Virus record (IMG/VR): IMGVR_UViG_3300024520_000024
Coordinates: 1 to 39,377 of that record
Strand: one strand, 5' to 3'
DNA from: a virus
DNA: 39,377 bases
Shown: positions 1 through 39,377 of the stretch, in pieces
Layout of the letters: every line of letters starts with the position of its first letter
Numbering within the stretch: position 1 is the first letter of the stretch
Made by a program: the position numbers and the translations under genes
Notes under the pieces: generated by a model
Told to the model about the DNA's origin: nothing
Database searches by the model: none
Seen by the model: the letters and a program-made list of their open reading frames with translations, nothing else

Positions 1-127
1 ACTAAACATACAACCCCTACAACCTGTCAGACTATGGGATTTCTCTTGCATAATGACGATAAGGTTGTTACACTTGTAGGAAGTATTAACGAGTATGAAT
101 ATGGAGAAGTAACAAAGATTCCAAAGG
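1..127. repeat. Terminal direct repeat, copy 1 (circularisation overlap)
   Basis: Bases 1-127 are identical to 39251-39377. The repeat lies inside a coding sequence that is only complete when the two copies are collapsed. The length of exactly 127 is a common maximum k-mer of de Bruijn assemblers. This is therefore best read as the overlap left by assembling a circular or circularly permuted genome rather than a biological terminal repeat. Confidence 0.93.
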
Positions 128-183
128 GGATGGTAATAAAAATCGAGGGGGTATCAGTTGCCAAAAACAGCGATACTAATTAG
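1..183 (+). CDS. Small conserved phage protein, C-terminal part (continues from 39161)
   Basis: This is the 3' part of a 90-residue protein that starts at 39161 and crosses the contig junction. The frame is open from base 1 and ends at the TAG at 181-183. The fragment contains TTPTTCQTMGFLLHNDD, VVTLVGSINEYEYGE and IPKGMVIKIE. This resembles a small protein widespread in phages that combines a CTW-DA start with an IPKG-IxxI ending; its function is unknown. The last codons overlap the TTG start of the phosphoesterase at 158. It is listed in two pieces because the window cuts it. Confidence 0.85.
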   Translation, partial: TKHTTPTTCQTMGFLLHNDDKVVTLVGSINEYEYGEVTKIPKGMVIKIEGVSVAKNSDTN

Positions 184-940
184 CGATGTACACGCACCAC
201 TTCACGATGAAAAAGCAGTTCAAGTTTTATTCAAATCAATCCCAATAATCAAACCCGATATAGCCGTAATCATGGGAGACTTTGCAGAGATGAATAGTAT
301 CAATGCGTTCCAGTGGGCTAGACGTAAACGACCGCCGTTGGAATACATTATCGAGGCGTTAGAACCAGAGCTAGAACAAGTCAATGCTATGCTAGATAAG
401 TTCGACGAAGTCTTTAAGAAGAACGGTGTTAAAGAGAAACACTTTCTCGTGGGTAATCACGAAGACCGACTGGAGAGATTCGTAGAGGAACATCCGTATT
501 TAGCAGATAGATACACTACACCGATAGCGTTTCGGCTAAAAGAACGCGGCTATAGGGTCTACAAGTGCGGTGAACACATGAAGTTGAAGGGATGTAAGCT
601 GAACCTGTATCACGGTCAGCACGTAGGCACTGAGCTTCATACGAAGGCACACCTGACTAAATACTCAGAAGATGTGGCTTATGCACACCGTCACGGCGTA
701 CAGCGGTTCGCTATGGGCGGATTCAACGGATTACGGAGAGCTTACAGTTTAGGCTGTCTGAAATCTATTAAGCATGAGGACAATGAGTGGCTACACGGTA
801 GACCGCACAGTTGGGAACACGCCTTTGGGATACTACACATGTTTATGGATAAGGATAAGAATTACCGACTGGAGATAGTAGATATGAATGACGGAGAAAC
901 CGTATTATACGGTAAGCACATTAAGATAGGGGGCAAGTAA
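158..940 (+). CDS. Calcineurin-like metallophosphoesterase
   Basis: A 260-residue protein with the metallophosphoesterase motifs in order: SDVH (Asp10, His12), GDF (Asp41), GNHED (Asn100, His101), then YHG near residue 152 and AHRHG near 177-180. These supply the ligands of a two-metal site that hydrolyses phosphomono- or diesters. The start is TTG at 158, chosen because it is the first in-frame start, a GAGGGGG Shine-Dalgarno lies at 144-151, and SDVH must sit near the N-terminus. The substrate cannot be told from sequence. Phage members of the superfamily are often found near lysis or DNA-processing genes. Here it follows the lysis and fibre genes across the circular junction and precedes small unknown genes in one operon. 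Confidence 0.88.
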   Translation: MPKTAILISDVHAPLHDEKAVQVLFKSIPIIKPDIAVIMGDFAEMNSINAFQWARRKRPPLEYIIEALEPELEQVNAMLDKFDEVFKKNGVKEKHFLVGNHEDRLERFVEEHPYLADRYTTPIAFRLKERGYRVYKCGEHMKLKGCKLNLYHGQHVGTELHTKAHLTKYSEDVAYAHRHGVQRFAMGGFNGLRRAYSLGCLKSIKHEDNEWLHGRPHSWEHAFGILHMFMDKDKNYRLEIVDMNDGETVLYGKHIKIGGK

Positions 941-1206
941 TGTTATTAGACAGACTATTGTTAAATATGTTATTAGGCGGCGGACTACAGGGTACACAGG
1001 GAATACCCACAGGACTGCCCGATGTCGGTACGAATGAACTACTTGCTAAACTTGGCGGGGCTAGTGTATTATCCTCAGACAAGTTTAAAGAGGGCTTAGA
1101 CGTAGCCATAGACGCTCTTAATAATATAGAGAAGGCGAAGGGCAAGGGCGGTCATAAGATAGCCACAGATGCCAAGTATAAAATTAAGGAGATACTAGAG
1201 GGATGA
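940..1206 (+). CDS. Small unknown protein (88 aa), hydrophobic Gly-rich N-terminus
   Basis: Unrecognised. Residues 1-30 are Leu- and Gly-rich (LLLNMLLGGG) and could be membrane-interacting. Residues 45-88 look helical and rich in Lys and Ala. The start overlaps the stop of the phosphoesterase (TAATG) and the end overlaps the next start by ATGA. It is therefore translationally coupled on both sides, which supports it being real. No enzymatic motif is visible. Confidence 0.75.
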   Translation: MLLDRLLLNMLLGGGLQGTQGIPTGLPDVGTNELLAKLGGASVLSSDKFKEGLDVAIDALNNIEKAKGKGGHKIATDAKYKIKEILEG

Positions 1207-1823
1207 CATCGACACGCATACCGTATTACGAACACAGGAACGATATTAAAGTCGGAGATGTAATAGCTTTCGACGGTAAGGGTAACTTCTCTAATATCAT
1301 TAAGGCTGCCACGTTCAGTGATATATCACACGTTGGTATGGTAATCAACTCAGACTTTGAACTGGGTGCTAGACGTAATATGCTGATAGAGTCTACTACC
1401 TTATCTAACGGTTTCGCGGGAGTAGGGATTACCGTACTGAGCAAAGTGATAGACGAGTATGACGGAGAGGTATGGCTGTATCCTTTGAAGGAAGAGTTAG
1501 ACCTGAATGATAAGGCTAATATGACTAACTGGTTATTCCGTCAGAAGGGTAAACCCTATGACACGGCACAGGCTATACGTGCCGGGATAGACTTGGGGTT
1601 CGGTAAGATAGACATAGTAAAAAATAAAGAGGATTTCAACAAGTTATTCTGTTCCGAACTGGTATCAGAAGCACTTGAACGAGCAGGTGTTATATCTGCC
1701 GTAAACGCCTCGGAGCAGACACCCGCAGATGTATGCGATATGGACTGCTTTGAGAAACGAATTTTGTTAAAAGGAGAATCAGATGGTGTTCGAGAAGAAC
1801 AAACGCCCAACGAAGAAGGGTGA
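1203..1823 (+). CDS. YiiX/YebB-like permuted NlpC/P60 cysteine hydrolase
   Basis: A 206-residue protein that fits the circularly permuted papain-like fold. KVGDVIAF near residues 16-23 opens the domain, SHVGMVI at about 42-48 holds the catalytic His, and FCSELVSEAL at about 148-157 holds the likely nucleophilic Cys. Members of this fold are amidases or peptidases, and some act on cell-wall peptides or lipidated substrates. The N-terminus has no signal peptide. It overlaps the upstream gene by ATGA and the downstream gene by 41 nt. The C-terminal 25 residues (after CFEKRILLKGESD) lie in the overlap. A role in host wall modification is possible but inferred only from the fold. Confidence 0.8.
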   Translation: MTSTRIPYYEHRNDIKVGDVIAFDGKGNFSNIIKAATFSDISHVGMVINSDFELGARRNMLIESTTLSNGFAGVGITVLSKVIDEYDGEVWLYPLKEELDLNDKANMTNWLFRQKGKPYDTAQAIRAGIDLGFGKIDIVKNKEDFNKLFCSELVSEALERAGVISAVNASEQTPADVCDMDCFEKRILLKGESDGVREEQTPNEEG

Positions 1824-2196
1824 GAAACAGACAGACGTACCCGAAACATTAGACGTAGCACCTTCGGGAGAGGTAAATGTGGAGGTAGCTGTAGCCGAGA
1901 AGGGTCTATACATAAAGAAGAAAGACCTTGACCAAGTTGTAGACGCCGGGACTAGATTCCTAACCGACCAGAAATCTATGAGAGGCGGCAATAGTGTCGG
2001 ATGGTCGGAACTCATCGGCGTTATTAATCCCCTGTTAAAGATTGGTGATTACAATGTAATTAAAGAAGCTACCGACAAAACTGTAATATGGGAGAAAGAA
2101 AAGAGAGCCGAAACCAGAGGACAGACTGTTGCGATAACAGACAAGATGATAGCATATATTGGTTTCTTGGGATTTGATATACCGAACGCGGATTGA
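1783..2196 (+). CDS. Unknown phage protein (137 aa)
   Basis: Not recognised. The ATG at 1783 has AAAGGAG at about 1770, inside the preceding gene, so the 41-nt overlap seems genuine. The N-terminal 25 residues are basic and probably disordered (FEKNKRPTKKGEK). The rest has a compact-looking GGNSVGWSELIGVINPLL segment and ends FLGFDIPNAD. It is the last gene before the terminator at 2229 and thus probably the final gene of the late transcript. Confidence 0.78.
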   Translation: MVFEKNKRPTKKGEKQTDVPETLDVAPSGEVNVEVAVAEKGLYIKKKDLDQVVDAGTRFLTDQKSMRGGNSVGWSELIGVINPLLKIGDYNVIKEATDKTVIWEKEKRAETRGQTVAITDKMIAYIGFLGFDIPNAD

Positions 2197-2228
2197 AAAT
2201 ATCCCTCAATACTAACCACCGTTAGGTA

Positions 2229-2261
2229 ACCGTCTAGCCTCTAGTAGGTTAGGCGGTTTTT
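2229..2261 (+). terminator. Rho-independent terminator ending the late operon
   Basis: ACCGTCTAGCCT (2229-2240) pairs with AGGTTAGGCGGT (2246-2257) in a 12-bp stem containing two G-U pairs, with a 5-nt loop, followed by TTTT. It sits 33 nt after the stop at 2196 and just before the next promoter. Confidence 0.9.
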
Positions 2262-2282
2262 GTGTTTATACGCATTATGTAA

Positions 2283-2311
2283 TTGACTTTGAAGTTAAAG
2301 TGAAATACACT
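2283..2311 (+). promoter_or_regulatory. Sigma70-type promoter for the DNA-metabolism operon
   Basis: TTGACT at 2283-2288, a 17-nt spacer, then TACACT at 2306-2311. It follows the terminator and precedes the structured leader of the gene at 2451. Predicted transcription start near 2318. Confidence 0.75.
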
Positions 2312-2317
2312 GTGTCA

Positions 2318-2450
2318 AATGGAGGGTATTACAGAAACCAATTATAAAAAAGCCAAGTCCCGTGACTCGCTTCTTTGCTGTAATACCTCCTAAGTTTTAC
2401 ACCGAACAGCAGTCACGGGCAATATATACTAATAATAGGAGGTATTCAAA
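2318..2450 (+). promoter_or_regulatory. Structured leader with pseudoknot topology and anti-SD segment
   Basis: Two interleaved complementarities are visible. GGAGGGTATTACAG (2321-2334) pairs with CTGTAATACCTCC (2378-2390), allowing one bulged G. CCCGTGACT (2359-2367) pairs with AGTCACGGG (2411-2419). The order A-B-A'-B' is that of a pseudoknot. AATACCTCC (2382-2390) is also exactly complementary to the ribosome site GGAGGTATT at 2438-2446. It could therefore pair either with the upstream arm or with the Shine-Dalgarno, a switch-like arrangement. A third local hairpin (AAGC...GCTT around AGTC/GACT at about 2350-2372) competes with arm B. No known riboswitch class is recognised. Confidence 0.6.
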
Positions 2451-3371
2451 ATGGAAAATGAAATAGAGAAAGTCGTTCCTAATAATATGGTATTCGGTAC
2501 TGATGATAGTGCCGGGATTATAGGTAAGGCTACAGCGGTAGCTAAACAGTTAGCACCTATCATTGAACAGGCTAAGTTATCGGTTAAGGTACAGGGCAAA
2601 GAGTACGTCTTCTGTGAAGGTTGGACTACTATGATGGCTATGCTAGGGGTATTCCCACAGGTGGATTACAGTAGGAGAACAGAGACTAAAGAGGGAGTTT
2701 GTACATACGAAGCACGGGTTACCCTTCGGGACGTTAAGGGAAATATAGTGGGTGCGGGTGAGGCACTTGCTTCTTCTTTAGAGAATAGTCCGTGGGGTAA
2801 GAAGGAGTTCAGCATTAAGTCTATGGCTCAGACCAGAGCTACTGGTAAAGCTGCTAGGTTATCGTTCAGTTGGATTATGAAGTTAGCGGGCTATCAGGCG
2901 TGTAACGCCGAGGAGATGATTACCGATATAAAGTCTACCCCGGTAGAAGTGGTATCCGAACGTGCAGTACCGAAACCGCTATGGGCTGATAAGACTGGCT
3001 ACATTACAGCGGGTCAGGAGAAGATGTTAGACGGTATCCGTAAGGACTGTGATATGCCTAACGATATATTTGTAGACATCTGTGGTAAATACAGACAGGA
3101 TGTAGACTTAGACGAACCCGCTTCGACTTGGTTCAGCAAGAACGTATTCCAGAACATCTGTATGGATATGGCTCTAGCTAGTATTAAGTACCATATTACT
3201 AAGCTGAAACTTACACCGACTCAGGCAAGTGAGGCGTGGGATATACTAGGGTATACCATAGACGATGTGAACCTAGAGTTTAAGACACAGTACCATTTCC
3301 GTAATGTGTTAAAAGCTCTGGAGGATATTAGTATTAAGAACGCTCCTAAGAAGAGGAAGGCTAAGGTATGA
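2451..3371 (+). CDS. Candidate single-strand DNA annealing (recombination) protein
   Basis: A 306-residue protein of a type common in phage recombination modules. Residues 55-65 (EGWTTMMAMLG) and the block SIKSMAQTRATGKAARLSFSW, followed by LAGYQACNAEEM near 145-158, match a conserved phage family often placed with Rad52/Erf-type annealing proteins. The C-terminal third (ITAGQEKMLDGI, then a helical region) resembles the small helical tail domain seen in such proteins. Its position at the head of an operon with PD-(D/E)XK nucleases and a DnaB-like helicase supports a role in replication or recombination. The annealing function is inferred, not proven. The start has a perfect extended Shine-Dalgarno AGGAGGTATT and lies downstream of the structured leader. 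Confidence 0.6.
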   Translation: MENEIEKVVPNNMVFGTDDSAGIIGKATAVAKQLAPIIEQAKLSVKVQGKEYVFCEGWTTMMAMLGVFPQVDYSRRTETKEGVCTYEARVTLRDVKGNIVGAGEALASSLENSPWGKKEFSIKSMAQTRATGKAARLSFSWIMKLAGYQACNAEEMITDIKSTPVEVVSERAVPKPLWADKTGYITAGQEKMLDGIRKDCDMPNDIFVDICGKYRQDVDLDEPASTWFSKNVFQNICMDMALASIKYHITKLKLTPTQASEAWDILGYTIDDVNLEFKTQYHFRNVLKALEDISIKNAPKKRKAKV

Positions 3372-3592
3372 CCTACCAATACGAATACACTAGGGGCGAT
3401 ACTGGTAGGATACACCGGGATATGCCTGAGTATGAGACACACGATTTTTCCCCGAAACTAAAAGAGGGTAGAATAAAAGAGGGCAGACTTGAAATCTTTG
3501 GCGATGAAGAGTTTGAGTGCTATGATAGGGTTTACAGATACGATAAGACCACTGATAGGCTTATGTTTATCAGGATGATAAAGGAGGACTAG
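3368..3592 (+). CDS. Small unknown protein (74 aa)
   Basis: Not recognised. It is an acidic and aromatic-rich protein (YQYEYTRG at the N-terminus, DEEFECYDRVYRYD in the middle). Its start overlaps the upstream stop as ATGA, so it is coupled to the annealing-like protein and may work with it. The next gene follows one base after its stop with its own AAGGAGG. Confidence 0.7.
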   Translation: MTYQYEYTRGDTGRIHRDMPEYETHDFSPKLKEGRIKEGRLEIFGDEEFECYDRVYRYDKTTDRLMFIRMIKED

Positions 3593-3829
3593 ATGGAAAA
3601 GTATGACAACAGAGGACAGGCTGCTCTCTGGAAGAAGAAAGACGGTGCATCGGAAAAAGCACCCGCATTTAAAGGCACAGTAGTTATTCCATTTGACTGT
3701 AAAGAGGGCGACGAACTCGACCTTTCGTTTTGGAAGAACGAGAATGAAAACCCCAATGCACCAATACTAAAAGGTAAGATGGCCAAGAAGTATGTTAAGA
3801 GTGCTACATCTGATGAGATTGCGTTCTAA
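3593..3829 (+). CDS. Small beta-rich phage protein (DUF736-like)
   Basis: A 78-residue protein beginning with YDNRGQAALWKKK and containing FKGTVVIPFDCKEGDELDLSFWKNENENPNAPILKGKM. The pattern of short strands ending in W-K-N resembles small DUF736-like proteins in plasmids and phages, often near replication genes. That assignment rests on appearance only. A strong AAGGAGG lies 8 nt before the ATG. Confidence 0.65.
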   Translation: MEKYDNRGQAALWKKKDGASEKAPAFKGTVVIPFDCKEGDELDLSFWKNENENPNAPILKGKMAKKYVKSATSDEIAF

Positions 3830-4046
3830 CGAATGGCTAGGAATACTCGCGGGACTAAGCGAGTTAGTAGGAATATATCTAATAGGAAGTCCCGGTATCT
3901 ACATGAGACTGGGCTTCCTGTTTTTTATCACGGCGTCTATCCTATGGATAACATATACGATAAGGTCAAAATCTACATACGGACTACTGATAGTATGTCC
4001 GATAGCTATCATACTAAATGTCCGGGGGTGGATATTACATGGCTGA
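3813..4046 (+). CDS. Small membrane protein (about 77 aa, three TM segments)
   Basis: The frame encodes three hydrophobic segments: LGILAGLSELVGIYLIG, LGFLFFITASILWITYTI and YGLLIVCPIAIILNV. I chose ATG 3813, giving a short overlap with the upstream stop at 3829; ATG 3792 is an alternative in the same frame. Its end overlaps the next small gene as ATGGCTGA, the same 8-nt coupling seen elsewhere in this genome, which supports this frame over the competing frame at 3833-4072. Function unknown. Confidence 0.65.
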   Translation: MRLRSNEWLGILAGLSELVGIYLIGSPGIYMRLGFLFFITASILWITYTIRSKSTYGLLIVCPIAIILNVRGWILHG

Positions 4047-4182
4047 GAAAAAGAAAGCTAAAGGTAGGATAACCAACGATGCCTTAGAAGAGAAGTTGGC
4101 TACACTACGAGAGAATACTAAGGCGTGGATACAGGTGAACGAAGAGTTAAGGGAACGTAAAGCTAAGAAGAAAAAGAAATAA
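4039..4182 (+). CDS. Very small basic protein (47 aa)
   Basis: The ORF starts at ATG 4039 with GGGGGTGG about 10 nt upstream and ends TAA at 4180-4182. The product is MAEKKKAKGRITNDALEEK... ending in KKKKK: a single charged helix with basic ends, so possibly nucleic-acid associated. It overlaps the membrane protein by 8 nt. Function unknown. Confidence 0.6.
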   Translation: MAEKKKAKGRITNDALEEKLATLRENTKAWIQVNEELRERKAKKKKK

Positions 4183-4327
4183 TATATGTTTGTGGTCGTT
4201 AAGAATCAGACCAACGGTGGTGTGGCGTGGTAGCCTGTTAGTAATATATCAGTCGTGGCTATAGACCAACTGATAGCTATTAATGCAGACCAACTGCCAC
4301 CACCAACTTTATAAAGGAGATAGGGAA
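4183..4327 (+). promoter_or_regulatory. Non-coding leader with triple AGACCAAC repeat and paired arms
   Basis: The 8-mer AGACCAAC occurs at 4208, 4263 and 4287. TATCAGT (4247-4253) pairs with ACTGATA (4269-4275), leaving the second 8-mer largely in the loop. GGTGGTG (4216-4222) pairs with CACCACC (4298-4304) and encloses that hairpin. TGGTC at 4193-4197 is complementary to the repeats. No clear -35/-10 pair is present. This is probably an RNA leader or processing region of the gene at 4328. Confidence 0.45.
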
Positions 4328-4537
4328 ATGGGAGAACGACTATCAGAGTTATTTGAAAGCTACGATGATTTATCCGACAGCTTAGATAAGCTATCGAATA
4401 TGGGATTAATCACTAAAGACAAGACGGATACATTAGTAATTACTGTTACAGGTCTGGAAACACTGATAGTGTTACAGGCGGTAGAGAGTCTGACACACCC
4501 GGACAAGTCCGATGGAGACTCAGGCTGCCTTGACTAA
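4328..4537 (+). CDS. Small acidic protein (69 aa)
   Basis: The start is ATG 4328, with AAAGGAG at 4313-4319; the upstream in-frame ATG at 4283 has no ribosome site and lies within the structured leader. The product begins MGERLSELFESYDDLSDSLDKL and is probably helical. It contains GLETLIVLQAVESLT. Not recognised. The next ORF overlaps its last 26 nt in another frame. Confidence 0.7.
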   Translation: MGERLSELFESYDDLSDSLDKLSNMGLITKDKTDTLVITVTGLETLIVLQAVESLTHPDKSDGDSGCLD

Positions 4538-4694
4538 TGAGAAAGCACAGAACCCTTATGACCATGTGGTACTGCCTACAGTTAAAGAGCCTAAGACAGT
4601 GCATATATGCCATATATCAGACTGTAATAGGGTAGCGATAAGATATATGAGCTATTGTTTCAAACACGCAGATGAAAGGTATAAGTTAAAATGA
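4512..4694 (+). CDS. Small Cys/His protein (60 aa), possible zinc-binding
   Basis: Residues 32-51 hold CHISDCNRVAIRYMSYCFKH, whose C-x4-C-x11-C-x2-H spacing resembles small zinc-binding knuckles in phage proteins. It overlaps the upstream gene by 26 nt and the YopX-like gene by 4 nt (ATGA). The Shine-Dalgarno is weak (GGACAAG). Probably real because of the tight coupling on both sides; function unknown. Confidence 0.6.
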   Translation: METQAALTNEKAQNPYDHVVLPTVKEPKTVHICHISDCNRVAIRYMSYCFKHADERYKLK

Positions 4695-5113
4695 GAGAGA
4701 TAAAGTTTAGAGCGTGGGATGGCGACGAGTTTAGATACTTAGACTATGCCAAAGAAGATATACACAGGTGTGGTTCGTTTGAAGACATCCAACAATACAC
4801 AGGGCTTAAAGATAAGAACGGTAAGGAGATATACGAGGGGGATATAGTTACAGTAGACATAACAGAGGATAATATATCTTACGGAAAGTATGGCGTTGAA
4901 AAACAATACACCTGTATCGTTGATTGGAATGAATATGTTTGGGGTTGGGAGTTTTATCCACAGGGACGTCATAACGGAATTGCAAAAGATGGAATAGACT
5001 GGGAAAAAGGGTGGGACTCGGAAAGGGAATTGGGTCAGGAAGATAGCAGACATACCGTAGAAGTAATAGGAAACATATACGAGAATAAGGAACTGCTAGA
5101 TGAACAGAGTTGA
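4691..5113 (+). CDS. YopX family protein
   Basis: A 140-residue protein with the YopX family signature at both ends: REIKFRAWDG at the N-terminus, QYTGLKDKNGKEIYEGDIV near 37-55 and VEVIGNIYENKELL near the C-terminus. YopX proteins are common in phages of Firmicutes and Proteobacteria, and their molecular role is not established. It is coupled by overlap to the genes on both sides. Confidence 0.92.
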   Translation: MREIKFRAWDGDEFRYLDYAKEDIHRCGSFEDIQQYTGLKDKNGKEIYEGDIVTVDITEDNISYGKYGVEKQYTCIVDWNEYVWGWEFYPQGRHNGIAKDGIDWEKGWDSERELGQEDSRHTVEVIGNIYENKELLDEQS

Positions 5114-5546
5114 GAAAAGGTTTATGTCACACGTTCAAAAGACTAAGGGCTGTCATATATGGACTGGACACTACAGTAATACCACCCCACAGTTCCGGGC
5201 AGGTTCGACTGGTATCAGTGCGAGGCGTTGGGCTTACCATAACTACTGTAAAAGACCTATACCTACGGGGGGTATAGTAACTAGCAGGTGCGGTAACTTA
5301 GGGTGTGTTAACCCTAAGCATCTGGTAGCTGTATCCGTCAGTCAGTCTAAGAAGATGAAGATGGAACTAGGGATAAACGTTAAAGGTGAGAATAACGGTA
5401 GGAGTAAACTGACTGGAAAAGATGTCATAGAGATACGTGTACTATATAAGGAAGGTATTACACAGGCGGTATTGGCTAGAGATTACAAGGTAAGCCCTCG
5501 GCTTATCGGTATGGTAGTCAGGCGGGAGAAGTGGCGGCACATTTAG
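5100..5546 (+). CDS. HNH homing-endonuclease-like protein, first His replaced
   Basis: A 148-residue protein laid out like phage HNH_3 proteins. CHIWTG near residue 18 starts the domain, ARRWAYHNYCKRPIP follows, then SRCGNLGCVNPKHLVAVS, and finally a KLTGKDVIEIR...YKVSPRLIGMVVRREKW helix-turn-helix tail. Active members usually read H-x-C-x(4)-C-x-NP-x-HL at the core. Here the first His is Ser (VTSRCG), so catalytic competence is doubtful; it may act only as a DNA binder or be decaying. The ORF overlaps YopX by 14 nt. Confidence 0.8.
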   Translation: MNRVEKRFMSHVQKTKGCHIWTGHYSNTTPQFRAGSTGISARRWAYHNYCKRPIPTGGIVTSRCGNLGCVNPKHLVAVSVSQSKKMKMELGINVKGENNGRSKLTGKDVIEIRVLYKEGITQAVLARDYKVSPRLIGMVVRREKWRHI

Positions 5547-5547
5547 G

Positions 5548-5576
5548 TTGACATAGATAGTATAGTTCGGTAGGAA
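5548..5576 (+). promoter_or_regulatory. Possible promoter, consensus -35 but weak -10
   Basis: A perfect TTGACA lies at 5548-5553, directly after the stop of the HNH-like gene. At 17-nt spacing the -10 is only TAGGAA (5571-5576). It may be weak or need an activator. The TATAGT at 5561 is too close to serve. Confidence 0.35.
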
Positions 5577-5581
5577 TTAAG

Positions 5582-5700
5582 TGCAGAGTTGGAAATCGAT
5601 ACGAGTTGGAAGAAATACACTTTCTTTAAAGAGTATAGAAGCCACGTTCCTCGACTCTGCAGTCACGCCGATTAACTCTATCGCTATTGGAGCGTGGCTT
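5582..5700 (+). promoter_or_regulatory. H-type pseudoknot leader upstream of HNH gene
   Basis: Arm A TGCAGAGTTGG (5582-5592) pairs with TCGACTCTGCA (5651-5661). Arm B AAGCCACGTTCC (5639-5650) pairs with GGAGCGTGGCTT (5689-5700). Arm B abuts A' with no gap, so the two stems can stack as in a classical H-type pseudoknot. A small AAGAAA/TTTCTT hairpin sits in the first loop. B' is followed by ACTTTTT, so the B/B' hairpin alone could act as an attenuator, with A/A' pairing as the competing state. The ribosome site AGGAGAG follows at 5711. Confidence 0.6.
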
Positions 5701-5725
5701 ACTTTTTAACAGGAGAGTGGGAATT

Positions 5726-6133
5726 ATGAAAACTTGTAATACTTGTGGGAGAAATAAACCACTGGAGCAATTTCCGAGAATGCAGAAGTGTAAAGACGGG
5801 CATCTAAATTTCTGTAATATGTGTAGGGCAGAGAGAAAACGTACATACAGGAGAGCAGATAAAGAGGTTATGGCTGCTCATACCAACGGTGCATACGAAT
5901 GGAAGAAAAGAAATAGAGACAAGGTTTTGGCGCACAAGCGGGTGCATTACCACGTCAAAGTCGGCAACATAAAAAGACCAGAGACGTGTGAAAGTTGCAA
6001 AGAAATGTGTAAAGTACAGGGGCATCACGATGATTATAGTAAACAGCTTGATGTCAAATGGCTATGCCAGACGTGCCACCAAGCGCGTCATTTAGAACAA
6101 AAGGCTATAATGGTCGGTGATAACAATGCCTAA
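5726..6133 (+). CDS. HNH-type zinc endonuclease-like protein
   Basis: I start at ATG 5726 because AGGAGAG lies 8 nt upstream; the upstream extension would cross the leader. The 135-residue product has an N-terminal zinc knuckle, CNTCGRNKPLEQF then CNMC, and a C-terminal HNH-like core: CESCK, GHHDDYSKQLDVKWLCQTCHQARH. The HH-x-DY-x(3)-L-V-WLC-x2-CH pattern is typical of phage HNH or recombination-endonuclease-like proteins. A paralogue with the same architecture lies at 15860. Likely a nicking or homing nuclease; the target is unknown. Confidence 0.78.
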   Translation: MKTCNTCGRNKPLEQFPRMQKCKDGHLNFCNMCRAERKRTYRRADKEVMAAHTNGAYEWKKRNRDKVLAHKRVHYHVKVGNIKRPETCESCKEMCKVQGHHDDYSKQLDVKWLCQTCHQARHLEQKAIMVGDNNA

Positions 6134-6698
6134 GAAACAAAAATCCCCGGCGTTCCAATTCTACGGAAATGACTGGTTAAGTGACAGAGTATTGGTAACA
6201 TTCCCACCTGCACTCAAAGGTGCTTATATAGACCTGATGTGTTATGCTTGGCAAGACCCCAAATGCAGAGTCCCAAACTGCGATAAAACACTAGGCGTAT
6301 GGTCTGGTCTTGGGTATGATGAATGGGTGGCAAACAAGAGTAAAATGCTGTTAGTATTCCCAGTTGACCAACGAAATAAGGCGTTTTTATTTAACAAACG
6401 ACTGAGATTAGAAAAAAATAAACAACGTCTAAGAAGTAAGCAGTGTTCTGAAAACGGTGTAAAGTCAGGAGTAGCAAGGCGTAACAAAACGAACCTAGGT
6501 TCAACCAACGGGGTAACCAAAACGAACCCTTCATCTTCTACTTCATCTTCATCTCCCTCTTCTAATATAACTAATAACGTTATAACAGAACCGCTTAAAG
6601 AGCCAGAGGATATTATACAGCCGTCAGAGCAAACCATGAACAAGGCAAAGATGGATAACTTTATAGCTGATATAGCTAAGACCGTGAGGATAGACTAA
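6126..6698 (+). CDS. DUF1376 replication-initiation-like protein
   Basis: The start at ATG 6126 gives the 8-nt overlap (ATGCCTAA) seen at several genes here. The N-terminal 90 residues match DUF1376: SPAFQFYGNDWLSD, KGAYIDLMCYAWQDP, LGVWSGLGYDEW, and FLFNKRLRLEKNKQ. This domain is found in phage replication proteins with DnaD- or DnaT-like roles that recruit helicase. The middle is a Ser/Thr/Asn-rich linker (PSSSTSSSSPSS), and the C-terminus is a short helix. A DnaB-like helicase lies two genes downstream, so it is a good candidate for origin recognition or helicase loading. Confidence 0.8.
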   Translation: MPKKQKSPAFQFYGNDWLSDRVLVTFPPALKGAYIDLMCYAWQDPKCRVPNCDKTLGVWSGLGYDEWVANKSKMLLVFPVDQRNKAFLFNKRLRLEKNKQRLRSKQCSENGVKSGVARRNKTNLGSTNGVTKTNPSSSTSSSSPSSNITNNVITEPLKEPEDIIQPSEQTMNKAKMDNFIADIAKTVRID

Positions 6699-7120
6699 TG
6701 GCGTTTTACAATCATAGCGGAAAAACACCAGACAACAGAACTAAGGATGAGTTGAATAAAGGTGGTAGATTTAAGGGCGTAGTTACACCGCTAACCACCG
6801 GGGCGGTTGGAGAGTTAGAGGTAAGTGTGGATATGATGCGAAATGGGTTTGAGGTGTTTCGTTCTCACAGTCCAAATACGTCTTGCGATTTGATTGCATT
6901 ATTAGACGGCAAATGTTTTAGAATAGAGGTAAAGGTTAGACGTTATAGAACTTGTTCTGAGAGTGTTTATCAGGACGGCAAGTCCGACATAGTGGCTGTC
7001 GTGGATTATTACGGCTCGATAGAATATTATGATGTAACAGATGGTATAAAGTTGTCAGAGATGGTGGAAACACAGAAAGACAAAATCCGCAGCGAACTGA
7101 GAAAGTGTGGGGCCAAATGA
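6698..7120 (+). CDS. PD-(D/E)XK nuclease-like protein
   Basis: A 140-residue protein. GAVGELEVSVDMMRNGFEVFRSHS, TSCDLIALLDG and CFRIEVKVRR follow in order. This gives the Glu, the catalytic Asp (CDLIA) and the E-x-K pair expected of a restriction-endonuclease-like fold, as in Holliday-junction resolvase-type or group-I-homing nucleases. A paralogue with the same core lies on the opposite strand at 9143-9538. The gene overlaps the DUF1376 gene by 1 nt and the helicase by 4 nt. It probably acts on replication or recombination intermediates. Confidence 0.72.
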   Translation: MAFYNHSGKTPDNRTKDELNKGGRFKGVVTPLTTGAVGELEVSVDMMRNGFEVFRSHSPNTSCDLIALLDGKCFRIEVKVRRYRTCSESVYQDGKSDIVAVVDYYGSIEYYDVTDGIKLSEMVETQKDKIRSELRKCGAK

Positions 7121-8415
7121 CTGAAATACACTGTAACCAAGAAGCCGAACAGTTATTCGTAGGTAGTCTGTTCAACTGTAACGGTAGTTTAGTAGAGCAT
7201 ATCAATGAGGTAGACCCTAATGACTTTTATGTTACATCTGTAGGGTGTGTCTACGGTGCTATGCAACAGTTGTTTGATAAAGACGAACCGATAGATATTG
7301 TTAATGTTAAGAGGCAGTTAGAGTTGACCGGGGATATAAGCAGATTAGATACGCCATTTGCGTACCTACAGGACTTGAGCTTACAGTATACCGATACAGA
7401 CTCGCTATCACACTACGCAGATATAATAAAGTTAGAAGCTAAGAAGAGACTGTTACAGGATAAGATGAACATTATTAGTAATCGCCTGTTAGAAGTCGGA
7501 GATATTACAGACCTGAATACACTTATAGAGAGTAATGTCCAAGAGGTAGTAGGCGATTCTGATGACGGTAATATGTCTGGAATAGCGGAAGCCACTGAAC
7601 ACTGTATGAACCGTATGGTACAGCTAAAGAAGTTAGGCGATTATGGTATTAAGACTGGGTTTACAGGGGTTGACCAACACGTAGTAGGACTGTTACCGGG
7701 ACAACTGACTATTATCGGAGCTAGGACATCTGTTGGAAAATCTCTAGCAGTCGTGAATATGGTTAAAGATATAGTCCTTAATCAAGACCGTAAGGCTGTC
7801 ATATTCTCTATGGAAATGGGATGTGACTCAATACTCTACAGACTGTTATCTCTTGGTTCAGGCGTAAACCATACTAGCTTAACCGATGGTACTGTACTAG
7901 ATAACCCGTTAGATAGACAGAAGATAGACCAGTTCGGAGAGGTAATGAAAGAGAAAGGCAATCTAACGATAGATGATACCAGTACATTAACACTCACAGA
8001 TGTTAAAGCTAAGATTATGAAAGTTAAGAAACGTACTGGTTGCGATATTGTATTCATAGACTATCTACAGTTAATGAATCCGCCTAAAGCAGATAACCGT
8101 AATTTAGAGATAGGCGCATTGAGTAGAGGTTTGAAGATAATGAGTAAGGATTTGAACGTACATATCTGTGCGTTATCTCAGTTGAGTAGAGGTGTAGAGG
8201 GCAGCGTACCGACACTAGCCAGTCTCAGAGATAGCGGTAGTTTAGAACAAGATGCCAATAAAGTATTCTTACTACACCGTACAGGCGAAGAAGCTAGTAA
8301 GGAGAATAACTTTACTACACAAATCGACTGGCATATCGCTAAGAACAGAGAAGGTAGCTGCGGACATATACCCCTTCGTTTAGAAGGGACTATTCAGAAA
8401 TTCACGGAGGTTTAA
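7117..8415 (+). CDS. dnaB-like: Replicative DNA helicase, DnaB-like
   Basis: A 432-residue protein with an N-terminal helical domain (ALFVGSLF-like start) and a RecA-type ATPase. The Walker A is GARTSVGKS at about residues 201-209 and the Walker B is DIVFIDYLQL, with Asp near 315. The following ALSQLSRGVEG and LRDSGSLEQDANKVFLLHR are the DnaB H3/H4 motifs. It unwinds DNA at the fork as a hexameric ring. I chose ATG 7117, which gives an ATGA overlap; GTG 7105 is in the same frame. No primase or polymerase gene is seen, so host enzymes presumably join this helicase. Confidence 0.95.
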   Translation: MTEIHCNQEAEQLFVGSLFNCNGSLVEHINEVDPNDFYVTSVGCVYGAMQQLFDKDEPIDIVNVKRQLELTGDISRLDTPFAYLQDLSLQYTDTDSLSHYADIIKLEAKKRLLQDKMNIISNRLLEVGDITDLNTLIESNVQEVVGDSDDGNMSGIAEATEHCMNRMVQLKKLGDYGIKTGFTGVDQHVVGLLPGQLTIIGARTSVGKSLAVVNMVKDIVLNQDRKAVIFSMEMGCDSILYRLLSLGSGVNHTSLTDGTVLDNPLDRQKIDQFGEVMKEKGNLTIDDTSTLTLTDVKAKIMKVKKRTGCDIVFIDYLQLMNPPKADNRNLEIGALSRGLKIMSKDLNVHICALSQLSRGVEGSVPTLASLRDSGSLEQDANKVFLLHRTGEEASKENNFTTQIDWHIAKNREGSCGHIPLRLEGTIQKFTEV

Positions 8416-8724
8416 ATGAGGATGGATGATAAGATGGTAAAGAGGGCAACTAAAGCACAGTTATATAAGGCGTATCAAGAGCTTATGGATATACACGAGA
8501 GGACTATGAAAGATTTAATCAGAGTAGAGGGTAGGAACAAGAGTCTGATAGAGGATAGGAAAGAGATTAGGCGTGGTATGTTAGATGTGAGAGTAGAGAA
8601 AGAGTATTACTACAAAGAGTATGTATCACTACTTGTAGAGGTGGACTTCCTGACCAAAGAGTTAGAGAGATATAAGAAAGACAGTTGGATTAAGCGGATA
8701 TTAAGACGTAAGCATGGCGTATAA
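8416..8724 (+). CDS. Coiled-coil protein (102 aa)
   Basis: The sequence is almost entirely charged helix (KRATKAQLYKAYQELMDIHER, then heptad-like EVDFLTKELERYKK), ending in a basic tail KRILRRKHGV. It begins immediately after the helicase stop. Not recognised. It may be an accessory of the helicase, based only on position. Confidence 0.72.
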   Translation: MRMDDKMVKRATKAQLYKAYQELMDIHERTMKDLIRVEGRNKSLIEDRKEIRRGMLDVRVEKEYYYKEYVSLLVEVDFLTKELERYKKDSWIKRILRRKHGV

Positions 8725-9094
8725 TAAGTACCGTAACAAAAAGACTGAGATAGACGGTATTAAGTTTGCCTCTAAGAAAGAGGGCTTACGGTATGTCTAC
8801 CTCAAGAGTCTACAGGAACAGGGTGTGATTACCTGTTTAGTATGTCAGCCTAAGTTTGAATTACTAGGTAAGCATGAGAAAGAACTGACTGGAGTAAAGT
8901 ATAGAGCTATCAATTATATAGCGGACTTTACTTACATAGATGATGACGGTGTACACGTGGAAGACGTTAAGCCGACAGGTAAAGACGGGAAAGTTAGTAA
9001 GTATTATAAGAGTACACCTGCTTATGCAGTATTTAGGATTAAACAGAAGTTGTTCGAGAAGAAGTACCCGGATTTGACCATTGAAATAGTATAA
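8714..9094 (+). CDS. DUF1064 nuclease-like protein
   Basis: A 126-residue protein that follows the DUF1064 pattern: KYRNKKTEIDGIKFASKKEGLRYVYLK, GVITCLVCQPKFEL, then INYIADFTYIDDDGVHVEDVKP and FRIKQKLFEKKYP. The Glu of SKKEG, the Asp of ADF and E-x-V-K fit a PD-(D/E)XK-type active site. The family is widespread in phage replication modules, and resolvase or nuclease activity is expected. It is the last gene of the operon and ends 38 nt before the terminator at 9132. Confidence 0.82.
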   Translation: MAYNKYRNKKTEIDGIKFASKKEGLRYVYLKSLQEQGVITCLVCQPKFELLGKHEKELTGVKYRAINYIADFTYIDDDGVHVEDVKPTGKDGKVSKYYKSTPAYAVFRIKQKLFEKKYPDLTIEIV

Positions 9095-9131
9095 ATACAA
9101 TCTCTACCTATGAAACGCCTCTCAAAAAAAT

Positions 9132-9157
9132 ACCCCTAGTGATTATTCACTAGGGGT
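9132..9157. terminator. Bidirectional terminator between convergent operons
   Basis: ACCCCTAGTGA (9132-9142) pairs perfectly with TCACTAGGGGT (9147-9157) around a 4-nt loop. A-runs lie on the left (9124-9130) and T's on the right, so it can stop transcription from both sides. The stop codon of the leftward gene at 9143 lies in the loop. Confidence 0.92.
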
Positions 9158-9538
9158 TTTACTTAGGTTTTTATCCATTTGTCTTAGTGCTGTAAGCGGT
9201 GGGTTATACCTTACCTTTTTACCAGACACGACCATCGCCAGTATGTCATATTTACTTTCGTCATAATCGCCTGTAAAAAGCCCAGATGAAGACGTTTTTA
9301 CCTCTACTCTAAAACATATCCCGTTTTTCATAGCAATTAAATCACAAGACGTGCTTGGACTTTCGGCTCTGAATACCTCATACCCGTCTAACATTAAGTC
9401 CGAACACACTATTAGTTCACCGAACGCCCCTGTAGACCCCGTGTCTAATTTCTCAAATGGTTTCTCGGCATAGCAGGTGTGATTAAAAAAACAATCACCT
9501 TTCACATAGCTATGTACTATCAACTTTTCCTTTTTCAT
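9143..9538 (-). CDS. PD-(D/E)XK nuclease-like protein, paralogue of 6698-7120
   Basis: A 131-residue protein sharing a near-identical core with the gene at 6698: GAFGELIVCSDLMLDGYEVFRAES, TSCDLIAMKNG and CFRVEVK. The N-terminus (about 35 residues) differs. The last codons form the arm of the terminator hairpin. It overlaps the zinc-finger gene by 29 nt. Two homologous nucleases on opposite strands of one phage suggest duplication or independent acquisition. Confidence 0.75.
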   Translation of the reverse strand: MKKEKLIVHSYVKGDCFFNHTCYAEKPFEKLDTGSTGAFGELIVCSDLMLDGYEVFRAESPSTSCDLIAMKNGICFRVEVKTSSSGLFTGDYDESKYDILAMVVSGKKVRYNPPLTALRQMDKNLSKTPSE

Positions 9539-9707
9539 TTTCTAACCTCTTTAATCTGTCGTATTCTGTCCGCTTAATGTGGACATATTCACTTCTCCAC
9601 TTCTCCCACCTACAGTCCTTGTTACAGAACTTTTGCCATCCTCTCTCTTGTGGAAACTCTTTACCACAATTTTTACACTTCTTCTTTGGTTTCTCTTTAC
9701 TACTCAT
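9510..9707 (-). CDS. Small zinc-finger protein (65 aa)
   Basis: The N-terminal lysine-rich stretch is followed by CKNCGKEFPQERGWQKFCNKDC (C-x2-C...C-x3-C), a zinc-binding knuckle common in small phage DNA-binding proteins. A basic helix follows (IKRTEYDRLKRLENEK). The start has AAGGAG 8 nt upstream and lies behind the strong leftward promoter at 9729-9757. Possibly a regulator or partner of the adjacent nuclease. Confidence 0.75.
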   Translation of the reverse strand: MSSKEKPKKKCKNCGKEFPQERGWQKFCNKDCRWEKWRSEYVHIKRTEYDRLKRLENEKGKVDST

Positions 9708-9728
9708 AGACTTATCTCCTTTTGATTA

Positions 9729-9757
9729 AGTATACCGACTATTTAATGGTGTGTCAA
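9729..9757 (-). promoter_or_regulatory. Strong leftward sigma70-type promoter
   Basis: On the minus strand, TTGACA (9757-9752), a 17-nt spacer, then TATACT (9734-9729). Predicted start near 9722, immediately upstream of the ATG at 9707. It makes the two genes 9707-9143 a separate unit beyond the terminator at 9830-9866. Confidence 0.85.
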
Positions 9758-9829
9758 TGCATTTACTATGCTTTAAGGTATGTTGGTATTAAAACGGGTT
9801 GGTTGTGCTAGGAAGGCACATCAGGGCGT

Positions 9830-9866
9830 AAAAAAGAGGGCCTCGGAAACTATATCCGAAACCCCC
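9830..9866 (-). terminator. Rho-independent terminator of the leftward small-gene cluster
   Basis: On the minus strand, GGGGGTTTCGGA (9866-9855) pairs with TCCGAGGCCCTC (9847-9836) in a 12-bp stem with three wobble pairs, followed by TTTTT. It lies 30 nt after the stop of the gene at 9896. Confidence 0.85.
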
Positions 9867-9895
9867 CTTCATTTTGACAAATTAAAGAAGTGTAT

Positions 9896-10069
9896 CTATT
9901 CTTCTTTTGCTGCCCTCATTTCCTTGTATTCATCAGTCCATTTATACGGCTGTTCAAAATAGTCTAACAGATTGTTTACGGTAAAGTCTTTCTTATCTAC
10001 TAACCATCTAGCTAACGTCATAACATTATCCTGATATTCAAACCACACTCTAGTTCTAGTTTCTAGCAT
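9896..10069 (-). CDS. Small acidic/aromatic protein (57 aa)
   Basis: The minus-strand ORF starts at ATG 10069 with AAGGAGGTATT directly upstream and ends TAG at 9898-9896. The product begins MLETRTRVWFEYQDNVMTLARW and ends in KEMRAAKEE. Trp-, Tyr- and Glu-rich, with no known motif. It is the last gene before the terminator. Confidence 0.7.
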   Translation of the reverse strand: MLETRTRVWFEYQDNVMTLARWLVDKKDFTVNNLLDYFEQPYKWTDEYKEMRAAKEE

Positions 10070-10078
10070 AATACCTCC

Positions 10079-10288
10079 TTATAACTTCTCCAGTCCTTTT
10101 AGCATATTATATATGCCAATGATATGTTTACCTCTAACGCTACCGTCAGTGCCGTCTACCTTTACAGCTAACTTTATTACATCTTCTGTCTTGTCCTCTA
10201 ATTCATCTAAAAATGATGTAGTACAGCGTTTACCTAACGCCTTGCACGATTGCCGAACATTCTTAGCATTAATGTAACGATAAGGCAT
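10079..10288 (-). CDS. Small unknown protein (69 aa)
   Basis: The product begins MPYRYINAKNVRQSCKALGKR and continues with a Ser/Thr-Asp region and an IIGIYNMLKGLEKL C-terminal helix. The ATG follows the upstream stop by 1 nt, with GAGGGGG before it. The N-terminal basic helix (NAKNVRQSCKALGKR) could bind nucleic acid; this is a guess from composition. Reminiscent of short phage histone-like tails but not recognised. Confidence 0.68.
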   Translation of the reverse strand: MPYRYINAKNVRQSCKALGKRCTTSFLDELEDKTEDVIKLAVKVDGTDGSVRGKHIIGIYNMLKGLEKL

Positions 10289-10289
10289 T

Positions 10290-10481
10290 TCATACCCCCT
10301 CTACCTGTTTTAGTTCCAGATTAACACGGTCTTTAGCAAACACCTTAACTCCCATACTACCTTTGTCTGTAACAATGGTGATATGCCTCACTACAAACTC
10401 TCTACCGGAATCTTCTATTGTCATAGTTTCTGTATCATAGACAATAATCTCTTTAACTTTGTGTATTGATAGTTCGTTCAT
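10290..10481 (-). CDS. Small unknown beta-rich protein (63 aa)
   Basis: Alternating strands are suggested by VKEIIVYDTETMTIED and FVVRHITIVTDKG. The ATG has AGGAGGG 5 nt upstream. No known motif. It sits inside the leftward cluster of short genes that probably modulate the host early in infection. Confidence 0.65.
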   Translation of the reverse strand: MNELSIHKVKEIIVYDTETMTIEDSGREFVVRHITIVTDKGSMGVKVFAKDRVNLELKQVEGV

Positions 10482-10489
10482 AATCCCTC

Positions 10490-10777
10490 CTATTTTAAGT
10501 TATCAGCGCATGACTGACAGAATATTACACCTTGAAACCTATGTGTAACTCTTACATCTACAGGGTCTTTACAACCCTCGCACTTTATACACTCATTACA
10601 TGGTTTACTTTCCTTACATAAATCACACTTCTCGCACTTACAATCACCCTCTATATCATCACACACCTCACACTGTTTGGAGAACCCAGCGTGTTCTTTA
10701 CAACCACCACATACTCCAAAATCATCATATTCTGTATCACCGCAACAATCACTTGTAGCTTCTTCTGTAAATCCCAT
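10490..10777 (-). CDS. Cysteine-rich putative zinc protein (95 aa, 16 Cys)
   Basis: Sixteen Cys residues are arranged mostly as C-x2-C pairs: DCCGD, VCGGC, QCEVC, then CKCEKCDLC, CNECIKCEGC and a final FCQSC. This is strongly suggestive of several zinc or other metal sites, similar in density to rubredoxin-like or zinc-ribbon arrays. The start follows a good AGGAGGTATAACA. No family is recognised. Confidence 0.72.
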   Translation of the reverse strand: MGFTEEATSDCCGDTEYDDFGVCGGCKEHAGFSKQCEVCDDIEGDCKCEKCDLCKESKPCNECIKCEGCKDPVDVRVTHRFQGVIFCQSCADNLK

Positions 10778-10864
10778 TGTTATACCTCCTAAGTTATTAG
10801 TACCTCACCACCACTATGCAACCACCGCCTCAGTATAGACTAGCCAAGGGGGGATGGCTATATA

Positions 10865-11074
10865 TTATATCTCTCCTAATCTCTCCGCATCCTTAACTAG
10901 TCCAGATAACATACTGTATGTTACCTGTAATCTCTTAATCATTTTACCTATACCACGCCTTTTAACCATAGGCATATTAATATCCTTGAGTGCAATCTTT
11001 AACCGGCTAATGTCGTTATGTACTTCCATCTTACGTAGTAACATTCTATTCTCTAATGTATCGTTACTGTTCAT
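10865..11074 (-). CDS. Small helical protein (69 aa)
   Basis: The product MNSNDTLENRMLLRKMEVHND... is a charged helix with basic patches (KRRGIGKMIKRLQ) and an acidic end. Its start overlaps the upstream stop as ATGA and AGGAGG precedes it. Function unknown. A 90-nt gap to the next gene holds a TAGCCA/TGGCTA inverted repeat but no clear promoter. Confidence 0.65.
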   Translation of the reverse strand: MNSNDTLENRMLLRKMEVHNDISRLKIALKDINMPMVKRRGIGKMIKRLQVTYSMLSGLVKDAERLGEI

Positions 11075-11283
11075 ACCGATACCTCCTCTGTATCTGTAAT
11101 ATGTACAATCTTACTTAATATTCTACTCTGTATATCACCGTTTAAATCCTCTTGAATAATCTTGTGTCTTATAGCATTAACAGCCGCCATACTAGCATCT
11201 AACTCTGTATCAGCATTTACTGTTACAGTTTTAGGGTAATGATTACCCAATCTGCCCAATCCTCCAGATACTATATACTTCAT
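11071..11283 (-). CDS. Small unknown protein (70 aa)
   Basis: The N-terminal YIVSGGLGRLGNHYPKTVTVNADTELDASMAA suggests a beta-hairpin followed by a helix, in the style of small phage proteins that carry a 'TVTVxADTELDAxxAAVNA' stretch. The ATG has GGAGGTATAACA upstream. Function unknown. Confidence 0.68.
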   Translation of the reverse strand: MKYIVSGGLGRLGNHYPKTVTVNADTELDASMAAVNAIRHKIIQEDLNGDIQSRILSKIVHITDTEEVSV

Positions 11284-11285
11284 TG

Positions 11286-11399
11286 TTATACCTCCAAGTC
11301 TTTATCTATCATCTTACTGATAATAGTATTAATAACTTCATCGTTATTTAATGCTTCGTTAATTACCTCAACACTCCATCTTTCTTCCGTATCTCCCAT
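11286..11399 (-). CDS. Microprotein (37 aa)
   Basis: ATG 11399 follows GGGGGGTATTAAT and the ORF ends TAA at 11288-11286, 2 nt before the next ATG (11283). The product MGDTEERWSVEVINEALNNDE is acidic and helical. The compact spacing and ribosome site support translation; function unknown. Confidence 0.6.
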   Translation of the reverse strand: MGDTEERWSVEVINEALNNDEVINTIISKMIDKDLEV

Positions 11400-11414
11400 A
11401 TTAATACCCCCCAT

Positions 11415-11597
11415 TTACATATTTATACCGATAGCGGCATAATTACTCTTTACCCGGTCAGAATATGGTTTTACATATTTATCCCAACAGGTATAACAAA
11501 CATATTTGCCATCTACTTCCGTAGTATATAATCCGCCTTTACTAACATAAGACGGTCTATATGTATTCCTGTTACAATGTTCACATTTATCTCTCAT
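11415..11597 (-). CDS. Small zinc-ribbon protein (60 aa)
   Basis: CEHCNRNTYRPSYV near the N-terminus and YVCYTCWDKYVKPY in the middle form two C-x2-C pairs about 28 residues apart, a zinc-ribbon layout. GGGAGGTATTACATT precedes the ATG. It follows hairpin element E1 in transcription order. Perhaps a regulator or adaptor protein. Confidence 0.7.
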   Translation of the reverse strand: MRDKCEHCNRNTYRPSYVSKGGLYTTEVDGKYVCYTCWDKYVKPYSDRVKSNYAAIGINM

Positions 11598-11621
11598 AAT
11601 GTAATACCTCCCTAATGTAAT

Positions 11622-11673
11622 AGTCTTATCTAATGTATATCGGTTGCTATCCCGATATACTTTAGATATTACT
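11622..11673 (-). repeat. Intercistronic hairpin element E1
   Basis: The outer stem pairs TATCTAA (11627-11633) with TTAGATA (11662-11668), flanked by AGT/ACT with a 2-nt internal loop. The inner stem pairs GTATATCGG (11635-11643) with CCGATATAC (11652-11660). The stop codon of the upstream gene (11671-11669) lies within the element, and the Shine-Dalgarno of the next gene follows. Confidence 0.8.
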
Positions 11674-11842
11674 CTGTATCGTTTGAAATAGCTATTGCCT
11701 CTTGCTCTCCCTCTAACTGTATTACTCTTGTATTAATATGTTCTTTTGTAGATAAATCATACTTTTTGATTACTTCAAGAGATGATTTACCTTTAACTGT
11801 ATCAATACCGCCATCTACATATTTGAGTTTAAAATACTTCAT
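11669..11842 (-). CDS. Small unknown protein (57 aa)
   Basis: ATG 11842 follows TAGGAGGTATTGATT; the TAA at 11671-11669 lies inside hairpin E1. The product begins MKYFKLKYVDGGIDTVKGKS and ends with an acidic tail. It looks like a small two-strand plus helix protein. It is flanked by E2 upstream and E1 downstream. Not recognised. Confidence 0.68.
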   Translation of the reverse strand: MKYFKLKYVDGGIDTVKGKSSLEVIKKYDLSTKEHINTRVIQLEGEQEAIAISNDTE

Positions 11843-11864
11843 AATCAATACCTCCTAATAGTTT

Positions 11865-11915
11865 AGTCTTATCTAATAACTAACGGCCATTGACCGTTAG
11901 TCTTTAGATATTACT
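11865..11915 (-). repeat. Intercistronic hairpin element E2
   Basis: The same outer stem as E1 (AGT, CT, TATCTAA at 11865-11876 with TTAGATA, TT, ACT at 11904-11915). The inner stem is different: ACTAACGG (11879-11886) with CCGTTAGT (11894-11901), loop CCATTGA. It contains the stop codon of the gene at 11911. Confidence 0.8.
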
Positions 11916-12069
11916 TAACCGTTTCTGTGTTATAATATCCCTTTTCATGACACCAACAAGACGGTTTACCGTCTTTATTCTTATAAACTACACCGGGTTT
12001 GATGTGTTTATTCTTACCATTCTCTTTATATGGCTTATAGTCACAATCTTTAATATAACATTTAGTCAT
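11911..12069 (-). CDS. Small basic Cys protein (52 aa)
   Basis: ATG 12069 follows AGGAGGTATTAATT; the stop at 11913-11911 lies in E2. The product MTKCYIKDCDYKPYKENGKN carries C-x4-C, then SCWCHEKG with C-x-C-H. A small zinc site is plausible. Lys- and Tyr-rich; function unknown. Confidence 0.65.
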   Translation of the reverse strand: MTKCYIKDCDYKPYKENGKNKHIKPGVVYKNKDGKPSCWCHEKGYYNTETVK

Positions 12070-12087
12070 AATTAATACCTCCTATTT

Positions 12088-12138
12088 AGTCTTATCTAAT
12101 ATCTATCGTCATAAAGACGATAGACTTTAGATATTACT
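12088..12138 (-). repeat. Intercistronic hairpin element E3
   Basis: The same outer stem (AGT, CT, TATCTAA at 12088-12099 with TTAGATA, TT, ACT at 12127-12138). The inner stem pairs TCTATCGTC (12102-12110) with GACGATAGA (12116-12124) around ATAAA. It lies between the genes at 12137-12304 and 11911-12069. Confidence 0.8.
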
Positions 12139-12304
12139 ATCTTACAGATGTTAGTTTCTTAATATCTTTATCTGTAATCTTGAGAATAATATGAGCATCC
12201 GACATATCCAGATGATTAATTACCCAATGCCTAGCATCCGTGTAACTATCTACTGTAATAACATGGGAATCTTTGCCATCAGTCTTAACTATAAACTTAG
12301 CCAT
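12137..12304 (-). CDS. Small unknown protein (55 aa)
   Basis: ATG 12304 follows GGAGGGATATAGGTT; TAG at 12139-12137 touches E3. The product begins MAKFIVKTDGKDSHVITVDS, then TDARHWVINHLDM and a C-terminal ILKITDKDIKKL. The strand-strand-helix-strand impression suggests a small compact fold. Not recognised. Confidence 0.66.
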   Translation of the reverse strand: MAKFIVKTDGKDSHVITVDSYTDARHWVINHLDMSDAHIILKITDKDIKKLTSVR

Positions 12305-12307
12305 AAC

Positions 12308-12406
12308 CTATATCCCTCCAATCATATCAATCACTAAGTAAGCAATATAGCTTACGGATGCAGAGAATACTGATAGGTAGACGAATAGTGTAAGTTCAGA
12401 CCTCAT
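12308..12406 (-). CDS. Membrane microprotein (32 aa)
   Basis: ATG 12406 overlaps the upstream stop as ATGA (12403-12406), with AGAGGAA 6 nt before it. The product is MRSELTLFVYLSVFSASVSY, continuing IAYLVIDMIGGI: one transmembrane segment almost filling the protein. Too short for family assignment; possibly a host-membrane modulator. Confidence 0.58.
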   Translation of the reverse strand: MRSELTLFVYLSVFSASVSYIAYLVIDMIGGI

Positions 12407-12750
12407 GATAGTTCCTCTGTTATCTTTTCGATAACATAATCCATACTAATGGCCTGTCCGGATGTAGTTCTGCCCCATATAGTCATACCCATGAAGTCTT
12501 TAGTTATCATTTCACCTTGTCCAGATAGTTTATCAGCTAACCAATCAGACACTATCCAATGTTCCAATGCCTCAACAACATCTTCATCTTCTCCAATATT
12601 GTCATACTTTGCCGAAAACTCCATAATCTCCTCTATATACTTGTCATCTTTAGATAGTTCACTAATTAGATGACTGATACAATAATGCACTTCACGTCTT
12701 ACAAGTGCATCACATCTTACTTGTAAATCTTTTTCCGTTTCTGTAATCAT
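12403..12750 (-). CDS. Conserved phage protein of unknown function (115 aa)
   Basis: The N-terminal half is helical (EVHYCISHLISELSKDD). The C-terminal half HWIVSDWLADKLSGQGEMI, then DFMGMTIWGRTTSGQAISMD resembles a sequence pattern seen in many phage hypothetical proteins. TAGGAGGTATTACAA precedes the ATG. E4 lies directly upstream. It is the largest gene of the leftward cluster. Function unknown. Confidence 0.78.
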   Translation of the reverse strand: MITETEKDLQVRCDALVRREVHYCISHLISELSKDDKYIEEIMEFSAKYDNIGEDEDVVEALEHWIVSDWLADKLSGQGEMITKDFMGMTIWGRTTSGQAISMDYVIEKITEELS

Positions 12751-12767
12751 TTGTAATACCTCCTAGT

Positions 12768-12832
12768 AGTTTTATCTAATTCCATAGATGCTATCGTATA
12801 GACTAGCATCTTAGGTATTAGATTAATCTATT
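12768..12832 (-). repeat. Intercistronic hairpin element E4 (divergent copy)
   Basis: AGT TT TATCTAAT (12768-12780) pairs with TTAGATTA (12818-12825), a variant of the E1-E3 outer arm. The inner stem AGATGCTA (12786-12793) pairs with TAGCATCT (12804-12811). It lies between the genes at 12823-12945 and 12403-12750, in the same position as E1-E3. Confidence 0.65.
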
Positions 12833-12945
12833 ACTTGTTTTATATCGTATACGAAACCCGCCACCTCTTCTACATTCTCTTTTAAATCTTCTAATTCCTC
12901 TGCGTTTAATTCCTTATTCCCTGATACCTCAATTATTAATTTCAT
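12823..12945 (-). CDS. Acidic microprotein (40 aa)
   Basis: ATG 12945 follows GGGAGGTATTACAG; TAA at 12825-12823 lies in E4. The product MKLIIEVSGNKELNAEELED ends in VYDIKQVID. It has a strand followed by an acidic helix. First gene after the leftward promoter; small acidic first-expressed phage proteins often act against host factors, but nothing specific can be said. Confidence 0.62.
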   Translation of the reverse strand: MKLIIEVSGNKELNAEELEDLKENVEEVAGFVYDIKQVID

Positions 12946-12984
12946 CTGTAATACCTCCCTAGTTGATTTGTCTATCTATTGACT

Positions 12985-13012
12985 AGTATACAGGAAAATA
13001 GCGCATAATCAA
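12985..13012 (-). promoter_or_regulatory. Leftward promoter of the small-gene cluster
   Basis: On the minus strand, TTGATT (13012-13007), a 16-nt spacer, then TATACT (12990-12985), 40 nt upstream of the ATG at 12945. It diverges from the rightward promoter at 13674 across the repeat-rich region. Confidence 0.72.
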
Positions 13013-13266
13013 CATAATAATGCAAATATATCAATTATTTTCTGTAGATAGCCTGTATTGCTTAATATATCTCTATATATAGTATATCGGCCACACATCC
13101 AGATACATTAACACTCACTACTATATATAGAGTGTACGTACTGATATTAGTATTTCAGACCTGTATTACTATATATGTATTATATATGTATTAGTAATAG
13201 ATATAACAGTATATGTATTAGTAAGGTATTAGTAGTAGTTATAAGACTATTACTACTTACTAGTAT

Positions 13267-13279
13267 ATTACTTGGTAAT
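13267..13279. repeat. 13-mer ATTACTTGGTAAT, copy 1
   Basis: Near-palindrome with ATTAC and GTAAT arms; identical copy at 13566-13578 and a one-mismatch copy at 13631-13643. Probable binding site of a dimeric protein. Confidence 0.6.
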
Positions 13280-13565
13280 GTATATTAGTAATAGACTACT
13301 GTAGTGTATTAGTTACTAATACCCTTATGACTGTATTAGTAATTAGGGTATTAGGGATGTACTAGTACATTAGTAATGTATTAGTACATTACTAACGGTA
13401 TTAGTATGTACCGGTATATACTGTTAGTACGTTATAATACCTTTACAGCTGTAATAGTACATTTAAAAGGTATTACAGAGGTTCGGTCAAGCCTATTTTA
13501 GTACGGTATAGTATCTTAGTATTACTATTGATATATAGGCACACTCTTGTTCCTACGTTCTGATA

Positions 13566-13578
13566 ATTACTTGGTAAT
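13566..13578. repeat. 13-mer ATTACTTGGTAAT, copy 2
   Basis: Identical to the copy at 13267. It is followed by TACTAATA, the inverted form of the octamer repeat of the region. Confidence 0.6.
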
Positions 13579-13630
13579 TACTAATATCTTACAGAGTATT
13601 CGGTAGTAGTATCCTTTTGTATACGGATAT

Positions 13631-13643
13631 ATTACTTGGAAAT
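13631..13643. repeat. 13-mer ATTACTTGGAAAT, copy 3
   Basis: One mismatch to copies 1 and 2. It ends 30 bp upstream of the -35 box of the rightward promoter at 13674, a suitable place for an activator or repressor. Confidence 0.5.
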
Positions 13644-13673
13644 ATATAACAGAAAAGAAACTGGAGTTTTATC

Positions 13674-13701
13674 TTGACTCTAAGAGTAGGTTAGATATAC
13701 T
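13674..13701 (+). promoter_or_regulatory. Rightward promoter of the accessory operon
   Basis: TTGACT (13674-13679), a 16-nt spacer, TATACT (13696-13701). Predicted start near 13708, followed by AGAAGGGAG and the ATG at 13735. Confidence 0.78.
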
Positions 13702-13734
13702 GTCTATAATACAACAGAGAAGGGAGTGATAAAT

Positions 13735-13935
13735 ATGGCAAGAAAGGTAAAGAAGTTAAGACCCGGTTCTACATTTACTAAGAGTATTGAACAAGGGCCT
13801 AACAAGGGAGACGTAGTACAGTTCAAAGTAGCAGCAGGCGGTAAGCCTTTTCCTGTAAGAGTAATACGGGACAATGGCGGTAACTCTACTTTGAAAGACA
13901 ATTCAGGGGTTAAGTTTGGTAAGAAAAAGAAGTAA
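13735..13935 (+). CDS. Small basic beta-rich protein (66 aa)
   Basis: The start at ATG 13735 is chosen over GTG 13726 because AGAAGGGAG lies about 8 nt upstream. The product begins MARKVKKLRPGSTFTKSIEQ and ends FGKKKK, with VVQFKVAAGGKPFPVRVI in the middle: short strands with strongly basic ends, compatible with nucleic-acid binding. First gene of the operon. Its stop overlaps the next start by one base. Not recognised. Confidence 0.68.
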   Translation: MARKVKKLRPGSTFTKSIEQGPNKGDVVQFKVAAGGKPFPVRVIRDNGGNSTLKDNSGVKFGKKKK

Positions 13936-14747
13936 TGCGATATAAGAAGAAATCACCCTACAAGGAGACATCACACATTGTGATGTTCTCTGGCGGGGCT
14001 GCTTCGTGGTATACAGCTAAACGTGTGAGGGACACAATTCTAAATGGTGATTCATCTAATATGTTATTGTTGTTCGCTGATACCAAGACGGAAGATGAGG
14101 ATTTGTATAGGTTCATTAAAGAGGCTGCTGATGACATAGGTTGTTCGTATCTGTGCTTAGCAGACGGTAGGGATATATGGCAGATATTCAATGACGTTAA
14201 GTTCTTGGGTAATTCTATGATAGACCCTTGTTCTCGTATATTGAAGAGACAGTTGATTAAGTCTTGGTTATATCGGAATATGCACCCGGACACTACTGAG
14301 ATATACATTGGTATGGACTACTCGGAAGGACAGCGGTTTGAGAGGGCTAAGAACTTCTGGGGTAAATGGCGGATACACGCACCACTACTTGACAAGCCTT
14401 ATATGGATAAGAACGCTATGTTTGCTGAGATGGAACAGGCGGGTATAGATGTACCTCGTCTGTACGAGATGGGGTTTCCTCATAACAACTGTGGTGGCTT
14501 CTGTGTTAAAGCGGGTAAGTCGCAGTTTAAGTTATTATGGGAGAAGATGCCCGACAGGTATGCTTACCACGAGAGGAAAGAACAGGAGATACGTAAGGTA
14601 TTAGGAGAGGTAACCGTAGTTAAGGAAAGCCGTAAAGGTGTTAGCACGCCGATAACTCTACGGGACTTGAGACTACGGTGGGAGAAGGATATGGATAAAG
14701 ACGAGGATTTGTTTGAGTGGGGCGGTTGTGCCTGTTTCACACCCTAA
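13935..14747 (+). CDS. PAPS-reductase-like (adenine nucleotide alpha-hydrolase) protein
   Basis: A 270-residue protein with the PP-loop FSGGAASWYTAKRV near residues 18-31, LLLFADTKTEDEDLY, LADGRDIWQ and GMDYSEGQRFERAKNFW. The C-terminal part has two Cys clusters, NNCGGFCVKAG and GGCACF. This matches the phage-type phosphoadenosine phosphosulfate reductase family. Related PP-loop enzymes (for example DndC) activate substrates for sulfur insertion, so nucleic-acid or nucleotide thiolation is possible. No dnd, tRNA-thiolation or sulfur-assimilation partner is seen here, so the substrate stays open. Confidence 0.85.
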   Translation: MRYKKKSPYKETSHIVMFSGGAASWYTAKRVRDTILNGDSSNMLLLFADTKTEDEDLYRFIKEAADDIGCSYLCLADGRDIWQIFNDVKFLGNSMIDPCSRILKRQLIKSWLYRNMHPDTTEIYIGMDYSEGQRFERAKNFWGKWRIHAPLLDKPYMDKNAMFAEMEQAGIDVPRLYEMGFPHNNCGGFCVKAGKSQFKLLWEKMPDRYAYHERKEQEIRKVLGEVTVVKESRKGVSTPITLRDLRLRWEKDMDKDEDLFEWGGCACFTP

Positions 14748-14765
14748 TATGACTGGAGATAACTA

Positions 14766-14996
14766 ATGACTGAACAAGATAAAGATGAACACAGACCTGT
14801 ATTACCACATCCAGACAGTATGTTCCCGGAGTTAGCAGAACCACTGTTAGAGTCTTTAACAATACGAGACTACTTTGCAGGACAGGCTATATCAGGGAAT
14901 ATTACCAAATATGGTAATACTTATAAAGAGTTTGCACAGGACTGTTATAAGATAGCAGACGCTATGTTAAAGGAGAGGGATAAGAATGACCTTTGA
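14766..14996 (+). CDS. Conserved small phage protein (76 aa)
   Basis: LTIRDYFAGQAISGNITKY followed by AQDCYKIADAMLKERDK matches a short motif (IRDYFAGQAL...A..CY.IADAML..R) found in many phage hypothetical proteins. Function unknown. Its last 11 nt overlap a 20-codon ORF with its own AAAGGAGAGG. Confidence 0.8.
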   Translation: MTEQDKDEHRPVLPHPDSMFPELAEPLLESLTIRDYFAGQAISGNITKYGNTYKEFAQDCYKIADAMLKERDKNDL

Positions 14997-15048
14997 AATG
15001 ATGCTCGACTGTATGGTGTTGATACTCTTTTGGAGGGTGATACGATAA
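14986..15048 (+). CDS. Possible membrane microprotein (20 aa)
   Basis: ATG 14986 has AAAGGAGAGG 7 nt upstream, and TAA at 15046-15048 overlaps the next ATG. The product is MTFEMMLDCMVLILFWRVIR, a single short hydrophobic helix. The ribosome site and coupling argue for translation; the length alone cannot prove it. Confidence 0.4.
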   Translation: MTFEMMLDCMVLILFWRVIR

Positions 15049-15290
15049 TGACTGATATGCAGACAGCGTATATAAAGCTACACGAAGAGCATCGTAAGAA
15101 GAAGAAAGTATTATCACCATCTGATGCGTTCAAAGCAGGTGCAGAGTGGCAGAGGGAAGATGTTATACACAAGATTTATGAGAATACCGTATACATTAAA
15201 AAGGTGGCTAAGAAGAAAGATATTTTTAAGGGCTATATTAATGAACCCCTTATGTCAGAAGAAGAACAGCAGATATTAGACAATGACTAA
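15048..15290 (+). CDS. Small charged protein (80 aa)
   Basis: The ATG at 15048 is preferred (GGAGGG at 15032-15037). The product contains LHEEHRKKKKVLSPSDAFKAGAEWQRED; the DAFKAGAEW element is common in short phage proteins of unknown role. The C-terminus is acidic (MSEEEQQILDND). Its end overlaps the next microprotein. Confidence 0.68.
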   Translation: MTDMQTAYIKLHEEHRKKKKVLSPSDAFKAGAEWQREDVIHKIYENTVYIKKVAKKKDIFKGYINEPLMSEEEQQILDND

Positions 15291-15357
15291 CTACCTACTA
15301 CTATCCCTAATAGTGCTTACGTGGGTAGTATGGACTGTGTGGTACATGAGTGACTGA
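15283..15357 (+). CDS. Possible membrane microprotein (24 aa)
   Basis: ATG 15283 lies within the last codons of the upstream gene and ends TGA at 15355-15357. The product MTNYLLLSLIVLTWVVWTVW then YMSD is one Trp-rich transmembrane helix. No separate strong Shine-Dalgarno is seen, so translation would rely on coupling. Confidence 0.45.
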   Translation: MTNYLLLSLIVLTWVVWTVWYMSD

Positions 15358-15487
15358 TATATTTGATTGGGTGTTTAACGCTATCCACTATCATACGGAT
15401 AACTATTTCGGTACTGCTATAGGATTGGCATTACTATTCGCTATGATAACGGTGTGTATAGCTGTTAGCTTATGCGAAAGGAGATAA
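15350..15487 (+). CDS. Small membrane protein (45 aa, GTG start)
   Basis: GTG 15350 overlaps the upstream stop as GTGACTGA, and the ORF ends TAA at 15485-15487. The product MTDIFDWVFNAIHYHTDNYF is followed by GTAIGLALLFAMITVCIAVS (one TM helix) and CERR. Topology is probably N-out with a basic C-terminus in the cytoplasm. Function unknown. Confidence 0.55.
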   Translation: MTDIFDWVFNAIHYHTDNYFGTAIGLALLFAMITVCIAVSLCERR

Positions 15488-15488
15488 T

Positions 15489-15674
15489 ATGACTGATAAC
15501 AGTAAGAAGAGATTACCTATGAAGGCTGATGAGTATGACGCACTAACATCGTGGAGAAGAATATACTGTTATCTGTCTAGGTCTAAAGTAGCCAAGAAGA
15601 TTAAGAACGGATATAACCGTAGAATGAGGAAGAAGCTAAAGGAGGATATAAGAGATGAGCGAGACAGATATTAA
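15489..15674 (+). CDS. Small basic protein (61 aa)
   Basis: AAAGGAGATAAT precedes the ATG. The product contains EYDALTSWRRIYCYLSRSKV followed by KKIKNGYNRRMRKKLKED, a strongly basic stretch that may bind nucleic acid. Related in style to short phage proteins with a DExDAL-W-R motif. It overlaps the next gene by 20 nt. Confidence 0.68.
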   Translation: MTDNSKKRLPMKADEYDALTSWRRIYCYLSRSKVAKKIKNGYNRRMRKKLKEDIRDERDRY

Positions 15675-15876
15675 TAAGTGGTTACACGAAGTAGGGATAT
15701 ACAACGGTAGTGCTGATACACACGACTGTATTAAGATAATAAAGATACAGGCAGAGGCGTTGGATAAGATTGATTATGACTATAATCATAATGTACACAA
15801 CACGATTGATATTGATGAATTAGAAGAAGCTATAGCCAAAGTAGAAGGGATAATCAACAATGATGATAACAGCTAA
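15655..15876 (+). CDS. Small acidic protein (73 aa)
   Basis: Begins MSETDINKWLHEVGIYNGSA, rich in Asp, Asn and Ile, with a C-terminal IDELEEAIAKVEGIINNDD helix. AAAGGAGG lies 10 nt upstream within the preceding gene. Function unknown; it is coupled to the HNH gene by a 17-nt overlap. Confidence 0.66.
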   Translation: MSETDINKWLHEVGIYNGSADTHDCIKIIKIQAEALDKIDYDYNHNVHNTIDIDELEEAIAKVEGIINNDDNS

Positions 15877-16381
15877 AGAGTGTAAACAATGTAAACAGAC
15901 TAAGGACACAGAACAGTTTTATAAAACCAAGTATAACAAAGACGGATTGGTTTCTTACTGTAAACCCTGTTGGTCTGATAGAAAGAAAGTTTACACAGCA
16001 AAGAATAAAGAAGCCGTAAGTAAAAGTAAAGCCGAATATCTTAAAGGGGTTAAGAGTGACCCTGTTAAGTATGAAGAATATAAGAAGTATTACAGGGATA
16101 GGAAACGGAATAGGTACAAAGACAGAACAGAGTATGAAATTAAAAAGGATTATGCAGTTAATCAACTGAACCAAGCTGTTATCAGAGGCAAGATTGTTAG
16201 ACCCGATTGTTGTATGTACTGTGATACTAAGTGTAAACCACAGGGACATCATATAGATTATGATGAACCATTGAATGTTATATGGCTGTGTCGGGGTTGT
16301 CATAACGATTTTCACAGGATTAAGAAGGACTACGAGACAGTAGATAGATTGAATAAGAAGTTAGACGCAGGGGGTTATTGA
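15860..16381 (+). CDS. HNH-type zinc endonuclease-like protein, paralogue of 5726-6133
   Basis: A 173-residue protein with an N-terminal knuckle, CKQCKQTKDTEQFYKTKYN then YCKPCW, a long basic helical linker (KKYYRDRKRNRYKD), and a C-terminal CMYCDTKCKPQGHHIDYDEP then LNVIWLCRGCHNDFH. The HH-x-DY-x-x-PL-V-WLC-x2-CH core matches the gene at 5726. Probably an HNH nuclease of the mobile or recombination type. It sits in a gene neighbourhood of small accessory ORFs, as expected for a homing element. Confidence 0.78.
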   Translation: MMITAKECKQCKQTKDTEQFYKTKYNKDGLVSYCKPCWSDRKKVYTAKNKEAVSKSKAEYLKGVKSDPVKYEEYKKYYRDRKRNRYKDRTEYEIKKDYAVNQLNQAVIRGKIVRPDCCMYCDTKCKPQGHHIDYDEPLNVIWLCRGCHNDFHRIKKDYETVDRLNKKLDAGGY

Positions 16382-16578
16382 TGGGTGATACAATTTTGTT
16401 TATATCCGATACAGGAGATTTAGTTGTAACCTATCTGCCTATATGGTGGGACAGCATTACAACCAATATAATAAATCCAATATGTGACTCCGATTGTATG
16501 AACGGACTAAGCATTATAAATCCAGTCTGCGATAGCGATTGTTTTAATGGTGTCAAGATTATTGATTTATTGAAGTAG
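16381..16578 (+). CDS. Small protein with tandem Cys-Asp repeats (65 aa)
   Basis: Begins at ATG 16381 (TGATG coupling with the HNH stop). The C-terminal half repeats a unit of about 16 residues: IINPICDSDCMNGLS and IINPVCDSDCFNGVK, followed by a third partial IID. Each unit has CDSDC, a plausible metal- or redox-active site. The N-terminal half (ILFISDTGDLVVTYLP) looks beta-rich. Not recognised. Confidence 0.62.
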   Translation: MGDTILFISDTGDLVVTYLPIWWDSITTNIINPICDSDCMNGLSIINPVCDSDCFNGVKIIDLLK

Positions 16579-16659
16579 ACATATCATTACTTATCGGAAA
16601 TAAGTTTGTATAAAGTATAACGAGAAATAGTTTACACAAAGCGAAAGGAGACAGCGATA

Positions 16660-16935
16660 ATGGGTGAGTGTAGTATATGTCAGCAGAAAGTTAATCCGTA
16701 TAAGAAACACGAATGTATTGTATATGGATTGTCGGATATACAGAGGGTAGAGATAGCAAGTGAGTTATTAGAAGCCAAAGACACAGAACTAACAGAAGCC
16801 AAGAGGATTATTGGGGAGTTGGATAATATAGCACGTGATACAACTTATGACGAAATTAGCTGTTTGAAGAAGATGTTAAATGTCATATTTAGCAAAGAAG
16901 CCAAAGCGTTCTTGGAAGGGAAAGATAATGGCTAA
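16660..16935 (+). CDS. Zinc-knuckle coiled-coil protein (91 aa)
   Basis: CSICQQKVNPYKKHEC near the N-terminus gives a C-x2-C...H-x-C knuckle; the rest is helical (ELLEAKDTELTEAKRIIGEL). The segment coding for ELTEAKRIIGEL is part of a 38-nt direct repeat shared with the next gene. GAAAGGAGACAG precedes the ATG. An 81-nt gap upstream carries TATAAA-like boxes but no convincing -35. Confidence 0.66.
   Translation: MGECSICQQKVNPYKKHECIVYGLSDIQRVEIASELLEAKDTELTEAKRIIGELDNIARDTTYDEISCLKKMLNVIFSKEAKAFLEGKDNG
16785..16822 (+). repeat. 38-nt direct repeat, copy 1
   Basis: Identical to 17233-17270. It encodes ELTEAKRIIGEL in both genes and is in frame in each. Also, GCCAAAGACACAGA just upstream recurs near 17042. 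Signature of partial gene duplication or recombination. Confidence 0.85.
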
Positions 16936-17395
16936 TGACAACCTACAGTTTAGAGGCTTTTGGGCAAAACTAACCCAAGTTGCAAGGGGTAGAATGAAGA
17001 AAAGAGACATAGCAAGATGGGGTTGGAACGCCTGTGCTAAAGCCAAAGACACAGAGATTGCTGAGTTGAAAGAGAGGTATGACAGGACTAAGCAAACGCT
17101 TGTTAGTATGGATAAAGCATTTACAGGTACAAAAAAAGAAGTGTGGCTTGAACTTCAAAAGGCATTGGGTTGTTATGATGGTATGAATAAGGCAGAACAA
17201 TCACGCACAGTAGAATGTTTGGAACTGTCAGAAGAACTAACAGAAGCCAAGAGGATTATTGGGGAGTTGGTCGAGGATATATACGGAGAGTGTGATTCAT
17301 TGAAAGAAGCCAAAGTATTTCTAGGCGAGAAAACACCAGACGAGTTACAGGTGGAAGTTATACAGAAAAGGTTAAAGGAGGATAGAGGTGAGTGA
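16928..17395 (+). CDS. Coiled-coil protein (155 aa)
   Basis: The start at ATG 16928 gives the recurring ATGGCTAA overlap. The N-terminus is compact (NLQFRGFWAKLTQVARGRMKKR, ARWGWNACAK); the rest is long helix with ELSEELTEAKRIIGELVED. It shares the 38-nt repeat with the upstream gene and ends VIQKRLKEDRGE. Function unknown. Confidence 0.66.
   Translation: MANDNLQFRGFWAKLTQVARGRMKKRDIARWGWNACAKAKDTEIAELKERYDRTKQTLVSMDKAFTGTKKEVWLELQKALGCYDGMNKAEQSRTVECLELSEELTEAKRIIGELVEDIYGECDSLKEAKVFLGEKTPDELQVEVIQKRLKEDRGE
17233..17270 (+). repeat. 38-nt direct repeat, copy 2
   Basis: Identical to 16785-16822, located 448 nt downstream in the adjacent gene. Confidence 0.85.
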
Positions 17396-17681
17396 TAGCA
17401 GTAACGAGTATATAGTACGGCTTAACGCCATAAACGATAAGCTGAATAAAGATGTCGCAGACCTGAAGAAAGATAACGCAGAGTTGAGACTTGTATTCGG
17501 CAGATGTCTTGATGAGTTTGCTAATCATAACAACGAGAATAAAAAGGAGAACGCAGGACTGAAGAAAAAGTTAAACAGTCTGGAACTTATGTTAGGGGTA
17601 GTAGACCCAGAAAGGTTGGCGAGATATGAGAAAGAAAAAGAAATCAAGGATATATCCAGAGGCACTAATAACGAGGGTTAA
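17388..17681 (+). CDS. Coiled-coil protein (97 aa, GTG start)
   Basis: GTG 17388 follows AAAGGAGGATAGAG. Heptad-like sequence throughout (NDKLNKDVADLKKDNAELRL, ENKKENAGLKKKLNSLELML). Its last 56 nt overlap the nuclease start in another frame. Not recognised. Confidence 0.68.
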   Translation: MSDSSNEYIVRLNAINDKLNKDVADLKKDNAELRLVFGRCLDEFANHNNENKKENAGLKKKLNSLELMLGVVDPERLARYEKEKEIKDISRGTNNEG

Positions 17682-18003
17682 AGATGGAGATACATTTGTA
17701 TGTGACATTGACGTTGGGTTTTATATTACTCTGCATGGGATTGTTATTCGCCTATACGGAATTGATACGCCTGAGAAGACTGGAGCAACGAAGGAAGAGG
17801 GTCTCAGAGTTAAGGAGTATGTTAAAACGCTGATTGAGGGAAAGACCGTACATCTGGAAGTTATCAAGAAAGGTAAGTACGCAGGAAGATGGATAGGCAA
17901 CATAATGCTTAGAGACGATGATGATGTATTATGTATTAACTTAGCGAAGCACCTGATAGAACAGGGTATGGGCAAAGCGTACTTTGGGGGTAAGCGTGGG
18001 TGA
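17626..18003 (+). CDS. Thermonuclease (SNase-like)
   Basis: A 125-residue OB-fold nuclease. VKDGDTFVCDIDV (Asp20, Asp22), IRLYGIDTPEKTG (Arg42, Asp47, Glu50) and KYAGRWIGNI (Arg88) supply the calcium ligands and the two catalytic arginines of staphylococcal-type nucleases. No signal peptide, only a basic N-terminus (RKKKKSR), so it probably acts inside the host, for example in degrading host DNA or RNA. The C-terminus has ALCINLAKHLIEQG-like family helix. It overlaps the preceding gene by 56 nt. Confidence 0.9.
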   Translation: MRKKKKSRIYPEALITRVKDGDTFVCDIDVGFYITLHGIVIRLYGIDTPEKTGATKEEGLRVKEYVKTLIEGKTVHLEVIKKGKYAGRWIGNIMLRDDDDVLCINLAKHLIEQGMGKAYFGGKRG

Positions 18004-18103
18004 CGATATTACAGAGGACTTAAAGCGGATAAAGGAGATGTGCGAAGAGATAGGGTTTATATCAGCAGCGGAAGAGATACAGAAGGTTATTGACAAAATA
18101 TAA
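17996..18103 (+). CDS. Microprotein (35 aa, GTG start)
   Basis: GTG 17996 overlaps the nuclease stop by 8 nt and has GGGGGT about 6 nt upstream; TAA at 18101-18103. The product begins MGDDITEDLKRIKEMCEEIG and is a single amphipathic helix. The end runs into the promoter at 18105. Plausible but short. Confidence 0.5.
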   Translation: MGDDITEDLKRIKEMCEEIGFISAAEEIQKVIDKI

Positions 18104-18104
18104 G

Positions 18105-18133
18105 TTGACCTAGCAGTAAGCACACCATATAAT
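18105..18133 (+). promoter_or_regulatory. Strong rightward promoter P1 of the late region
   Basis: TTGACC (18105-18110), a 17-nt spacer, perfect TATAAT (18128-18133). Predicted start near 18140. It precedes GGGGAGG and a tiny hydrophobic ORF. Confidence 0.85.
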
Positions 18134-18166
18134 TCCATCATTCTTATATAGGGGAGGTGTTGTCCT

Positions 18167-18250
18167 CTGAGACTGACCGATGAAGAACTTGCGTTCTTGA
18201 TGTGTGTGGTTGGTATATCCGGGATAATCATATCTTTGATATTATTGTAG
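18167..18250 (+). CDS. Possible 27-aa hydrophobic leader peptide (CTG start?)
   Basis: An open frame of LRLTDEELAFLMCVVGISGI followed by IISLILL ends TAG at 18248-18250. GGGGAGG at 18151-18157 stands 9 nt before CTG 18167; no ATG, GTG or TTG fits that spacing. The acidic-then-hydrophobic pattern looks like a small membrane peptide. A CTG start is rare, so this is tentative. Confidence 0.25.
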   Translation: MRLTDEELAFLMCVVGISGIIISLILL

Positions 18251-18254
18251 TGTG

Positions 18255-18285
18255 ATAATATATCATACACTGTATGATAAATTAT
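18255..18285. promoter_or_regulatory. 31-bp palindrome, probable operator
   Basis: TATCATACA (18261-18269), central C, TGTATGATA (18271-18279) form perfect 9-bp arms. The symmetry extends through ATAAT (18255-18259) and ATTAT (18281-18285) with a single mismatched pair. It ends exactly one base before the -35 of P2. This is a typical position and size for a dimeric regulator site. A weak terminator is the alternative, but no real T-run follows. Confidence 0.65.
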
Positions 18286-18314
18286 TTGACATAGGATAAT
18301 TAATTTGTTATAAG
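18286..18314 (+). promoter_or_regulatory. Strong rightward promoter P2 of the late region
   Basis: Perfect TTGACA (18286-18291), a 17-nt spacer, TATAAG (18309-18314). The predicted start (near 18321) coincides with an ATG. Confidence 0.85.
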
Positions 18315-18320
18315 GTTTGT

Positions 18321-18866
18321 ATGGGAAATGAGAGTGGGGATAAATCAGACGATGTATTGTCTGAGAATCATACACATAACAAGGAACTGATGACGGGTGA
18401 GAAAGTACCCGCCAAACGTGGCAGAGGTAGACCCCGCAACGGGGAGAAGCCGAAGTTTACTTATAGCACTCGTCAGAATGTTCATGGTAAGAATACGAAG
18501 AAGACTATAGACGCGGAAGAACTAGACCAAGCACGTATCTGGGCTATGCTCCAGACTCCTTACGGCTTTAAGACGCTACAGGGTATGATTCGTAATGACC
18601 CTAAGTTGAAAGACATTACCAAGTTCGCACTCCTTAACATATCCCAATTAGGAATAGACCCGGACGCGTCAGTCGCGTTATCCGCTAACAAACTACTATT
18701 ACAGTATATGGACGAGCTTAACGTTAAAGGTAACGAACAGTCGTTTACCCTAAGCACTAAGATTATTAGGTCTGAAGACGATAAGAAAAACATTAAGAAA
18801 GAAATAAAGGATGTAGTTAAAGAGGAAGCCGAGAAAATAAACGCTAGGTTCATAAGCGATAATTAG
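18321..18866 (+). CDS. DNA-binding AT-hook protein, candidate small terminase subunit
   Basis: A 181-residue protein from ATG 18321, or 158 residues from ATG 18390. Near residues 32-40 is KRGRGRPRNG, a clear AT-hook-like R-G-R-P core. The C-terminal two thirds are helical (LDQARIWAMLQTPYGF, LLLQYMDELN) and end in a basic-acidic coil. It is the first gene of the packaging/structural operon, where phages often place terS, and a DNA-binding N-terminus would fit. Homology to a TerS family is not visible to me. From P2 the first ATG would sit at the transcript's 5' end; from P1 it has AAGG at 18312-18315. ATG 18390 has AAGGA at 18381. Confidence 0.6.
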   Translation: MGNESGDKSDDVLSENHTHNKELMTGEKVPAKRGRGRPRNGEKPKFTYSTRQNVHGKNTKKTIDAEELDQARIWAMLQTPYGFKTLQGMIRNDPKLKDITKFALLNISQLGIDPDASVALSANKLLLQYMDELNVKGNEQSFTLSTKIIRSEDDKKNIKKEIKDVVKEEAEKINARFISDN

Positions 18867-18874
18867 GAGATATT

Positions 18875-19147
18875 ATGGCGGATAGAAGCGAGTTCAAGAA
18901 ACAAATAACAACAATGCAGAAACAACAACGCAGGGCGAACCTTGCAGATTTTGGTGCAACTTTGGGCGGCGCACCTGCTCGTGTTGTAATTAGAAAGACA
19001 GCACAGGCAAAGATTAAGAAAGCCAGACTAGAAGCAGAGCGTCTAATATCTACAGCTAAGTCCAGAAAGACTAAGGACAATGAAAGAGAATCTAACCGGG
19101 CTACTAACAAGCCCACCAGAAAAACTCAGGGAGGTAGTACACGATAA
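18875..19147 (+). CDS. Small basic protein (90 aa)
   Basis: AGGAGATATT precedes the ATG. Very Lys/Arg-rich: FKKQITTMQKQQRRANLAD, then IRKTAQAKIKKARLEAERL and a disordered RKTKDNERESNRATNKPTRK tail. Contains LGGAPARVV. Could be a nucleic-acid-binding or capsid-internal protein; nothing specific recognised. Confidence 0.68.
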   Translation: MADRSEFKKQITTMQKQQRRANLADFGATLGGAPARVVIRKTAQAKIKKARLEAERLISTAKSRKTKDNERESNRATNKPTRKTQGGSTR

Positions 19148-19236
19148 TGAGCATGAGAGAAAGTATTAAGGCAAGATTGGCAAGACTCAAAAAAAAAGTA
19201 GAGTCAAAAAAGAAACCAAAGAAAGAGGACAAGTAG
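19147..19236 (+). CDS. Basic microprotein (29 aa)
   Basis: ATG 19147 follows GGGAGGTAGTACACGATA, and TAG at 19234-19236 abuts the next ATG. The product MSMRESIKARLARLKKKVES ends KKKPKKEDK. One highly basic helix. The strong ribosome site and gapless context support it. Confidence 0.55.
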   Translation: MSMRESIKARLARLKKKVESKKKPKKEDK

Positions 19237-19641
19237 ATGAAAAAACTATTATTGGTCGCATTATTAATTGGGCTATTGACGCCCAGTGCAGAAGCGATAA
19301 CGCTAGATAAAACAAATCAAAGTACAACCGCAGGAGGACGATACGGTGCTACCATCAGACATAATACAAACGACACAACTCTCGCACTTCTCAACATCAG
19401 CGCAGCAACTACTGTTACTCTTGAGAACCATTACAGAAGCCTTGTGGCATGGTCTGATTCAGACTTCGTTTTTCGTGTTAATGACGGTGTTGATACTTTT
19501 GTTAGTGTTAAAAGCGCTAATGGCTATTACGTCAGACTTCGTGAGTTCGACGCGGGAACACAATTAATCTTCGACGTCAGCCCGGCAGGTTCAGACGCAG
19601 CAGGAATAGGAACTATATACGGACACCTAGAGAGGCGATAA
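19237..19641 (+). CDS. Exported protein with signal peptide (134 aa)
   Basis: Residues 1-20 (MKKLLLVALLIGLLTPSAEA) are a textbook Sec signal: two Lys, a Leu-rich core, and S-A-E-A before ITLDKTN. The mature part is beta-rich with many Thr, Asn and Asp (NQSTTAGGRYGATIRHNTND) and no Cys. It may be a small periplasmic, surface or virion-associated protein. It sits between DNA-binding genes and the terminase, in the midst of the packaging operon, an unusual place for an exported protein. No family recognised. Confidence 0.75.
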   Translation: MKKLLLVALLIGLLTPSAEAITLDKTNQSTTAGGRYGATIRHNTNDTTLALLNISAATTVTLENHYRSLVAWSDSDFVFRVNDGVDTFVSVKSANGYYVRLREFDAGTQLIFDVSPAGSDAAGIGTIYGHLERR

Positions 19642-19643
19642 CC

Positions 19644-20021
19644 TTGACCCCTCTGATTAAGCGTTTCTCTTTCATAGCCTTCATACTGTGTATGATGATG
19701 ATTAGCTGTAAGGCTTATGCTAATCACTACTTCTTTGAAGTAGCTGTGACCACCGACACCTATATAGCAGTTCCTAGTGGGGATATTGGTTATATTCGCA
19801 CCAACACCCTCGCAAGAGATTATGGGGATAGTCTTTCGTCTGTTAGTAACATTTCACTACGAACAAACAACGACACAGTGTTTACAGGTGTTACATTTCA
19901 TACAGACAGCACACTAGATGTTTTATTGGCTAATGGGTACGACACAATAACTTGCGAGGGGGCTGTCAATCGTGCGAAAACTCTTTTTGGTTTTAGTTCT
20001 ATTAAGTATATTTGCGACTAG
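19644..20021 (+). CDS. Exported protein with signal peptide (125 aa, TTG start)
   Basis: TTG 19644 has AGAGAGG about 8 nt upstream. The N-terminus TPLIKRFSFIAFILCMMMIS ends CKAYANHYF: a basic region, a hydrophobic core, then A-Y-A as a signal peptidase site; an MISC lipobox-like alternative is visible. The mature part holds VAVTTDTYIAVPSGDIGYIR and Ser/Asn/Thr-rich strands. Its last 50 nt overlap the next gene's start. Not recognised, but similar in style and position to its neighbours. Confidence 0.7.
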   Translation: MTPLIKRFSFIAFILCMMMISCKAYANHYFFEVAVTTDTYIAVPSGDIGYIRTNTLARDYGDSLSSVSNISLRTNNDTVFTGVTFHTDSTLDVLLANGYDTITCEGAVNRAKTLFGFSSIKYICD

Positions 20022-21438
20022 CTCCTCTGCTACCACAGTCACGCTTAATGTAGACCCAATGGACACAGACGGTGTGCAGATGCAAATAGGCCCTAACATC
20101 GTAGAACGCCCATATTGGATTGACCCTACACCGTCTGCACAGGGTTTCCTATTCTTTGCCCACTCATCTGATACAGGCGTATCACTCAAGTATGGACAAG
20201 ACGATGTGCCATCTATATTGATATTGCACAGCGACACCGATTTTATGGCTGATATGTCAAGTGGCGAAACGCTGTCGGTAAGAAGTAACATAGATTTCAC
20301 GACCACACACTTTTCAATCGAGCAATTTTTTTATATAGCTCTTGGTAAGAGTGACAGTTCTAAAGACTCAAACCCTGTTACTAATGATGGAGACTCTTCT
20401 AAGCCTATGAGCGATACAGGTGTGTTTATCAGCGTTTTCTCAAACGGTAGCCAAGTTCCAAGACTCTCGCTATGGGAACAAACCCCAGAGGGTAGAAATG
20501 TGATACAAGACGTTCCGGCTACAGGTATAGATGATTACCCATTCGCAAACCTAAACAACGTCAGGGCTACTGTTGAACGAGTAAACGATACACAATGGTA
20601 TGTAATAGCGACCATTCAAAGCGACACAGGGGCTGAAGATACGGCGGTTGGAATAGCAACATCAGTACCCCTTTACAATACATATTCTGGAATAGGTGGG
20701 TTTAGGAATAATACTAGCGTACCTGCTGTTTGGGATAACATTAATATATTTTATGAACAGGGCGTAACCCCAGACCCAGACATTATACCCGTTGCAACCA
20801 TTGACGCACCAACAGGAGACACTACAATCTTGCTAAACGAGACTATAAACTTTCAAGGTTCAGCAACAGACTTTGCAGGAATTGATACATACCTATGGGA
20901 TTTTGGTGATGGCGATACAGCACAGGAACAGAACCCATCACACCAATACACCACAGCCGAAACGGTGATAGTACAGTTTACAGCGACAGATAACAATGAT
21001 TCGGTATCTCTTCCAGATACCATACAGATAGTGATAGAAACCCCTGTAGCGATTGTTGTTGCGATAACAGCCCCATCGAACAACGACACATTTCCCATAG
21101 GCAATCAAGTTAATATCACAGGGGCTACTACTAAGGGTACTCAGACAATATCATTAACGACCCTAGACGTAGAGAACGGTATACTTCATACCGATAACTC
21201 ATCGACATCCACTATAGTAGACACAACCCATTTGTATAGCACCGCGGGGCCATTCGTAATTACCATGTTCTCTGTCGATTCAAAGGGAGATACATCTAAT
21301 ATAGACACAATAACAATAACGATAGTAGACACAACTCCCGTAGTACCGCCCGCGTTTAAAGAAGATACGGGTGTACTCGGTTCTATCAGAACAGTGGTAT
21401 CACCTATACGCATGATGCGTAGACGAGGTGGGTTCTAA
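19972..21438 (+). CDS. Secreted PKD-domain protein with lectin-like N-terminal region
   Basis: GTG 19972 follows GAGGGGG. Residues 1-20 (MRKLFLVLVLLSIFATSSSA) are a signal peptide. Residues about 25-260 are beta-rich with FFYIALGKSDSS and SGIGGFRNNTSVPAVWDNINIF, suggestive of a jelly-roll lectin fold. Near 265-350 is a PKD domain with the hallmark YLWDFGDGDTAQEQNPSHQY; a second Ig/PKD-like unit follows (IVVAITAPSNNDTFPIGNQV). The C-terminus is basic: SPIRMMRRRGGF. PKD domains mediate extracellular binding, often to carbohydrate or protein. It lies immediately before terL with a 1-nt overlap and is probably surface-exposed. Confidence 0.82.
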   Translation: MRKLFLVLVLLSIFATSSSATTVTLNVDPMDTDGVQMQIGPNIVERPYWIDPTPSAQGFLFFAHSSDTGVSLKYGQDDVPSILILHSDTDFMADMSSGETLSVRSNIDFTTTHFSIEQFFYIALGKSDSSKDSNPVTNDGDSSKPMSDTGVFISVFSNGSQVPRLSLWEQTPEGRNVIQDVPATGIDDYPFANLNNVRATVERVNDTQWYVIATIQSDTGAEDTAVGIATSVPLYNTYSGIGGFRNNTSVPAVWDNINIFYEQGVTPDPDIIPVATIDAPTGDTTILLNETINFQGSATDFAGIDTYLWDFGDGDTAQEQNPSHQYTTAETVIVQFTATDNNDSVSLPDTIQIVIETPVAIVVAITAPSNNDTFPIGNQVNITGATTKGTQTISLTTLDVENGILHTDNSSTSTIVDTTHLYSTAGPFVITMFSVDSKGDTSNIDTITITIVDTTPVVPPAFKEDTGVLGSIRTVVSPIRMMRRRGGF

Positions 21439-22901
21439 TGCAAGAAATGACATTAATGCCACATCAGGATGCGTTCATCTTTGACCACGACACGCCTCTT
21501 CTAGCTATAGGCGGTTCAGTCGGGCCGGGTAAGACCGTGGCTACTGTTATCAAGTGTCGCTTAAAGTTAGAGAGACAAATGCAGCAGGGTATAGCTAATC
21601 CTTATGGACTGTTCATTCGTAAACATCTTAACGACTTAATGGATAGCGTGAAGAATGTATGGTTTGAAGTGTTCCCGGAAGACCGTAGATACTGGAACGA
21701 GAACAAGAAAGAGTTACGCTTTCCTAACGGCGCACAGATGAACTTTCGTCATGGTACTGGCAGAGAGGTACTGACAGGGCCGTCTTATTCTTTCATAGCT
21801 ATAGAACAAGCCGAAGAGTTAGACGAAGACATATTCACCCACGCGTTCACGCGTGTACGTGGTGACATCCCTGAGAAACAGATATTCATAAACTTTAACA
21901 TTAATGGGCATGACTGGATTTATCGTTGGTTTAAGGTCAACGATATGAAAGGTGTCGCAGGCGTTGAGACTGTATATAAGGATAATGGGGAATTTAAAGA
22001 AGGATTCAATCCTAAGATTAAATTAATAGAATGTAAGACGAAAGACAATCCGTATCTCGATGAGTTCTATTGGGACAACTTACGGCTACTTCCTGAACAC
22101 AAGTTCAAGAGGTACGTAGAAGCGGATTGGGAAGCAGGCTCTAATTTAGTATATCCAGAGTTTACCCGCCGTCACCATGTTATCGACCCATTTCCTATCC
22201 CATCAACGTGGAAGGCAGTCCTTGGTGCTGACTGGGGCAGAACCGCCCCATGCTGTGCCTTGGACTGTCGCATTGATACCGAGGGCAACTTGTTCATAGT
22301 GAACGAGTATTACTCACCGGGTTTAATCTCCGAACACGCCAAAGCTATCAAACAGCTTATGTTAGGAGATAGGTTCGTGCCTAAAGCAGAATACGAATAT
22401 ATGCTGTTAGACCCCGCTGCGTTTGCATCCACCAACCAACGTGGCAATATGGAATGGTCTAACGCCGACGAATTTAGAACTCACGATTTATATTTTCAAC
22501 GTGCAGATAACGCTAAGAACTCAGAACACAGCGGTATCAACAGAGTAGGAGAATATCTTCGGTTCGACCCCGAACATATTAGTCCTGTTACAGGTGAGAA
22601 GGGTGCACCTAGAGTATTCATCTTCGACAGATGCGAAGCTCTTATAGGAGAGATAAGCGAGTATAAGAACGAGACTTGGAAAGACGAGTCACCTAAAGAA
22701 CGTCCTAAAAAGGGAATGGGTGTCCGTGACCATGCTGTCGATACTCTCCGTTATATTATTAACTCAAGACCACCTGTACCAGAAATCAGTCAGGAAGTCA
22801 GAACAGATACAGTGGAATATCTATTTAATGAATACAAGAAAAAACGGAATAAATTTGCAGGAGACAATTTCGTTATAAGCGAGGTATTTGGCGATGGCTA
22901 A
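21438..22901 (+). CDS. terL: Large terminase subunit
   Basis: A 487-residue packaging ATPase-nuclease. Walker A is GGSVGPGKT at residues 25-33. The Walker B region reads SFIAIEQAEEL (Glu123, Gln124) where many terminases have DE. The nuclease domain has LGADWG (Asp265), LLDPAAF (Asp325) and RDHAVDTLRYI (Asp431, Asp435), the RNase-H-type acidic cluster. It docks on the portal, drives DNA into the procapsid and cuts the concatemer. Its stop overlaps the portal start by 8 nt (ATGGCTAA). Confidence 0.96.
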   Translation: MQEMTLMPHQDAFIFDHDTPLLAIGGSVGPGKTVATVIKCRLKLERQMQQGIANPYGLFIRKHLNDLMDSVKNVWFEVFPEDRRYWNENKKELRFPNGAQMNFRHGTGREVLTGPSYSFIAIEQAEELDEDIFTHAFTRVRGDIPEKQIFINFNINGHDWIYRWFKVNDMKGVAGVETVYKDNGEFKEGFNPKIKLIECKTKDNPYLDEFYWDNLRLLPEHKFKRYVEADWEAGSNLVYPEFTRRHHVIDPFPIPSTWKAVLGADWGRTAPCCALDCRIDTEGNLFIVNEYYSPGLISEHAKAIKQLMLGDRFVPKAEYEYMLLDPAAFASTNQRGNMEWSNADEFRTHDLYFQRADNAKNSEHSGINRVGEYLRFDPEHISPVTGEKGAPRVFIFDRCEALIGEISEYKNETWKDESPKERPKKGMGVRDHAVDTLRYIINSRPPVPEISQEVRTDTVEYLFNEYKKKRNKFAGDNFVISEVFGDG

Positions 22902-24906
22902 GAAAGTAGCAAAACCTAAAGGCAGAAAAGAATTTGTAGAGATGTGGCTTGGGCGTATTGACGATGCTATAGCCAAACGAGAATATATGCGTGAAAGGTT
23001 CTGGGACAAGTGCCGAGAGTTTGATGCGGGTAAACAGTTTAACCGTGCGCCACATATCAAAAGTAACGATATGGTTATTAACATTATAAAAGATAACAAT
23101 ACTAAACAGCTATCGTCTATCTACGCACGCAATCCAAAGCCAGTGGTTACACCTAAAATCGGCGATGGGCCTGCTTTGTCTCCAGAGGATATTAGTACAT
23201 CAGATAGAGCCAAGACTATGGAAGATTTACTGAAGCAGGTTATCGAAGATGATAACGGCAGATGGATATTCCAAGACGAGCTAGAGTCTGCTGTATACGA
23301 GGCGTTCCTGTCTATCGGTATTGTTAAGTCTGTATATGAACCAGAGATGCAGAAGAACCCGTTAGCAGGACAGATGGTTATAGGCGAGACTGGTGAAGAG
23401 GTATTAGACCCGGTAACAGGAGAACCTATCCTAGAGCCAGACGAAATCATAGTAGACGAGTTCTACGGCGTACAGTGTATTGACCCCGATATGCACTTTG
23501 TATCGGCTAACACTAAGGACAATGGCAGAGATATGGACTTCGACGGCGAGGAAATGTTCTGGTCGTTAGAGAAGGTCAGAGGGTTTAAGATGTTCCGTCA
23601 AGACGCACGTTCTAAGGTAGAACCCACTGATACATTTCAGTTATCCCCGGAAGAAGAAAGATTTAAGAATAAGCGTGAGAAGAAGACTCTCCGTAAAACA
23701 AACGTACATCAGACACTAGGCCCAGACGCCAAGAGTAAGACTGGTGGAGAAGTCAAAGACCCTCAGAAACAATTAGTCAGGCTGTTCTGGGTTTACGACC
23801 ATACGCCCGTAGTAGATAAAGATACAGGCGAGACTAAGAGATTTCAGTATGTGTTCGCGGAAGGCATGGAAGAAGACTTCCTAATGAAACGCGAATGGCC
23901 TAAAGGTATTGAAGGCGGAGTATACTCCTACCTACAGTTTAGAAAAGGTGGCAAGGCGTTCTATAAGATACCGCCGTCATTCGACCTATTAGACCTGAAC
24001 GTAGAGCTTAACGAGGCACAGTCTCACATGCGGGTATTAAGACGCCGTAATAAGCGTAAGATATTACTAGATACAGGTGCATTAAAGTCTGCCGATGAAG
24101 CAGACAAGCTGCAAAGCGACATTGACTTAGAAGTAGTAGAAACTAAAGTCGGTATTAACCCCGGTCAAGCTATGCAGGTTATCGAAGCAGGAGGCCCTAC
24201 ATCTGCTGACTTAACAGCTGTTCAGTCTGTTAATGTTTTGTTCACTCGTTTAGCAGGACAGACACCAGAATCGTTTGGACAGTCGGGCGCACCTACTTTA
24301 GGACAATCTGAGTTACAGGCGGGTGCTTCTAACACACTCAAGTCTTATGACCACAATAAATTAATCAGGTTCTTGGGAATGATTCTCAAGAAGGTAGCTC
24401 AGCTTATGCAGGCTAACTTGGAAACTCCTAGAGCCGTAGAACGTATCGGCGAAGACGGCGGTAGGTTCTGGGTTAAGATTGATGACCCAAGACAGATAGA
24501 AGGCGAGTTCGAGTTTAAGATTGACGCCGAATCTACTCAGCCTAAGAATCAGTTGACCGATGAGTTAATGCAGAACAAGAAGCTCCAGATGTTATTCCAA
24601 TGGGGATTAGATTCGTTTATCAAACCAGAGGTACTCGTCAGAGAGATAATGAAACGTTCGCCGTTTGACCAAGAGGTTGTTAAGTCTGCACAGGAGTTAC
24701 AGGCACAGCAGACAGCGGAACAGTTCGAGGCTATACGACAGCAGGAACGGTTATCACAGGCAGGTGCGTTACCAGAACAGGCACAAGGTAGACAGAACAC
24801 CGGGCAAGGTAAGGGTGGTGGGCAGATACCAACTACACAAGAAGGTGTAACACAGAGTATAAGACAGCAAGGTAGACCAACAAGTGCGGGTGGTAACAAT
24901 GCCTAA
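22894..24906 (+). CDS. Portal protein
   Basis: A 670-residue protein directly after terL, the standard place and size for a podovirus portal. I start at ATG 22894, with GAGG 9 nt upstream, rather than TTG 22888. Features: NTKQLSSIYARNPKPVVTPK near the N-terminus, a long acidic insert, DMHFVSANTKD, and LNEAQSHMRVLRRRNKRKI near 370-390, typical of the crown and clip of large portals. The C-terminal part is Gln-rich (AQELQAQQTAEQFEAIRQQE), consistent with a barrel-like helix. It forms the dodecameric gate for DNA. Confidence 0.88.
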   Translation: MAKKVAKPKGRKEFVEMWLGRIDDAIAKREYMRERFWDKCREFDAGKQFNRAPHIKSNDMVINIIKDNNTKQLSSIYARNPKPVVTPKIGDGPALSPEDISTSDRAKTMEDLLKQVIEDDNGRWIFQDELESAVYEAFLSIGIVKSVYEPEMQKNPLAGQMVIGETGEEVLDPVTGEPILEPDEIIVDEFYGVQCIDPDMHFVSANTKDNGRDMDFDGEEMFWSLEKVRGFKMFRQDARSKVEPTDTFQLSPEEERFKNKREKKTLRKTNVHQTLGPDAKSKTGGEVKDPQKQLVRLFWVYDHTPVVDKDTGETKRFQYVFAEGMEEDFLMKREWPKGIEGGVYSYLQFRKGGKAFYKIPPSFDLLDLNVELNEAQSHMRVLRRRNKRKILLDTGALKSADEADKLQSDIDLEVVETKVGINPGQAMQVIEAGGPTSADLTAVQSVNVLFTRLAGQTPESFGQSGAPTLGQSELQAGASNTLKSYDHNKLIRFLGMILKKVAQLMQANLETPRAVERIGEDGGRFWVKIDDPRQIEGEFEFKIDAESTQPKNQLTDELMQNKKLQMLFQWGLDSFIKPEVLVREIMKRSPFDQEVVKSAQELQAQQTAEQFEAIRQQERLSQAGALPEQAQGRQNTGQGKGGGQIPTTQEGVTQSIRQQGRPTSAGGNNA

Positions 24907-25327
24907 CTATGAATACAAATGCGAAGGATGCGATGATGAGTTTACTGAAATACGAACCTTTGAGAACTACAATAAGCCAAAGCAGTGTATCAAGTGTGGG
25001 GCTGCTACAAGGAAACTCATATCTTCAGGAATATCTCTCTCGTCAGCCTGTGTACCAACCCGGGATATGTCAAGCGTCAAAGAGAGTGTTGGTGAAAGAG
25101 TACAAAACAAAGAACTGTGGGGAGACGATGTCACAAGAACAATTAACGAAAATGTGGGAAGAATCAAAGCCGCTAAAAAATCAGGCGGCGTGGCTAAGTT
25201 GGAAAAACTTCCAAATCCCAAAGCCGAAGCAAAAGAAGCCGCCCTCAGAGGATACGTGAAACACGGGGCACAGAAGGCTCTTAGACAAGTAGCTGAACAA
25301 AGAACAGCTACTTCTAACATATACTAA
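24899..25327 (+). CDS. FmdB-type zinc-ribbon protein
   Basis: ATG 24899 overlaps the portal stop (ATGCCTAA). The product begins MPNYEYKCEGCDDEFTEIRT and continues CIKCGAATRKLISS, the FmdB zinc-ribbon pattern (C-x2-C...C-x2-C). The rest is Lys- and Ala-rich (RIKAAKKSGGVAKLEKL). Such proteins recur next to portal genes in some podoviruses, role unknown. Confidence 0.8.
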   Translation: MPNYEYKCEGCDDEFTEIRTFENYNKPKQCIKCGAATRKLISSGISLSSACVPTRDMSSVKESVGERVQNKELWGDDVTRTINENVGRIKAAKKSGGVAKLEKLPNPKAEAKEAALRGYVKHGAQKALRQVAEQRTATSNIY

Positions 25328-25343
25328 AATTAACGGAGGAAAT

Positions 25344-26108
25344 ATGACCGATGAAAATGGCGTAACGGAAACGGAATCAGCCTCAGAATCGCCAACTGAA
25401 AATGATTCATCGACAAACCAACAGATGGATAGCGGGGAATCATCTGCCCCTGTCGAGCAACCGAAGAGTTTCGCTAACTCTGTACCGCAGAACAGGTTTA
25501 ATCAAGTGATAGGTGAACGGAACGAAGCTAGAAACGAGTTGGATTCTTCAGCCCAAGCTCTACAACAGAAAGACGCTAAGATTAACGAGTTGAATGACAA
25601 GCTCAGTCAGCTTGAACAGTCTACAGTGTCTGAAGGGATAGCACCCTTTACTGGTGATATTAAGAAGATTGTCACACCCGAATTAAAGCGTTTGCATGAT
25701 GATAACGCCGCGATGAGGAATGAACTCAATCAACTACAGCAGTATAAAGCTGTAGAAGTTATCGCTGAGAAAGAGAAGTTTATCCGAGAGAAGTTAAGCG
25801 GGAAAAGGGGCAGGCGTACTTATGACGAGGTATTCCCTCAGATTGAAGCGCAGGTCAAGCAGAATCCTAACCTTGTATACGAAGTCGATAGACTATATAA
25901 GGAAATCACAGACCCAGACGTAGCAAAGTATGTAGAATCACTTGAAGCAAAACTTGGAGTTAATAAAACGGAACAGAGTATAGCCAATGCTGTACCCGGA
26001 ACGGTAAGTACCGACGGTACTCCGAACAGAACACCACGTAATGAGAAAGACCGCATTATGATGGGTGCAGCTAAGGCAAGGGAAGCTCTTCTCAAGACTG
26101 ACCAGTAG
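25344..26108 (+). CDS. Probable scaffolding protein
   Basis: A 254-residue acidic, helical protein just before the major capsid gene, the classical scaffold position. The N-terminal 45 residues are Ser/Glu/Thr-rich and disordered. The middle is coiled coil (NELDSSAQALQQKDAKINEL, LNDKLSQLEQ, then NAAMRNELNQLQQYKA). The C-terminus ends in a short basic helix KAREALLKTDQ. This order fits phage scaffolds, which bind the capsid through a basic C-terminal helix and leave the procapsid. Named by position and composition only. Confidence 0.75.
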   Translation: MTDENGVTETESASESPTENDSSTNQQMDSGESSAPVEQPKSFANSVPQNRFNQVIGERNEARNELDSSAQALQQKDAKINELNDKLSQLEQSTVSEGIAPFTGDIKKIVTPELKRLHDDNAAMRNELNQLQQYKAVEVIAEKEKFIREKLSGKRGRRTYDEVFPQIEAQVKQNPNLVYEVDRLYKEITDPDVAKYVESLEAKLGVNKTEQSIANAVPGTVSTDGTPNRTPRNEKDRIMMGAAKAREALLKTDQ

Positions 26109-26142
26109 GTCGGTCTATCTCTAAGAGAAGAGGCATTAAATA

Positions 26143-27171
26143 ATGGCAACACAAAGCACAGATTCACGCACATTTAATGACCTAGTTTCTATGACCTTTG
26201 AGAATGTTCAGGCAGGCGTGCAGGATAATATTTACGAGTCAAATCCTACATTCGCTAAATTGAATGAAGCAGGAAACATTGAGAAATTCAATGGTGGTCG
26301 CAGACTAGATGAACTCATCGCAACTGATGAGAATAACACAGTTAAATCTTATTCCGCAGGTGGTACTTTTGACACTTCGGAACAAGAACAAACTTCACGT
26401 GCACAGTACGACGTTCGCTTCGTAGGCGGAACAGTAGCATGGAATCGTGAAGACGAAAGACTAAATAGTGGCGAAGCTGCTATTGACAATTTTGTTACAG
26501 AACGCATTATGCTCGGCACAAAGCAAATGAAGCAGGAGCTTAATAAGCAACTTCTTCGTGTTGGTGCTAAAGCAGCATCGGGCGACATTGATGGTATTGC
26601 TCAGGCAATCACATCTAGCCCATCTACATCTGGTGCTTATGGTGGCTTTGACGGTTCTACAGATACATTCTGGCAGAACCAAGTTGAGACATCAGCAGGA
26701 ACGGCTACACGTACTTCTATCATCACAGAACTACTTAACCTTTCAGTAAACTGTCAGCTACAGGCTTCTGGTGCTCCAGACTTCTATCTAGCTGACCCAA
26801 CAACTTGGCAGATTCTTGCTTCTGGTATGCAGGACGCTGTTCGTGTTGCTGACAAGGCAAGTGCTAACTTAGGCTTTGATTCCATTCAGTATCGTGGCGT
26901 TCCAATTTTCTTTGACGCTATGGTTCCTGACGCAGTAAACGGAATCAACTTCGGCACAGCTTTGACATCTGGAACTGTCTACGCTTTGAATAGCAACGCT
27001 ATGAAACTTAAAGTAGACGCACAGTCAGACATCGCTATGCTTGACCTACAAGTTCCTACTACCAACCCTACTCGCCGTGTGCGACCTATTGTTTGGTACG
27101 GAAATCTAATCACTAAAGAACGCAGAGCTTTGGGCGTTCTTGATACCATCAATCTTGCAACGATTGCGTAA
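26143..27171 (+). CDS. Major capsid protein
   Basis: A 342-residue protein with an N-terminal arm (FNDLVSMTFENVQAGVQDNI), an internal loop region (TVKSYSAGGTFDTSEQEQTS) and a C-terminal QVPTTNPTRRVRPIVWYGN. The profile resembles HK97-fold coat proteins of podoviruses. Arg codons here are mainly CGT and CGC, unlike the AGA/AGG usage of most neighbours, as expected for the most highly expressed gene. It follows the scaffold-like gene and is separated from the tail genes by a terminator after the next gene. Confidence 0.85.
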   Translation: MATQSTDSRTFNDLVSMTFENVQAGVQDNIYESNPTFAKLNEAGNIEKFNGGRRLDELIATDENNTVKSYSAGGTFDTSEQEQTSRAQYDVRFVGGTVAWNREDERLNSGEAAIDNFVTERIMLGTKQMKQELNKQLLRVGAKAASGDIDGIAQAITSSPSTSGAYGGFDGSTDTFWQNQVETSAGTATRTSIITELLNLSVNCQLQASGAPDFYLADPTTWQILASGMQDAVRVADKASANLGFDSIQYRGVPIFFDAMVPDAVNGINFGTALTSGTVYALNSNAMKLKVDAQSDIAMLDLQVPTTNPTRRVRPIVWYGNLITKERRALGVLDTINLATIA

Positions 27172-27183
27172 GGGAGCAGAACA

Positions 27184-27717
27184 ATGAGAATCATATTATC
27201 AGTAGTAGTTGCTCTAGCCCTTATGGTTGGAGTTGCAGACGCAGGTTTAAATCAGGCACCGGGGGCGCGTCTTACTGTAAACAGTTCTACACAGAAAGAT
27301 GACCTCGGTAATGTCGGCGACTTTGGCAACCTTCGCGCACGTTATGTACGCTTTGGTGCTACAGTCGGAGACGGTACTCCTATGATTGCTGAAAACGCAT
27401 CATGGGGAGTTATCGAAGCTACAGCAGCAGACACAGAAGGCGTTAATGTTGTAGGTTTTTCGGTAGCAGCTATCGACTCAGGTAATTTCGGTTGGGTTGC
27501 TATTGCAGGTATTACAGACGTTCAGTTTGATACTAATACAGCAGTAACAGGCTCAAGAGTAAAATGTGGAGTTCGTCAGGACTTCGGAAGTTGTGCAGTT
27601 GTTGGTGCAGAGGATACTACTCACATCAATGACGTTGGATTTTTACTACCAGTTCCAACAGGAACGAATGAAGACAGCGCAGTTCTAAAGCAAATCTACA
27701 TTCAAGGTATTCGGTAA
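27184..27717 (+). CDS. Exported or decoration-like protein with signal peptide (177 aa)
   Basis: Residues 1-20 (MRIILSVVVALALMVGVADA) form a strong signal peptide. The mature part is beta-rich, with GLNQAPGARLTVNSSTQKDD and repeated short strands (VGFSVAAIDSGNFGWVAIAG). It lies 12 nt after the capsid gene, has similar codon use, and is read before a terminator, the usual slot for a decoration protein. A secretory signal in that slot is surprising. No family recognised. Confidence 0.75.
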   Translation: MRIILSVVVALALMVGVADAGLNQAPGARLTVNSSTQKDDLGNVGDFGNLRARYVRFGATVGDGTPMIAENASWGVIEATAADTEGVNVVGFSVAAIDSGNFGWVAIAGITDVQFDTNTAVTGSRVKCGVRQDFGSCAVVGAEDTTHINDVGFLLPVPTGTNEDSAVLKQIYIQGIR

Positions 27718-27737
27718 TTCATTAAGTAAACAATAGA

Positions 27738-27769
27738 GTGAGTGGGGGTAAAACCTCACTCACCTTTTT
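27738..27769 (+). terminator. Terminator after the capsid gene pair
   Basis: GTGAGTGGGG (from 27738) pairs with CCTCACTCAC (27754-27763) in a stem of about 10 bp including one wobble, followed by CTTTTT. It would let capsid transcripts end while part continues to the tail genes. Confidence 0.82.
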
Positions 27770-27784
27770 ACTAAGGAGTGAAAG

Positions 27785-28510
27785 ATGGCACAGACAAAAA
27801 CATATCTACAGATAGTTCAACAGGTGTTCCGTAAGCTGAACAGGAAAGCACCAGACTCTCTAGCTAATCCTAATCAGTATACACAAATGATTATGGACAA
27901 TGTTAATGATGTCATAGACATGGTAAATGATATAGCAATCACCGAGGGGTGGCCTACCGCTTACGGTTCAGGTACATTTGCTACTGTTATCGGTCAGAGA
28001 GCTTATCAATTAGACGCTACGGATATTGATACAGGTGCTACATTGAGGCGTATATTCATAGCCGACGTCGCATCACAAAGAGACTTAACAGAAGCTACAG
28101 ACGCGGCATGGAACGCACGTACCCTAACCACTGTTACCAATACACCAGAGGTGTACAAAAGGTTTGGCAGTTCTGTGGTATCGGGTGCTAATGTTATGGA
28201 CTTACAGGTAGACCCCGTCCCTTCAGCCGTGGAAACGTGGACTTACGAATACAAGACAGCTTTCCCTAACCTGTCCGTTGACGGTGATATATCGTTGTTA
28301 CCAAGTAGTATGTTGGTATGGGGTGCGGCAGCAGAGGTATTAGAACATAAGGGCAAGGCTACACAGAGAGCCGACTTCAAATTTCAGACCTTACTACAGA
28401 ATGAAAGGAATAAGCAGAGTTCGTCTAAGCAACAGTTGATTTACGGTTCACGAACACAGACCGTAGACGGCATAAATTTAGATAAGAGCTTTAGCATAAT
28501 CATTGAATAA
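27785..28510 (+). CDS. Head-tail adaptor (P22 gp4-like)
   Basis: A 241-residue protein starting with QTKTYLQIVQQVFRKLNRKA, then MIMDNVNDVIDMVNDIAITEGWP, a helical-bundle pattern characteristic of podovirus gp4-like adaptors that extend the portal. The C-terminus has ASMLVWGAAAEVLEHKGKAT-type helices (here SSMLVWGAAAEVLEHKG). Its position between capsid and hub genes fits. AAGGAG precedes the ATG and its stop overlaps the next start. Confidence 0.78.
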   Translation: MAQTKTYLQIVQQVFRKLNRKAPDSLANPNQYTQMIMDNVNDVIDMVNDIAITEGWPTAYGSGTFATVIGQRAYQLDATDIDTGATLRRIFIADVASQRDLTEATDAAWNARTLTTVTNTPEVYKRFGSSVVSGANVMDLQVDPVPSAVETWTYEYKTAFPNLSVDGDISLLPSSMLVWGAAAEVLEHKGKATQRADFKFQTLLQNERNKQSSSKQQLIYGSRTQTVDGINLDKSFSIIIE

Positions 28511-30090
28511 TGCCTATTGAAGCAATCAATCGGTCTATAATACTGACCGATAAAGTTAAGGGATGGACTACTATCGAAGGTGACGGTAATATCGACCCGG
28601 CGTTTAGTCCTACATTCCGTAACATTATCTTGACACAGCAGGGTAAGATACAGAAGCGTAGTGGTAGTACTGCTATTAACGCTAGTGCAACCGACGCGCC
28701 AATAGTGTCTATATTAGAATGGTGTCCTACTACAGCGGGTACAGCGTGTCAAATTCTTGTCACTACATCGGCGGGGACTATCTATCGGTTAGAGACTGAT
28801 AACACTTTCACCTCTCTGAAGGTGGGGCGCGACGGCGCAAGAGAGTTCGGTGCTAACTTTAGAGGTAAGCTGTATTTTAACAACGGGGTAGACACCCCAC
28901 AGGTATATGATAGTGCGGGTGGGTTAGCTGACCACACAGCTTCGGGAGCCACTGCTATAGCCAAATACGGATATATACACGCACACGAATCAAGACTGTT
29001 TGTATCGGGTGGTACAGACCTAACGGTATCCGAAATAAGGTACGGAACTTTAAATGACGCGGATGACTGGGACACAGGTACTACGGCCACCGACGCGGGA
29101 ACAATAGATACAGCAGGGGTATTGCCCAAAGGTGACGCGGTTACCTCTATTAACTCACATAAGGGTTGGTTGGCGTTATTCCATAAGAACCACGTTGTAC
29201 TGTACAACTTTACAACAGACCAACGCTCATTAACTCTACAACACATAATCCCACAACAGGGTACGGTATGTGCTGACGGTCAAGAGCTTATCGGTAACGA
29301 TGCTTACTACTGGGCTAGGTACGGCGTTAAGTCTGTAAGAGAGACTGTTCAAACAGAATCGGTAGAACTCGGCGATGATATATCAGAGCCGATAGACGAT
29401 GAGTTGACTAGCAGACTAGGTTCGGTAATATCTAACAGTAGGGAAGATAAAGTATCTTTGGTGAACTATAACCCTAAGTCGATACTGGTTTTAAACTACC
29501 CGGTAAACGCGGCGGGTACAGAGTTTAGACAGGCTGTTTATAATTATCGGTTCGGTGCGTGGATGGAATGGACTGGTATGAACCATAACGTGATATTCGT
29601 ATCGAGTAACAATGTTATGTATGGCGGAGACCAAAGCGGGTTCTTACATCAGATAGACGCATCGGGGGCTACTACAGATAACGGTAACTCTATTGAATTT
29701 GTATGGGAAACACCGTGGTTGTTCTTAGGCAACACGGCACGTATTAAAGACATGGACGCATTAAAGATTGTACTGGGTGTGGATGAGGCAGACTCGGTTG
29801 CTATTAGTTTTAGGTCGTATACTTCGTTTAATGAAAGCGGAGATACAGAGATAACAGATACTTTTACTTTTACGGGAAGTGGGCCATATTGGACAGAATC
29901 AGCGGCATCACCGACATTCGTGTTCGATGGATTCTGGACGGGCAGCGGTAAGTCCTCTCCTTTACCATTCCCTGTAACAGGCTACGGCTTAGTACATAAG
30001 TTCTTCTTTGAGAACTCGGATAATCAACCGTTCTCGTTTGAATATATGAGGGCAGACTTTACGAATGGAGGCAAGGCAGATGGGCAATAG
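28510..30090 (+). CDS. Tail hub or nozzle protein (P22 gp10 / T7 gp12-like)
   Basis: A 526-residue beta-rich protein without signal peptide. Repeated short strands (GTIYRLETDNTFTSLK, FRGKLYFNNGVDTPQVYD, HESRLFVSGGTDLTVSEIRY, WLALFHKNHVVLYNF) resemble the beta-propeller of podovirus hub/nozzle proteins. It immediately follows the adaptor, as in P22 and related viruses. It would form the lower tail channel. A 1-nt start overlap couples it to the adaptor. Confidence 0.75.
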   Translation: MPIEAINRSIILTDKVKGWTTIEGDGNIDPAFSPTFRNIILTQQGKIQKRSGSTAINASATDAPIVSILEWCPTTAGTACQILVTTSAGTIYRLETDNTFTSLKVGRDGAREFGANFRGKLYFNNGVDTPQVYDSAGGLADHTASGATAIAKYGYIHAHESRLFVSGGTDLTVSEIRYGTLNDADDWDTGTTATDAGTIDTAGVLPKGDAVTSINSHKGWLALFHKNHVVLYNFTTDQRSLTLQHIIPQQGTVCADGQELIGNDAYYWARYGVKSVRETVQTESVELGDDISEPIDDELTSRLGSVISNSREDKVSLVNYNPKSILVLNYPVNAAGTEFRQAVYNYRFGAWMEWTGMNHNVIFVSSNNVMYGGDQSGFLHQIDASGATTDNGNSIEFVWETPWLFLGNTARIKDMDALKIVLGVDEADSVAISFRSYTSFNESGDTEITDTFTFTGSGPYWTESAASPTFVFDGFWTGSGKSSPLPFPVTGYGLVHKFFFENSDNQPFSFEYMRADFTNGGKADGQ

Positions 30091-31195
30091 GTTATTAGTT
30101 GTATTGTTATTAGTGTTTATGTTTAACGTAAACGCATACGCCAGAAGTGCTGACGGCGATACAGGTTTTCAAAGATATATAGACTGGAGTGATTCAGCCT
30201 CAAGTGAAAAGAGAGTGAGGGCGCAGGACTTTGACGATGAGAATGATAACTTTGCTAACTGGTCTTATAATCACGCAGCCTCTCCCGACTTCAACGGTCT
30301 GTTCGCACATAACAGAGACTTCGAGATTGATTCTGGTGTATCTACCGATACAGTTATAGTTATTAAGACGGGTAAGTTACGGAACGACTCTAATGTTATC
30401 TTTGTAGCGGTTGACACATTTACACTGTCTGGTACAGACACTACTTGGTATATCCAGTTATCAGACACAGGAACTATTGATGCACAGTCAAATGGGTTTA
30501 GCGGTAACCATATCCCTCTACATGAGATATACCGTACTGATACAGGTATCCGTATTGATACAGATGTTAGAGCTTTGTTTCAAGTATCGTCTAACGTGTT
30601 CTCTAGTCTTACGGCTACATCAGCATCTATCACAACGCTGACAACTACAACGCTTACATCGACCACGGCTACTGTTGATACCATTACAACAGATGCAGTT
30701 ATATATAGGGAAAAGACTTTAGCACCCGCAACACCCGGTGCAGGTACAGGTATCCTATACACCAGAGACAACGCTATATTTTATATAAACGATGCGGGAC
30801 AAGACGCGAACCTGACAGCGGGAGACAGCACTACTGGTAGCGACACTCTTGCAGAGAGTACAACCTTTACATTTAGTGGTGTATCGGATTCCGCTGATGT
30901 TGACGTTTCGGCGGACTCTCTCAACGCCTATGCTATGAACATAGCGGGTTCATTCACAACAGCGGGCGGGGCGGCTTCGATGTTCGCTATACTTAGAGTT
31001 GACGGTAATACCGTCAATCAACAAGAGTGTAGACATGACTCTGGCGACGGTTCAACGGTGGCGCAACTTCAATGTCCCTATTCGTTTACAATACCGTATA
31101 CCGATACATTTCATATACAGATATTCGCGACCCCCGTGTCATCGGGTCTTAATGTAGACGGACAGGTACACGTATTCAAAAGGAGAGCAGACTAA
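30080..31195 (+). CDS. Tail-fibre-like protein with signal peptide
   Basis: The start is ATG 30080 (GGAGG at about 30067); the upstream ATG 30065 adds MEARQ. Residues 1-23 begin MGNRLLVVLLLVFMFNVNAY ending ARS: a signal peptide. The mature protein has TWYIQLSDTGTIDAQSNGFS and HIPLHEIYRTDTG, a pattern typical of phage fibre proximal domains. A Ser/Thr beta-helix-like run follows (SITTLTTTTLTSTTATVDTI). The end (residues ~255-375) is a compact beta domain. It lies where podoviruses encode the fibre. A signal peptide on a fibre is unusual. Confidence 0.72.
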   Translation: MGNRLLVVLLLVFMFNVNAYARSADGDTGFQRYIDWSDSASSEKRVRAQDFDDENDNFANWSYNHAASPDFNGLFAHNRDFEIDSGVSTDTVIVIKTGKLRNDSNVIFVAVDTFTLSGTDTTWYIQLSDTGTIDAQSNGFSGNHIPLHEIYRTDTGIRIDTDVRALFQVSSNVFSSLTATSASITTLTTTTLTSTTATVDTITTDAVIYREKTLAPATPGAGTGILYTRDNAIFYINDAGQDANLTAGDSTTGSDTLAESTTFTFSGVSDSADVDVSADSLNAYAMNIAGSFTTAGGAASMFAILRVDGNTVNQQECRHDSGDGSTVAQLQCPYSFTIPYTDTFHIQIFATPVSSGLNVDGQVHVFKRRAD

Positions 31196-31731
31196 TGAAA
31201 AAGTTAATTGTTATTGGGTTAGTATTACTACTGAGTACGGGGGCTTATGCCAAGAAAGTTAATGTCTGTTACAACGATGACGGGACTATTACAGGTATGG
31301 GACACGGATTTAAAAACGGTAAGCATTGTGTAGAGGTTAATAAGTTTGATAAGAAGCTGATAAAAGGTAAGAAGTATATCGGTGGTAAGTTTGTAGCCGA
31401 TGTCAACTATAACAAACACCTGTCAATCTCTTCTGATACAAACGTATTGGAAACTGATGCGTGGTACGCTATGTCTATGTTTACAGATATTAAGACTATC
31501 CTTACTGTTAAATTATTAGACGATAAGAATAAAGTGGTGACTACAGACGATAGGGTTATCAGTATAAAGAGTACGGGTGGCAATCTCGAATCTATGTCAA
31601 TTACTATTGTTAATGGTGTAGGTACTGTAGAGTTCTTAGCACCGACAGAGACAAAAGAAGTAGGGATAACTGTATGGGATAGTTCAGGTCTGTATAAGGG
31701 CGATGGCTATATCATACAGGTAGTACCTTAA
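31195..31731 (+). CDS. Exported protein with Ig-like C-terminal domain (178 aa)
   Basis: Residues 1-19 (MKKLIVIGLVLLLSTGAYA) are a signal peptide. The N-terminal mature part holds two Cys (VNVCYNDDG, KHCVEVN) that could form a disulfide, as suits an exported protein. The C-terminal 90 residues show an invasin/Big-like Ig strand order (ILTVKLLDDKNKVVTTDDRV, then IKSTGGNLESMSITIVNGVG and VGITVWDSSG). Possibly host adhesion or surface display. Confidence 0.75.
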   Translation: MKKLIVIGLVLLLSTGAYAKKVNVCYNDDGTITGMGHGFKNGKHCVEVNKFDKKLIKGKKYIGGKFVADVNYNKHLSISSDTNVLETDAWYAMSMFTDIKTILTVKLLDDKNKVVTTDDRVISIKSTGGNLESMSITIVNGVGTVEFLAPTETKEVGITVWDSSGLYKGDGYIIQVVP

Positions 31732-32204
31732 TGTTAATGACGATAGGAGTAAGACCGACTACCGACTTAGACGCGGTACGGAAGATACAGGTAAACCCCG
31801 ATGTGTACGATAAGTTAGCAGATGACGGGTTTCCGCCATCGTGGGCGTATAAGCCGTTTGAACACGAAGGAGTAATTTACTTATTATGTGAGGAGAACGA
31901 TGAAGCTGTTGGAGTTATTACATTTACCGCTGAAAGTTCTAGCGTGGTTGATAGCCATATTGCTTTCCTACCTAATAGGTCTGGAAATGCCGTAGAGTTT
32001 GCGAGGCAAAGCGCGGACTGGATATTTGAGAATACGGACTATATTAAGATAGTGGGCAAGACACCATTCTGTAATCGTCATGCACACATCTTCGCTTTGA
32101 GAGTTGGGTTCAAAGACGAGGGAATAAATAGGGAAAGTTATGTTAAAGATGGCGAAGTGTATGATATGTGGTACACGGGAATAACAAAAGGAGAGTGGGA
32201 ATAA
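31731..32204 (+). CDS. GNAT-fold protein (DUF2824-like)
   Basis: A 157-residue protein. IGVRPTTDLDAVRKIQVNPD begins an N-terminal helix. VIYLLCEENDEAVGVITFT gives the beta strands, and DYIKIVGKTPFCNRHAHIFAL with RVGFKDEGINRESY forms the GNAT-like C-terminal core. A similar small acetyltransferase-like protein is conserved in the structural modules of podoviruses. A catalytic role is unproven; acetyl-CoA-binding R/Q-x-x-G-x-G/A is not obvious. Confidence 0.68.
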   Translation: MLMTIGVRPTTDLDAVRKIQVNPDVYDKLADDGFPPSWAYKPFEHEGVIYLLCEENDEAVGVITFTAESSSVVDSHIAFLPNRSGNAVEFARQSADWIFENTDYIKIVGKTPFCNRHAHIFALRVGFKDEGINRESYVKDGEVYDMWYTGITKGEWE

Positions 32205-33166
32205 TGCCGGCAGCGATAGCATCAGCAGTTGTAGGGTCAGTGGTAAATAGAAGTCAGCAGAAGAAAGGTATAGAGGCGGCACAGAGGGCACAACAAGCAG
32301 TACCCGGTGCGTTGCCAGTAAACGTAGAAACACCTTTCGGTAAAATATCAGGATTAGAAGAATTAAAGGTAGAGGGTCTGGGAGGATTTGATAACGATTT
32401 TATCCTTAAACTTACAGACCGTTTAGACGAAGTAACAGGACTTTCCTTTGATGAACGACAAGCCAGAGTATCAGACAGGCTTACCAAGATGCGAGCCATC
32501 TCCGCTCCCGCAGAGGCTCAAAGATTAGCTGAGTTAGAGGCTACACTTACACGATTACAACCCGGTGCTACTACCTTACAGCAAGGTCAGCTAGAGGACT
32601 TCGGTTTACGTGAAGGTGCTAGACAGTCTCTCGAAGCATTACAGACCGAGGACTTAGTAAGACAACAAGACGCACAGGAGTCTATAGCAATACAGAACGC
32701 TCTTAATCAGAACCTACAGAATCAGTTAAATCAGACAGGTGCATTACAGAGTTTGGCGGGAACACAGCAAAATGTATTTAACCCTGAGAGAGCCAAACAA
32801 CAGATTATAGCTAACCAGACAGCGGAAGCGGCTAGGGCTAGAGGAGACTTTGTTAGCGGTTTAGCCAACACAGCGTTTGGTGGCGGTCAAAGTATACTCG
32901 GCGGCTTTGGTGGAGGATTGCCAACAGGCGGCGGTGTAGGCGGTGCTATCGGACAGGGTGTAGGTGGTGGTGGATTCCAAATACCACAGGGATTTAATCC
33001 CAATCAGTTTCAACCACAGACCGTACCACAGAACGGCACACAGTTTGGGAGTATGTTTCAGCCCGCACCGTTCTTAGGCGGTGCAACCCCTCTACCACAG
33101 ATGGGTAGCCTAAGACAAAAAACAACGCCGGGCTTCGGTACTGGTACATTAAGGAGCTTTGTATAA
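32204..33166 (+). CDS. Internal virion (ejection) protein 1
   Basis: I start at ATG 32204 (AAAGGAG at 32187-32193; TAATG coupling). A 320-residue protein with an Ala-rich N-terminal AAIASAVVGSVVNRSQQKKG, a helical Gln/Leu-rich middle (QRLAELEATLTRLQPGATTL, QNALNQNLQNQLNQTGALQS) and a Gly-rich C-terminus (GGFGGGLPTGGGVGGAIGQG). The composition and the order before two more helical proteins resemble the P22/T7-type ejection proteins that leave the capsid with DNA. Named by position and composition. Confidence 0.68.
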   Translation: MPAAIASAVVGSVVNRSQQKKGIEAAQRAQQAVPGALPVNVETPFGKISGLEELKVEGLGGFDNDFILKLTDRLDEVTGLSFDERQARVSDRLTKMRAISAPAEAQRLAELEATLTRLQPGATTLQQGQLEDFGLREGARQSLEALQTEDLVRQQDAQESIAIQNALNQNLQNQLNQTGALQSLAGTQQNVFNPERAKQQIIANQTAEAARARGDFVSGLANTAFGGGQSILGGFGGGLPTGGGVGGAIGQGVGGGGFQIPQGFNPNQFQPQTVPQNGTQFGSMFQPAPFLGGATPLPQMGSLRQKTTPGFGTGTLRSFV

Positions 33167-34890
33167 TGCCATTTAATCCAGATGACCCATTTGAACTTGA
33201 AAGACAAACTTTAGACCACAGAGATACAGATAACCCACACGTTAGACGCAGAATAATAGCGGAACAAGAGAGACAATTCGCGGAGGCGCGTCAGAGGGCT
33301 ACTGGTAAACCCGCCGACAAACAGAGTTTAATCAGTAAACTCCCAAGTATGCGAGATATTAAGAAAGGTGCTAATAACTTCCTACAGAAACCAGTAGGCA
33401 GTCCTGATGGTAACTCAATACTCAATACCTTAAACACACTAGGTAGTACAGTAGCAACGGGACTACGTGGTAATGAGGTAACACCACAGGAACGTATAGC
33501 AGGTGCTAACTTAGCAGCAGGACGCAACCTCGGAGCAGGAGCAGGTATATTCGGTGACATTGAAGCTCAGAGGTTAGCAGGAGATAGAATACGGATAGAG
33601 GGCAGACAGGGTAATGAACGCCGACAGCTTAATGACGGTATACAGGAAATATTAACTGGAGAGGGAGATGCACAGACCAAAGTGCAAGACGCCATTAACT
33701 TCGCAGAGCAGTCTGGTTTCGGTGAAGATGTTATAGCACCTATCAGACAGGTATTACAAGAACAGCAATCGGTGTTAACAACACAGGCAGATAAGATAGC
33801 ATTTGAACAAGAGAAGGGCAACCAAGACAGACAAACAGCGGCGGCTGAACCCGCTGACCCGTTTAAGGCGGGGGATGTTGACCAGTCCAGAGCTAGGATT
33901 TCTGCTATGGCAGAACAACTAGGCGGAGATGTATTAGGCGGATTGGTAGATAGTCTATCCGATGATGCGTTTGAAGAGTTTGAAGGTACAGACGGTAAGG
34001 CTACATCACGGCTATTAGAGAAGGCTAGAGAGTTCTTAGACTTTGACGAAGCGGGTAATATCACAGGTACTAATAATCCTTTAGCACTACACGCTGCTAT
34101 AGATGAACTACCTAAGAAGGCCGATGAAACAACCACCACCGGCGGGGGCACAAGGTCAAGACCAAATATTGAAAAAGTAATAGACGCTATAGCAGAGTCC
34201 GATAGAGTAAACGGCGAGGACAGCGAGAAGTCCAAAGAGCTAAGGAAAAACCTTAAAAAGCTGAACTCTCGCGGGGTTTTCTTTATGGGTAGGACAGACG
34301 AAGGCGGGGTTGTTATTGGCGATAAAACCACGGGTAATGTAAAAATCACCACACCAGATGAGATAATGAACAAACCTATACAGAAATTACAGGTTCGCCC
34401 TATATCCCAGAAAGAAAGAGAAGGAATTAGAAACGCAAATAATAGTCTGAAATTACTAACTAGGATAGAAACATTATTTGAGTTAGATGAGTCCACGGGC
34501 GGCCCGTTTGAGGGAAGAGTTAAACAGTTCATACAGAAAGACCTTGGTGGTCTTGGTATTAACGAATCAGACGAGAAATTAATCGGCAATCTAAAGAAAC
34601 TTAATAACGCTGTTATTAAGGCGTTAAGCGGCTCAACTGTACCACTACAAGAAGCACAGCGTATTATGTCTGAAATACCCGCAATCACAGACACACCATC
34701 ACAGTTCAAAGCTAAAATGGAGATTGTAAAACAGGGAATGACCGATGTTTTGGAAAGTCTGGAGAATACTAGACCCGACAGAGCAACCACCCAACAGAGA
34801 TTTAACGAATTGATGGGAAGTAGTACAACCCTTGAACACGCACCCGTACCAGAAACTTCGGGGCTGTCGGACGATGAGTTGTTTGAATAA
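33166..34890 (+). CDS. Internal virion (ejection) protein 2
   Basis: A 574-residue highly charged helical protein. The C-terminal quarter carries KLNNAVIKALSGSTVPLQEA followed by MSEIPAITDTPSQFKAKMEI, a motif pattern (KALSG...EA.R....IP...DTP.QF.AK) that recurs in phage ejection or tape-measure-related proteins. The N-terminus is basic (RRRIIAEQERQFAEARQRAT). No enzymatic motif. It starts 1 nt before the upstream stop, in the middle of the ejection-protein cluster. Confidence 0.7.
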   Translation: MPFNPDDPFELERQTLDHRDTDNPHVRRRIIAEQERQFAEARQRATGKPADKQSLISKLPSMRDIKKGANNFLQKPVGSPDGNSILNTLNTLGSTVATGLRGNEVTPQERIAGANLAAGRNLGAGAGIFGDIEAQRLAGDRIRIEGRQGNERRQLNDGIQEILTGEGDAQTKVQDAINFAEQSGFGEDVIAPIRQVLQEQQSVLTTQADKIAFEQEKGNQDRQTAAAEPADPFKAGDVDQSRARISAMAEQLGGDVLGGLVDSLSDDAFEEFEGTDGKATSRLLEKAREFLDFDEAGNITGTNNPLALHAAIDELPKKADETTTTGGGTRSRPNIEKVIDAIAESDRVNGEDSEKSKELRKNLKKLNSRGVFFMGRTDEGGVVIGDKTTGNVKITTPDEIMNKPIQKLQVRPISQKEREGIRNANNSLKLLTRIETLFELDESTGGPFEGRVKQFIQKDLGGLGINESDEKLIGNLKKLNNAVIKALSGSTVPLQEAQRIMSEIPAITDTPSQFKAKMEIVKQGMTDVLESLENTRPDRATTQQRFNELMGSSTTLEHAPVPETSGLSDDELFE

Positions 34891-37547
34891 TGGCCACCAA
34901 AAAAGAGAAGTGGCAAGAGATAGCCAACCGAGGGCTACAGGATAAGTTCGACCCTAATACAAGAGCCAAGTTTGACGAGGCCGTTAAAAGAGGATTGATT
35001 ACATTACCAGACACACAGCTACAATCGGCGGGACGAACACAGTCATCGGGCGGGTTTGGTAAAGCATTTGATATTGCGGCGCGAATTGGTTCGTTTGCCG
35101 GGAAGAATCCAGAATTAACACAAACAGTAGCCGAGGGCGTGGGTAATGTCGAACAGGGACTTAATACAGCTAAAAAAGAAATAGGCGAGGGACTAGAGTT
35201 TGCGGGTAATGTTGGTAAAGAGTTTATCGCACAAGACCCGAGATTCAAAGCTGCAAAGAAGCTACAGGAAGTAGGTAGTGAATTTGCACAAGAAAATATT
35301 CCATTAGAAACTAGACAGAATATATCTAGGTTCGGTAGACCACTCCTACAAACGGGCGGGGCGGCTACTGGTATACTTGTAGCAGCGCCGATAGCGGGTG
35401 CAGAACTGGCAGCACCGATTACCGCATTAACCCCACTCCCGGCGGCAACTGTCGCACTAGGCGAGGGACTAGGACTTACGGCGGGAGATAAATCCGCCGA
35501 TGTACTAGACAACTTCTTAGGTCTGAAAGAGATACCAGAGACAACAATTAGCAGTCAGGCGGATATTGTTAAAGAGTCGGCGGAGAATACGGCACTTGTA
35601 ATAGCCGCATCGGCTGTTATCCCGGCGGTTATAGCACCGTTTAAGTTTGTAAAGAATCAAGCTAAGAAAGGCATAGAGTTTACCCTTAACAAGACAAAAG
35701 AGTCTATGGCGACCACAGGCAGTAAGGTACTAGAAGTCGGGGATAGACTGAACATAGACACACTACCCAGTGAGATATTAAAAAGTAAACCGTTGTTAAG
35801 GTTAGAGTCTGTTCTAGCCAGAGTACCACTAGCGGCGGGAATTATGGAAAGATTCAAACTGATGCGTATAAGACGGCTGTTGGAAATCAGAGATGATTTG
35901 GTCGAGCGTCAGGGCGGTTCAAAGGACATTGAAGAGACTGGTAAGGAGATACTACGCCTAGTAGACGAGGCTGTTAACGCGGAGGGTAAACTTGTAGGGG
36001 CTGAATTAAAAGCCGCCAGAGAAAGTGTATTGGTAGAGATAGGTTCAACGCAAACTGGCAGGTCACTTGGCGGTACTATTCAAGACTCTATAATAGAGTC
36101 TAAAAGGGTATTCAGAAACGAGAAGCAGGCGAGATACGAAGAATGGTCTACTCTTGTAAAGAATACTTTAACACCCGAAACGGACAAAGTTGTGCTAAAC
36201 GAGACACGGAAAGTGGCACAGAAGGAACTATCGGAACTGTTAAAAGCACAGCAGGGCGGGGTAGACGTTGACGCCACATTAATTAAAAGGCTTAACCGTT
36301 TTCTATCACAGACCAACCCCGGCGGTGCTAGGATTAATACCGCAGAGCAGACGGCTGCAGCTCGTAAGGGTATTAACGGTTGGATTGAAAAAGAAGTAAA
36401 GTCTCTTGAAAATGTCACGGGCAGAGTTGATTCTCAGTTTACAAACGAGGGAAGAATATACGCCAAGTTAAAGAAAGCTATGGATAAAGATTTAAACGAT
36501 TTCGCTGACGGTGTTGGCGGCGACATTAAAAAGAGTCTTGATAATGCAAACCTATTTTTCAAAGAAGGTTCGGAGCGTTTAAACAACAAGGCAATTAAGA
36601 AGGTATTAAAGTCTGACCCCGAGCGAGTTGTCGAATCTATGAAAACAACATCCGATATACTAGCACTTAAAAAGGCATTAGCTCCCGCCGAGTTTAATAC
36701 ATTCAAACAAGCACATACCAATAAACTGTTGAAGGTAGACACAGAGGGGTTTACGTCTGCCGGGTTACGCCGTGAGTTAGACAAGATACGCAAGTCAACA
36801 TTAGCAGAGATATACACAGAGGCGGAAATAAAACAGTTACAGGAGTTAGCCACAAGGGGTATAACACTAGAGGCGAAATTAGTACCTAATAAGTTCCTCA
36901 AGTCTATCATCAACAGCGAGTTTGCGGAAGAGACCATTGTTAATAAGATTGTTAGAGATAACAATGTTGGTACTGTCCGTGCTGTAACGAAGATATTAAA
37001 GAACGCAGGTCGTTCTGATTTATTGGACAATGTGCGTGTAAATATATTAGAGAACAGAATACTGAAAAAGTCTGGCGGTGTATTTGACCCACGACACGCG
37101 GCAGATGAAGTAGATAAAATGGGGAAAACATTTGATGAACTATTCACAGACAGTTCAATTAAAAAGGATATACTTGACTTGGCGTTTCTTGCCAGACAGA
37201 TACCAGAAATAGCATCCCCACAGGCTAAGTCTGCTGTTATCGGCGATAGCTTTGGAAATATTGCAACTGGAGGTGCTGTCGGTTCGTTTATACTTGGCGG
37301 TGTACCCGGTGTTGCTTTATTTATACTTACATCTAGGGAGGTAGCCGTAATGTATACGTCAAAGCGTGGCCGCGACCTTCTGAAACTATCAATGACTATG
37401 AAGAACGGTGACCCACGGAGTAATAAGGTAATAAGCGATATAATGTTATTGTTGGGTAATACGATAGCTGTAAGTGGCAAGCAGGTGAAAGACCAGTCTG
37501 AAAACAAGCGCGACCGTAAAGTTTTCCTAAGAAGTAAGGGACAGTAG
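34890..37547 (+). CDS. Large internal virion protein 3
   Basis: An 885-residue protein, the largest here. The N-terminus WQEIANRGLQDKFDPNTRAK, FDEAVKRGLI carries a repeat (RGLQDKFDP / RGLI) seen at the start of phage internal virion proteins. Hydrophobic stretches occur near 150-180 (LVAAPIAGAELAAPITALTP) and 775-800 (GAVGSFILGGVPGVALFILT), suitable for membrane insertion during DNA ejection. The remainder is helical. No lytic transglycosylase motif is seen. Shorter than T7 gp16 (about 1,300 aa). Confidence 0.72.
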   Translation: MATKKEKWQEIANRGLQDKFDPNTRAKFDEAVKRGLITLPDTQLQSAGRTQSSGGFGKAFDIAARIGSFAGKNPELTQTVAEGVGNVEQGLNTAKKEIGEGLEFAGNVGKEFIAQDPRFKAAKKLQEVGSEFAQENIPLETRQNISRFGRPLLQTGGAATGILVAAPIAGAELAAPITALTPLPAATVALGEGLGLTAGDKSADVLDNFLGLKEIPETTISSQADIVKESAENTALVIAASAVIPAVIAPFKFVKNQAKKGIEFTLNKTKESMATTGSKVLEVGDRLNIDTLPSEILKSKPLLRLESVLARVPLAAGIMERFKLMRIRRLLEIRDDLVERQGGSKDIEETGKEILRLVDEAVNAEGKLVGAELKAARESVLVEIGSTQTGRSLGGTIQDSIIESKRVFRNEKQARYEEWSTLVKNTLTPETDKVVLNETRKVAQKELSELLKAQQGGVDVDATLIKRLNRFLSQTNPGGARINTAEQTAAARKGINGWIEKEVKSLENVTGRVDSQFTNEGRIYAKLKKAMDKDLNDFADGVGGDIKKSLDNANLFFKEGSERLNNKAIKKVLKSDPERVVESMKTTSDILALKKALAPAEFNTFKQAHTNKLLKVDTEGFTSAGLRRELDKIRKSTLAEIYTEAEIKQLQELATRGITLEAKLVPNKFLKSIINSEFAEETIVNKIVRDNNVGTVRAVTKILKNAGRSDLLDNVRVNILENRILKKSGGVFDPRHAADEVDKMGKTFDELFTDSSIKKDILDLAFLARQIPEIASPQAKSAVIGDSFGNIATGGAVGSFILGGVPGVALFILTSREVAVMYTSKRGRDLLKLSMTMKNGDPRSNKVISDIMLLLGNTIAVSGKQVKDQSENKRDRKVFLRSKGQ

Positions 37548-37548
37548 T

Positions 37549-37812
37549 ATGAACAACGAAGACAAAATCATCGGTAAGCTAGAGTCTATAGACACCAAGG
37601 TAACTAGCATACAGATTGAACAGGCTACTATTAAAGAACACGTTCACGGTATGAGTAAGCTATACGACGAGAAGATAGAGAACTGTGAAGAGGTAGCGGG
37701 TATGGCTAACGACTTATCTAAGCAGACCAACACTCGCCTGTGGAAGTGGTGTACGGGTTCGGGGGGTATTGGCGCTTTAATCGGTGCTATGATGGGTTGG
37801 ATAGGTAAATGA
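37549..37812 (+). CDS. Holin- or XhlA-like small membrane protein
   Basis: An 87-residue protein: a coiled-coil N-terminus (LESIDTKVTSIQIEQATIKE), a short basic link (NTRLWKW) and a C-terminal hydrophobic GGIGALIGAMMGWIG. This resembles hemolysin XhlA-type or class III holin-like proteins. It ends 4 nt into the endolysin gene (ATGA), a standard lysis-cassette arrangement. The single hydrophobic segment is short. Confidence 0.65.
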   Translation: MNNEDKIIGKLESIDTKVTSIQIEQATIKEHVHGMSKLYDEKIENCEEVAGMANDLSKQTNTRLWKWCTGSGGIGALIGAMMGWIGK

Positions 37813-38162
37813 GTCTATCAGAACGACAGGTAAAGTTTAGTGTTATGATAGCCGACCTTGTTATCTGGGCAGCAGGATTAAATATGTTCTTGACATACGG
37901 CGAGGCTTACCGAACAGATGAACAGCAGATGATACACGTAGCTAACGGTAAGAGTAAGGTAATACATAGTAAGCATCAGGACAGGTTAGCGGTAGACTTT
38001 AACCTGTATATAATGAACGAGTACATAAGAGATAAGGAATTATATAGACCGTTAGGCGAGAAATGGGAAGCACTTGGTGGACGTTGGGGTGGTAGATTCG
38101 GCGTAGATAAAAAGGACTATAAGGAGAAAATAGGATGGGATTCCGGTCACTTCGAGTATTAA
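37809..38162 (+). CDS. Endolysin, M15-family D-Ala/L-Ala-D-Glu peptidase
   Basis: A 117-residue zinc peptidase. Zinc ligands fit SKHQDRLAVDF (His56, Asp63) and WDSGHFE (His114), with Asp111 as the general base. The flanking FLTYGEAYRTDEQQ and LGEKWEALGGRWGGRF are typical of the phage M15C group. It cleaves peptide cross-links of peptidoglycan after the holin opens the membrane. No cleavable signal is needed. The end overlaps the next gene by 28 nt. Confidence 0.93.
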   Translation: MSLSERQVKFSVMIADLVIWAAGLNMFLTYGEAYRTDEQQMIHVANGKSKVIHSKHQDRLAVDFNLYIMNEYIRDKELYRPLGEKWEALGGRWGGRFGVDKKDYKEKIGWDSGHFEY

Positions 38163-38914
38163 TACTTGTACTACTATTAGCTACACCTAGCTACGCATTT
38201 GACGTAGTTGACGTATTAGGTGCGCAGACGTTCTTCGATAACGTGGCTCTGATTAAAGGGGAGACTGGGCCGGCCGGCGTGAAAGGTGATACGGGTACAG
38301 ACGGTGTAGTGGGTGGTATAGACACCACTACGGTAGCCGATACTATGGGTGTGGCACAAGACCAGTTGGATACCTTATTTCTGATTACAGACGACCATAG
38401 CGATAGTATAGGAGAGTTAAGGGGCTACGCAATAGACACGCCATCGGTAGCAGATACCATATCAAACCATACACACAGCGACACAGATAATCAGTTAGAG
38501 GTGAACAGGTTTAACGATATAGTTGACGATTATAACGACACGTTCGTCGCACTGTTGGCAGACTCTTTCTGTGTCAGTACAGATACACTAAGTACAACGT
38601 CTACGGGGTTCGTAACTATCTTTGAATGTACCACCGTGATTGCCGATACCAACGACTGTAAGGTAGACATATCTGTAGACCTGTCTAACTCAGGGGCATC
38701 GGTGACATCTACGTTTAGAGTGTTAGACTCATCGGGTGTAAAGATGATTGAAGCCGACCAGACGGGGACTGACATACGAACTAGGTCTGGGTTCTTTATA
38801 GAGAGAAATACCGTTGATACTAATGTTTATACCATACAGCTAAACACCAGTAGCGGTGCGAAAGAGGCACAGGTGTCTCGTATATTTATGCACTTCGATT
38901 TGATAGGAGATTAA
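38135..38914 (+). CDS. Exported collagen-like fibre protein (259 aa)
   Basis: Residues 1-22 begin MGFRSLRVLILVLLLATPSY followed by AFD: a signal peptide. Residues about 41-58 are a collagen-like Gly-X-Y run (GETGPAGVKGDTGTDG). A helical/coiled segment follows (NQLEVNRFNDIVDDYNDTFV) and a C-terminal beta domain rich in Asp, Ser and Thr. The pattern looks like a trimeric receptor-binding fibre, yet with secretion. Its start lies inside the endolysin's last codons in another frame, with AAGGAG upstream. Confidence 0.75.
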   Translation: MGFRSLRVLILVLLLATPSYAFDVVDVLGAQTFFDNVALIKGETGPAGVKGDTGTDGVVGGIDTTTVADTMGVAQDQLDTLFLITDDHSDSIGELRGYAIDTPSVADTISNHTHSDTDNQLEVNRFNDIVDDYNDTFVALLADSFCVSTDTLSTTSTGFVTIFECTTVIADTNDCKVDISVDLSNSGASVTSTFRVLDSSGVKMIEADQTGTDIRTRSGFFIERNTVDTNVYTIQLNTSSGAKEAQVSRIFMHFDLIGD

Positions 38915-38916
38915 CT

Positions 38917-39171
38917 ATGAGAATATTATCGGCATTACTATTTGTATTACTTTGTAATACATCTTCGGCAGAGGTGTACTCTTATAATAAAGGGGACTCT
39001 ACTCCCCCACAGGTTCAGGCTGTTATATATAACGACCCAGTATTAACAGACACGGGGCTAATCGGTATACGCCATACTTCCGTAACCCCCGATACACTCT
39101 ATGTTATATATCCCGCCGCGCTATCGGACACAGACGAAGCACGAATAGATGTGATAATCAATGGGGAGTAA
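38917..39171 (+). CDS. Small exported protein (84 aa)
   Basis: Residues 1-18 (MRILSALLFVLLCNTSSA) are a signal peptide ahead of EVYSYNKGDS; LLCNTSS also hints at a lipobox-like Cys. The mature protein is a small beta-rich domain (VQAVIYNDPVLTDTGLIGIR, VTPDTLYVIYPAALSD). TAGGAGAT precedes the ATG. It may partner with the fibre-like gene directly upstream. It ends with an 11-nt overlap with the next start. Confidence 0.7.
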   Translation: MRILSALLFVLLCNTSSAEVYSYNKGDSTPPQVQAVIYNDPVLTDTGLIGIRHTSVTPDTLYVIYPAALSDTDEARIDVIINGE

Positions 39172-39377
39172 AGAACACCCTATGGTTGTATGTACTTGGC
39201 TCGACGCCGAGACTGACGGTGGGTGGCATGACAGGGACGAGATAGACGCTACTAAACATACAACCCCTACAACCTGTCAGACTATGGGATTTCTCTTGCA
39301 TAATGACGATAAGGTTGTTACACTTGTAGGAAGTATTAACGAGTATGAATATGGAGAAGTAACAAAGATTCCAAAGG
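39161..39377 (+). CDS. Small conserved phage protein, N-terminal part (continues at 128)
   Basis: Starts at ATG 39161 (or ATG 39182 in frame, with GGGGAG at 39163-39168) and runs open to the end of the window. Collapsing the 127-nt overlap, it continues at 128 and ends TAG at 183, giving 90 codons. The N-terminus reads MGSKEHPMVVCTWLDAETDG. The CTW-DA start and IPKG-IxxI end are typical of a small phage protein of unknown function. Confidence 0.85.
   Translation, partial: MGSKEHPMVVCTWLDAETDGGWHDRDEIDATKHTTPTTCQTMGFLLHNDDKVVTLVGSINEYEYGEVTKIPK
39251..39377. repeat. Terminal direct repeat, copy 2 (circularisation overlap)
   Basis: Identical to bases 1-127. Removing one copy closes the circle at 39,250 bp and restores the gene that spans the junction. 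Confidence 0.93.

Follow-up and report, generated by a model that had tools for sequence, protein, structure and literature searches.

How phages swap the tiny genes used in host takeover without breaking the expression of the operon that carries them is an open question. In the locus described here, small leftward genes are separated by near-identical hairpins. The window, that is, the whole stretch of DNA analysed (39,377 nt), begins and ends with the same 127 nt (1-127 and 39251-39377), so that the genome, of about 39,250 bp and either circular or terminally redundant, is probably complete. Genes for DnaB, terminase, capsid and a PAPS-reductase-like protein mark it as a tailed phage, probably a complete podovirus-like phage of about 39.25 kb, with a capsid protein about 25% identical to those of Stenotrophomonas BUCT555 and Myxococcus Mx8/Mx9. 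The phage collection searched at the DNA level contained no near match, and relatives sought through DnaB, PAPS reductase, terminase and the capsid protein were either the phage itself or below about 33% identity; these searches yielded no relative of closer than some 30% identity in protein sequence. IMG/VR protein scans returned only two contigs, both from the same sample and of the same phage (the capsid alignment was too divergent for use as a scan query).

About 15 small genes form a leftward operon, which runs from about 12,950 down to the terminator at 9132-9157 and presumably represents the early region, and the remaining genome is rightward. The features of this operon that matter here are listed in the order of transcription.

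12985..13012, minus strand: candidate sigma70-type promoter of the leftward operon (weak, 9/12)
12823..12945, minus strand: first gene of the operon, 40 aa, with its TAA stop within E4
about 12767..12835, minus strand: E4, a divergent copy with outer stem AUCUAA/UUAGAU, an unrelated inner stem (AGAUGCUA/UAGCAUCU) and an insertion in the 5' arm
12403..12750, minus strand: gene after E4, 115 aa, with a conserved EHWIVSxWLADKL domain also present in Rhizobium and Vibrio phages
12137..12304, minus strand: small gene, 55 aa, with a TAG stop overlapping the E3 foot
12088..12138, minus strand: E3, 51 nt, with foot and outer stem of the E1 type and a 10-bp inner stem (GUCUAUCGUC) including one G-U pair
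11911..12069, minus strand: small Cys-rich gene, 52 aa, between E3 and E2, with its TAA stop inside the E2 foot
11865..11915, minus strand: E2, 51 nt, with foot and outer stem of the E1 type and an 11-bp inner stem (GACUAACGGUC) including two G-U pairs
11669..11848, minus strand: small gene, 57-59 aa, between E2 and E1, with its TAA stop inside the E1 foot
11622..11673, minus strand: E1, 52 nt, with foot AGU/ACU, a 2x2 internal loop, a 7-bp outer stem (UAUCUAA/UUAGAUA), an A.A mismatch, a 9-bp inner stem (GUAUAUCGG) and an 8-nt loop
11415..11597, minus strand: small Cys-rich gene, 60 aa, after E1
9132..9157, no strand assigned: bidirectional intrinsic terminator between the convergent operons, from the terminator scan, at the 3' end of the leftward transcript

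Several other observations were made on this genome. The protein encoded at 12403-12750 carries the motif EHWIVSxWLADKL...WxRxxxGQxI, and related segments occur in some Vibrio phages inside proteins annotated as ATPase. An unlisted ORF of 32 codons at 12308-12406 on the minus strand (MRSELTLFVYLSVFSASVSYIAYLVIDMIGGI, read by eye), possibly a small membrane protein, fills the only promoter-proximal gap without a hairpin. The stretch of about 700 nt between the divergent operons (12980-13700) is non-coding, looks like an origin or control region and is dense in strong plus-strand hairpins; it holds seven copies of the 9-mer GTATTAGTA and its inverse, with one copy elsewhere (both strands counted). 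A perfect 38-bp direct repeat (AGAACTAACAGAAGCCAAGAGGATTATTGGGGAGTTGG) at 16785-16822 and 17233-17270 lies in two adjacent rightward coding regions, which suggests a recent duplication or conversion.

The four elements reported by the initial annotation were found again at their positions, with E4 the more divergent copy, and the outer arms (AGTAATATCTAAA...ATTAGATAAGACT) are indeed identical in E1, E2 and E3. In the mRNA sense, these three elements share the arrangement AGU-AA-UAUCUAA-A-(inner stem-loop)-A-UUAGAUA-AG-ACU, with stems of 22-24 positions forming nearly continuous duplexes of about 22 bp, or about two helical turns of dsRNA. E4 has a shorter outer arm with an insertion and mismatches in its stem. 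A covariance model built from E1-E3 only recovers E4 with E = 3.3e-5, and beyond the four elements and mirror-strand matches of E1-E3 the next match has E = 0.07; E4 is a real divergent copy of the same element. In E1 and E2 the 5' foot contains the stop codon of the gene before it (AG-TAA); in E3 a TAG stop overlaps the foot, and in E4 the TAA stop is located further inside the element. A Shine-Dalgarno sequence (SD) follows 3-12 nt past the hairpin in E1-E3, with the next gene's AUG after it; a ribosome site had been predicted there, but at E1 it reads AGGGAGGTATT and not AGGAGGTATT.

Is the pairing itself under selection? The inner arms, which had been described as different in each copy, align without gaps and in register in E1-E3 (GUAUAUCGG/GACUAACGG/GUCUAUCGU) and are diverged homologues with compensation; only the inner stem of E4 looks unrelated. 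Among the nine aligned inner pairs, four show double-sided changes when counted against the commonest pair per position (U-A/A-U, C-G/A-U, U-A/A-U and G-C/U-A), one alternates between G-C and G-U, four are invariant and none is broken. The seven outer and three foot pairs are invariant, giving double-sided changes in 4 of 19 pairs overall with 100% of cells paired. These values were reached by 4 of 500 shuffles and by none of the alignments with partners slid by 1-2 columns, a test of limited power and modest statistical weight given three close copies from one genome. Compensatory variation within a single genome, as first proposed, is present and supports a selected structure.

Similar elements lying close together might also be functionless remnants of recent tandem duplications, but the intervening genes are dissimilar and the pairing has survived several double changes. 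A tandem-duplication origin was rejected on finding no similarity between the flanking proteins, and we consider this explanation highly improbable.

The strand on which the pairing is best identifies the molecule concerned. G-U pairs, of which E3 has one and E2 has two (one of these near the loop), exist on the mRNA-sense strand only, and on the opposite strand the same positions of E2 and E3 would be unpaired C-A. Predicted folding energies of E1, E2 and E3 are -26.3, -27.6 and -26.2 kcal/mol on the mRNA strand versus -22.7, -22.8 and -24.3 kcal/mol on the other. The G-U pairs and stronger fold on the mRNA strand only indicate that RNA, rather than a DNA site, is the selected molecule. In a GC-corrected fold scan of the genome (19,658 64-nt segments, both strands), the mRNA-sense segments of E2, E3 and E1 rank among the seven strongest (z = -5.4, -5.2 and -4.4, respectively); in the list of close inverted repeats for the window, E3 and E1 take the first two places. 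Taken together, the covariation, the mRNA-strand-only G-U pairs and the fixed position relative to stop codon and SD support a real, selected RNA structure in E1-E3.

A palindrome acting at the DNA level, as a protein operator or as an attC-like folded single-stranded recombination site, would account for the imperfect symmetry, and the outer boxes ATCTAAA and ATTAGAT resemble attC R boxes. However, the boxes here lack the terminal C/G of R boxes, no gene of the Phage_integrase family was found and the G-U pairs form in the RNA sense only, leaving this reading with very little probability.

Strong hairpins between genes could serve as attenuators or terminators, Rho-dependent or polymerase-specific, that step down expression along the operon. 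However, E1-E4 all lack a U-tract, and the scan that calls the terminator at 9132-9157 calls none of them; we regard such a role as very doubtful. Neither was a sigma70-like promoter found on the coding strand within E1-E4, the type of promoter that the scan covered. Somewhat less improbable, though still unlikely, is an antitermination or RNA-polymerase-modifying signal (a boxB/nut-like or put-like RNA) repeated along the early operon. Its fit lies in the sequence-fixed outer and variable inner stem, the repetition near the start of a long operon and the restriction to the transcribed strand. Such signals are, however, usually single and near the promoter rather than at each junction with a stop codon inside, and Rfam gave no match at gathering score and no credible one at relaxed thresholds.

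Further copies were sought outside the window. The covariance model found none in about 1.4 Mb of sequence from other viruses (best outside match E = 0.017), and GTDB genomes searched with the exact outer arms contained no copy of the E1-E4 element. Among the matches listed by exact and relaxed pattern scans, all were either on the contig of the phage itself or chance hits whose inner arms do not pair. The conserved gene after E4 was found at 46 other loci, none of them matched by covariance model R1; the four phages with capsids of about 25% identity likewise showed no R1 match and no convincing hairpin family (a few weak pairs). Candidate repeats in L170 and L171 proved to be a chance pair, one of them inside a gene. 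A de novo script, which looks for several hairpins per genome with common outer arms, recovered E1/E2 in the window, a T7 pair and an unrelated IMG/VR lineage.

From the structure, covariation, strand preference and position observed in the window, we propose that a single selected RNA element is present four times, as E1-E4, between the cistrons of the leftward mRNA. It would be a hairpin of the T7 type that processes, stabilises or insulates the message, with its repeats used in addition as recombination joints (probability roughly 0.5). Its 5' foot carries or completes the stop codon of the preceding gene (further in for E4), and its 3' flank runs straight on to a strong SD and the next start codon. 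The hairpin might be cut by a double-strand-specific host endonuclease (RNase III) or simply block exonucleases; either way, the polycistronic message would be split into separately stable cistrons with defined, protected ends and independent ribosome sites. By analogy, T7-like RNase III processing or protection of mRNA ends is the most likely and the most economical function. No RNase III domain was found in the phage genome, so a host enzyme would be needed.

The inner stem would be maintained as structure only, and the sequence of the outer stem kept constant for recognition or through homogenised copies. Its invariance points either to a partner that recognises the sequence or to copies homogenised by recombination, and a conservation stricter than RNase III needs hints at the former. 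Because it supplies a stop, leads into an SD and is repeated in direct orientation, the element could act as a natural joint for swapping small gene cassettes. The roles first listed for the hairpins (RNase processing, mRNA stabilisation, control of coupling between genes, or a recombination module) were well chosen although unranked; RNase III processing and cassette shuffling gain from analogues only and not from the window phage.

An analogue for cassette exchange is the unrelated phage lineage found by the de novo script, represented by four IMG/VR contigs: L048 (3300009124_000148), L087 (3300025869_000046), L145 (3300046163_000043) and L146 (3300025869_001662). Its element, GCUAAUAGCUCGG-(inner)-CUAGGGUAUUAACA, is unlike E1-E4 in sequence. 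A model search found 5-6 copies per contig, nearly all confined to a few kb, with single small genes between the hairpins. The outer part is nearly invariant and the inner stem covaries, more strongly than in E1-E3: across ten copies, 6 of 18 pairs show double-sided changes, 98.9% of cells are paired and none of 500 shuffles reached these values. In most listed cassettes the preceding TAA occupies hairpin positions 5-7 and an SD comes after the hairpin. This lineage is like E1-E3 in having the stop in the 5' foot, a fixed outer and covarying inner stem, the SD next and direct repeats between small genes.

In this lineage, the cassettes are visibly permuted. The orders are F1-F2-F3-F4 in L048, F5-F2-F6-F4 in L087, F1-F4'-F5-F7 in L145 and F1-F6-F5-F4 in L146. 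A hairpin-gene-hairpin block of 307 nt is 99.7% identical between L087 and L146, and a second block, 96% identical in the same contigs, stands before it in one and after it in the other. The same hairpin allele thus has different neighbours across contigs, which places the exchange at the hairpin or within it. Of 66 alignment ends, 33 lie in hairpins against 12.4 expected, although these ends are not independent, since alignments cross a shared repeat, which makes the p-value no more than indicative, and breakpoints at the repeats could be a passive result of homology.

These permutations, with hairpin alleles switching neighbours among F1-F7, also fit elements that are primarily PeSL-like recombination joints, kept for cassette exchange between co-infecting phages with RNA structure secondary, as do the near-identical hairpins that separate genes without detectable mutual similarity in the window. 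Yet homologous recombination needs identity, and the inner stems have diverged while their pairing was kept, which argues that the structure itself is selected; moreover, neither a tyrosine recombinase (PF00589) nor a Y1 transposase (PF01797) was found in the phage genome. As a primary role, we therefore think recombination rather improbable. As a secondary use of the proposed processing hairpins it is plausible by analogy, and the unlike genes flanking them fit it.

Among the closest known systems are R0.3, R0.5, R1, R1.1 and R1.3 of T7, the early-region RNase III sites of Dunn and Studier. When folded, the T7 early spacers adjoin a stop codon and have a constant lower stem (AAGGUC/GGCCUU) and a variable top, followed by the leader of the next gene. 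E1-E3 are similarly several hairpins between genes of one polycistronic message (putatively an early one), positioned at stop codons and directly ahead of the ribosome site that follows, with a fixed lower stem, a variable apical part, no U-tract and about two helical turns of nearly continuous dsRNA. They differ in having the stop codon inside the foot and a longer, AU-rich stem, and cleavage, a property of the T7 sites, is putative here. Covariance model R1 had no match in the T7 genome, and no sequence homology to the T7 sites was found. Panganiban and Whiteley reportedly described in 1983 Bs-RNase III sites in the early mRNA of Bacillus phage SP82 as intercistronic cleavage hairpins; by this description they resemble E1-E4 in being intercistronic hairpins.

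Integron attC sites have R boxes of consensus RYYYAAC/GTTRRRY. E1-E4 share with them the imperfect palindrome, the conserved outer boxes and the position after each small gene, but have no GTT core or GTTRRRY/RYYYAAC boxes, form G-U pairs in the RNA sense only and are not accompanied by a detectable integron-type tyrosine recombinase; they were accordingly not classed as attC. Assignment to REP/RAYT elements was rejected in a genome where no Y1 transposase was found, to intrinsic terminators for want of a GC-rich stem with U-run, and to Rfam families with none at the gathering threshold.

The PeSLs of T4-like phages (Arbiol 2010, Comeau 2014) are, as described in PMC4503421 (and cited in PMC5931544), repeated intergenic stem-loops at the joints of shuffled small-gene cassettes, each pairing an early promoter with a terminator-like stem-loop. 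E1-E4 differ in having neither a sigma70-like coding-strand promoter nor a terminator-like U-tract and were not counted as PeSLs. By sequence E1-E4 are a new family, their general kind being known in outline from the T7 RNase III sites and PeSLs, and the stop codon in the stem foot is an unusual feature of E1-E3. If a selected RNA structure closes one gene and opens onto the next, each cassette would become interchangeable. It is possible, although we hold it only tentatively, that the window phage, the L048 lineage and T7-like phages have separately arrived at a convergent class of "cassette-joint" RNA, which processes and insulates the message and provides a seam for reshuffling accessory genes without promoter or terminator. 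Of these results the convergent second lineage is the most useful, since with it this idea can be tested by comparative genomics and RNA end mapping.
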